Of a DNA stretch of 37,918 bases, positions 1-37,918 are shown piece after piece. The DNA comes from Acidimicrobiales bacterium. GTDB lineage: Bacteria; Actinomycetota; Acidimicrobiia; Acidimicrobiales; Palsa-688. The notes under the pieces are model-generated. The model had not been told where the DNA came from and did no database searches. It saw only the letters and a list, made by a program, of their open reading frames with translations. Location of the stretch: positions 1 through 37,918 of the forward strand of contig DATLUM010000020.1 in assembly GCA_035533095.1 (NCBI GenBank), in the 5' to 3' direction. Position 1 is the stretch's first letter. Each line of letters begins with the position of its first letter. A program made the translations under genes and the position numbers.

Positions 1-330
1 CGAGCCCAGGTAGGGAGCGTCGCCGAAGTTGAAGATCCCACCGTCCGACGCGACCAGCCAGTAGCCGCGGCCGTCCGCGGTGGAGGCCATGCCCACGATG
101 GGAGCGTTGAGGCGGGTGTTGCCAGTCGAGCCGTAATAACCCGCGTCGCCGAAGTTGAAGATCCCCCCGTCCGACGCGGCAAGCCAGTACCCGCCGCCAT
201 CGGGCGTACCGGAGATGTCGACGACTGGCTTGTTGAGGATGATCGATCCGGTCGATCCGCAGTACGGGAGGTTGCCGAAGTTGAAGACCCCGCCGTCGGA
301 GGCCGCCATGTAGTACCCGTTCGGAGCTCC
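1..330 (-). repeat. GYWLV repeat array 1 (three units visible, truncated)
   Basis: Units of about 126 bp encode 42-residue repeats. The first visible unit begins [15 protein letters not shown], the second [10 protein letters not shown], and the third [10 protein letters not shown] and is cut at base 1. The three complete proteins in this window have six units each, so about three more are expected beyond the edge. Confidence 0.85.
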
Positions 331-1839
331 GGACGGCCGGTTACAGGGCACTTGGATCGTCGGGGGAGGGGTGCCGGCGTTGCCGGTCAGTTGCGGGTCG
401 TGGTGGAACTCGGGCCATGCGCCGGCCTCGGAGACCACCCCCCCATTCGAGCCCGCCACCTCGAAGTGCTCGACCATCCCCTGGTTGCTGCCGTTGTAAC
501 CGGCGACGGTGATGCCGATCGTGCCATTCGGATCCGCCGTGATCAGCGGCGACGACTGCAGACCGAGACCCCGTTCGACCGCGGCGACCACGGCCCCGGT
601 CTTCCCGTCAAGGACCTCCGCGCCGGCAGTGGTGGGGACGACCACGTCCTGGTACCCCTGGCCGAACAGGTCGGCGGTGACCACACCGCCGATGACTTCA
701 CCCATAGCGGCGGTTCGCCAGATCACGGCACCGTTGGTGCCGTTGACGGCATAGACGCTGCCGCCACCGCTGCCGTTGTTGGTCCCCTCGACGACTTCGA
801 GCCCGCCGTTGCCGAACAGGTCAGCCAGCGCCGGGCTGCTCGTCGTGTCGCCGTCCAGGACGATTTCCCACTGCTTCGCGCAGTACTTGTTGATCGCGAT
901 GAGCGCGTGGTTGTCGCTGCCGCCGGCGAACACGCTCTCGTTGCCGGTGCCCACCACGACGCCGACCTGCCCGCCGGAGAGGAACTGGCCAATCGCCGGA
1001 GAAGACATGACGTCCTGGTTGGTGTCGTACTCGCAGTACAAGCCTTGATTCGGCTCGGAATAGCCGGCGTTGCCAGAGGGGCGCAGGATCCGAATATGCC
1101 CCCCGCCGGTGTACGTCTGGCCGTAAGCGACTCCTGCGGTTGACGCACCGCCGTCGATGATCTGGTTCGTCCCGTTGCCCTCGACGTCGCCGATGGCCGC
1201 GGTCGAGAAGACCGTGTCCGCTGTGAACCACGGAAACCCCGTGAGCCCGGCTCCGGTGGCGGCGTTGTAGGCGTCCATGTTCTGCCCGAGCGAGGGAGCG
1301 ACCACATCTACCTGGCCTTGCAGGTTGCCTACTGTCAGACCGGCGCTCTCGCCGTTGGCTTGGTAGTTGTTGCCCGCCGGGTCGTGCTCGATCTGACCCC
1401 ACAGTTGCTGGCCGCCGGTCGTCTCCGCGAAAGCTCCCCCGGCGTGCGGGTCGGCGGCGTTGCCCGCGCCGAAGAAGATCACTCCGCCGCTGACCGAGGG
1501 CGGCGAGTCCACCGGTACGCCGCCGGTGTTGACCGGCCACCCCGGGACAGTCGACCCGTTGGCGAGGTACTGGGCGTATACGTGGCCGGCACGGTCCCCG
1601 ACGATCGCGGCCAATCCGCCCGGCAGGCTGGCCACGACGGGTGAGGAGAGAGCGACCGGGTTGCCGACATCGTTGAACGTCACCGACCAGGTCTGGGTGA
1701 TGCTCGGCGTCGCGCTCGCCGGAGGTGTTGCGATCCCAGCAGACACGAGCGAGGCGCCCCCCAGTGCCGCCGCCAAACCGGCACCGATGATCGAACGCCG
1801 GCCCTTAGCGAGGGCGAGTCGGGTCAAATTCCACTTCAT
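1..1839 (-). CDS. Secreted VCBS/PQQ-like beta-propeller protein with C-terminal GYWLV repeats (3' end cut by window edge)
   Basis: An open frame of 613 codons runs from ATG at 1839 to the left edge without a stop, so the protein is partial at its C-terminus. Residues 1 to about 43 form a signal peptide: basic start ([15 protein letters not shown]), hydrophobic core, then PPASA before the mature part. Residues of about 45-490 carry repeated SSPAxADLxGNG and [13 protein letters not shown] stretches typical of FG-GAP/VCBS or PQQ-like propellers. From about residue 505 three units of the [15 protein letters not shown] repeat follow, and the third is cut. Cys pairs (LYCEYD, KYCAKQW) suggest an extracytoplasmic fold. 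No catalytic motif was recognised; a surface binding or adhesion role is an inference. A GGAGGTGG sequence lies 22 nt upstream of ATG, rather far for a ribosome site. Confidence 0.85.
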
Positions 1840-1858
1840 CGGAACAATTTTCGGAACA
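1840..1858. promoter_or_regulatory. Direct repeat CGGAACA x2 just upstream of the left-edge gene
   Basis: CGGAACA occurs at 1840-1846 and again at 1852-1858, a 12-nt period that ends next to the ATG of the minus-strand secreted protein. On the coding strand this reads TGTTCCG twice, separated by AAAAT. It could be an operator half-site pair or chance; there is no other support. Confidence 0.25.
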
Positions 1859-1925
1859 GCGCCACCTCCGCTTGAGCGGCACGGATCACCAGGGGCATCC
1901 ATCCTGTCCTCCGGAAACGTCTTGC

Positions 1926-1931
1926 TACAAT
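1926..1931 (+). promoter_or_regulatory. -10 element TACAAT for the flavin monooxygenase gene
   Basis: TACAAT fits the actinobacterial TAnnnT -10 consensus and would start transcription near 1938. That leaves a leader of about 20 nt containing GGGGAGGGAG, a ribosome-binding site placed correctly for ATG at 1959. I see no convincing -35 box. Confidence 0.55.
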
Positions 1932-1958
1932 TCGGACACACGGGGAGGGAGACCTGTA

Positions 1959-3773
1959 ATGACCGATCTGGCTTTCGATCCCGACGTACTGAGGGACCGC
2001 TACCGGGCCGAGCGGGATAAGCGGCTGCGCCCCGACGGCAACGACCAGTACATCGAGGTCACCGGCCGTTTCGCCCACTACCTCGAGGATCCTTATGTCG
2101 AGGCGGTCGAACGCGACCCGATCCGCGAGGACGTGACCGTGCTGATCGTCGGCGGTGGCTTCGCCGGCTTGATATCGGGTGCCCGCCTCCGCCAAGCGGG
2201 TGTCGAGGACATCAGGATCGTGGAGAAGGGCGGGGACTTCGGCGGTACGTGGTACTGGAACCGTTACCCGGGCGCGCAGTGCGACGTCGAGTCCTACGTG
2301 TACCTGCCGCTGCTCGAAGAGACCGGCTACGTGCCCAGCGAGAAATACGTGCACGCACCGGAGATCCTCGCCCACTGCCGGAGGATCGCGGAGCAGTTCC
2401 GGCTCTACGACGGCGCGATCATGTCGACCGAGATTACGGCCATCGACTGGGATGCTCCGAGATCACGGTGGCTGGTCCGCACCAACCGCGGGGACGAGCT
2501 CGCCGCGCGCTTCTTGGTGATGGGCAACGGGCCCCTCCACCGACCGAAACTCCCTGGCATCGACGGGATGGACGACTTCGAGGGTCACTCGTTTCATACG
2601 AGCAGGTGGGATTACGAATACACGGGTGGCGACGCGACCGGTGGCCTCGACAAGCTCTCGGACAAGCGGGTGGCGATCATCGGCACCGGGGCGACGGCGG
2701 TGCAGGTGGTGCCCCATGTGGCGTCTTCGGCGGCCGAGCTGTACGTGTTCCAGCGGACCCCATCGTCGATAGACGTGCGGGGCAACCGGCCGACGGACCC
2801 GGAATGGGTGGCGTCGCTTCGGCCGGGCTGGCAGAAGGCGCGCGTGGAGAACTTCACCACGCTGACCTCGGGTGGCATCGCGGATCGTGACCTTGTCATG
2901 GACGGCTGGACCGACATCATCGGGCGGCTCGTGCGCCGGATCAGCGACGACGGGGGTTCGGACATGTCCGCGGTGGCGCTTGCGCGCAACCTCGAACTCG
3001 CCGATTTCGAGAAGATGGAGCAGATCCGCAGCCGGGTCGACGAGGTCGTCTCCGACCCCGCGACGGCGGCTGCGTTGAAGCCCTGGTACCGCCAGTTCTG
3101 CAAGAGGCCGTGCTTCCACGACGAGTACCTTCAATCGTTCAACCGGCCGAATGTCAGCCTGGTCGACACAGACGGGCACGGGGTCGAGCGCGTCACGGCC
3201 AAAGGCGTCGTCGCACGCGGGCGCGAGTACGAGGTCGACTGCATCATCTTCGCGACCGGCTTCGAGGTCGGGACCGCTTACACGCGCCGCGCCGGCTACG
3301 ACATTCGCGGCTCCGCCGGACAGGCTCTCTCGGAGCACTGGGCCGACGGGATGCGAACGTTGCACGGCATGCACGTGGACGCCTTCCCGAACATGTTCGT
3401 GCTCGGCCACACCCAGGGCGCTTTCACCGCCAACTACCCGCACCTGCTCGACGAGGCGAGCATCCACGTGGCGCACATCGTCAGCTGTGCGCTCGACGAG
3501 GAGGTCATCGAGGTCGAGGCGACTCCCGCTGCTGTCGACGAGTGGTTGGCCGTGTTGAAGGAGTCGGCTCGAGACCTGCGGTCGTTTCAAGAGCAGTGCA
3601 CGCCGGGCTACTACAACAACGAGGGCCGGCCCGGCGAGGGCGGCCTGCTGGGGAACTCCTACGGCAAGGGCCCCATGGCCTTCTTCGAGATGATGGACGA
3701 GTGGCGCGACAAGGGCGACTTCGCTGGCCTGGAGCTGCGCCGCGCGCCGGCCGCCGCCGTAACGGCCGGTTAG
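1959..3773 (+). CDS. Flavin-containing (Baeyer-Villiger type) monooxygenase
   Basis: The 604-residue protein fits the class B cyclohexanone/phenylacetone monooxygenase family, which uses FAD, NADPH and O2 to insert oxygen next to a ketone. The first Rossmann motif GGGFAG is at residues 65-70. The BVMO fingerprint FxGxxxHxxxW[P/D] is present as [12 protein letters not shown] near 207-218. The NADPH-binding GTGATA motif is near 242. A conserved FATGFEVG lies near the C-terminal third. ATG 1959 was chosen because it follows the ribosome site GGGGAGGGAG; the frame remains open upstream to 1872, but that extension ([12 protein letters not shown]) is unlike the family. The gene stands alone and converges on the next gene. 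The natural substrate cannot be told from sequence. Confidence 0.92.
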
Positions 3774-3832
3774 TCAACCGGACGGCTGCCGTCGCTGCCG
3801 ATGGCGAAGCCGTAGCCAGTGGGGCGCGATAA

Positions 3833-3860
3833 GGGCCGGCCCATCAATCAGGGCCGGCCC
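3833..3860. terminator. Hairpin terminator built from a doubled 10-bp palindrome
   Basis: GGGCCGGCCC at 3833-3842 is repeated at 3851-3860 with the loop ATCAATCA between. Each copy is its own reverse complement, so the pair forms a perfect 10-bp stem, and the signal looks the same on both strands. It lies between the convergent stops at 3773 and 3890, where a bidirectional terminator is expected. No long T run follows. Confidence 0.65.
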
Positions 3861-3889
3861 TCCCGCTGTGCAGCCCCCTCTGGCCGCTT

Positions 3890-4657
3890 CTACTCCGTGG
3901 TCGTGCGGGTCTCGATCGGTTCGTCCTCCGCAGCGGCAGCCGTCTCAGGACGCCCGGCGAAGTGCGTCCCCTCGTTGGGCATAGTGGTGGTACCGCTACC
4001 GGTGGTGCCGGTGGTGGCCGTGCGGGTGGTGCCGTCGCCGGCGGGCCGATCAGCGGCGGCGGCCTCCCCACCGACCCCACCGACGGGCGCTGCTGCGTCG
4101 GCGGGTCCGTAGACGATGCGGGGGACTGCGGTCGCGGCCTTGAACGCCATGCCTGCGAGGATCAGCAGCAGGACGCCCGGCCCGAGGTTGGCGCCGATCT
4201 GGTGGAGGAAGTTGTCGGTCGCGGTCGCCGGCTGGGCGTATCCGTTGCCTCCGTCGAACACCTGGTACGCCACCGGCCCGATGATCAACCAGGCGCCCGC
4301 ACCCATCGCCAGCAGCGAGGCGAGGCTGATGCCGCTGCGCCGGCCGACTCCATGAGCGCCGATCGTGCCGAGCATCATCAGCCCGGCCAGGACACCGACG
4401 GCGCCGGGCACGAGGTGGAGCAGCCAGTTCTGCTTCGTCCAGTCCCATGCCGTCAACGACGTCGGGTGCCACCCGAACAGCGGACCGACGAACACGGAGA
4501 TGCCGGCCCAAGCCGCCAGCAGGAGCGTCCACAGCCCGACGCCGCCGGCACCGAGTGGGTGTACTCGCGGGTGCGCGCCTGCGGGTGCCGCTGGCTCCGC
4601 GGCCCGGTTCCTACCGAAGAAACGGTGCTTTCTTGGGTGCTCCAAGGCCCATGCCAT
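3890..4657 (-). CDS. Four-helix integral membrane protein of unknown function
   Basis: The 255-residue protein starts at ATG 4657, which is preceded by a near-perfect ribosome site (AAGGAGGT, 6 nt spacing). That makes the longer frame starting at 4777 unlikely. Four hydrophobic helices are visible, near residues 40-62, 78-100, 112-133 and 158-177. The loop after the first helix is rich in Trp (GWHPTSLTAWDWTKQNW). The C-terminal 75 residues are a low-complexity Ala/Thr/Gly/Glu tail (TTRTATTGTTGSGTTT), probably disordered. The N-terminus is basic and cytoplasmic-looking. I do not recognise a family with a known role, and the isolated, divergent position gives no functional clue. Confidence 0.8.
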   Translation of the reverse strand: MAWALEHPRKHRFFGRNRAAEPAAPAGAHPRVHPLGAGGVGLWTLLLAAWAGISVFVGPLFGWHPTSLTAWDWTKQNWLLHLVPGAVGVLAGLMMLGTIGAHGVGRRSGISLASLLAMGAGAWLIIGPVAYQVFDGGNGYAQPATATDNFLHQIGANLGPGVLLLILAGMAFKAATAVPRIVYGPADAAAPVGGVGGEAAAADRPAGDGTTRTATTGTTGSGTTTMPNEGTHFAGRPETAAAAEDEPIETRTTTE

Positions 4658-4790
4658 CAGATGACCTCCTTCGCCGGCGACGGCTCGCGTCCAAGATGTG
4701 GCGCGCCCGTCGGCGGCCTTCGACCACGTACGGGTTCTTCCCACAATTGGCGCCTCCCAACCACCTGCCGGCGGCACCGCACGGAGCCCC

Positions 4791-4796
4791 TAGCCT
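4791..4796 (+). promoter_or_regulatory. -10 element TAGCCT for the 46-residue microprotein gene
   Basis: TAGCCT matches TAnnnT and predicts transcription from about 4803. The leader of about 27 nt holds AAAGGAG, 7 nt before ATG 4830. The same hexamer recurs before the gene at 4988 and before clpP. Confidence 0.5.
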
Positions 4797-4829
4797 GGGA
4801 TGGCGAGCGCGACACGAAAGGAGCGGCAC

Positions 4830-4970
4830 ATGCCGAAGGAGCCTGACGGGCGCCCCGAAGAAGAGCCGGCCAGGGAGGTGGACATCGACGAGGAGGTCGA
4901 GGAGTCATTTCCCGCGAGCGACCCGCCGTCGCACTGGAGCGGCGGCAACGGGGGCACGCACTCGCGCTGA
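4830..4970 (+). CDS. 46-residue acidic microprotein with FPASDPPS motif
   Basis: This short gene (ATG 4830, TGA 4970) encodes a very acidic, probably unstructured N-terminus (EPDGRPEEEPAREVDIDEE) followed by VEESFPASDPPSHW and a Gly-rich tail. The ExSFPASDPPSxW sequence recurs in many small bacterial proteins that I know only as hypothetical. A ribosome site AAAGGAG lies 7 nt upstream and a TAGCCT -10 box 34 nt upstream of the start. It ends 17 bp before the RmlC-like gene, which has its own promoter. There is no signal peptide or membrane segment. Function is unknown; the conserved motif and proper expression signals argue that it is real. Confidence 0.75.
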   Translation: MPKEPDGRPEEEPAREVDIDEEVEESFPASDPPSHWSGGNGGTHSR

Positions 4971-4975
4971 AGCCC

Positions 4976-4981
4976 TAGCCT
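4976..4981 (+). promoter_or_regulatory. Leaderless-type -10 element TAGCCT before the RmlC-like gene
   Basis: TAGCCT sits at -12 to -7 relative to ATG 4988, the spacing expected if transcription begins on the A of the start codon. There is no ribosome-binding site in the 6 nt between. Confidence 0.55.
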
Positions 4982-4987
4982 CTTGGC

Positions 4988-5539
4988 ATGCCCAAGATCG
5001 ACGAGTCGCGGACCATCCAAGGCGTGTACACGGTGGATCCGGACGGTCATGGCGACTCGCGGGGTCGATTCTTCGAGACTTACAGGCGGGAGTGGTTCCC
5101 CCTCGGCAGGGAGATGATCCAGGGGAACCGGTCGGACAAGGCCGCGGGTGCCGTCGTGGGGTTGCACTACCACCTGCATCAGGCCGACTACTGGCTCTGC
5201 CCGGTGGGCACGGCGAGGGTCGTGCTACACGACCTGCGCGATGGGTCCCCCACCGACGGCGCCACAGAGCACCTGGAGATGAGCCGGGACAACTGCCGCG
5301 GCGTGTTCATCCCACCGGGGGTGGCCCACGGGTTCGCGTCGTTGACCGATCTGACGATCACCTACCTGGTCGACGGCTACTACAACCCGGACGACGAGCT
5401 CGGTGTGGCTTGGGACGACCCGGAGATAGGCGCCGATTGGGGGGTCGGCGACCCGATCCTGTCCGACCGGGACCAGAAGAACCCGCTGCGTTCGGAGATC
5501 CCCGCCGGCCGCCGGCCGTACTTCGGCCTGAGGCGGTAA
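4988..5539 (+). CDS. dTDP-4-dehydrorhamnose 3,5-epimerase family protein (RmlC-like cupin)
   Basis: The 183-residue cupin is close to the usual RmlC length. Family landmarks in order: GRFFETYR at 26-33, GLHYHLHQ from 58 with the catalytic-type His at 60, FIPPGVAHGF near 108-117, then YLVDGYYNPDDELG and WDDPEIG. RmlC epimerises C3 and C5 of dTDP-4-keto-6-deoxyglucose on the way to dTDP-rhamnose, in the cytoplasm. No rmlA, rmlB or rmlD lies in the window, so the partners are elsewhere or the substrate differs. The stretch after the catalytic His (QADYWLCPVG) departs from the common RmlC pattern, so I call the family rather than the exact enzyme. The start follows a leaderless promoter. Confidence 0.8.
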   Translation: MPKIDESRTIQGVYTVDPDGHGDSRGRFFETYRREWFPLGREMIQGNRSDKAAGAVVGLHYHLHQADYWLCPVGTARVVLHDLRDGSPTDGATEHLEMSRDNCRGVFIPPGVAHGFASLTDLTITYLVDGYYNPDDELGVAWDDPEIGADWGVGDPILSDRDQKNPLRSEIPAGRRPYFGLRR

Positions 5540-5562
5540 CCGCCGGGGCGCCCGGGCCCTTG

Positions 5563-5568
5563 TACCAT
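5563..5568 (+). promoter_or_regulatory. Leaderless-type -10 element TACCAT before the UbiA-family gene
   Basis: TACCAT lies at -12 to -7 of GTG 5575. This both marks a promoter for the arabinose-donor operon and decides the start of the UbiA-family protein, whose frame is open for over 1 kb upstream. Confidence 0.6.
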
Positions 5569-5574
5569 CGAGCG

Positions 5575-6516
5575 GTGAGCAAGGTCCTGCCCGGCGCGAC
5601 GGGACTCTCCGGCACCCAGCCGGCAGGAGCCCGCCATAGCGCCGCGAGGGCACTCGTACTGACCGCCCGCCCCAAGCAGTGGGCAAAGAACGTCCTCGTG
5701 TTCGCCGCGCCCGGCGCCGCCGGCGTGCTCAACCACGGTGGACCGCTCGCCAGGGCTCTCGAAGCGTTCGCCCTGTTCTGCGCCGTCTCGTCGGGCACCT
5801 ATTTCCTCAACGACGCTCTCGACGTACGCGCCGACCGCGAGCACCCGACCAAGCGATTCCGCCCGGTCGCCGCCGGCCTGATCAAGGTGCGGACCGCCCT
5901 GGTGACCGGCGCGGCTCTGATGGCCGTGGCGATCGGCGTGGGGGTGGCCCTGCGATGGCGGCTCGGCCTGGTGCTCGGCATCTACGTGCTGGTGCAGTTC
6001 GCGTACAGCCTCTATCTCAAGCACCAGCCCATCTTCGACCTGGTGAGCGTCGCGGCGGGTTTCGTGCTGAGGGCGATCGCCGGCGCCGTGGCGATACCCG
6101 TTCCCGTGTCGCAATGGTTCCTGATCGTCGCCACCTTCGGGAGCCTCCTGATGGTTACGGGCAAGCGGGTCGCGGAGCACGCCGAGCTGGGCGATGACCG
6201 AGGGGCGCACCGGGCAACCCTCGACGCATACAGCCCGGCTTTCCTCCGGACCGTCCTCGCCATCGCCGCCGGCGGGGCGATCATCGGCTATGCCCTGTGG
6301 GCCTTCAGCCTCCAGACGGCAACGCTCCATCACCACAACGACGCCATCTGGTACCAGCTGTCCACCGTCCCTGTGTTCATCGCGCTGTTGCGCTACACGT
6401 TCCTCGTGGAGGCAGGCCACGGCGCGAAGCCTGAGGACCTGGTGTTGTCCGACCGGCCGCTCCAGGTGCTCGGCCTGTGCTGGGTGGTCCTGTTCGCTCT
6501 CGCCATCTATGCCTGA
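5575..6516 (+). CDS. ubiA: UbiA-family decaprenyl-phosphate phosphoribosyltransferase
   Basis: The 313-residue polytopic membrane protein has the UbiA prenyl-phosphate-binding motif NDxxDxxxD ([13 protein letters not shown], Asn at about 79) and the second conserved block [16 protein letters not shown]. The opening [19 protein letters not shown] is characteristic of the DPPR-synthase branch (mycobacterial Rv3806c), which moves phosphoribose from PRPP to decaprenyl phosphate. The assignment is supported by dprE1 and dprE2 directly downstream. GTG 5575 was chosen because a TACCAT -10 box ends 6 nt before it; the open frame upstream to 4447 is antisense and intergenic sequence. The stop overlaps the next start by 8 bp. 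This is the first committed step of decaprenyl-phospho-arabinose synthesis. Confidence 0.92.
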
Positions 6517-7870
6517 ACAGCTGACAGGTTGGGGCCGCACCGCGCCGACGGTCGCGAACCTCACCGTCGCGCACGAGACGGCGGAGCTGGCGCAGGCCCT
6601 CGAGGAGGCCGGCCCACGCGGGGTCATCGCCAGAGGGCTGGGCCGCAGCTACGGGGATGCCGCGCAGAACGCCGGTGGTGAGGTGGTCGCCACCACCCAT
6701 CTGAACAGGGTGCTGGACTTCGACGTCTCGGCCGGACGTATCACGGTGCAATCCGGGGCGAGCCTCGGGCAGCTGATGAGGATGCTCGTCCCGTTCGGAT
6801 GGTGGCCGGCCGTGACCCCCGGCACGCGCCAGGTGACCGTGGGCGGGGCGATCGCGTCGGACATACACGGGAAGAACCACCACCGCGAGGGCACATTCGG
6901 CCAGCACGTCGAATCCCTGGTGCTCCGCACGCCGGCCCTCGGTGCGCTCACGGTGGGACCGGTAGACGGCGCGGACGTGTTCTGGGCGACCGCCGGGGGG
7001 ATGGGTCTGACCGGAATCATCGAAGAGGCAACCCTGCGGCTCCTTCCGATCGAGACCGCGTACATGCGGGTGGACAGCGAGCGCTGCGCGGATCTCGACT
7101 CGGTGATGGATCGGATGTCGGAGTCCGACAAGGAGTACAGCTACAGCGTGGCGTGGATCGACTGCCTCGCCCGCGGCGCTTCCCTCGGTAGGTCGATCCT
7201 CGAGTTCGCGGAGCATGCCAAGCTCGACGAACTCCCGGCGAAGCGCCGCGGACCCGCGCGAGCGCTTCGCTTCGACGCTCGCGAGTTGATCGCCGCGCCG
7301 CCCTGGGCACCGTCGGGTCTCCTGAACCGGTGGTCGATCGCGGTCTTCAACGAGTTCTGGTTCCGCAAGTCGCCTCGTCGTGCGGCCGGTCACATCGTCC
7401 CTGCCTCGGGGTTCTTCCACCCGCTCGACATGGTTTCCGGCTGGAACCGTATATACGGCCGTCATGGGTTCCTGCAGTACCAGATGGTCCTTCCCGACGG
7501 CGAGGAGGCCACCTTGCGTGAGTCGCTCGAGATGCTGAGCGCAGCGCGCTGCGCGTCGTTTCTCGCGGTGCTGAAGAGGTTCGGGGCGGCGAACCCGGGG
7601 CCGATGTCGTTTCCCAGGCCGGGATGGACGCTGGCCCTCGACATACCGGCGAGCGGTCCCGGACTCGCCGCTCTTCTCGATGCGCTCGACCAGAAGGTCG
7701 CGGACGCCGGCGGCCGGGTCTACCTGTCCAAAGACTCGCGGCTCCGGCCGGAACTCCTCGAGCGCATGTATCCGGAACTCCCCCGTTGGCGGGAGGTCCG
7801 CCGGCGTGTCGATCCCGACGGGATCATGCGCTCCGACCTGGCCCGCCGGCTCCCCTCCCTTGTCGCCTGA
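6509..7870 (+). CDS. dprE1: Decaprenylphosphoryl-beta-D-ribose 2-oxidase
   Basis: The 453-residue FAD enzyme of the VAO/PCMH fold oxidises the 2-OH of decaprenyl-phospho-ribose; with DprE2 it epimerises ribose to arabinose. Visible: [15 protein letters not shown] and the FAD-binding stretch [17 protein letters not shown]. At the C-terminus, [11 protein letters not shown] aligns with the mycobacterial segment bearing the FAD-contacting Lys418 (here Lys408). The segment [10 protein letters not shown] aligns with mycobacterial PGWNICVDFP, so the residue matching Cys387, the covalent target of benzothiazinones, is Ala376. ATG 6509 overlaps the ubiA stop by 8 bp and gives the usual N-terminus. The oxidase presumably acts at the membrane face or periplasm. 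Confidence 0.94.
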
Positions 7871-7891
7871 GCACCCAGTACGGAGACACAG

Positions 7892-8652
7892 ATGAAAGAC
7901 GCCCTCGGCAGCGTGCAATCCATTCTCGTCCTCGGCGGATCGTCCGAGATCGGCGTCGCGATCGCGCAGCGTCTCACCGGCCCGCGGCACGCGACCGTCG
8001 TCCTCGCCGGCCGTGACGAAGGCGCCTTGGAGAAGGCCGCCCAAGAGGTGCGCACTGCCGGAGCCGGACGGGTGGAGGTGACGCGCTTCGACGCGCGGGA
8101 GGTGACCAGCCACGACGAGGTGATCGCGAACGCGGTCGAACTGGCCGGCGGCGAACTGGACGTGATCGTCGTGGCTTTCGGCTTGCTCGGGGACCAGGAG
8201 GTCGACGAGATCGGGGGCGACGGCGCGGTTGATGTCGCGACGACCAACTACGTCGGAGCGGTGGCCTCAGGGCTCGCCGCCGCGCGCCTGGTACGCAGGC
8301 AGGGGCACGGGACGATCGTCTTCCTCTCGTCGGTGGCTGGCGAACGGGTGAGGCGGGCCAACTTCATCTACGGGTCCTCGAAAGCCGGTATGGACGGCTT
8401 TGCTCAGGGACTCGGCGACGCGCTCGCCGGAAGCGGCGGCTCGGTCCTGGTGGTCCGTCCCGGTTTCGTCAGGACAAAGATGACCGAAGGGATGCGCGAG
8501 GCCCCTTTGTCGACCACGGCCGAGGCGGTCGCCGACGCCACTGCAAAGGCCGTCGCGGCGGGCAAGGAGGTCATCTGGGTGCCGGCGACGCTGCGGTTCG
8601 TGTTCATGGTCTTCCGGCACCTGCCGCGGATTGTGTGGCGGAGGATGCCGGC

Positions 8653-8656
<4 letters not shown>
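7892..8656 (+). CDS. dprE2: Decaprenylphosphoryl-2-keto-ribose reductase (SDR)
   Basis: The 254-residue short-chain dehydrogenase has the cofactor motif GGSSEIG at 15-21, an SxxxxxxxxxxxYxxxK-type active site (SSVAGE, then YGSSKAG), and RPGFVRTKMT after it. Adjacent to dprE1, it is expected to reduce the 2-keto intermediate with NADH to give decaprenyl-phospho-arabinose. A hydrophobic C-terminus (LRFVFMVFRHLPRIVWRRM) resembles that of known DprE2 proteins and may touch the membrane. It begins 21 nt after dprE1 with GGAG about 7 nt before ATG. Its stop overlaps the downstream TTG start as TTGA. Confidence 0.93.
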
Positions 8657-10279
<1,623 letters not shown>

Positions 10280-10283
10280 GCGG

Positions 10284-12143
10284 TTACGAGGCCTTGTGGG
10301 CGAACACGCCCAGGGCTTCGGACGAGAATCCGCTCACCGTCGATGCCGGATCCCCGAAGTACGGGGCGTCACCGAATGGGTAGACGCGCCCGCCGGCGCT
10401 CGACATGAGGTATCCGCCACCGTCGGCTGTCGGGCTGACACCGGTGATGGTGTCGACGATCCCCTCACCGGGGAGCGAACCGATGAATCCGGCGTCACCG
10501 AAGTTGAAGATCCCGCCGTCGCGCGCGACCAGCCAGTACCCGTGTCCGTCAGCAGTCGGCACCATCCCGACTATCGGCTGGTTCAGGCGGATCGACCCGG
10601 TCGATCCGTAGAAGCCTGCGTCACCGAAGTTGAAGATCCCCCCGTCGGCTGCCACCAGCCAGTAGCCGTGGCCGCTTGGCGTGGCGGCCATTCCGACCAC
10701 GGGCTCGTTCAGCTTCATGTTGCCCGTCGAGCCGTAAAAGGCGGCGTCACCGAAGTTGAAAATCCCTCCGTCGCCCGCGAAGAGCCAGTAGCCACCGCCG
10801 GTGGGCGTCGGGGCCATCCCGAGGACCGGGGCGTTGAGCTTCGTGCTGCCCGTCGAGCCGTAGAAGGCGGCGTCACCGAAATTGAAGATCCCCCCGTCGC
10901 CCGCGACGAGCCAGTACCCGTTGCCATCGAACGATGGCGCCATGCCGATAACGGGGGCGTTGAGCTGGCGTCCGAGGAGGGAGCCGTAAGACCCGGCCGA
11001 GCCGAAGGGGTACACCGCACCGCTCGAGGCGACGACCCAGTAGCCGTCGACACCGCCGCTGGATCCGACGTTGGTGATCGAGAACCAGTCGGACTTGAGC
11101 CCCAGCGCCCACTGGAACCGGTCGCCGGTGATCGTCACACGCCCCGACGAACCTGACAGCACCATCTGGATGACCCTGCCACCCATGTCGCCGAGCCCGT
11201 TGCGGGCGGTGATAGCGATCGACTGCAGGGTGCCCACCGAGGGGAATGCGTTCTGGACGGCCGAGACGGAGATCGACGTGTTCCAGTCGTGGTTGGGGTT
11301 CGAGGAGACCGAATCGCCTGCGTCGACGACTGCGGGGAAGGCCCCGCCTGCGGTGTAACCGCCGGTCGAGGAGGAGAATTCGGTCAGCGCGACCGATCCG
11401 GCGGGCCGGCCCGTGGGGTTGCCGGCCTGCCAGACGCGGACCTGGCCAGCCGTGCTCGACTGGGCGCTGTCGCTGTATTGCGTGTAGCTGCTGTTCTCCA
11501 CGGCACCTGCCACATCGGGATCGCCGTAGTACACCTGGCAAGAGGTCGTGTCGCAGATCGGACTGGCGCCACCACCTGTGTAAGCCCACGCGTAGCTGCG
11601 CGCGGCGACGGCCTGCGCCTGCAACGCGGCTTCGCCGTTGGTGCCCCAGGACGCCGGCGATTCCGCCGGGATGACACCGCGGACGTACGCCTCGAGCGGC
11701 ACCACATTGATGGTCTGATCGGACGAGGTCACCTGCACCGAACCCTGAAAGGCGCGCCACGTCCCGTTGGGCCAGGAGATGTAGACGTCTCCGCCCTGCG
11801 GCGTGAACGTCTCGCCAGCGCTGACCGTGTGCGTCCCGGTCGAGTCCTTGACCGTGATGCTGCTCTTGCCGTCGAGTTCGACGAGGTGGACGCTGATGTT
11901 CGGCGTACCGACCGAACCCATCGTGGTGTCGCCATAGAAGTGATCGAGGATCCACGTGTAGGACTGACCCTGCAGCGCGTAACCGTAGGCGCCGTACTGG
12001 CCCATCCCCCGCCCATGGCCCCAGCCGTGGCCGGCGAGGTACAGCGTCGACGGCAATGTCGAGGCGGCAGCCGGCGCGGCTTGGATGGCCGCTGCACAGG
12101 CCGCCGTCAGGATGGTCGTTACGGATACAAGCAGGCGTCGCAA
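10284..12143 (-). CDS. Secreted SpoIID/LytB-domain protein with C-terminal six-unit GYWLV module
   Basis: The 619-residue protein has a signal peptide (MRRLLVSVTTILTAACAAA to APAAAS). It then has a SpoIID/LytB-type domain: HGWGHGRGMGQYGAYGYA near the start, and YVRGVIPAESPASWG with the Glu in the position of the SpoIID catalytic Glu, followed by LQAQAVAARSYAW. SpoIID proteins cleave glycan strands of peptidoglycan stripped of peptides. Residues of about 365-619 are six GYWLV units. TTG 12143 was chosen because GGAGTGA lies 7 nt upstream and a compact signal peptide results; TTG 12188 would add 15 residues. The stop lies 4 bp from the convergent gmd stop. It is probably wall-associated. Confidence 0.88.
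   Translation of the reverse strand: MRRLLVSVTTILTAACAAAIQAAPAAASTLPSTLYLAGHGWGHGRGMGQYGAYGYALQGQSYTWILDHFYGDTTMGSVGTPNISVHLVELDGKSSITVKDSTGTHTVSAGETFTPQGGDVYISWPNGTWRAFQGSVQVTSSDQTINVVPLEAYVRGVIPAESPASWGTNGEAALQAQAVAARSYAWAYTGGGASPICDTTSCQVYYGDPDVAGAVENSSYTQYSDSAQSSTAGQVRVWQAGNPTGRPAGSVALTEFSSSTGGYTAGGAFPAVVDAGDSVSSNPNHDWNTSISVSAVQNAFPSVGTLQSIAITARNGLGDMGGRVIQMVLSGSSGRVTITGDRFQWALGLKSDWFSITNVGSSGGVDGYWVVASSGAVYPFGSAGSYGSLLGRQLNAPVIGMAPSFDGNGYWLVAGDGGIFNFGDAAFYGSTGSTKLNAPVLGMAPTPTGGGYWLFAGDGGIFNFGDAAFYGSTGNMKLNEPVVGMAATPSGHGYWLVAADGGIFNFGDAGFYGSTGSIRLNQPIVGMVPTADGHGYWLVARDGGIFNFGDAGFIGSLPGEGIVDTITGVSPTADGGGYLMSSAGGRVYPFGDAPYFGDPASTVSGFSSEALGVFAHKAS
10290..11050 (-). repeat. GYWLV repeat array 2 (six units)
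   Basis: Six 42-residue units of 126 bp each. Units 2-5 are close copies ([15 protein letters not shown]); the first (GYWVVASSGAVYPFG) and last (GYLMSSAGGRVYPFG) are divergent end units. The near-identical codons make the array a candidate for recombination with the other arrays. Confidence 0.9.
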
Positions 12144-12193
12144 AGAAAGATCACTCCGAGAGATCGGCCCCCGCCCAGGGCAGCTCAACTCGG

Positions 12194-12199
12194 TCTATA
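12194..12199 (-). promoter_or_regulatory. -10 element TATAGA upstream of the SpoIID-domain gene
   Basis: On the minus strand TATAGA would start transcription near 12188. This leaves a 45-nt leader with GGAGTGA before TTG 12143, and supports the shorter start. Confidence 0.4.
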
Positions 12200-12255
12200 T
12201 CGGCGCACCCGAGCGGAACATGAAGAAGAATCAGCCAATTCACCTGTGGCCGGTG

Positions 12256-14295
12256 CTAGCTGGAGCCGCTGACGACAGGTGCCGGAATGGCGACGCCGCC
12301 GAGCGAGCCGTGGAAGCGAGCATCGCCGAAGTTGAAGATGCCCCCGTCTGCGGCTACCAGCCAGTACCCGGCGCTGCCCGGGTCCGCGGCCATTCCGACG
12401 ACGGGCTGGTTCAGGCGGATGGCGCCTGTGGACCCGAAGTAGCCGGCGTCACCAAAATTGAAGATGCCCCCGTCGCGCGCCACCAGCCAGTAACCACGCC
12501 CTGTAGAGGTGCCGGCCATGCCGACGACAGGCTGGTTGAGCCTTATGGAGCCCGTGGAGCCGAAGTAGCCGGCGTCGCCGAAGTTGAAGATCCCGCCGTC
12601 CGCGGCCACCAGCCAGTAGCCGTTTCCGGTGGGCGTCGCCGCCATGCCGACCACCGGCTGGTTCAGATGAGACCCGCCCATGGAGCCGAGGTACGGCGCG
12701 TTGAAGTTGAAGATCCCGCCGTCTGCAGCAACGAGCCAGTAGCCGTGGGTGAGAGGGTCCTCGGCCATCCCGACGATGGGAGCGTTCAGTCGAATGTTGC
12801 CGGTGGATCCGAAGTAGCCGGCGTCACCGAAGTTGAAGATCCCACCATCCTTCGCCACCAACCAGTACCCGAGACCATCAGCGGTGCGCGTGATCCCGAC
12901 GACCGGTTGGTTGAGGTGAGTGCCCGCCAGGTCGCCTGCGTAGATGGACGAGCCGAAGGGGTAGACGCTGCCATCGGAGCCGGCCATGTCGTAGCCGTCG
13001 TAGACATTCGGAGGGCTCGCCTCCCCCGCGAGTGCCGCGGGGACATCCAGCATCCCGCCGTCGATCGGATTGCCTGACGGGCTGACGGGATTCGCGTCCG
13101 CCTCGAGCAGTGCCGTTACCTGCGGCGCGGTGAGCGAGGACCCGTTCGCGAGCATGAGTGCTGCTGCGGCGACCACCTGCGGGGCGGACATCGAGGTCCC
13201 GGTGTCCTCGTGATAGCCCCCGTCGTTCCAGGTGGAGAGGATGTCCACCCCCGGGGCGGCAATGTTGGCTGCCGGACCCCACTCGGAGAAGGCCTGCACC
13301 ACACCGTTGTTGTCGGTCGCGGCCACGGACAGGACGCCCGGATACGAAGCTGGGTAGGCAGGTTTGTCGCAGGCATCGTTGCCGGCTGCGGCCACGACGA
13401 CCACGTTGTGAGCGAGGGCGTACTCGACAGCCGCGTACTCGTCGGGATCGGGTCCCGAGTTGCTCGGGTCTATGCACGGGGAATCCGAAAGCGACATGTT
13501 GATCACGCGGTCGCCGGCGGACACTGCGGCGTAGATCGCGTTGGCGACGTCGAAGGTGTTGCCGTCGCCCTGGGAGTCCAGCACCTTGTAGATGTCCAGG
13601 CCGACACCCCAGCCGAGGCTGGCGACACCCTTGCTGTTGTCGGTGACGGCCGCGACGATCCCGGCGACGTGGGTGCCGTGACCGTTGTCGTCCTCTGCCA
13701 CTTGGGACGTGTCGTGGCACGCCGGGTCACCAGGGCAGTAGTTGTGAAGATCTGTCTGCGGGTCGATCTTGGCCGACAGGTCCTCGTGGCTGGCGTCGAC
13801 GCCGCTGTCCAGGACCGCCACCTTCACGCCGTCGCCGTGGGTCACCGCCCATGCGGCCGGCGCGCCGACGACGTTGAGGTAGCCGCTGTCACTCGCAGGC
13901 TGGGGAGGGTTGGTGTCAGTGAGGCAGGTCGCGACGTAGCACGGATCGTTCGGGGTGCTCGGCTGCGACGTGGCGTGGACCGCGCGGGGCACGCTGGCGT
14001 AGCGGACCCGCGGGTCCTGGCGGAGCCGGGCGAGCACTGGCTGCAACTCGGATGACTGGACCTTCAACAGGTATCTCCCGTGGGCCGCTGGCGCAGCCGG
14101 CGTGGCGACGGGCAGGCCAGCCAGGACGTCCGCGACACGCGACGCGCCCGAGGTCAAGCTGATCACTATCACCGAGGAGGTGCGTTGCGGCTGGGCACCG
14201 GCGGGGCGCGCCGGCAGAAGAGCGGCTACCAGGACGACAACTGCCGCAGCGCGGGCGGTATGAAGTCGCCCCAACCTTGCCCCTTCACCCGGCAT
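12256..14295 (-). CDS. Secreted subtilisin-like serine protease (S8) with C-terminal six-unit GYWLV module
   Basis: The 679-residue protein begins with a signal peptide (ARAAAVVVLVAALLPARPAGA). A propeptide-like inhibitor_I9 region follows (VIVISLTSGASRV to VRYASVPRAVH), then the S8 catalytic domain with Asp in AVLDSGVDASHEDL (about 161), His in NGHGTHVAGIVA (about 205) and Ser in GTSMSAPQV (about 368). All three catalytic residues are intact. Residues from about 432 to the end are six GYWLV units. Cysteines in CYVATC, NYCPGDPACHD and DACDK suggest disulfides. ATG 14295 is preceded by TACCCT 7 nt upstream, so it looks leaderless; the open frame to 14592 is shadow. It is separated from the SpoIID-domain gene by about 110 bp. 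Confidence 0.92.
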   Translation of the reverse strand: MPGEGARLGRLHTARAAAVVVLVAALLPARPAGAQPQRTSSVIVISLTSGASRVADVLAGLPVATPAAPAAHGRYLLKVQSSELQPVLARLRQDPRVRYASVPRAVHATSQPSTPNDPCYVATCLTDTNPPQPASDSGYLNVVGAPAAWAVTHGDGVKVAVLDSGVDASHEDLSAKIDPQTDLHNYCPGDPACHDTSQVAEDDNGHGTHVAGIVAAVTDNSKGVASLGWGVGLDIYKVLDSQGDGNTFDVANAIYAAVSAGDRVINMSLSDSPCIDPSNSGPDPDEYAAVEYALAHNVVVVAAAGNDACDKPAYPASYPGVLSVAATDNNGVVQAFSEWGPAANIAAPGVDILSTWNDGGYHEDTGTSMSAPQVVAAAALMLANGSSLTAPQVTALLEADANPVSPSGNPIDGGMLDVPAALAGEASPPNVYDGYDMAGSDGSVYPFGSSIYAGDLAGTHLNQPVVGITRTADGLGYWLVAKDGGIFNFGDAGYFGSTGNIRLNAPIVGMAEDPLTHGYWLVAADGGIFNFNAPYLGSMGGSHLNQPVVGMAATPTGNGYWLVAADGGIFNFGDAGYFGSTGSIRLNQPVVGMAGTSTGRGYWLVARDGGIFNFGDAGYFGSTGAIRLNQPVVGMAADPGSAGYWLVAADGGIFNFGDARFHGSLGGVAIPAPVVSGSS
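12262..13000 (-). repeat. GYWLV repeat array 3 (six units)
   Basis: Six units. The first is divergent (GYDMAGSDGSVYPFG), as in array 2; unit 3 lacks the GD of FGDA. Inner units share long runs of identical sequence with array 2. Confidence 0.9.
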
Positions 14296-14302
14296 TGGAA
14301 CA

Positions 14303-14308
14303 AGGGTA
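14303..14308 (-). promoter_or_regulatory. Leaderless-type -10 element TACCCT of the S8 protease gene
   Basis: TACCCT on the minus strand ends 7 nt before ATG 14295, and no ribosome site is present. Confidence 0.5.
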
Positions 14309-14358
14309 CGGTACCGACTGCGCCGGCTGGTGGCGGGTTCACCGATGACGCCGCTTGC

Positions 14359-14364
14359 TAACGT
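14359..14364 (+). promoter_or_regulatory. Possible -10 element TAACGT of the GT4 gene
   Basis: TAACGT ends 8 nt before GTG 14373, so transcription would begin about 2 nt upstream of the start codon. It is divergent from the protease promoter about 50 bp away. Confidence 0.4.
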
Positions 14365-14372
14365 GACCGGCC

Positions 14373-15557
14373 GTGCCGGGGCGCATCGCATTCGTCCCTC
14401 CACGGTTCGGAGCAGGTGTCGTCGGCGGGTCTGAAGCACTCTCCCAAGAGATCGCGATCGGGCTGTCGGGCCGCGGGTGGGACGTCGAGATCCTGACCAC
14501 GTGCGCCGTCGACCACTACACCTGGGACAACGCCTTGCCTCCGGGCGACACCACCGAGTTCGGCCTCCCCGTGAGGCGGTTCGAGACGGCACACCACTTG
14601 TCGCATGTGACGACAGAAGTCCAGCGGGCCATCGAAGCCGGTTCGCCCATCTCCCTCGACAAGCAGCTCAACTGGCTCAGCGGCCGATTCTCGGTACCCG
14701 ATCTCTTCCAGCATCTCCTGCTCCACGGCGCCGCCTACGACGCCGTCATCTTCTCCCCGTACCTCTTCTGGACCACCACCGTGTGCATGCCAGTTGTACG
14801 GGACCGTGCGATCGTGATCCCCTGCCTGCACGACGAGGGTTACGCCCGACTCGACGTGATCCGCCCTGTCCTGTCGGACCCCAGAGCGGTCTGGTTCCTC
14901 TCAGAACCCGAGCACGACGTCGCCCACCGGCTGGGACCTGTCGCCGACCATCACGTCGTGACCGGCGCCGGCGTCAACCCCCCGGAGGGTTACGACCCGG
15001 CGGGCTTCTGTGAGCGTCACGGGATCAAGCGACCTTTCGCCCTGTACGCGGGACGCCGGGAGGCGGACAAGGGATGGGACTGGCTTCAGAGCACCTTCGC
15101 CGACGCTCTCGCGCTGGGAGGACCGGACCTCGACCTTGTGACCATCGGGGTCGGAAAGGTCACCGTCCCCGCACGCCTGCACGGCCGGGTGATCGACCTG
15201 GGATTCCTCGAGGACGACGAAAGGGACAACGCTCTTGCAGCTGCCCAGGTGTACCTCCAACCGAGCCGGATGGAGAGCTTCTCGCGCTCCGTCATGGAGG
15301 CGTGGTTGGCCGGCACCCCCGTCCTCGCCGTGAAGGGAGGCGAGGTCGTCGCCTGGCACTGCCGGCGCTCGGGTGGTGGCCTGACGTTCTCGGGTCCGGA
15401 CGACCTCGTCGCCGGGCTGCGCGAGATCTGCGAGACGCCGGGCCGGGCGGAGGACATGGCTGCCCGGGGCCGTGACTACGTGCTCAAGGAGTACTCGTGG
15501 CCGGCGGTCCTCGACCGGATGGAAGCCGAACTGGGGGCGTCGTGCCGCCACGGGTAG
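14373..15557 (+). CDS. Glycosyltransferase family 4 protein
   Basis: The 394-residue GT-B enzyme has the N-terminal acceptor-domain signature GGSEALSQEIAIGLSGRGW, the hinge segment FALYAGRREADKGWDWL, and a donor-site ExxxxxxxE pair in SRMESFSRSVMEAWLAGTPV. Such enzymes are retaining glycosyltransferases using nucleotide sugars at the cytoplasmic side of the membrane. The sugar cannot be predicted. GTG 14373 gives the expected first strand (GRIAFVPPRFG). The stop overlaps the following GTG start by 16 bp, so the two are probably cotranscribed and coupled. Confidence 0.88.
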   Translation: MPGRIAFVPPRFGAGVVGGSEALSQEIAIGLSGRGWDVEILTTCAVDHYTWDNALPPGDTTEFGLPVRRFETAHHLSHVTTEVQRAIEAGSPISLDKQLNWLSGRFSVPDLFQHLLLHGAAYDAVIFSPYLFWTTTVCMPVVRDRAIVIPCLHDEGYARLDVIRPVLSDPRAVWFLSEPEHDVAHRLGPVADHHVVTGAGVNPPEGYDPAGFCERHGIKRPFALYAGRREADKGWDWLQSTFADALALGGPDLDLVTIGVGKVTVPARLHGRVIDLGFLEDDERDNALAAAQVYLQPSRMESFSRSVMEAWLAGTPVLAVKGGEVVAWHCRRSGGGLTFSGPDDLVAGLREICETPGRAEDMAARGRDYVLKEYSWPAVLDRMEAELGASCRHG

Positions 15558-17494
15558 GTGCAACGGGCGCGCCCGGCGTGCTGGTCGCCGGAAGCTACCC
15601 GCCGATCCCGGTCCCCTCTGCGGCGGCGACCGTCGACGCCGTGCGCCGAGAGGTCGGTGCCGGGCACCGCGTGAAGGTCCTCTCCCCGCGACCGAGCGCG
15701 GCCCACTATTCGATTCCGCTTACAGGCCTGCTCGCCGGCCGGCGCCTTGCTCGCGCCAAGGCGCTCTCGGGATGCGATCGTTTGGTGTTCTGCGTAGAGC
15801 CGGGGGTCCCGTTCTCACCTCCGGGCCGCAGCAACGTGATCCGGCGGATCTCGGCGGTGGTGGAAGCGACGATTCTGGCCAGGGCGATGCGGCACTTCGA
15901 GCACACGACCCTCGTGATGTCAGGGGAGACGGGGGCGCCGGCGAGGGCGCTGTCGTTGCTTCGAAGCGCCGCGGACGAGGTGATCGAGGACCGCCGCGAC
16001 GGCAGCGCGCCGCGAGGGGTGACAGTGAGGGGTCCGAAGGAGGTGACCCAGTCAGACCGCGCCCGCCGGCTCGCCGGCAAGGCCGCCCGAAGGGTGCTCG
16101 GCGAGAGCGTGGGGAGTCGGGTTCGCGGGTCCTGGCTGGCGGTGATCACGCTGATGGCCATCGTGTTCGCCGTCGACGTCGCGTGCCCGAGCGGGATGAC
16201 CGCCGACTCGATCCGCCAGGTCAGCGTGGCGGTCTCGATGGTGCACTACCACAGCATCGGGCTCGATTACCTGCTTGCCCACCAGCACAACGCGGCTGAC
16301 ATCACGTTGGTGCACGGGCACGTGTACCCGCTGTTCCCGTGGGGCGGGGCGTTGTTCGCGGTCCCGTGGGTGGTGATCTACGACATCGCCCACAAGCTCG
16401 GCATCGGAGGGGGATCCGTCGCCCTGGTGAGAACCGGGCACGACTGGGCTATCCAGGTGCTCTCGATGTCTGCGGTCGTCGCCGTCACAGCCGCTCTGAT
16501 CTACGCGATCGCGATGCGGGTCCTGACGATAGAGCCTGTTAGACGGCGCAGGCGTTGGTCGTTCGCTGCGGCGCTCGTGTTCTCGTTCTGCACCCCGGCG
16601 TGGTCGACGGCCAGCCGGTCGCTGTGGGAGCACGGCCCGTCGATGCTCTTCCTCGCTATCGCCGTGCTGCTCGCGTTGCGGGTCCAGGCCGGCGAGAAGG
16701 GTTGGATCGGCTTGGGCGTGTCGCTCGGTTGCGCGTACGCGATGCGACCGACCGACGCCATACCAATCGCGATCCTCGGCCTCTGGGTTCTGTTCTGGCA
16801 TCCCCGCCGTGTCCTGCATGTCGTCGCCGGCGCCATCCCCCCGCTGGCCGTCCTGCTGGCAGTCGATTACGTCGCCTACAAGCAGCTGCTGACGCCGTAC
16901 TACACGCAGGGGCAGAGCTTCGGTTTCGGTACCTTCGGCGAGGCGCTCGTCGGCAACCTCGTCAGCCCGGGCCGGGGACTCCTCATCTACGTCCCGCTGG
17001 TGCTCCTCTCGGCAGCCGGTGTGGTCGTGCTGGCCCGCTCCGGCGCGCTGAACCCTCTGTGGGTCGCTCTAGCCGTGATCCCGGTGGTCCACTGGGTCGT
17101 CATCTCGGGCTTCCTGCACTGGTGGGCGGGCGATTCGTACGGGCCGCGTCTTTTCACGGACATGATGCCGATTTTCACGGTGCTCGCCCTTCCGGCGGTC
17201 GACCGGCTTGCCATGCGCAGGTTCGAGTACCGCAAATTCGCTGCCGGCCTCGTCGGTGTCGCCGTCGTGTGGAGTTTTGCGGTGCACGCCCAAGGGGCGA
17301 CGTTGCGCTCCGCGTGGTGCTGGAACAACGAGCCCACCGATGTGGACGCCCACCCCTCGAAGGTTTGGAGCTGGAGCGACCCTCAATTCGCGAGGGGCAT
17401 CCGAACCTTGATCTGGGGGCCCAACCGGAGCTCCGAACTGATCCGCGACGGGGTCGACAAGATCGGCTGCCCCGTCGAAGCCATCCGCCCCTAG
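15542..17494 (+). CDS. GT-C type membrane glycosyltransferase with N-terminal Rossmann-like domain
   Basis: The 650-residue protein has two parts. Residues 1 to about 165 look like a GT-B or Rossmann half domain (GVLVAGSYPPIPVPSAAATVDAV, CDRLVFCVEPGVPF). From about residue 196 a polytopic domain with roughly ten hydrophobic segments follows. It has a short loop after the first helix with charged residues (DVACPSGMTADSIRQ), as in GT39/PMT or ArnT-like transferases that use polyprenyl-phosphate sugars. The extracytoplasmic C-terminus has a Trp/Asp-rich tail. GTG 15542 overlaps the preceding gene and is favoured over 15497. Its stop overlaps the stop of the convergent gene. The donor could be decaprenyl-phospho-arabinose or polyprenyl-phospho-mannose made by other genes here (inference). 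Confidence 0.78.
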   Translation: MPPRVGATGAPGVLVAGSYPPIPVPSAAATVDAVRREVGAGHRVKVLSPRPSAAHYSIPLTGLLAGRRLARAKALSGCDRLVFCVEPGVPFSPPGRSNVIRRISAVVEATILARAMRHFEHTTLVMSGETGAPARALSLLRSAADEVIEDRRDGSAPRGVTVRGPKEVTQSDRARRLAGKAARRVLGESVGSRVRGSWLAVITLMAIVFAVDVACPSGMTADSIRQVSVAVSMVHYHSIGLDYLLAHQHNAADITLVHGHVYPLFPWGGALFAVPWVVIYDIAHKLGIGGGSVALVRTGHDWAIQVLSMSAVVAVTAALIYAIAMRVLTIEPVRRRRRWSFAAALVFSFCTPAWSTASRSLWEHGPSMLFLAIAVLLALRVQAGEKGWIGLGVSLGCAYAMRPTDAIPIAILGLWVLFWHPRRVLHVVAGAIPPLAVLLAVDYVAYKQLLTPYYTQGQSFGFGTFGEALVGNLVSPGRGLLIYVPLVLLSAAGVVVLARSGALNPLWVALAVIPVVHWVVISGFLHWWAGDSYGPRLFTDMMPIFTVLALPAVDRLAMRRFEYRKFAAGLVGVAVVWSFAVHAQGATLRSAWCWNNEPTDVDAHPSKVWSWSDPQFARGIRTLIWGPNRSSELIRDGVDKIGCPVEAIRP

Positions 17495-18675
17495 CTTCGG
17501 CAGGGAGACCGGTCCCAGTCGGCCCCGACCCCGGCCCAGCTGTCCCACAGCTCCGCTGGGCTCAGTTTCCAGCGCCGTGCCCCTGCATGCCTCGACCACA
17601 GACCCCACGGCAGCTTCGACGCGATGTCGACCAGCTCATGCGCGCCGCGAGCCTCCCGCCGGGCGCGCCGCACCGCCGGCGGCAACTGGCTGATGGGCGC
17701 GTTGCGTACGAGTGTCAGCAGCCTGTTGCGGTTCGCGAGACGGGCCGCCATCGGTGAACGATCACCCATCGTCGCGGAGTGCCGGTGCTCTACAGTCGAT
17801 GACGGCTCGTAGATGATCCGCATGCCCGAGAGACGCGCTCGCCAGCACCAGTCACCGTCCTCGTAGTAGGCGAAGAAAGGCTCGGCAAGAGCCCCGACGC
17901 GCTCGAACGTCTCGCGTCTCGTCACGAAGGCGGTGCCCGACCCGAAGAACGGCTCCGACAGCTTGTCCCACCGCCCGTCGTCGGGTGTCTCGTCACCGAT
18001 GTCCCCCAACACCCCGTCGCCCCTGAGGTAGCCGCCGGCCTTGTTGAGCAGGCGGCAAGTCGGCCCAGGCGGTGGGGCTTCCCCGTCGACGAGAACTTCC
18101 GCGCCGCCGGCGCCGCCGACGGGAACGTAGAACGGCGCTCCCGGTCTGGTCCATCTCCACTGGCCCGTGACGCCGGCTGATGGCCGCTCGAGCTCGTGGA
18201 TGCCCCAGCCGAGTACCCGGTCGAGCACCTCCTGACCGTCGCTCGTGACACTGCGGATCATCCGGCCGAGGACGCGATGGTCCCCGGGTGCGTCGCGGGG
18301 GGTGTCGTCGAAGAGGATCTCCCTGTACCAGTCGCTCCTGAGAACCTTGGGCACCACGGCCGCGACGTCATCGGTTCCCAACGCCGCGCGAGCTGCGGGA
18401 AGCCAGCGTGGGGAGGCGACGGCGTCGTCGTTGAGGAGCGCTAGCAGGTCGCCGGTCGAGTGCCTGACACCGAGGTTGACCCCGGCGGCGTAACCGAGGT
18501 TCTTCTCGGAGCGCACGACTCGCGCCCCGCGCGACTTCCCGATGCCGGAGGCGGCTCCCTGGTCGGATCCGTTGTCTACCAGGACCACCTCGTCGGCTTG
18601 CCCCGCGACGGAGTCGAGGCAGGCCTCGAGCCAGGCACCCGGCTTGTGGGAGAGGACGATGACCGAGACGGTCAC
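17491..18675 (-). CDS. Glycosyltransferase family 2 (rhamnosyltransferase-like)
   Basis: The 394-residue GT-A enzyme has MTVSVIVLSHKPGAWLEACL and VDNGSDQ at the N-terminus, the metal-binding DxD-type motif LLNDDAVASPRW, a GSGTAFVTRRETFERVG segment, and YYEDGDWCWRARLSGMRIIYEPSS with the catalytic-base ED pair. The pattern resembles WbbL/GlfT1-like enzymes. GTG 18675 overlaps the stop of the upstream tandem GT4 gene as GTGA, which fixes the start; the longer frame to 18933 is shadow. The C-terminal 70 residues are Trp- and Arg-rich. It is the last gene of the operon starting at 21298. Confidence 0.9.
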   Translation of the reverse strand: MTVSVIVLSHKPGAWLEACLDSVAGQADEVVLVDNGSDQGAASGIGKSRGARVVRSEKNLGYAAGVNLGVRHSTGDLLALLNDDAVASPRWLPAARAALGTDDVAAVVPKVLRSDWYREILFDDTPRDAPGDHRVLGRMIRSVTSDGQEVLDRVLGWGIHELERPSAGVTGQWRWTRPGAPFYVPVGGAGGAEVLVDGEAPPPGPTCRLLNKAGGYLRGDGVLGDIGDETPDDGRWDKLSEPFFGSGTAFVTRRETFERVGALAEPFFAYYEDGDWCWRARLSGMRIIYEPSSTVEHRHSATMGDRSPMAARLANRNRLLTLVRNAPISQLPPAVRRARREARGAHELVDIASKLPWGLWSRHAGARRWKLSPAELWDSWAGVGADWDRSPCRS

Positions 18676-21020
18676 GGTCTGCGGGCCTGCCAGGCCCGCA
18701 GTTCCGGGACCAGGTCCCACAGCTGGCGGGCCGCCCGGTCGAAGCCGTTCGAGCGCACGAATTCCAACGACCGGCCCGCGATCTCCGACCGGTCTCCCCC
18801 GTCGAGCAGGACACCGATGGACCCGGCCAGCTCGTGGGGCTCCGCCGCTACCGGAACCTTGCCCACGAAGTCGGGAAGCTCGCCCTGCGGCCCGAGGTCG
18901 GACACGAGCGTGGGGATACCGTGCGCCAGGCAATCAGCGACGGCGCCCGACGTCTCGCCGTTGGACCGCCGGCGCAGCTGTACGGCCACCGCCGCGCGCT
19001 GGAGCCACGCCTCGTAGTCCCTGTCGGGGATGTCACCGGTGATCGTCACGCGCTCCGCGATGCCGAGACCGGCCGCCAGAGCTTCCAGCTCGCGGCGCAG
19101 CAGGTCCGAAACCGGGCCCACGAACGCCAGGCGGACCTCCACCCTCTGCGAGGTCAGGTGGTGGACGGCCTTGATCAACAGGTCCGGCATCTTGAGTTGA
19201 TGCACCACCCCGAAGGTGCACACGAGGCCTTCCTCGAGAAGGCTGGCGTCCCCCTCGACCGCGTCGGGATAGGCGTAGGGCCACACCTGGACCCGCGACG
19301 CCATCCCGGGATCCACATCGAGGCGGGCAACGTCCGCTGCGAACTCGGATGTCGCCCACACCCTGCACGCCAGCGACACGACCTCCCGGGCGAAGTAGAG
19401 CCCGGCGCCGTCCGCCAGATCGAGAAGGTTGCCCTCGAAGTGGGCTTCCGGAGGGATCGTGGAATAGGTGCTGCGAGCGACGGCTTCGAACCCTTCGGGC
19501 ACGGCTCCGCGACTCAGCCCGTGCACGTAGAGGTTGGCGAGCCGCACGTCGTGCGCGAGCACGTAGAACCGACCTGGGTGCTCCCGCAACAGCTTGAGCG
19601 CACCGGCATGGAATTCGCTGTTGCCCAGCGTCAGGATGACGGCGTCGTAGCCCCCGATTGCCAGGTCTTGCTGTTCGAATCGCGCCGGTGCCCTCAAGGC
19701 CGGGTCGTCTCCGCCGGTTGGCGGATCGTCGCCGTCGACGAACACCTCCACGTCGAAGTGGCGGCTCATGGCGGAGGCGAGCCGCCGGCTGTAGTCCGCG
19801 ACGCCGGTGCGTTGCGGCGGCCACGGCGTCACCAGCGCCACACGAGGGCGCGGCCTCCAGCGAGCACGCGGCTCGCCCGGGGCGGCGAGCAGCCGCTCGT
19901 AGACCTCGACCGTCTTCGACGTGACGTCGGACCAGGTGGGTTGTGGCTTCAATGCCCAGTTGAGCAGCTCGCTGCGCCAAGTGGCGTCGGTCAACCCCCT
20001 CGTGATTGCGCGGGCCATGTCCTCGACGTCTTCAGGATCGAACGTCGCGCCGGGTGCGACGAGCTCCGGCATCGACGACGTTCCGGAAGCCAGCACTGGA
20101 GCTCCGCATGCGAGGGCCTCCGCGATGGGCAGCCCGAATCCCTCATACAGGGATGGGAACACCATCAGGTCGCAACCCTGGTAGAGCAGCTCCAGAGTCT
20201 GGTCGGGAACGAATCCGGTGAGGATGAGGCGCCCTTCTATTCCGAGCTCGCGGGCACGGACCTCGAAGTGGTTACGCTCGCTGGGGCGCAGCCCGCAGAC
20301 GAGCACGAGCTGCCATTTCGACCGGATTTCCTCGCCGGTCCTGGCGAAGGCCTCGACGAGTGCGTCCATGTTCTTGCGCGGCTCGACCGCCCCGTTGTAG
20401 ACGACGTATCGCCCTAGGAGTCCAGGGATGGCTTCTTGCGCCCGTGCCGCGGCCGCGCCCCGGTCTCTCGCTGGCCGGAAGCTCATCGATGTGGCGGCCC
20501 CGACGCAGGTCACCCGATTCTCGGGTATACCGAGCACCCGAATGGCGTCGGCGGCGCACGACTCGGAGATGGCGAGAACGTGATCAGCAGAACGGACCAA
20601 CTCCCGACGCACCCTGTACCGCCGTCGTAGCCCGGCGTCGCGGAGGTAGATGTCGGGAAAGATCTCCGGTATCAAGTCGTAGAGCGTTACGACAAGCTGG
20701 GCCCCGTGTCGCGATGCTTCGCGGGGCCAGATCTCCTGGACGGGGATGTCCAGCTCGAACGGGGAGAGCACGTGGAAGATCCCGCCCGAGTGCGTCCATT
20801 CGGGGCGGTGGCGAACAGGCACGCGACCGACCAGGCGGCCGAGCCGCTCGATGGCAGGGAACCTCGGGTTGAGCAGGACCTGGCTCACGATGTCGGGCCG
20901 GCTGTCCACGATCGACTCGGTGAAGTCGGTCGCGTACCTGGCGATCCCTCGACCTCGGTAGTGCGGGCTTTGGGCCGCCTGCAGGTCGATGGTCACGGAC
21001 CCGCCGGCGTGGGTGCTCAA
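18672..21020 (-). CDS. Tandem two-domain GT4-GT4 glycosyltransferase
   Basis: The 782-residue protein contains two GT-B modules. The first (about 8-385) has RGRGIARYATDF, the hinge YVVYNGAVEPRKNMD and donor-site YEGFGLPIAEALACGAPVLAS. The second (about 395-782) begins VALVTPWPPQRTGVADYSRRLA and has FGVVHQLKMPDLLIKAV and NGETSGAVADCLAHGIPTLVS, where the second Glu of the usual ExxxxxxxE pair appears as Asp. Two transferase sites suggest it adds two successive sugars, or polymerises a disaccharide. TTG 21020 overlaps the upstream coiled-coil gene stop as TTGA; the first good motif follows within 25 residues. It ends in the GTGA overlap with the GT2 gene. Confidence 0.9.
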   Translation of the reverse strand: MSTHAGGSVTIDLQAAQSPHYRGRGIARYATDFTESIVDSRPDIVSQVLLNPRFPAIERLGRLVGRVPVRHRPEWTHSGGIFHVLSPFELDIPVQEIWPREASRHGAQLVVTLYDLIPEIFPDIYLRDAGLRRRYRVRRELVRSADHVLAISESCAADAIRVLGIPENRVTCVGAATSMSFRPARDRGAAAARAQEAIPGLLGRYVVYNGAVEPRKNMDALVEAFARTGEEIRSKWQLVLVCGLRPSERNHFEVRARELGIEGRLILTGFVPDQTLELLYQGCDLMVFPSLYEGFGLPIAEALACGAPVLASGTSSMPELVAPGATFDPEDVEDMARAITRGLTDATWRSELLNWALKPQPTWSDVTSKTVEVYERLLAAPGEPRARWRPRPRVALVTPWPPQRTGVADYSRRLASAMSRHFDVEVFVDGDDPPTGGDDPALRAPARFEQQDLAIGGYDAVILTLGNSEFHAGALKLLREHPGRFYVLAHDVRLANLYVHGLSRGAVPEGFEAVARSTYSTIPPEAHFEGNLLDLADGAGLYFAREVVSLACRVWATSEFAADVARLDVDPGMASRVQVWPYAYPDAVEGDASLLEEGLVCTFGVVHQLKMPDLLIKAVHHLTSQRVEVRLAFVGPVSDLLRRELEALAAGLGIAERVTITGDIPDRDYEAWLQRAAVAVQLRRRSNGETSGAVADCLAHGIPTLVSDLGPQGELPDFVGKVPVAAEPHELAGSIGVLLDGGDRSEIAGRSLEFVRSNGFDRAARQLWDLVPELRAWQARRP

Positions 21021-21298
21021 CTGTGGGTGTCGGCGCGGCCGAGCTGCTCGAACCGCTCGAGTCGTTGGTTGAGCCGGGCCACCTCTGCGGTCAGCGCTGT
21101 CAACTCGGAAGACAATCGCGTGAGGGTCCTGCCGATGGTCTCAGCGACTTCGTCGGCGGCATCACCCTGGTTGGCGAGGATCCGTTCGATCTCGTCGATG
21201 TTCGCTCGGACCTCCGCGACCGATTCGGCGGCGACCTGGCGGATCAGCGTCCCCAGGGCCCGTTCCCTCACGGACCGAAGCGTCGAGCCGAGCGACAT
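21017..21298 (-). CDS. Small coiled-coil protein at the head of a glycosyltransferase operon
   Basis: The 93-residue protein has a basic amphipathic N-terminal stretch (LRSVRERALGTLIRQVAAES) followed by heptad-like Leu/Ile spacing (IDEIERIL, TLTRLSSELTALTAEVARLNQRLERFEQL), a coiled coil. There is no signal peptide or transmembrane helix. ATG 21298 has a TACACT -10 box 7 nt upstream. The stop overlaps the TTG start of the tandem GT4. It is one of four such small coiled-coil genes adjacent to glycosyltransferases in this window. A scaffold or length-control partner is possible; function unknown. Confidence 0.75.
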   Translation of the reverse strand: MSLGSTLRSVRERALGTLIRQVAAESVAEVRANIDEIERILANQGDAADEVAETIGRTLTRLSSELTALTAEVARLNQRLERFEQLGRADTHS

Positions 21299-21302
21299 GC
21301 GC

Positions 21303-21316
21303 GGAAGTGTACTTCC
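21303..21316. promoter_or_regulatory. Inverted repeat GGAAGT-GT-ACTTCC overlapping a -10 box
   Basis: Perfect 6-bp arms with a 2-nt centre overlap the minus-strand TACACT -10 element (21306-21311) of the coiled-coil/GT4-GT4/GT2 operon. A repressor bound here would block the promoter. No cognate regulator is encoded in the window. Confidence 0.45.
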
Positions 21317-21322
21317 CGATGC

Positions 21323-22081
21323 TCAGCGCCTCGTGCCCGAGAAGGAAGTTATCGGAAGAGATGGGTCGCCGCCGGGATGGCGCAGCCGCGAGATTCCCAG
21401 CTTGGTCACGAGGATCAGCGCCTCCAACGCGATCGACGTGGACATCTTCGACTCGCCCTCTGTGCGGTCGGTGAAACAGATCGGCGTCTCGGCGATCTTC
21501 CCGCCGCCGCTGCTCACGAGGTAGGCCATCTCGATCTGGAAGCCGTACCCGTCGGCACGGACCGAATCGAGATCGATCCGCTGCAAGGCCTCCGCCCGGA
21601 ATGCGCGAAAGCCGGAGGTCAGGTCGTGCACGTGCACCCCGAGCGTGAACGAGGAGTACCGGTTTCCAGCCCAGGAGATGAGGCGTCTGTGTGCGCCCCA
21701 CTTCGGAACGGTTCCCCCCGGCACGTAGCGCGACCCGATGGCGAGGTCATGGTCGGCGAGAAGACCGACCAGGTCCGGTATGACCGCCGGGTCGTGGGAA
21801 AGGTCGGCGTCCATCTCGACGAGGGCCTCGTAGCCGCGATCGAGACCCCACCGGAAGCCGGCGCGGTAGGCATCGCCGAGGCCGGCCTTGCGGTTGCGCC
21901 GCATCACGGTGACTCCTCCTAGGGATTCGGCTGCCTTCTCCGCCACGCCTGCGGTAGCGTCCGGGCTTCCGTCGTCCACCACGAGGACGTCCGGTGATCC
22001 GCCGGCTTCGCGCGTGCGCCGCAGCACCTCCTCGATGGTGGCGCGCTCGTTGAAAGTCGGGATGACCACCAGGGTCTTCAT
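21323..22081 (-). CDS. Polyprenol-phosphate mannosyltransferase (Dpm1/Ppm1 catalytic type)
   Basis: The 252-residue GT2 enzyme has VVIPTFNERATIEEVL, VVDDGSPDATAG, the DxD motif in EMDADLSHDP, GSRYVPGG and DLTSGFRAFRAEAL, a combination diagnostic of dolichol/polyprenol-phosphate mannose synthases. It transfers mannose from GDP-Man to polyprenyl phosphate on the cytoplasmic face, making a donor for GT-C enzymes. It has no transmembrane extension and no Lnt fusion, unlike the two-part mycobacterial Ppm1. ATG 22081 has a TAGGCT -10 box 7 nt upstream that overlaps the stop of the preceding gene, so it can be transcribed separately. Confidence 0.9.
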   Translation of the reverse strand: MKTLVVIPTFNERATIEEVLRRTREAGGSPDVLVVDDGSPDATAGVAEKAAESLGGVTVMRRNRKAGLGDAYRAGFRWGLDRGYEALVEMDADLSHDPAVIPDLVGLLADHDLAIGSRYVPGGTVPKWGAHRRLISWAGNRYSSFTLGVHVHDLTSGFRAFRAEALQRIDLDSVRADGYGFQIEMAYLVSSGGGKIAETPICFTDRTEGESKMSTSIALEALILVTKLGISRLRHPGGDPSLPITSFSGTRR

Positions 22082-22088
22082 CGAGACG

Positions 22089-22094
22089 AGCCTA
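22089..22094 (-). promoter_or_regulatory. Leaderless-type -10 element TAGGCT of the polyprenol-phosphate mannosyltransferase gene
   Basis: TAGGCT ends 7 nt before ATG 22081. Its first three bases are the TAG stop codon of the preceding glycosyltransferase gene. Confidence 0.5.
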
Positions 22095-23183
22095 CCGGGG
22101 GGCCCCCGGACCGCCCTCGAGCCGGGAGGTCACCGTCCGGAGAAAGACCTCCCCGGTGGCGGCGACCGACAATTCCGCGGCTCGGGCGGCGCCCTGGCTC
22201 ACCAGGTCGGCCCGGCGACGCGAATCGCCCAGCAGATCCGCTACGGCCGTGGCGACTGCAAGAGGGTCCTTGTCGTCGAGGAGCACTCCAGCGTCGGAAA
22301 CAGTCTCGGGCACGGCCGCCGCCCGGTACGCGACGACCGGTAGCGACATCTCCATGGCCTCGATGAGCGGGGCGCAGAACCCCTCGTGCTCCGACAGACA
22401 GACGAGGACGTCGGACTGCTGGTAGCAATCGACGAGGTCGGGAAATTTGATGTTCTCCAGATGCTCGAAGCTGGATCCGAGATCGAGCTCCGACGCGAGC
22501 CGGCGGACCGCGCGCAGGTACCTGTAAGAGGACGGACTGCCGACCAGGGTCAACCTGGCTCCCGGGTCGAAGACCCGCCGGTACACAGCGAACGCCGCGA
22601 CCACGTCGTGCTGGCACTTGTTTGGTGCGATGCGCCCGACGAAGAGCCATCGTGTCCCCCGGGACCTGTGGCGATCTGGCGATATCTTCCGGACCTTCGC
22701 GGCCCGGATGGCCGCAAGATCTACCAGCAGCGGTGCCACCGCCGTGTGCTCGTAACCGGCCTGGTTCAGCTCAGCCCGGTTGAACTCGCTGACTGCAATG
22801 GCGAATTCGGTGGCGGAAGCGAGCTCGGCCATCTGACGGCGTGCCACTTCGAGCTTCCGAGCGATCTCCGGCTCCCAGCGTCGGAAGAAGGGCGAGGGCG
22901 TGATGTTGTGATAGTTGGAGAACAGTCTCGTCCCCGACCCGGCCACATCGGCCAGCCACGGGACCATGTCCGAATCGGTCGAGAGCTGGTAGATCAGGAT
23001 TCCCTGGCGCCGGGGTTGGTATTCGCGATAATGCCGAGCCTCCCCCGCGAGGCGATCGTCGATCCGGTCTGCCCAGATGTCAGATTGAAAGCCGGCTTCC
23101 CTAAGGATCCGCCGGGCTTGCAGGACGTGATTGCCGATCGCGTCGTGCATGGCGAAGTCCGGCAGGCACTGGTCGATCCTCAC
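22092..23183 (-). CDS. Glycosyltransferase family 4 protein
   Basis: The 363-residue GT-B enzyme has an acceptor domain starting RIDQCLPDFAMHDAIGNHVLQARRILREAG, an SNYHNITPSPFF segment, the hinge WLFVGRIAPNKCQHD and the donor-site HEGFCAPLIEAMEMSLPVVAY with the ExxxxxxxE pair intact. GTG 23183 overlaps the stop of the upstream coiled-coil gene as GTGA and gives the right N-terminus; the frame upstream to 23363 is shadow. It is the last gene of the wzm-wzt operon, so it probably builds the exported polymer. Confidence 0.88.
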   Translation of the reverse strand: MRIDQCLPDFAMHDAIGNHVLQARRILREAGFQSDIWADRIDDRLAGEARHYREYQPRRQGILIYQLSTDSDMVPWLADVAGSGTRLFSNYHNITPSPFFRRWEPEIARKLEVARRQMAELASATEFAIAVSEFNRAELNQAGYEHTAVAPLLVDLAAIRAAKVRKISPDRHRSRGTRWLFVGRIAPNKCQHDVVAAFAVYRRVFDPGARLTLVGSPSSYRYLRAVRRLASELDLGSSFEHLENIKFPDLVDCYQQSDVLVCLSEHEGFCAPLIEAMEMSLPVVAYRAAAVPETVSDAGVLLDDKDPLAVATAVADLLGDSRRRADLVSQGAARAAELSVAATGEVFLRTVTSRLEGGPGAPR

Positions 23184-23584
23184 GGGCGGTCGCTGGCCCG
23201 CGACTCCAACTCCTGCACCCTGTGCTCGAGTTCTTCGATCCTCGCCGTCTGGGTCTTGATGGCGCCGTCGAGCTCGTCGACCCGGTCGGACAGGTGGGAA
23301 CCAAAGCGCAGTACTGCCTCTCCGATGGCCGTGACCTGACCGGCCAAGTAGGCGAGGTACCACCGGACGAACCGCTTCACGGCGGATTTCACGAGCCTTC
23401 CCGCAGGGTTAGCCGAGGCGGCCGGCGGGTCGGCGTCCACCGGTAGGAGCTCCTCGAGATCCGAGAGAGCGTCCCTCGAAGCGTCTGGCCCCTCGCCGCG
23501 AATCGCGAGCCGCCCGGCAGAAGCCCGGGCCTTTTCGATGTAGGCGCGGTCCGCTTCGTCGAGCTCGCCCGACTGGTCAGGCAC
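23180..23584 (-). CDS. Small coiled-coil protein between wzt and a GT4 gene
   Basis: The 134-residue protein has an acidic N-terminal half (SGELDEADRAYIEKA and DALSDLEELLPVDAD), a Trp/Tyr-rich amphipathic segment (SAVKRFVRWYLAYLAGQV), and a C-terminal coiled coil (LSDRVDELDGAI to IEELEHRVQELE). GTG 23584 comes 2 nt after the wzt stop, and the gene ends in a GTGA overlap with the GT4 gene, so it is tightly embedded in the operon. The aromatic amphipathic helix plus coiled coil suggests a peripheral membrane scaffold. No enzyme motif is visible. Confidence 0.75.
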   Translation of the reverse strand: MPDQSGELDEADRAYIEKARASAGRLAIRGEGPDASRDALSDLEELLPVDADPPAASANPAGRLVKSAVKRFVRWYLAYLAGQVTAIGEAVLRFGSHLSDRVDELDGAIKTQTARIEELEHRVQELESRASDRP

Positions 23585-23586
23585 GG

Positions 23587-24801
23587 TCAGTCGGTCACCG
23601 GGTCGTCGATGCGCCACTTGGGTGCGAGGGACACGACGCCGACGTTCTCCCCGATCGGTCCGCGGTCCACGTCGAAGCGCAGGACGTTCTGCCGGAAGTC
23701 GTAGGGGTGGAGGCACGTGTAGTCGTGCAGAGAGACCGTCAGGTCGTAGGAGCCGGGAAGCAGCAGGACCGGGTCGAACGTGATATCGACATGACCAGTA
23801 CCGTCGAGCGCCTGCGGAACGCATCCAGCGTCGCGGCTGTTGGGACCCGTGACGTTGAATCCTTCCAATGTCGAAATTGCAATCCCGAACACCGGTCGTT
23901 CGATCGGAGCGGACATCTCATAATCCAGGCGCAGAGTCGCTGATTCGCCGGAGCGAACCCTGGTTGTCCGGTCGCCGGCCTCATCGACGAACCTGACATC
24001 CGTGATGCGGCCCTCCCCGGATCCCCACCGGTTGTGACCTTGTTGGTCGACCTGCCGGTCTGACTGAACTGTCCCGGTGTAAGCCTCAATGACTTCGCGC
24101 GGGTTCCCAAGCTGTATGAGCTGCCCGTGGGAGAACCAAGCGACCCGGTCGCAGAGGTTCTGCACGCCCGCCATACCGTGGCTGACCAGCACGATCGTCT
24201 TGCCCGCCCGTCGAAGTTCAGCGAACTTCTCGTTGCACTTGCGCTGGAACGCTTCATCGCCGACCGCGAGGACTTCGTCCACGAAGAGGACATCCGGGTC
24301 GACGTTGATCGCCACCGAGAATCCGAGACGGACGTACATACCCGACGAGTAGTTTTTGACCGGCTCGTCGATGAACTGGCCTATGCCGGCGAAGTCGACG
24401 ATCTCGTCGAAGCGGCTCCGCAACTCCTTCTGAGACAGTCCGAGAATGGCGCCATTCAAGAAGACGTTCTCCCGCCCGGAAAGCTCGGGGTGGAACCCCG
24501 CTCCGAGCTCGAGGAGCGCGGATACCTTGCCCTCGACGCTTACGCTGCCTTGGGTGGGTCGCAGGATGCGGGTCAGGCACTTGAGCATGGTGCTCTTGCC
24601 AGATCCGTTCTCGCCGATGAGCCCGAACGTCTCGCCCCGATGCACCTGGAAGGACACGTCGCGCAGCGCCCAGAAGTCCTCCGAGATCGTCCTGCGGCCT
24701 CGCATGATGGCGGCCTTGATTGACTGGTTGCGCTCGTGGATGAGCTTGAACTTCTTCGAGACCTGGTTTGCCTCGACAGCTACATCGCGATCGACGGTCA
24801 C
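23587..24801 (-). CDS. wzt: Polysaccharide ABC transporter ATP-binding protein with C-terminal glycan-recognition-type domain
   Basis: The 404-residue protein has an ABC domain with Walker A GENGSGKST (about 63-71), signature-type YSSGMYVRLGF, Walker B VLFVDEVLAVGD, and H-loop VSHG. Residues of about 255-404 form the Wzt C-terminal beta-sandwich family (ITDVRFVDEAG, FGIAISTLEGFNVTGPNS, LLPGSYDLTVSLHD), which in O-antigen systems reads the capped end of the chain before export. GTG 24801 overlaps the wzm stop as GTGA. The C-terminal domain suggests this system exports a finished, end-modified polymer, rather than teichoic-acid-like export without recognition. Confidence 0.92.
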   Translation of the reverse strand: MTVDRDVAVEANQVSKKFKLIHERNQSIKAAIMRGRRTISEDFWALRDVSFQVHRGETFGLIGENGSGKSTMLKCLTRILRPTQGSVSVEGKVSALLELGAGFHPELSGRENVFLNGAILGLSQKELRSRFDEIVDFAGIGQFIDEPVKNYSSGMYVRLGFSVAINVDPDVLFVDEVLAVGDEAFQRKCNEKFAELRRAGKTIVLVSHGMAGVQNLCDRVAWFSHGQLIQLGNPREVIEAYTGTVQSDRQVDQQGHNRWGSGEGRITDVRFVDEAGDRTTRVRSGESATLRLDYEMSAPIERPVFGIAISTLEGFNVTGPNSRDAGCVPQALDGTGHVDITFDPVLLLPGSYDLTVSLHDYTCLHPYDFRQNVLRFDVDRGPIGENVGVVSLAPKWRIDDPVTD

Positions 24802-25619
24802 AGTTCTTCAGCCAGGCCGCCCTCGAGGCGGTTGAAGATGGCCCGGCCCACGAAGAAGCTGCCGATCGCGAACGCGGCGAAGTAGCCGAACTCTAACCAG
24901 CCGGGCAAGGTTCCGTTGTAGAGCGTGTTGCGGAAACACAAGGTCGCGTCCGTCATCGGGTTGACCTTCAGGAGGTCCACCACCCACGGTTTGGCTGCGG
25001 AGCCGAGCGTATCGAACGAATAGACGATCGGGGTCATGAAGAACCAGACGAGGAAGAGGATCCCCACGAAGTGCTCTATGTCGCGGAAGTAGACATTGAG
25101 CGCGCTGAGCGCGAGGCCGAGACCCAGGGCGAACACGGCTAGCAGAAGCATGAAGACCAGGGTGAGCGGGAGGTACACCAGCGCGCGCCAGTCCCCGAAC
25201 GCGAGCAGAGCTACGAGGAGCAAGCTCATCTCGATGGCGTGCGAGACCAGGTTGGCGATCACTGTCGAAGCCGGCAGCAGCTCCCGCGGGAAGTAGGTCT
25301 TCTTGATCAGGTTGCTGTTGCTCGTCAGGCTCGTCAGGCTTCCCAGGACGCTGTTCTGGAAGTAGCTGAACGGCAGCATGGCACAGAGTAGGAACAGCGC
25401 GTAGACGTTGAGGCCGCTCGGCGGTGGGACCTTCGGTTCGATCTTCACGTGCATGAAGTACTTGAACACGACCGTGTAGACGACCATGTACACGACCGGA
25501 TTGATCGTCGACCACGCCCAACCCAGCACGGATCGCTTGTACTTCGATCGCAGCTCGCGGAGCGTGAGGTTGGACAGCAGCTCCCGGTGCGACCGGTACT
25601 CGGCGATAGTAGCGGTCAC
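24798..25619 (-). CDS. wzm: Polysaccharide ABC transporter permease
   Basis: The 273-residue ABC-2 membrane protein has the family start SNLTLRELRSKYKRSVLGWAW, an amphipathic interface helix in the Wzm/TagG family, then six hydrophobic segments (for example VVYMVVYTVVFKYF, LSLLLVALLAFGDW, and LFLVWFFMTPIVYS). It pairs with Wzt to move a lipid-linked glycan across the membrane. GTG 25619 gives the usual N-terminus. It is the first gene of an operon wzm-wzt-coiled coil-GT4; the 130-bp gap upstream contains a TAGGCT box. Confidence 0.92.
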   Translation of the reverse strand: MTATIAEYRSHRELLSNLTLRELRSKYKRSVLGWAWSTINPVVYMVVYTVVFKYFMHVKIEPKVPPPSGLNVYALFLLCAMLPFSYFQNSVLGSLTSLTSNSNLIKKTYFPRELLPASTVIANLVSHAIEMSLLLVALLAFGDWRALVYLPLTLVFMLLLAVFALGLGLALSALNVYFRDIEHFVGILFLVWFFMTPIVYSFDTLGSAAKPWVVDLLKVNPMTDATLCFRNTLYNGTLPGWLEFGYFAAFAIGSFFVGRAIFNRLEGGLAEEL

Positions 25620-25736
25620 GGTTTTCGGTGCTCACGCCCACCGGCGCGCGCATACCCGGTACGCCCGGCAGAGCCCTTCAGCATGGGGCGGATATTACCC
25701 CACCCGCCATATTCGCCCGGGGTCGCCGGCCCTTTC

Positions 25737-25742
25737 AGCCTA
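25737..25742 (-). promoter_or_regulatory. Candidate -10 element TAGGCT for the wzm operon
   Basis: TAGGCT lies just past the clpP stop and predicts a transcript starting near 25730 with a leader of about 110 nt. That leader holds a weak hairpin around 25683-25701 (TGGGG/CCCCA arms). The hexamer equals other -10 boxes in the window, but the long leader is atypical. Confidence 0.3.
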
Positions 25743-25749
25743 CGTTCCG

Positions 25750-26379
25750 CTATACCTTCTCGCCGGTCATGCTTATCGGCTCGGTCACATCGGCCGCCCT
25801 CTCGATGACCTGGTCGATGAAGCCGTAGTCCTTGGCCTCTTGCGCCGTGAACCAGCGATCTCTGTCGGAATCGGCTTCGATGCGTTCGATCGTCTGCCCG
25901 GTGTGGAACGAGATGCGCTCGGCCATCATGCGCTTGAGGTAGATGATCTGCTCTGCCTGGATCTTTATGTCGGCAGCCTGCCCCCGGGCCTGACCGGAGG
26001 GTTGGTGCATCAGGATCCTGGAATGCGGCAACGAGAAGCGCTTACCCTTGGCGCCGGAGCAGAGCAGGAACTGGCCCATGGAGGCAGCCAAGCCGAGGCA
26101 AACGGTGGACACGTCGCAGGGTACGAACTGCATGGTGTCGTAGATGGCAAGGCCGGCGGTGACCGATCCTCCAGGCGAGTTGATGTAGAGGCTGATGTCG
26201 CGCCCGGGGTCCTCGGCCGCGAGCAGGAGCAGCTGGGCGCAGATCAGGTTGGCATTGCTGTCGTCGACCTCGGTTCCGAGGAAGACGATGCGCTCCTTGA
26301 GCAGTCGCTGGTAGATATCGCTGGTGCGGTCGGCGCCACCGACCTGCGAAGTCGGCGCCGGGAGAATGGGGACGGACAT
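25750..26379 (-). CDS. clpP: ATP-dependent Clp protease proteolytic subunit
   Basis: The 209-residue S14 serine peptidase has the nucleophile Ser in [12 protein letters not shown], His in [13 protein letters not shown], and Asp in [14 protein letters not shown], all in family order. [18 protein letters not shown] is the oxyanion/handle region. It forms the barrel that degrades unfolded proteins fed by ClpX or ClpC. ATG 26379 was chosen since a TAGCCT -10 box ends 7 nt before it; the frame is open upstream to 26448. It stands alone, with no second clpP or clpX next to it, although actinobacteria usually carry paired clpP genes. Confidence 0.95.
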
Positions 26380-26386
26380 GGCACGA

Positions 26387-26392
26387 AGGCTA
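26387..26392 (-). promoter_or_regulatory. Leaderless-type -10 element TAGCCT of clpP
   Basis: TAGCCT on the minus strand ends 7 nt before ATG 26379. No ribosome site lies between, which supports a leaderless mRNA. Confidence 0.55.
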
Positions 26393-26448
26393 CCCGGTCC
26401 TCCCGGGTTGGCCTTGCGCCCCAAACGACCGCTCTGGCCCGTGCGCAA

Positions 26449-26464
26449 GGCCAGCTGACTGGCC
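26449..26464. promoter_or_regulatory. Inverted repeat GGCCAG-CTGA-CTGGCC between clpP and tRNA-Leu
   Basis: Perfect 6-bp arms around CTGA lie between the divergent clpP and tRNA genes. It could be an operator or a small hairpin; no other support. Confidence 0.25.
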
Positions 26465-26479
26465 CCGCGCCGGGCGCAC

Positions 26480-26485
26480 TACAGT
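26480..26485 (+). promoter_or_regulatory. -10 element TACAGT of tRNA-Leu
   Basis: TACAGT ends 9 nt before the first tRNA base. CTGACT at 26455-26460 may be the -35 box, with a 19-nt spacer. Confidence 0.45.
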
Positions 26486-26494
26486 TCGTGCGCC

Positions 26495-26576
26495 GCGGGC
26501 GTGGCGAAACTGGCAGACGCGCCAGGTTTAGGTCCTGGTCCCGAGAGGGGTGGAGGTTCGAGTCCTCTCGCCCGCA
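26495..26576 (+). tRNA. tRNA-Leu (anticodon UAG)
   Basis: The acceptor arms GCGGGCG and CGCCCGC pair fully, with discriminator A at 26576. The anticodon stem CCAGG/CCTGG encloses TTTAGGT, giving anticodon TAG, which reads CUA and by wobble other CUN codons. A long variable arm (CCCGAGAGGGG region) is typical of type II leucine tRNAs, and the T arm is GGAGG TTCGAGT CCTCT. CCA is not encoded. No integrase or duplicated tRNA end was seen nearby. Confidence 0.95.
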
Positions 26577-26599
26577 CGAAACTGATCAGGCAGGGCAGG

Positions 26600-28609
26600 T
26601 CAGATCGGCCATCTGGCGCTCCACCGCCGGGGAGTCAGGCGCCTGCCGAGCCCGACGTGCTCCAGAAGTGCCTGAAGCCGCCGCGACATCGCATCGGAGG
26701 ACCACTCGGCATTGACCTTCGCGAGGGCCTTCTCCGCAAGCCGCTCCCACAGGACCCTGTCCGTGTAGAGCCGCACGATGGCGTCGGCAAACGACTCCGC
26801 TGTGTCCGCTATGAGCGCGTGCTCACCGTCGAGGAGTCCCATGCCCTCGGCGCCCACCGACGTGGTCACCACGGGAACGCCGAGGCTCATGGCATGACCG
26901 ATCTTGCCCTTCATGCCGGCGCCGTACCGAAGCGGCGCCACGAAGACCCTCGCCCCGTGGAAGTAGCCGGAGACATCGGCGACGAAGCCCGGGATCAGGA
27001 CATCGTGTGATGCGCGCGCCAGCAGGTCAGGTGGGGGGTCGGAGCCAAGGGCGGTCAGGTGGAGTTCTTCATGGCGTCGCAGATGCGGTTGGATCTCGTC
27101 GACGTACCAGTTGACGGCGTCCACATTCGGTGGGTGGCCGTAGCCCCCGATGAAGAGGAGACCGTCTCGCTCCTCGAAACCTGGCACAGGCCCCCCGGCG
27201 GGCTCGTGCACCGTCGGAAGAACCACGGTGTCTGCCGTGGGAACAAACGACCGTATGACGTGCGCCTCGACGTCGGTGACCACCGACACGAGATCCGCGC
27301 TCTTCACGTAGTCGAGTTCGCGCCGTCGGAGCCTCAGCTGCTCATGAAGGAGCCTGTCCTTGTCTGCGCTTGCCTCGAGCGTGGCGATCCGCCGCTCTTC
27401 CCTCACGAACTGAAGGTCGACCGTGTCGTAGACGAGAGGTGCGGTCGGGAAATACCTGCGGCACAGCCCGTGCAGCTGCATCCACGGGTCGGGTTTGCTG
27501 AGGATGGCCAGGTCATAGAGTCCGGCCCTTTCGCGGCCGAAGTCATCCAGTGCCACCTGATCGGTGTGCACCTCGATCCCGGCGCGCCGCAGCTGATCGG
27601 AGTACGGCTTCCTGTCGTTGCGGTCGGCCGGCAGGAAGGTGACCTCGCATCCGAGATTGTGCAGGATTCGCATGATCCACCCGAGACGCAGACCACCCGC
27701 ATCGCGGTCCGCGGCGGGCACCTGGGTCTCGGCGACGAGAACGCGCGGTCGTCGATCGACCCGTCCACCCAGCCATCCGCCCGCCGTGCCCGGCGGGTAA
27801 TGCCTCAGGAGCTCATCCGACCACTTGGCCCAGAATCGGTAGCGGTTGACTTCCTGGGCCGACTTCGTGAACTCCGCGGAGCTGCCGGCTCGGGTCTCGG
27901 TTCCGAAGGTGGCCCCTTCGAGATGCACCACCCACGAGCTGGGCTCGTAGAGGACGGTGCGTCCCGCTGCTCGAGCCGCGAAGCACAGGTCGGTATCTTC
28001 GTAGTAGCCCGGAGAGAATCGCTCGTCGAAGCCGCCCACCGATTCGAAGAACTCCCGCTCGACAAGAAGTGCGGCTCCCGAGCAGTAGTCCACTTCCCGC
28101 CGGTAGCTGAACTTCGAGAGGTTCGGGTCCTCCCACTTCCCGTAGTTGACGCCCGTAGCGTCCTCCCAAATGCAGCCTCCGGCTTCCTGCAGCCGGCCGT
28201 CCGGGTACACGAGGCGCGCGCCGACTACGGCGACGCCCTCGCCGCTGGCCGCGGCGTCCAGAAGGGCGCCCAGCCAGCCAGGCGTCACTTCCGTGTCGTT
28301 GTTCAGGAAGAGGATGTACTCGCCCTGCGCCTTACCGGCACCAAGGTTCGCCGCCTTGGTGAAACCCACGTTCTCGGCCGACTGGACCATTTCGGTCCGT
28401 GGGTGGCGGGAGGCCAGAGCCTCCACGCCAGGCTCGGTTGATGCATCGTCCACGAGGATCACCTCGTAGTCGTGCCTGGCAGTGTGAGCCTGGATGCTGT
28501 CGAGGCAGCGCGCCGTGTCTGTCACCCGGTTGTGGAAGCAGATGACGATGGACACAGTCGGGGCCTTGGCGACCTGATCGGGACGCTCGGTGGAGGCTTC
28601 GGCGCTCAT
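26600..28609 (-). CDS. Two-domain GT2-GT4 glycosyltransferase
   Basis: The 669-residue protein joins an N-terminal GT-A domain (about 18-260) to a GT-B domain (about 290-640). GT-A motifs: SIVICFHNRVTDTARCL, VILVDDASTEPG, FLNNDTEVTPGWL and YYEDTDLCFAARAAGRT. GT-B motifs: RVLVAETQVPAADRDAGGLR, GLLFIGGYGHPPNVDAVNW, and VAPLRYGAGMKGKIGHAMSLG with GAEGMGL. This layout resembles bacterial surface-glycan enzymes that add two sugars in turn. It is preceded 4 bp upstream by a small coiled-coil gene and likely cotranscribed with it. The sugars are unknown. Confidence 0.9.
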   Translation of the reverse strand: MSAEASTERPDQVAKAPTVSIVICFHNRVTDTARCLDSIQAHTARHDYEVILVDDASTEPGVEALASRHPRTEMVQSAENVGFTKAANLGAGKAQGEYILFLNNDTEVTPGWLGALLDAAASGEGVAVVGARLVYPDGRLQEAGGCIWEDATGVNYGKWEDPNLSKFSYRREVDYCSGAALLVEREFFESVGGFDERFSPGYYEDTDLCFAARAAGRTVLYEPSSWVVHLEGATFGTETRAGSSAEFTKSAQEVNRYRFWAKWSDELLRHYPPGTAGGWLGGRVDRRPRVLVAETQVPAADRDAGGLRLGWIMRILHNLGCEVTFLPADRNDRKPYSDQLRRAGIEVHTDQVALDDFGRERAGLYDLAILSKPDPWMQLHGLCRRYFPTAPLVYDTVDLQFVREERRIATLEASADKDRLLHEQLRLRRRELDYVKSADLVSVVTDVEAHVIRSFVPTADTVVLPTVHEPAGGPVPGFEERDGLLFIGGYGHPPNVDAVNWYVDEIQPHLRRHEELHLTALGSDPPPDLLARASHDVLIPGFVADVSGYFHGARVFVAPLRYGAGMKGKIGHAMSLGVPVVTTSVGAEGMGLLDGEHALIADTAESFADAIVRLYTDRVLWERLAEKALAKVNAEWSSDAMSRRLQALLEHVGLGRRLTPRRWSARWPI

Positions 28610-28613
28610 GGCG

Positions 28614-28868
28614 TCAATGTTTCGAGATCGCCCGGCCCATCCGTCCCGGCAGCTGCCGAATCCTGCTCAGGTTGGAGGCGAGCTTCCAGGTGCGCGACGA
28701 GTCCACCTCGGCCTTCCAGCGTCTGAGGGCTTCGAGCTCGCTTCGCCACTGAGCCATGCGGGCGAGTTCGCTCTCCAGGATGGCCACGTGGCGCCGCAGT
28801 TGCTCGGTGTCCCACAGCTCGTAGAGAGCGGAAGGTAGCTCGGCCGATTCGTCGGCCTCGTGGGTCAT
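28614..28868 (-). CDS. Small coiled-coil protein upstream of the GT2-GT4 gene
   Basis: The 84-residue protein has an acidic N-terminus, a heptad region (LRRHVAILESELARMAQWRSELEALRRW) and a basic tail SSRTWKLASNLSRIRQLPGRMG. That tail resembles the coiled coil plus SWRLTxPLR tail commonly found fused to bacterial glycosyltransferases; here it is a separate gene. ATG 28868 is the first in-frame start after the GH25-like gene stop (16 bp away), and the longer frame to 28979 would run back into that gene. The stop is 4 bp before the GT2-GT4 start. Confidence 0.72.
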   Translation of the reverse strand: MTHEADESAELPSALYELWDTEQLRRHVAILESELARMAQWRSELEALRRWKAEVDSSRTWKLASNLSRIRQLPGRMGRAISKH

Positions 28869-28884
28869 CTGATCTCGAGCTTCT

Positions 28885-30495
28885 CTAGGTGCAGGCGTAG
28901 TCCTGATCGTAGGTCGGCCCAGTCGAGTACTGCACGAGTACCGTCCTGCCTTCGGCAAACGGCGAGTACATCCAACCATTCGAGGCGGGCACCGCGTTGT
29001 TGCAGATGTTCTGTGCGCTGTAGGTACCGCCCGAGATGCCTTCTCCTCCTGCCATCCAAAGTGAGATCCCAGGGGCGTTCACGTAGCCACCACCCGTAAT
29101 GATCGACCATTGGTAGTTGGTGGAGTAGATGCCTGGGATGACGCCGCTTGAGCGCAGCCCTGCTATGGCACCGGCGATCTCGTACGTATTCTCCGTCTGC
29201 CCCTGGGTGCCGCCCGGCCACGGAACGCCGGCGTCGGCGGAGCATGGATTCGTCGTCTTACATTCGACATCAAGCCACCAGAGGTTCGGGTACACGCCGA
29301 GGGAATGCGCTGTTGAGACCCAGTACTGCGCCCAGTAGTTGCCGAAGTGGTAAGCCTCGCAATTGATGTCGCCCTTGCATGCAGTCGGCTGAGATTCCGT
29401 TGGGGTGCCCTGCATAGGATCCATATAGATGTAAGTGGAGATGTTCTGGCCTGCCCAAGCGGCTTCTTGGGCATAGCACGGGTTCTGGTAACCGTTGACC
29501 GCGCCCGAGATCTCCACAATCGAAATCGGCGCCGTGGGCGGCAAGTTGTTGCACTGCCACTTGGAGATGTCGTAGCCCGTCGATCCTGGCGGGAAGGGGT
29601 ACCCGTTGTCCGTCGATGCGATCCCCACGACGGGCGCCGGACCGGGATGGGACCCAGTCGATCCGAGATAGGGCGCGTTGCCGAAGGTGAAGATGCCGCC
29701 GTCGGTCGCCACCAGCCAATAGCCGCCCCCGTTGGCAGTAGCCGCCATCCCGGTCACGGGCTTGTTGAGCTTGATCGCGCCCGTCGAGCCGTCATAGTGG
29801 GCGTCGCCGAAGTTGAATATCCCGCCGTCGGCAGCCACCAACCAGTAACCGCCGCCGGATCCGCCACCGGCGGGGTCGGCGGCCATGCCCACAACGGCCT
29901 GGTTGAGGCGGATGTTGCCGGTCGATCCGTAGAACTGAGCGTCGCCGAAGTTGAACACTCCGCCATCGGCAGCCACCAACCAGTAGCCCAGTCCGTCAGG
30001 GGTCGCCGCCATGCCGACGATCGGCTGGTTGAGGCGGATGTTGCCGGTGGACCCGAAGAAGGGTGCGCCGAAGTTGAAGACACCACCATCGGCGGCGACC
30101 AACCAGTAGCCCCCGGTGGCAGGATCGGCCGCCATGCCGACGATCGGCTGGTTGAGGCGGACGTTGCCGGTGGACCCGTAGAAGCCGGCATCCCCGTAGG
30201 TGAATACCCCGCCATCCGATGCGACCAACCAGTAGCCCAGCCCGCTGTTGGTGCCTGCCATGCCGACAACGGGCTTGTTGAGGTACTGGCCCCGCATGGA
30301 TCCATAAAGGGGCGCGTCGAAGCCGTATACGCCGCCGTCGGAGGCGACCAGCCAGTACCCGGGGGATCCGGACGTTGTGGTTGCCGCCGCCGACTTGGCG
30401 GTCCCTGGAGTTCCGATCGCGACCAGAGTCCCGAGGCCAAGAGTCGCCACCGCCACTACGGCCGCACGGATGAGAGAGTGACGCGCGAGTTTCAT
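28885..30495 (-). CDS. Secreted GH25-like hydrolase with N-terminal six-unit GYWLV module
   Basis: The 536-residue protein has a signal peptide (MKLARHSLIRAAVVAVATLGLG to AKSAA), six GYWLV units at about 46-300, and then a GH25-type lysozyme domain. The latter begins GYDISKWQ at about 306, matching the GH25 start GIDVSxWQ. The DxE catalytic pair is present as WWLDVE at about 407, and GIYSTNYQW follows. GH25 enzymes cut the glycan strands of peptidoglycan. Several Cys (QCNN, NPCYAQ, TACKGDINCEA, VECKTTNPC) suggest disulfides. The repeat module is N-terminal here, but C-terminal in the other three proteins. ATG 30495 follows GAGGAAGA. Confidence 0.88.
   Translation of the reverse strand: MKLARHSLIRAAVVAVATLGLGTLVAIGTPGTAKSAAATTTSGSPGYWLVASDGGVYGFDAPLYGSMRGQYLNKPVVGMAGTNSGLGYWLVASDGGVFTYGDAGFYGSTGNVRLNQPIVGMAADPATGGYWLVAADGGVFNFGAPFFGSTGNIRLNQPIVGMAATPDGLGYWLVAADGGVFNFGDAQFYGSTGNIRLNQAVVGMAADPAGGGSGGGYWLVAADGGIFNFGDAHYDGSTGAIKLNKPVTGMAATANGGGYWLVATDGGIFTFGNAPYLGSTGSHPGPAPVVGIASTDNGYPFPPGSTGYDISKWQCNNLPPTAPISIVEISGAVNGYQNPCYAQEAAWAGQNISTYIYMDPMQGTPTESQPTACKGDINCEAYHFGNYWAQYWVSTAHSLGVYPNLWWLDVECKTTNPCSADAGVPWPGGTQGQTENTYEIAGAIAGLRSSGVIPGIYSTNYQWSIITGGGYVNAPGISLWMAGGEGISGGTYSAQNICNNAVPASNGWMYSPFAEGRTVLVQYSTGPTYDQDYACT
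29611..30360 (-). repeat. GYWLV repeat array 4 (six units)
   Basis: Six units: [43 protein letters not shown] twice, [15 protein letters not shown] and GYWLVATDGGIFTFG. Unit 4 has a Gly-rich insertion (AGGGSGGG) at its end, and unit 3 lacks GD. The first unit is again the divergent one with VYGF. Confidence 0.9.
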
Positions 30496-30568
30496 ACCAT
30501 CTTCCTCGTGTGGGCCCGCCGCCGAGCCCCGGCACTGCGAAGAGGTTAAACCATGCCGGGCCTGCCGG

Positions 30569-31807
30569 TCAGTCGGCCTCAGTCCCCTCTCCGTGCGCCC
30601 GGTCACCACACTGGACGCTGTCATGCCGGCCCCGCTCCCTGGGCGAGGTGAGGACACCCTTGAGCCGAGCCCAGCGCGACCCGCGAGCTCCCGCCTTGTC
30701 GACCTGGAGGGACAGGTAGGCCACCCCGCCGACGGGAATCGGGATCCAGAAATTCACCAGCCGGTATGCGACCACACCCAGCGTTGCCACGCCTCTTGCG
30801 GTTCCGAATCCGACGAGCAGTGAGGTGAGGGTGGCCTCGACGACCCCAAGACCGCCTGGCGTGATGGGAATCACTGCCAGCACGTAGGCGAGGCCGTACG
30901 CGACGAGCAGCCCATCGGGGTTCACCCAATGACCGAATGCTCCGACGAATACGGCGAGAGAAGCGGCGTCCAGTAGCCAGTTCGCGGCCGCCCAGGAGAC
31001 ACCCTCCACCAGGAGCCGGCGCTGGCCGGCCAGGTCCTGGAGCCGGCCGGCAATGCGCTCGAAGGTGTGCCGCAGAGCGCGGCCGTCGACGAAGGGAAGG
31101 CGCCCACCTGCGCGCTCGAGCGCCGCCCCAGCGCGGTCGCCGCCCTTCGTGAACATCAGAAGCAGTGTGGTGGAGGCCCCGAGGAGGAGGATCCCGACGA
31201 TCGCCGCGATCAGATACACAGCTGAGAATCCCCATACGGGAATAGATACGATGAGGGCGAGCCAGAGGATCACGTTGAGTACCACGGCAGAGCCGATGCC
31301 TTGGGTTGCGATCGCGAAACCGACGTCGCTCCCGGGAAGGCCGGCGTTCGTCATTAGGCGGTATGCCAGGGCGGTCCCCGTAGCGGTGCCACCAGGAGTG
31401 CAGTGCGAGACGGACAGAGTCGTCAGCTGTATCCGCAGCAGATGGAAGAGGGAGATACGGTCCCGGGCCGGCAGGAGGGTTCGGGTCAGCTGGGCATAGC
31501 TGAGCAGGGCTCCCGCCTCGAGAGCGAGCCCGGCAAGCAACAGGAGCGGGTTCACGTCGGCGAGCAGGTGTACGACCTTGCGCGGACCCGCCAGCTGTGG
31601 GACCACGAGGTATTCGAGTATCAGCGCGAGCAGGAGCAGGCGGCCCACTTGCCAAACGGGAGCAGGAAACACCTGGCGAAAACGGCTGCGCTTCTTGGGC
31701 GGAGCACCCGTCTCCGCCCCCGGCTCTACTCCCGCCATAACGGCTTCGTGACTGTGCTTCGCCGCGTCCGGTGCCTCGTCACCGCTCGCACCCGATGCCG
31801 ATGTCAA
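30569..31807 (-). CDS. Lysylphosphatidylglycerol synthase-like / UPF0104 flippase-type membrane protein
   Basis: The 412-residue polytopic protein has about eight hydrophobic segments and the family signatures SHCTPGGTATGTALAYRLM and ITPGGLGVVEATLTSLLVGFG near the C-terminus. The family is the transmembrane part of MprF/LPG synthases and its stand-alone relatives; the aminoacyl-transfer domain is absent. Stand-alone members are thought to move lipids or lipid-linked sugars. It has hydrophilic N- and C-terminal tails. The TTG 31807 start is uncertain; ATG 31738 would remove 23 residues and has only a weak upstream purine stretch. It lies 73 bp upstream of the GH25-like gene on the same strand. 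Confidence 0.82.
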   Translation of the reverse strand: MTSASGASGDEAPDAAKHSHEAVMAGVEPGAETGAPPKKRSRFRQVFPAPVWQVGRLLLLALILEYLVVPQLAGPRKVVHLLADVNPLLLLAGLALEAGALLSYAQLTRTLLPARDRISLFHLLRIQLTTLSVSHCTPGGTATGTALAYRLMTNAGLPGSDVGFAIATQGIGSAVVLNVILWLALIVSIPVWGFSAVYLIAAIVGILLLGASTTLLLMFTKGGDRAGAALERAGGRLPFVDGRALRHTFERIAGRLQDLAGQRRLLVEGVSWAAANWLLDAASLAVFVGAFGHWVNPDGLLVAYGLAYVLAVIPITPGGLGVVEATLTSLLVGFGTARGVATLGVVAYRLVNFWIPIPVGGVAYLSLQVDKAGARGSRWARLKGVLTSPRERGRHDSVQCGDRAHGEGTEAD

Positions 31808-31900
31808 CGACGTATTTCGCCGCGGCCTATGGACGCGTCCTCGCCGGCAAGCGAGCGACCGGCGTCCCAGCAGCGAGATCTGGCCTCAAACACTCCCCGG

Positions 31901-31919
31901 TCATCCTGTCACAGGGTGA
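31901..31919 (-). terminator. Hairpin after rdgB
   Basis: TCATCCTG at 31901-31908 and CAGGGTGA at 31912-31919 form an 8-bp stem with one G-T pair around TCA. It lies about 40 nt past the rdgB stop on the minus strand. A weak T run (GTGTTTG) follows further on. Confidence 0.45.
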
Positions 31920-31959
31920 TCCCAGCTGCCCGGCATACCAGAAAGGATGCAAATCCAAT

Positions 31960-32538
31960 CTATGTCCCGAGCAGCAAGCGAAGGGCGCGAAAAGCCGCCC
32001 CGCGGTGCGAGAATTCGTTCTTCTCGCCGGGGGACATCTGCGCATAGGTCCGCCCGCACCCTCCGTCTGGAATGAACACCGGGTCGTATCCGAAACCCGC
32101 GTTACCGGCCGGGGCAGTGGCTATGCAGCCATCCACGCAACCCTCGGATACTTGCTCCCGTCCATCAGGCCATAGCGCAACCGCTACGGTCCGGAACCTG
32201 GCTCGCCGCGGTTCAGGCACGTGGGTGAGGTCCTCCAGGAGCTTGCGCACGTTGTCGGCATAAGTCGCGTGGGGTCCCGCGAATCTCGATGAGTTCACAC
32301 CCGGCGAGCCTGCGAGCGCCTCGACCTCCAGACCAGTGTCGTCGGCGATCGCCGGCACGCCGGTCGCTTCGACGAGGGCTCGCGCCTTCAGCCTGGCGTT
32401 GTCGAGCAAGGTGTCACCGGTCTCTTCCACCTCGCTGACGTCAGCGGGGCGCGGGAGGATCGCTATCGAGTCGCCCAAGATGGCGACTATTTCACGAGCC
32501 TTGTCCGTGTTGGCCGTGGCCAGGACGAATTCGGTCAC
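31960..32538 (-). CDS. rdgB: XTP/dITP diphosphatase (RdgB/HAM1)
   Basis: The 192-residue protein opens with TEFVLATANTDKAREI, the Ham1 substrate-binding start. It has ADDTGLEVEALAGSPGVNSSRFAG in the middle, NAGFGYDPVFIP, and EKNEFSHRGAAFRAL at the end, the full family set. It hydrolyses non-canonical purine triphosphates (dITP, XTP) to monophosphates, keeping them out of DNA and RNA. GTG 32538 overlaps the rph stop as GTGA, indicating coupled translation. The order murI-rph-rdgB is common in actinobacteria. Confidence 0.95.
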   Translation of the reverse strand: MTEFVLATANTDKAREIVAILGDSIAILPRPADVSEVEETGDTLLDNARLKARALVEATGVPAIADDTGLEVEALAGSPGVNSSRFAGPHATYADNVRKLLEDLTHVPEPRRARFRTVAVALWPDGREQVSEGCVDGCIATAPAGNAGFGYDPVFIPDGGCGRTYAQMSPGEKNEFSHRGAAFRALRLLLGT

Positions 32539-33278
32539 TGCGATCGTGGCGGGGGCGGCGTCGACAGGATCTGCTGCTGGTACTCGAGCAGCCAGGCAAT
32601 GCCGTGTTCGCCGAGTGACAGAAGCTCGTCAAGCTCCGACCGGCTGTAAGGCACCCCTTCGGCGGTCCCTTGCACCTCGACGAATCTCCCGGACGATGTC
32701 ATGACGAGGTTCATGTCCACCTCTGCCCGGCTGTCCTCGGTGTATGCAAGGTCGAGCATCGGCAGAGAGTCGACGATCCCGACCGAAACCGCTGCGCACG
32801 CCTCCTCCAGCGGATGGGTCTTCACCCTCCCCTGGGCACTGAGACGGGAGAAGGCATCGTGAAGAGCCACATAGGCCCCACAGATGCTCGCCGTACGGGT
32901 GCCTCCGTCTGCCTGCAGGACGTCGCAGTCCACGGTGATCTGGGTCTCGCCCATGGATTCGAGGTCGGTAACAGCCCTCAACGAGCGACCGATCAACCTC
33001 TGGATCTCCTGGGTGCGCCCCGACTGCCGTCCGCGTGCCGCCTCACGGTCGATCCGCTCCGGGGACGACCCTGGGAGCATCGAGTACTCAGCCGTTACCC
33101 AACCCCGGCCGGTGCCGCGCATCCACCGGGGCACGTCGTCGGCCACCGACGCGGTGCAGAGCACGACCGTGCGGCCCATCCGTATTAACGCGCTGCCTGC
33201 AGCGAAGACGGTGTAGTCGCGCAAGATTTCGACCTGCCGTAATTCGTCGGGCTCCCGCCCGTCAGTCCGAACGCTCAT
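32535..33278 (-). CDS. rph: Ribonuclease PH
   Basis: The 247-residue phosphorolytic exoribonuclease trims tRNA 3' ends. It has RTDGREPDELRQVEI at the start, GWVTAEYSMLPGSSPERIDREAARGRQSGRTQEIQRLIGRSLRA (the phosphate-binding and substrate region), TVDCDVLQADGGTRTASI, and DLAYTEDSRAEVDMN with the conserved acidic residues. ATG 33278 has GAGAGG about 9 nt upstream. It starts 76 bp after murI and overlaps rdgB. Confidence 0.96.
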   Translation of the reverse strand: MSVRTDGREPDELRQVEILRDYTVFAAGSALIRMGRTVVLCTASVADDVPRWMRGTGRGWVTAEYSMLPGSSPERIDREAARGRQSGRTQEIQRLIGRSLRAVTDLESMGETQITVDCDVLQADGGTRTASICGAYVALHDAFSRLSAQGRVKTHPLEEACAAVSVGIVDSLPMLDLAYTEDSRAEVDMNLVMTSSGRFVEVQGTAEGVPYSRSELDELLSLGEHGIAWLLEYQQQILSTPPPPRSQ

Positions 33279-33354
33279 GCCTCGTACCTCTCGCGATGGT
33301 TGCTAGCTCTACATCGAAACCGTAGGCAACGGACGCCTCGGCTCTGAAAGACGG

Positions 33355-34173
33355 TTAGTTCAAGGGTTCGGGATTCCATGGCACCACTCGATCTATCTCG
33401 GGACCGAGCAGCCGACGACCGAGGCGCTGGAACGTCTCCACATCGCCCGAAGAGATCCAGGTGTGCGTGCCCGCAGTTCTTCGAGATGTCGCGAGCCCGT
33501 TGACCGACAGAAGGGACCGCAGCTCGAATGCGGTCTCGTCAGCGGAGCTGACCAAGACGGCATCCCTGCCGACGACGTCACTGATCGTTCTTGCCAGGAA
33601 GGGATAGTGGGTGCAGCCCAGAAGAAGCGAATCCACTTTGGCGTCCCGGATGGGGGCCAGCAGTCTCTCAGCGAGCACGTAGACCTGGTCGGAATCCAAC
33701 TCTCCGCGCTCTACGAACTCGACGAATCCGGGGCATGCAGCGCAAGTCAGCTGGACCGTCCCCGTCGGGTCGAGCTGGCCCACCGCTCTTTGGTAGGCAC
33801 CGGACGAAATGGTTCCGACAGTGCCGATGACTCCTACTCGGCCCTTGCGCGTAGCGCGAAGAACCGCCCGCACGCCCGGCTCGACGACACTCACAACCGG
33901 AACGTCGGCTGAACCAGTCAAGCCCTCGAGTCCCGCAGCAGCGGCCGTATTGCAGGCGACTACGACCATCTTGACTGCGTGGTCACTGATCAATTTGGCG
34001 GTGATCTGGCGAGAGAACCGGCGCACCTGGTCCAAGGGCCGGGGACCGTATGGGTATCGGCCCGTGTCTCCGACATAGACGATGTCCTCCGAGGGGAGAA
34101 GATCGATGACCGCCCGGGCGACTGTCAATCCCCCGAAACCGCTGTCGAAGATCCCGATCGGGGAGTCGTCCAT
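33355..34173 (-). CDS. murI: Glutamate racemase
   Basis: The 272-residue enzyme interconverts L- and D-glutamate for peptidoglycan. It has IGIFDSGFGGLTVARA, with the Asp and Ser of the active site, GDTGRYPYGPRP, the first catalytic Cys in VACNTAAAAGL, and the second in LLGCTHYPFL. ATG 34173 has a TAGGCT -10 box 8 nt upstream, which overlaps the stop of the methyltransferase gene. This promoter lets the housekeeping trio murI-rph-rdgB be transcribed apart from the upstream glycan genes. Confidence 0.96.
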   Translation of the reverse strand: MDDSPIGIFDSGFGGLTVARAVIDLLPSEDIVYVGDTGRYPYGPRPLDQVRRFSRQITAKLISDHAVKMVVVACNTAAAAGLEGLTGSADVPVVSVVEPGVRAVLRATRKGRVGVIGTVGTISSGAYQRAVGQLDPTGTVQLTCAACPGFVEFVERGELDSDQVYVLAERLLAPIRDAKVDSLLLGCTHYPFLARTISDVVGRDAVLVSSADETAFELRSLLSVNGLATSRRTAGTHTWISSGDVETFQRLGRRLLGPEIDRVVPWNPEPLN

Positions 34174-34181
34174 CCCAGAAG

Positions 34182-34187
34182 AGCCTA
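34182..34187 (-). promoter_or_regulatory. -10 element TAGGCT of murI
   Basis: TAGGCT ends 8 nt before ATG 34173 and begins with the TAG stop of the methyltransferase gene, the same arrangement as at 22089-22094. Confidence 0.45.
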
Positions 34188-35117
34188 CTTTCCCCTTGTT
34201 CCTTCCCCGATCTCAGCGAGAGTGATTGCTATCCGTTCGGAGTTCTCGCTCAGCGTGGACACGAGGTTCTTGAGGTGACCTCGTCTCGCGAGGCTACCGT
34301 CTCGGATTCTTTGCAACTGATCCCACACCTGGCTTACCAGAGGAGAGGTGATAGTTCGCTCCCCGTCCGGATTGAGTTCCAGCAGGACCCTCTGGGCCAC
34401 GGCTGCCGGGAGCAAAGGTGGGTCATCGAGCACCTTGGAACCCTTGGGGGCCGCCATCAGGAGGAACTGATAGGTGAGTGCGTTCGGGTCGTGCTCGAGA
34501 TCGCCGAACACTCGCGGGTCAACATCGACATCGATTTCGGTCGTGCCCAGCCGGCGCGTAACACGAACGCTCTCCATCGACTCCCAACCCGCTTGTTCGA
34601 GCAACTCCATTACGCCATCAGAGTCGAAGAATCGCAGGTGAGTCCGGTCCAGCAAGCCGACGTCGGTATACGTGAACCGCCCGCCGAGCAGGGCCAGGCG
34701 GACGGATATGTGCGTCACGTTGGGAAGTGAGATTACGGCCCACCCGGATGGCTTGAGCACAGAAACCGCACCGCGGAGCACACCCACGGGGTCGACCAGG
34801 TGCTCGAGTACGTCGAGCATGAGCACGACATCAAATTGCCGTCCCTTGAATGCGTCAGAGAGCTGAAGCGTGTTCAGATCTCCGACGACGACCTCCTCGC
34901 AGTGGTGGCGCGCCTGGCGGGCAGACTCATCATCGAGTTCGACCCCCCAGACCTTGCAGCCCATCCGCCGGAGGACAGCAGCCATGGAACCGTCGGCGGC
35001 CCCCAGATCGAGCACCTCGCTCCGCGCCGGCACCCGACCGACGGCAAGGACGTGAGGATCGTTGGGATTCGACAGGTCCACATCCGCCGTATACCGGGAC
35101 TGATATCCGTCGCTCAC
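34185..35117 (-). CDS. Class I SAM-dependent methyltransferase of a surface-glycan cluster
   Basis: The 310-residue protein has SAM motif I VLDLGAADGSMA, an acidic motif after strand 2 (GVELDD), VVLMLDVLEHLVDP, and LKPSGWAVISLPN followed by DRTHLRFFDSDGVMELLEQAGW, typical of methyltransferases next to glycosyltransferases. The C-terminal 95 residues are an extra helical region. GTG 35117 overlaps the upstream coiled-coil stop as GTGA; the GTG at 35141 is a less likely alternative. The substrate may be a sugar hydroxyl on the polysaccharide, perhaps a chain cap (inference), as in Wzt-dependent O-antigen systems. Confidence 0.85.
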   Translation of the reverse strand: MSDGYQSRYTADVDLSNPNDPHVLAVGRVPARSEVLDLGAADGSMAAVLRRMGCKVWGVELDDESARQARHHCEEVVVGDLNTLQLSDAFKGRQFDVVLMLDVLEHLVDPVGVLRGAVSVLKPSGWAVISLPNVTHISVRLALLGGRFTYTDVGLLDRTHLRFFDSDGVMELLEQAGWESMESVRVTRRLGTTEIDVDVDPRVFGDLEHDPNALTYQFLLMAAPKGSKVLDDPPLLPAAVAQRVLLELNPDGERTITSPLVSQVWDQLQRIRDGSLARRGHLKNLVSTLSENSERIAITLAEIGEGTRGK

Positions 35118-35446
35118 CTCGGAGGCATCTCCCTGGCCCACCGGTAGGCAGCCCTCGCGGGACGGGTCCAGCGGAAGAGCTTCGTGTTGTGCAGTCGGTC
35201 AATCTCTGCCGCGAGCTCCCGGTTCTGCACCTCCAACTCACCATTCCGGACGGTCAGGCTGGATACTTCTGCTATCCCGGTACCACCCCGCTCCAACTGG
35301 ACAACACGGCGGTTCATTTCTGCGAGGGAACGCTCCCGGACGGCTAGGCGTTGGCGGAGGTCGCGCAGCTCGGTCTCGAGAGCCAGTCGGCCTCCAATTT
35401 CCTGATCGATATGCTCTGTCATTGATCGGTCCTTGTCCGCACTCAT
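35114..35446 (-). CDS. Small coiled-coil protein between a glycosyltransferase and a methyltransferase
   Basis: The 110-residue protein has a long coiled coil (LETELRDLRQRLAVRERSL, VVQLERG, LEVQNRELAAEIDRLH) and an aromatic/basic tail TKLFRWTRPARAAYRWARE, of the kind often fused to glycosyltransferases. ATG 35446 overlaps the upstream GT stop as ATGA; the next Met lies 8 codons in. The stop overlaps the methyltransferase start as GTGA. The aromatic tail suggests a peripheral membrane anchor. No enzyme motif. Confidence 0.75.
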   Translation of the reverse strand: MSADKDRSMTEHIDQEIGGRLALETELRDLRQRLAVRERSLAEMNRRVVQLERGGTGIAEVSSLTVRNGELEVQNRELAAEIDRLHNTKLFRWTRPARAAYRWAREMPPR

Positions 35447-37293
35447 GATTGGTCCCAGGGGAAGAGCCGGTAGCGCTCCTTGAAGTCGTCGACCAGCCCG
35501 GATACGTCGATGTTGACCGTCTGGAGCAGCGACTCGCCGTGCACCCGGTAGGTACCAATGAAATCGTGGAGAAATGCTCCCCGGTATCCATGGTCCGCGA
35601 CCCGGAGCCAGAGCTCGTAGTCCTCCCAGCCTCTCAGGCTCGCGTCGTAACCTCCGACCTCCTCGCACACCTTCTTGCGCAGCATCGCCATCGCGTCGAT
35701 GTAGTTGGCACGGGCGAGGCGCTCAACATGCCACGGGAACTGGCTCAGAAGGCCCGGCTGGCCGATTTTGGCGATAATGCCGTAGGCGAACGCCGCGTCA
35801 GGTTCCTCGTCGAGCGTGAACGCCAGCTTCCTGAGAGCGGTCGGGAAGATCGCATTGTCGGCGTCGAGCATGAAGACCCTGTCCGACCGGCTGTGCCGTA
35901 TTCCGAGGTCTCGGGCGGCGCCGAGACCGGCGTTGGCAGCTCGCGCCAGCAGTTTCATCGGGAACCACGGTGCACGCCCCATGCAACTGGTGATCACTTC
36001 CACCGAGTCGTCCTGCGAATGATCGTCGACCACGATCAGCTCCACACGCACCCCAGTGCTAGCGAACACCGATTCGATCGCGTCGAGTACGAAGCCCGAG
36101 TAGTTGTAGCAAGTGATGATCACGCTCACTTCAGGCACGAAGTCCGACCATGACGGCGTGGTGAACGACTCGACGTGGTTCCGGTCGCTGTAGAGCAACG
36201 TCGCCTGAAGGGCTTCGACGCTCTGAACGAGGTCTGTTTCGCTATCCAGCAACTCCTTGATCCGCACCCGGACCCGCCTCTCGACATCAAGGGCGGCCTC
36301 GAGCACTGGGTCCGAAGAAGTCGGGACCGTCTTCTGCAGCGTGAGCGGCGCCGCCCGCCGCTGGGTGCCGCTGCGCGTTTTCGTCGTGTCATTGAGCTGA
36401 TCGCAGATCGGCTCCAGCATCGTCTCCAGAGTCAGGTTTTGACGGACGAAGTCATATGCGGAGCTGGCGATTTCCGCGCGTAGCGGCTCGTCCATGAGGA
36501 TGCTCGCCGTCTGCGCGGCAATGAAGTCCTTCGACGCGGTGAGGAAGTGCTCGCCCGGAATCAGAGGTCCGTAGTCAGAGGAGAGTTCAGTGACGACAAG
36601 GGCTCCGTTGATGACCGCCTCGAGGACCCTGATCCATTCGAAATATCGCACTTCGCTCCGGTGAATATTCAACAGAACACGAGCCGACGAGAGGAGACGC
36701 CATTTGTCCTCGCCTGCCACAAAATGGGCCCGCGGCACGTTCATCGGGCGATCGTGTTCGAACAACCGGATGTCACAATCGAACTCCCACACCGCCGTTC
36801 CAACGCTCGACAGAATTTCCTCACGGCGCGCGGTCGACGCTCCCAGGAATAGGAGATCGGTCGGGCGGGCTCCTGGGACTCCGTGCCAGCAGTCCCAGCT
36901 GCGGTGGTATCCAAACTGAAGGTGGGTCGCGGAGTATCCTCGCCGCTGCAATTCTGCGACGGCATACGGGCTGATGTCGACGATCTGCCGGCTAACGCTG
37001 GCGAAGTGGTATCCCAGCTCGAACCAGGATGTCCCGGGCTGCTCGACTCCGAGCACGACGCTAGCCTCGGCAGCCCGCTGAAGTTCGTCCTTCGTATGAT
37101 TGAGCTGCAAAGGAAAGAACTCATGGGGCGCCACGACCAGGTTGACTCGATTCGGTCCATCTTCCGGGAGCCCGGCGGCAGGGTACACAGTCTCGTACCC
37201 GAGGTCGGAGATCGCCGCTGCCACGACTGCTGCTATCTCGGTCATAAACACGTTGCCGAGGGGGCTCACATATATGTGGTATTTAGGAGTCAT
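35443..37293 (-). CDS. Two-domain glycosyltransferase: N-terminal GT-B (CgeB-like) plus C-terminal GT2
   Basis: The 616-residue protein has an N-terminal region with SEVRYFEWIRVLEAVINGALVVTE and LIPGEHFLTA, the donor-site pattern of CgeB/GT4-related transferases, in about residues 1-310. It then has a GT-A domain from about 390 with VSVIITCYNYSGFVLDAI, LIVVDDHSQDDS, the metal motif MLDADNAIFPTAL, and GGYDASLRGWEDYELWLRV. A linker of about 70 residues joins them. ATG 37293 was preferred over GTG 37317 because the TAGAGT -10 box at 37321-37326 would start transcription between the two. It heads the GT/coiled-coil/methyltransferase operon. Confidence 0.87.
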   Translation of the reverse strand: MTPKYHIYVSPLGNVFMTEIAAVVAAAISDLGYETVYPAAGLPEDGPNRVNLVVAPHEFFPLQLNHTKDELQRAAEASVVLGVEQPGTSWFELGYHFASVSRQIVDISPYAVAELQRRGYSATHLQFGYHRSWDCWHGVPGARPTDLLFLGASTARREEILSSVGTAVWEFDCDIRLFEHDRPMNVPRAHFVAGEDKWRLLSSARVLLNIHRSEVRYFEWIRVLEAVINGALVVTELSSDYGPLIPGEHFLTASKDFIAAQTASILMDEPLRAEIASSAYDFVRQNLTLETMLEPICDQLNDTTKTRSGTQRRAAPLTLQKTVPTSSDPVLEAALDVERRVRVRIKELLDSETDLVQSVEALQATLLYSDRNHVESFTTPSWSDFVPEVSVIITCYNYSGFVLDAIESVFASTGVRVELIVVDDHSQDDSVEVITSCMGRAPWFPMKLLARAANAGLGAARDLGIRHSRSDRVFMLDADNAIFPTALRKLAFTLDEEPDAAFAYGIIAKIGQPGLLSQFPWHVERLARANYIDAMAMLRKKVCEEVGGYDASLRGWEDYELWLRVADHGYRGAFLHDFIGTYRVHGESLLQTVNIDVSGLVDDFKERYRLFPWDQS

Positions 37294-37320
37294 AGGTGGG
37301 CGAAGGTGTGTAGGCACCCG

Positions 37321-37326
37321 ACTCTA
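37321..37326 (-). promoter_or_regulatory. Candidate -10 element TAGAGT upstream of the two-domain glycosyltransferase
   Basis: TAGAGT on the minus strand predicts a start near 37314, about 20 nt before ATG 37293. No strong ribosome site is seen in the leader. It is divergent from the right-edge gene. Confidence 0.35.
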
Positions 37327-37441
37327 ACAAGAGGAACATGCGGCCAACGGTCTTGCCCACGTGCACTCACGACGGGGAGCTCGGTGCCACTAGCGTGTTG
37401 GTCGTGGTCCGCCGCGGAAATCGCTGGCCCATCGAACACAC

Positions 37442-37918
37442 ATGACCAGCCCGACCCACCTGCCCCCCCCGCCGGCGACAACGGATAAGAACGGAGACAC
37501 AAGACAGGGGCGCGCGGGCGACGAGCCGCGAGCGGATGCCACACGCGGGCGCGTCAAGGCCGCCTTAGCCTTTGCTTTGTCCGCCGGAATAGCCAGCGGT
37601 CTCGCCGAATGGGCTTGGAAGGCGGTTCCTCGATCTCTGTCCGTGACGACGAACGTGATCGGATCGACGACGTTCAATGACTTCAACGTCTTTCGTTATC
37701 ACGATGCCTACTATCTATTGGTCTTCTTTCTACCTGTAGTTATCACCGGTATATACCTAACAGTTACGCGATGGGGACCGCTCTCCTTTACGAGACTGCA
37801 CCGGTCATCTTGGCCCCCCTCTTTCGATAATGCCCTACTTGAGGAACAAACGAATCCATCGCTGACGTGGGCGGGTGCAGCGCTCAAGGTTGCACTTCCG
37901 GCGGCAGTGATTGGCTTC
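37442..37918 (+). CDS. Membrane protein, 3' end cut by window edge
   Basis: An open frame of 159 codons runs from ATG 37442 to the right edge. The first 45 residues are a polar, Pro/Thr/Arg-rich cytoplasmic-type tail, partly coded by a run of eight C. Hydrophobic segments follow: KAALAFALSAGIASGLAEWAW, YYLLVFFLPVVITGIYLTV and, at the edge, a third beginning with AGAALKVALPAAVIGF. The loop VIGSTTFNDFNVFRYHD lies between the first two. No family recognised. Codons such as TTA, CTA and ATA, rare elsewhere in the window, are used, and the DNA is visibly richer in A+T. It could be part of a polymer ligase or glycan-processing membrane protein given its neighbours, but nothing shows this. Confidence 0.65.
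   Translation, partial: MTSPTHLPPPPATTDKNGDTRQGRAGDEPRADATRGRVKAALAFALSAGIASGLAEWAWKAVPRSLSVTTNVIGSTTFNDFNVFRYHDAYYLLVFFLPVVITGIYLTVTRWGPLSFTRLHRSSWPPSFDNALLEEQTNPSLTWAGAALKVALPAAVIGF

Follow-up and report, generated by a model that had tools for sequence, protein, structure and literature searches.

A repeat module borne by secreted proteins of Acidimicrobiia appears to be an uncatalogued six-bladed β-propeller of the bacterial envelope, of which phage endolysins mostly use two or three blades together with an internal translation start that would complete the ring. We put the probability of this reading at roughly two in three. The module was found in the window, by which we mean the whole 37,918-nt stretch analysed (contig DATLUM010000020.1, assembly GCA_035533095.1, Acidimicrobiales bacterium, Palsa-688). 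Its four carriers and their blades are as follows:

10284..12188, reverse strand: secreted SpoIID/LytB-type protein with a C-terminal propeller (Pfam SpoIID, E 3.3e-19, residues 157-252)
10341..11045, reverse strand: six-blade span of the SpoIID-type protein (unit HMM)
10923-11045, 10797-10919, 10671-10793, 10545-10667, 10419-10541 and 10341-10415, reverse strand: its blades (unit HMM)
12256..14295, reverse strand: secreted S8 subtilase with a C-terminal propeller (Pfam Peptidase_S8, E 1.6e-48)
12268..12996, reverse strand: six-blade span of the S8 protease (unit HMM)
12874-12996, 12754-12870, 12625-12744, 12499-12621, 12379-12495 and 12268-12369, reverse strand: its blades (unit HMM)
28885..30657, reverse strand: 'GH25-like' secreted protein with an N-terminal propeller and a C-terminal domain (ORF call), its likely start being the Met at 30495
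29602..30360, reverse strand: six-blade span of the 'GH25-like' protein, the ring used for AlphaFold2 (unit HMM)
30241-30360, 30118-30237, 29992-30111, 29866-29988, 29728-29850 and 29602-29724, reverse strand: its blades (unit HMM)
1..1941, reverse strand: left-edge secreted protein, PQQ-like in its N-terminal part, with a truncated propeller
1..318, reverse strand: its three visible blades, the array being cut by the contig end (unit HMM)

Using a unit HMM, we confirmed the first-pass annotation's count of six units in each complete carrier (SpoIID/LytB, S8 and 'GH25-like'). The units measure 41-46 residues, in line with the proposed length of about 42, except for last units shortened by the protein end. 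They score 19-84 bits, compared with a best score of 8.8 bits in 800 shuffles of the four window proteins. The interval given for the module, 10284-14295, holds two of the four carriers, while the other two lie outside it. All three complete carriers show the divergent first unit described as reading VYPFG or VYGF; that of the left-edge gene reads VFNFG instead. Across 117 non-redundant six-blade rings, blade 1 is 0.56-0.60 identical to the other blades, and neighbouring blades among 2-5 are 0.69-0.76 identical. The last unit of the SpoIID protein is divergent as well. Pfam backs the SpoIID and S8 identities, but the GH25 label had to be given up, the window protein having neither a Pfam GH25 match nor a PDB sequence match at E ≤ 1.

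The left-edge protein matches Pfam PQQ_2 and Beta-prop_ACSF4 weakly, under the curated cut-off. Its array is unreadable past three units because the window begins at base 1 of the contig. The prediction that it reaches six is supported by relatives, nine of 13 of which have six units, including the closest, L158 (69% identical); within this group of nine, L188 is truncated, with an alignment of only 68 residues. Among the others, one has four units, one scores 4.71 and two break off at 2.5.

The idea that the module closes into a six-bladed propeller was supported by an AlphaFold2 prediction of the 'GH25-like' ring (63 sequences), which reached a pLDDT of 93.9 and a pTM of 0.90. DSSP assigns 18 strands to the model, three per unit, and leaves FYGS, the fourth segment, unassigned. 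Structurally, the model is matched best by YWTD propellers, with Z 16-19, an rmsd of 3.5-4.2 and alignments of 229-244 residues, and next by NHL propellers; both of these families are six-bladed. The top match spans residues 1-263 of the model's 265, and sequence identity in the YWTD and NHL matches is 6-16%. The NHL propeller is also named as six-bladed in an excerpt of PMC6805158. Closure of the ring was judged from the structural matches to the predicted model. In permuted arrays, the phase within the unit differs at the start and the end while the total is still six, which fits a 'velcro' ring closure. Each 42-residue unit would form three regular strands, and an array would begin at one strand and end at the strand before, so that its N- and C-terminal strands would close the ring. 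On the basis of the model, we consider the assignment as a six-bladed β-propeller well supported.

By predicted fold, blade length (about 42 residues) and top structural matches, the ring resembles YWTD and NHL propellers, but it differs in showing no sequence-profile relation to them and only three regular strands in the model blade. The Pfam models for NHL and YWTD (LDL-receptor class B) gave no match at E ≤ 1 in the four window proteins, and NHL matches elsewhere fall in the flanks of other carriers, rings excluded. The ring went unrecognised by Pfam, NCBIfam and PDB sequence searches; the best hit of a PDB profile search was HERC2, of the RCC1 type, at a non-significant E of 0.024. Lectins such as BambL are absent among the 50 structural matches listed per model, which is not evidence either way.

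A constant number of six had been proposed, and searches of other genomes with the repeat profile revealed a strong preference for six rather than a rule. Six units are present in 16 of 22 complete arrays of this genome (counted by eye, leaving out carrier C68), in 24 of 25 arrays from three genomes of 1, 4 and 10 contigs (HMM and eye; genome G567, of which only the 28 best places for the six-unit query were covered, was kept out) and in 35 of 57 clean arrays from draft relatives, the other 22 differing. Arrays of five, four and three units occur in draft relatives, and of five and four in this genome; a single-contig genome carries an array of four (L227), and one array has about eight (L071). 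Among the distinct bacterial arrays of the frame-bound tally only L071 exceeds 6.3 units, one frameshifted draft-relative array spans 6.5, and many arrays fall below six. The frame-bound automatic tally undercounts in one frameshift-rich contiguous genome, where it was replaced by a frame-free count with inspection by eye. Counts from the contig profile search, which covered the best 80 of at least 570 places, lean towards six because the query had six units and the best places were kept. The family sample comprises 60 stretches taken from the best-scoring places listed for a two-unit query; in it, a masked stretch splits the array of L154, which was thus counted as a two and a three. Several of the genome samples overlap one another. 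Of 32 genomes from this bacterial family, 29 have at least 11 two-unit matches. Assembly collapse was considered as the cause of short draft arrays and was not supported (Mann-Whitney p = 0.24); the longest DNA word occurring identically in different units had a median of 38 bases in arrays below six versus 31 bases (25 versus 51 arrays). Collapse of an array could also erase its own trace.

The hosts, Acidimicrobiia and some other Actinomycetota, fuse the ring C- or N-terminally to secreted proteins that number from a few to some tens in each genome, and many of these partners are peptidoglycan-active. They include SpoIID, S8, CHAP, Amidase_3, polysaccharide deacetylase and PGA_cap; a set of 10 flanks contained Amidase_2 twice, M23, Glucosaminidase (below its cut-off) and YkuD, and SpoIID is the commonest family across 90 flanks. 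Outside the wall enzymes, GSDH, trypsin, Ig-like repeat proteins, FG-GAP and other propellers were found. All these lists give raw occurrences. Judging from architecture and partners, the ring probably binds the envelope or cell wall; we infer a ligand there, through which the ring would anchor secreted enzymes to the envelope, with the cell wall as the likeliest site.

Viral carriers were taken from the best 80 of 83 loci, and their blades were counted by HMM in complete reading frames, with four rows cut by contig ends left out. The 77 complete frames contain one (2), two (36), three (32), six (5) or twelve (2) blades. Only divisors or multiples of six are thus seen, and chains of four or five blades are absent among these 77 carriers. 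The 36 two-blade chains include one that looks bacterial (L272), and the three-blade count is unsure for two weak loci (L309 and L330). By Pfam, 49 of 75 viral carriers match Amidase_2 and three match GH25; the PHROGs listed are endolysins in 21 of 25 cases and amidases in three. Phage structural genes adjoin three of the four viral loci looked at, with terminase and tail-fibre neighbours at one, two tail-fibre genes at another and a virion structural protein at the third. The viral carriers are mostly Amidase_2 phage endolysins, in which the blades form the C-terminal non-catalytic part. In this way phages employ the blade of the hosts as an endolysin part, mostly as two or three blades and rarely as one or six.

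The modelled lysin of L289 has an amidase fold (Z 16.2 to PlyP100). The endolysin model consists of the amidase and two three-stranded blades (residues 181-250, in blocks at pLDDT 81-94) and is of moderate quality overall (pLDDT 81.3, pTM 0.63, with five models ranging from 81.3 down to 62.8). On two amidase trees, the most economical histories need 8 and 3 changes of blade count, and well-supported branches force 3 and 2 of these. A phage collection yielded a single record, GX15bay, with a protein carrying two diverged sets, each of which we take to comprise six units. Our literature searches found no paper on Acidimicrobiia phage endolysins or matching the letters of the repeat, and none linking propeller, peptidoglycan hydrolase, cell wall binding and Actinobacteria. 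Combining Acidimicrobiia, propeller and repeat gave unrelated matches only, and combining endolysin cell wall binding domain with beta-propeller gave a review on other proteins only.

At the first blade, a Shine-Dalgarno match of at least 5 bases followed by a start codon is present in 28 of 36 two-blade and 22 of 33 three-blade lysins, whereas at most 12 and 11, respectively, carried it in 60 synonymously recoded sets. The same combination occurs in one of seven viral carriers with six or 12 blades and in five of 108 bacterial six-blade C-terminal rings. Placed precisely at the junction, 8-11 codons before GYW, it is found in 37 of 68 first blades, compared with one of 100 inner blades and two of 122 bacterial rings. 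A bare ATG or GTG lies near the junction in 59 of 68 first blades versus 50 of 100 inner blades; since inner blades often have a bare start too, the Shine-Dalgarno is what differs. In two-blade lysins the junction residue is Met (24) or Val, the latter encoded by GTG in 11 of 12, while the junction Val of three-blade lysins is GTG in only eight of 14. Clustered at 60% identity, the lysin sequences form 26 groups, in only nine of which the junction signal is the majority state (13 with a looser 4-base cut), so they are not independent. Judged by sequence, most lysins, though not all, have the signal of a type II internal start. This suggests that a short form made of blades alone is produced and completes a six-bladed ring, for which one full-length lysin would combine with two 2-blade forms or with one 3-blade form. 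We lean slightly towards the view that phages split the propeller into equal fractions (one, two, three or six blades in lysins, or two rings in other viral proteins), that the internal start adds chains of blades alone and thereby completes the ring of each enzyme, and that the count switched several times among related lysins. Two-blade chains might also form other assemblies.

Parts of this arrangement have counterparts in known systems. The endolysins CTP1L, LysIME-EF1 and Lys170 use type II internal translation starts (excerpts of PMC12203907 and PMC4110038). The lysins described here share with them a layout in which the non-catalytic part lies C-terminal to the enzyme, as well as an in-frame start at the junction, but their putative binding part consists of propeller blades, with copies per chain that are a divisor or multiple of six. 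The split six-bladed lectin BambL is a homotrimer not known to have an internal start. Three of its short chains assemble into a single six-bladed ring that has six sites (PMC9764287, excerpt), the kind of state proposed here for the 2-blade lysins. It differs in being a free lectin without an enzyme. The CWB2 fold is unrelated to the propeller that forms the host ring here. A Clostridioides phage endolysin nevertheless offers a parallel, as its domain derives from host CWB2 (PMC9045149, excerpt) and is likewise a simplified version of one found on host wall proteins.

The repeats could instead form an open polyvalent array, as choline-binding repeats do, each unit binding the ligand alone and no ring being needed. 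Arrays of two, three, four and five units exist, and blades 2-5 are nearly interchangeable between rings (identity of 0.631 at the same and 0.627 at different positions, with 0.707 within a ring). We regard this as very improbable given the confident propeller model with its near full-length propeller matches, the dominance of six, the permuted ends summing to six and the lack of four- or five-blade chains among the 77 viral ones; we discard an open solenoid in view of the predicted fold and of ring closure despite permuted ends. On average, blades 2-5 are more alike within a ring, but within-ring blade likeness beats the closest other ring in only 40 of 117 rings. The occasional other sizes, the frameshifted copies that some arrays carry and perhaps the within-ring likeness recall the highly repetitive WRAP and VCBS propellers (PMC9218822 and PMC6805158, excerpts); the difference is that here the count stays close to six and that several genomes have many copies of the ring, borne by a variety of secreted enzymes. 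A spread of blade number is reported for recently amplified propeller families (Pereira and Lupas 2022, PMC9218822), and the families named in the available part of that paper do not include this ring. Such a spread, like the shorter arrays in draft relatives and in this genome, L227 and L071, would fit a freely variable bacterial number of which six is merely the commonest value, a reading we find doubtful with hardly any arrays above six, many below and 24 of 25 at six in three highly contiguous genomes.

The start signal, for its part, may be a codon accident of the Gly-Gly linker, the two- and three-blade lysins then being monomers or full-length homo-oligomers. The observed 28 and 22 lysins far exceed all 60 recoded sets, the two-blade junction keeps its Met or GTG-encoded Val, and inner blades have the Shine-Dalgarno in only one case per hundred, all of which makes an accident quite unlikely, even though Gly-Gly-Ala favours GGAGGA, the 5-base match survives 21-23% of synonymous recodings, kinship inflates the counts and the three-blade Val codons are unbiased. 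Many propellers bind proteins, and this counts in favour of another job for the ring, be it general contact with other proteins, surface adhesion or regulation of the enzyme it is joined to; so do the non-wall partners (Ig-like, GSDH, trypsin, FG-GAP). We consider it unlikely, as many host partners act on peptidoglycan and the ring takes the C-terminal non-catalytic place of the endolysin, which normally holds a cell-wall-binding domain (PMC12203907, excerpt).

Read as an envelope propeller that phages borrow in fractions, the module gives a name to a large unannotated domain family, with a testable role in fixing secreted wall enzymes to the envelope of a little-studied lineage. It also provides a natural experiment on fixed propeller blade number: the blades look homogenised, so their number should scatter, yet six dominates single chains. 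The phage use of one-, two-, three- and six-blade fractions is apparently the new part. If true, the number of blades per chain would fix the number of subunits in a ring and perhaps also that of its catalytic domains. The reading also implies a novel type of binding part for endolysins, which may serve as a probe for hard-to-study bacteria.

Translation of the four carriers in the window confirmed the repeat pattern described in the first-pass annotation, with units (blades) of about 42 residues following GYWLVAxDGGxFxFGDAxFYGS. The repeat is real, and its carriers are as follows.

10284-12188, reverse strand: P0002, SpoIID/LytB-type protein, six units
12256-14295, reverse strand: P0003, S8 subtilase, six units
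28885-30657, reverse strand: P0001, initially labelled GH25-like, six units
Left edge of the window: P0004, three units, truncated by the contig end

Units in P0001, P0002 and P0003 are 41-46 residues long, except for last units clipped by the protein end. With a unit HMM trained on 566 units, the window units scored 19-84 bits, against 8.8 for the best of 800 shuffled proteins. Sequence searches of Pfam, NCBIfam and the PDB recognised the SpoIID and S8 partner domains and did not recognise the repeat. Signal-like hydrophobic stretches can be read off the N-termini of the window proteins.

We modelled the ring at 29602-30360 with AlphaFold2, using an alignment of 63 rows of six-unit modules (the three window modules plus 60 taken from related loci). 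The model (mean pLDDT 93.9, pTM 0.90) has 18 strands, three per unit. Its top matches in VIA-align are the YWTD propellers of megalin, ApoER2, LRP6, LRP4, nidogen and LDLR (Z 16-19, rmsd 3.5-4.2, 229-244 residues aligned), followed by the NHL propellers Brat, Thin and TRIM2 (Z 16-17); ranked by Foldseek E-value, WD40-type and other propellers lead, with a TM of about 0.5. The propeller fold proposed earlier is thus supported by a confident model and its structural matches, and a closed six-bladed propeller is well supported as the predicted form of the bacterial module. Many arrays do not open at strand 2 (GYW) but start at strand 3 or 1, with the end shifted correspondingly, and still total six blades (for example L117, L120, L124, L229, L232, L233, L235, L242 and L336). 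A ring closed by its N- and C-terminal strands requires such a sum, whereas an open array would not.

The number six itself is strongly preferred and seldom exceeded, a preference rather than a constant. The window's genome has 22 complete arrays, 16 with six units, four with five, one with four and one with two or three; several sixth blades were called by eye, three further arrays are truncated at contig ends, and carrier C68 was left out. Drafts of the same family, located with a two-unit query, contained 57 frameshift-free arrays inside the region (35 of six units, eight of five, three of four, seven of three and four of two; L154, split by a masked stretch, was entered twice), apart from 13 arrays with frameshifts or stops and four at edges. 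Assembly collapse was tested as the source of the short draft arrays, with a negative result, and none of 19 short or truncated ones inspected by eye became six. A contig scan with a six-unit query, covering the best 80 of at least 570 places and hence biased towards six, yielded 95 distinct arrays: 85 of six, three near five, six cut and a single longer one (L071, 7.8 units). When all search places were read in three contiguous genomes, G062 (one contig), G238 (four) and G256 (ten), 24 of 25 arrays had six units, the count of one (L243) being settled by eye; the exception, L227, has four nearly identical units. In the frameshift-rich G567 (ten contigs), all 28 best places had six; 25 of them were counted frame-free and the other three were read by eye. 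The constant six of the first-pass annotation therefore stands as a strong preference, with apparent arrays of five, four and three in the drafts.

Two unusual arrangements were seen. A protein at L047 (4509-6491) in the window's genome has two tandem rings: a strongly diverged one, read by eye as six units, followed by one with five. Most blades of L227-L231 in G062 have about 51 residues through an insert after FYGN, nearly identical across blades and genes.

We then compared blades 2-5 of 117 non-redundant six-blade rings. Identity was 0.707 within a ring and 0.631 at the same position between rings, no better than the 0.627 between different positions; in only 40 of the 117 rings were the blades nearer to one another than to the most similar other ring. 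From their sequences, the blades look homogenised or re-amplified. They resemble in this the repetitive propellers described by Pereira and Lupas (PMC9218822), for which blade numbers scattered about a preferred one are expected and reported. Because six is held despite this apparent homogenisation, the count suggests selection for ring closure.

Units were also counted in relatives of the window genes, some of them one gene present in two collections. Six units are found in most SpoIID-type relatives of P0002, in the two-ring protein L230 by eye only; L334, whose frame matches P0002, has no units within reach. Relatives of P0003 mostly have six, two have five (L138, L185) and some are broken in the frameshift-rich genome; those of P0001 mostly have six and one has five (L180). 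Among 13 relatives of P0004, nine have six units, including the closest (L158, 69% identity); of the other four, one carries four units, another scores 4.71 and the remaining two stop at 2.5. The earlier prediction of three more units for the left-edge gene is therefore likely right. The window is all of contig C20 in an assembly of 3.44 Mb and 142 contigs, hence nothing lies left of base 1. Contigs of this assembly end inside repeats at C20:1, C62:7063 and C123:1, as expected if repeats halt the assembler.

As in the window (10284-14295), ring-bearing S8 protease and SpoIID-type genes share one stretch in several related genomes (L058/L137, L090/L169, L138, L185, L158, L122, L114, L119), and the two genes may together form a functional unit.

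Pfam partners in the window's genome comprise SpoIID, S8, CHAP, Amidase_3, PGA_cap, polysaccharide deacetylase, a weak M10, Ig-like domains, a right-handed beta-helix and a BNR-type propeller, with no Pfam match for the partner part of several carriers. Ten flanks from the contiguous genomes gave Amidase_2 (twice), M23, Glucosaminidase (below cut-off), YkuD, trypsin, GSDH and FG-GAP, and two had no domain match; 90 flanks from the six-unit-query loci included SpoIID (9), PQQ_2 (7), S8 (5), NHL (5) and Amidase_2, deacetylase and CAP (two each). Peptidoglycan-active enzymes are prominent, not exclusive, in these raw counts. We infer that the module most likely binds the envelope, which would provide its ligand.

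In overlapping genome samples, the two-unit query matched 29 of 32 in the window's family, 49 of 118 from the order, 24 of 148 and 93 of 394 in two class samples, and 20 of 296 in the phylum sample, where 15 of the matching genomes, a few with weak matches, belong to other classes. Titles of the six-unit-query loci (best 80 of at least 570 places) were Acidimicrobi- (34), Acidithrix or Acidiferrimicrobium (3), other actinobacterial (39) and, from draft bins, Acidobacteriota (2) and Chloroflexi (2). Carriers number about 24 in the window's genome, 15 in G238, five in G062 and four in G256. Genomes of f88, an actinobacterial family outside the class, have three to four two-unit matches each, perhaps one ring gene per genome; in one of them a match (L333) contains an in-frame stop.

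The module also occurs in viruses. A viral contig scan, keeping the best 80 of 83 places, gave 75 carriers for domain scanning, with Amidase_2 in 49, GH25 in three and PG_binding_1 in one; the 25 PHROGs listed included 21 endolysins and three amidases. In four neighbourhoods scanned, we found a terminase large subunit and a tail fibre (L282), two tail-fibre genes (L276), a virion structural protein (L262) and only a DNA methyltransferase-type match (L278). Complete viral frames (77) have one blade (2), two (36), three (32), six (5) or twelve (2), and none has four or five. In the two- and three-blade carriers the blades are C-terminal, mostly with 1-6 residues after them. Amidase types mix blade counts: two amidase trees need at least 8 and 3 count changes. 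Counting only those that well-supported branches demand leaves 3 and 2, the details being unsure given long branches.

The sole record from a phage collection, GX15bay (L331, 4584-8822), has a 1,413-residue tail-region frame annotated as glycoside hydrolase family 25, with two strongly diverged sets, each read as six (the last unit of the second by eye), and another domain between them. L254 and L255 (1,025 and 1,067 residues) each carry 12 diverged units, interpreted as a pair of rings, and their relative L262 has six. L310 and L312 end in a single blade preceded by Met.

Two- and three-blade lysins frequently open their first blade with Met or Val, in many cases behind a Gly-Gly linker whose codons are GGA GGA. 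Upstream of that blade, a start codon together with a Shine-Dalgarno match of 5 bases or more is present in 28 of the 36 two-blade lysins and 22 of the 33 with three blades, against 23% and 21% after synonymous recoding (maxima of 12 and 11 over 60 sets). Elsewhere the signal was found in 1/7 viral six- or twelve-blade carriers and 5/108 bacterial six-blade C-terminal rings. Exactly at the junction, it marks 37/68 first blades, compared with 1/100 inner blades within those proteins and 2/122 bacterial rings; a bare ATG or GTG is less telling (59/68 versus 50/100). In some lysins the start lies a few codons further upstream. The signal is the majority state in 9 of 26 clusters at 60% (13 with a 4-base match), and Val at the junction is encoded by GTG in 11 of 12 two-blade lysins, compared with only 8 of 14 with three blades.

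We modelled one such lysin, L289 (an amidase with two blades), from an alignment of 29 rows (pLDDT 81.3, pTM 0.63; five models ranging from 81.3 to 62.8). The model has an amidase fold, matching PlyP100 (Z 16.2), then PlyL, LysC, XlyA and other amidases. The one match listed for residues 175-256 is a G-protein beta propeller (Z 7.5, 80 residues). The six strands of this part form two 1-2-3 sets, with blocks in residues 181-250 at pLDDT 81-94. Two whole blades per chain are what one third of a six-bladed ring would require. BambL is a six-bladed lectin that short chains can build as a trimer (PMC9764287), pieces of an NHL propeller with six blades reportedly regain the parental blade number (PMC6805158), and binding-only forms of the type II internal-start endolysins CTP1L, LysIME-EF1 and Lys170 assemble with the full-length enzyme (PMC12203907).

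The most interesting result lies outside the window: phage lysins have one, two, three or six blades, many with a start site. In these lysins, that site could supply the missing blades through a putative short form, which would combine with full-length chains in a proposed stoichiometry.
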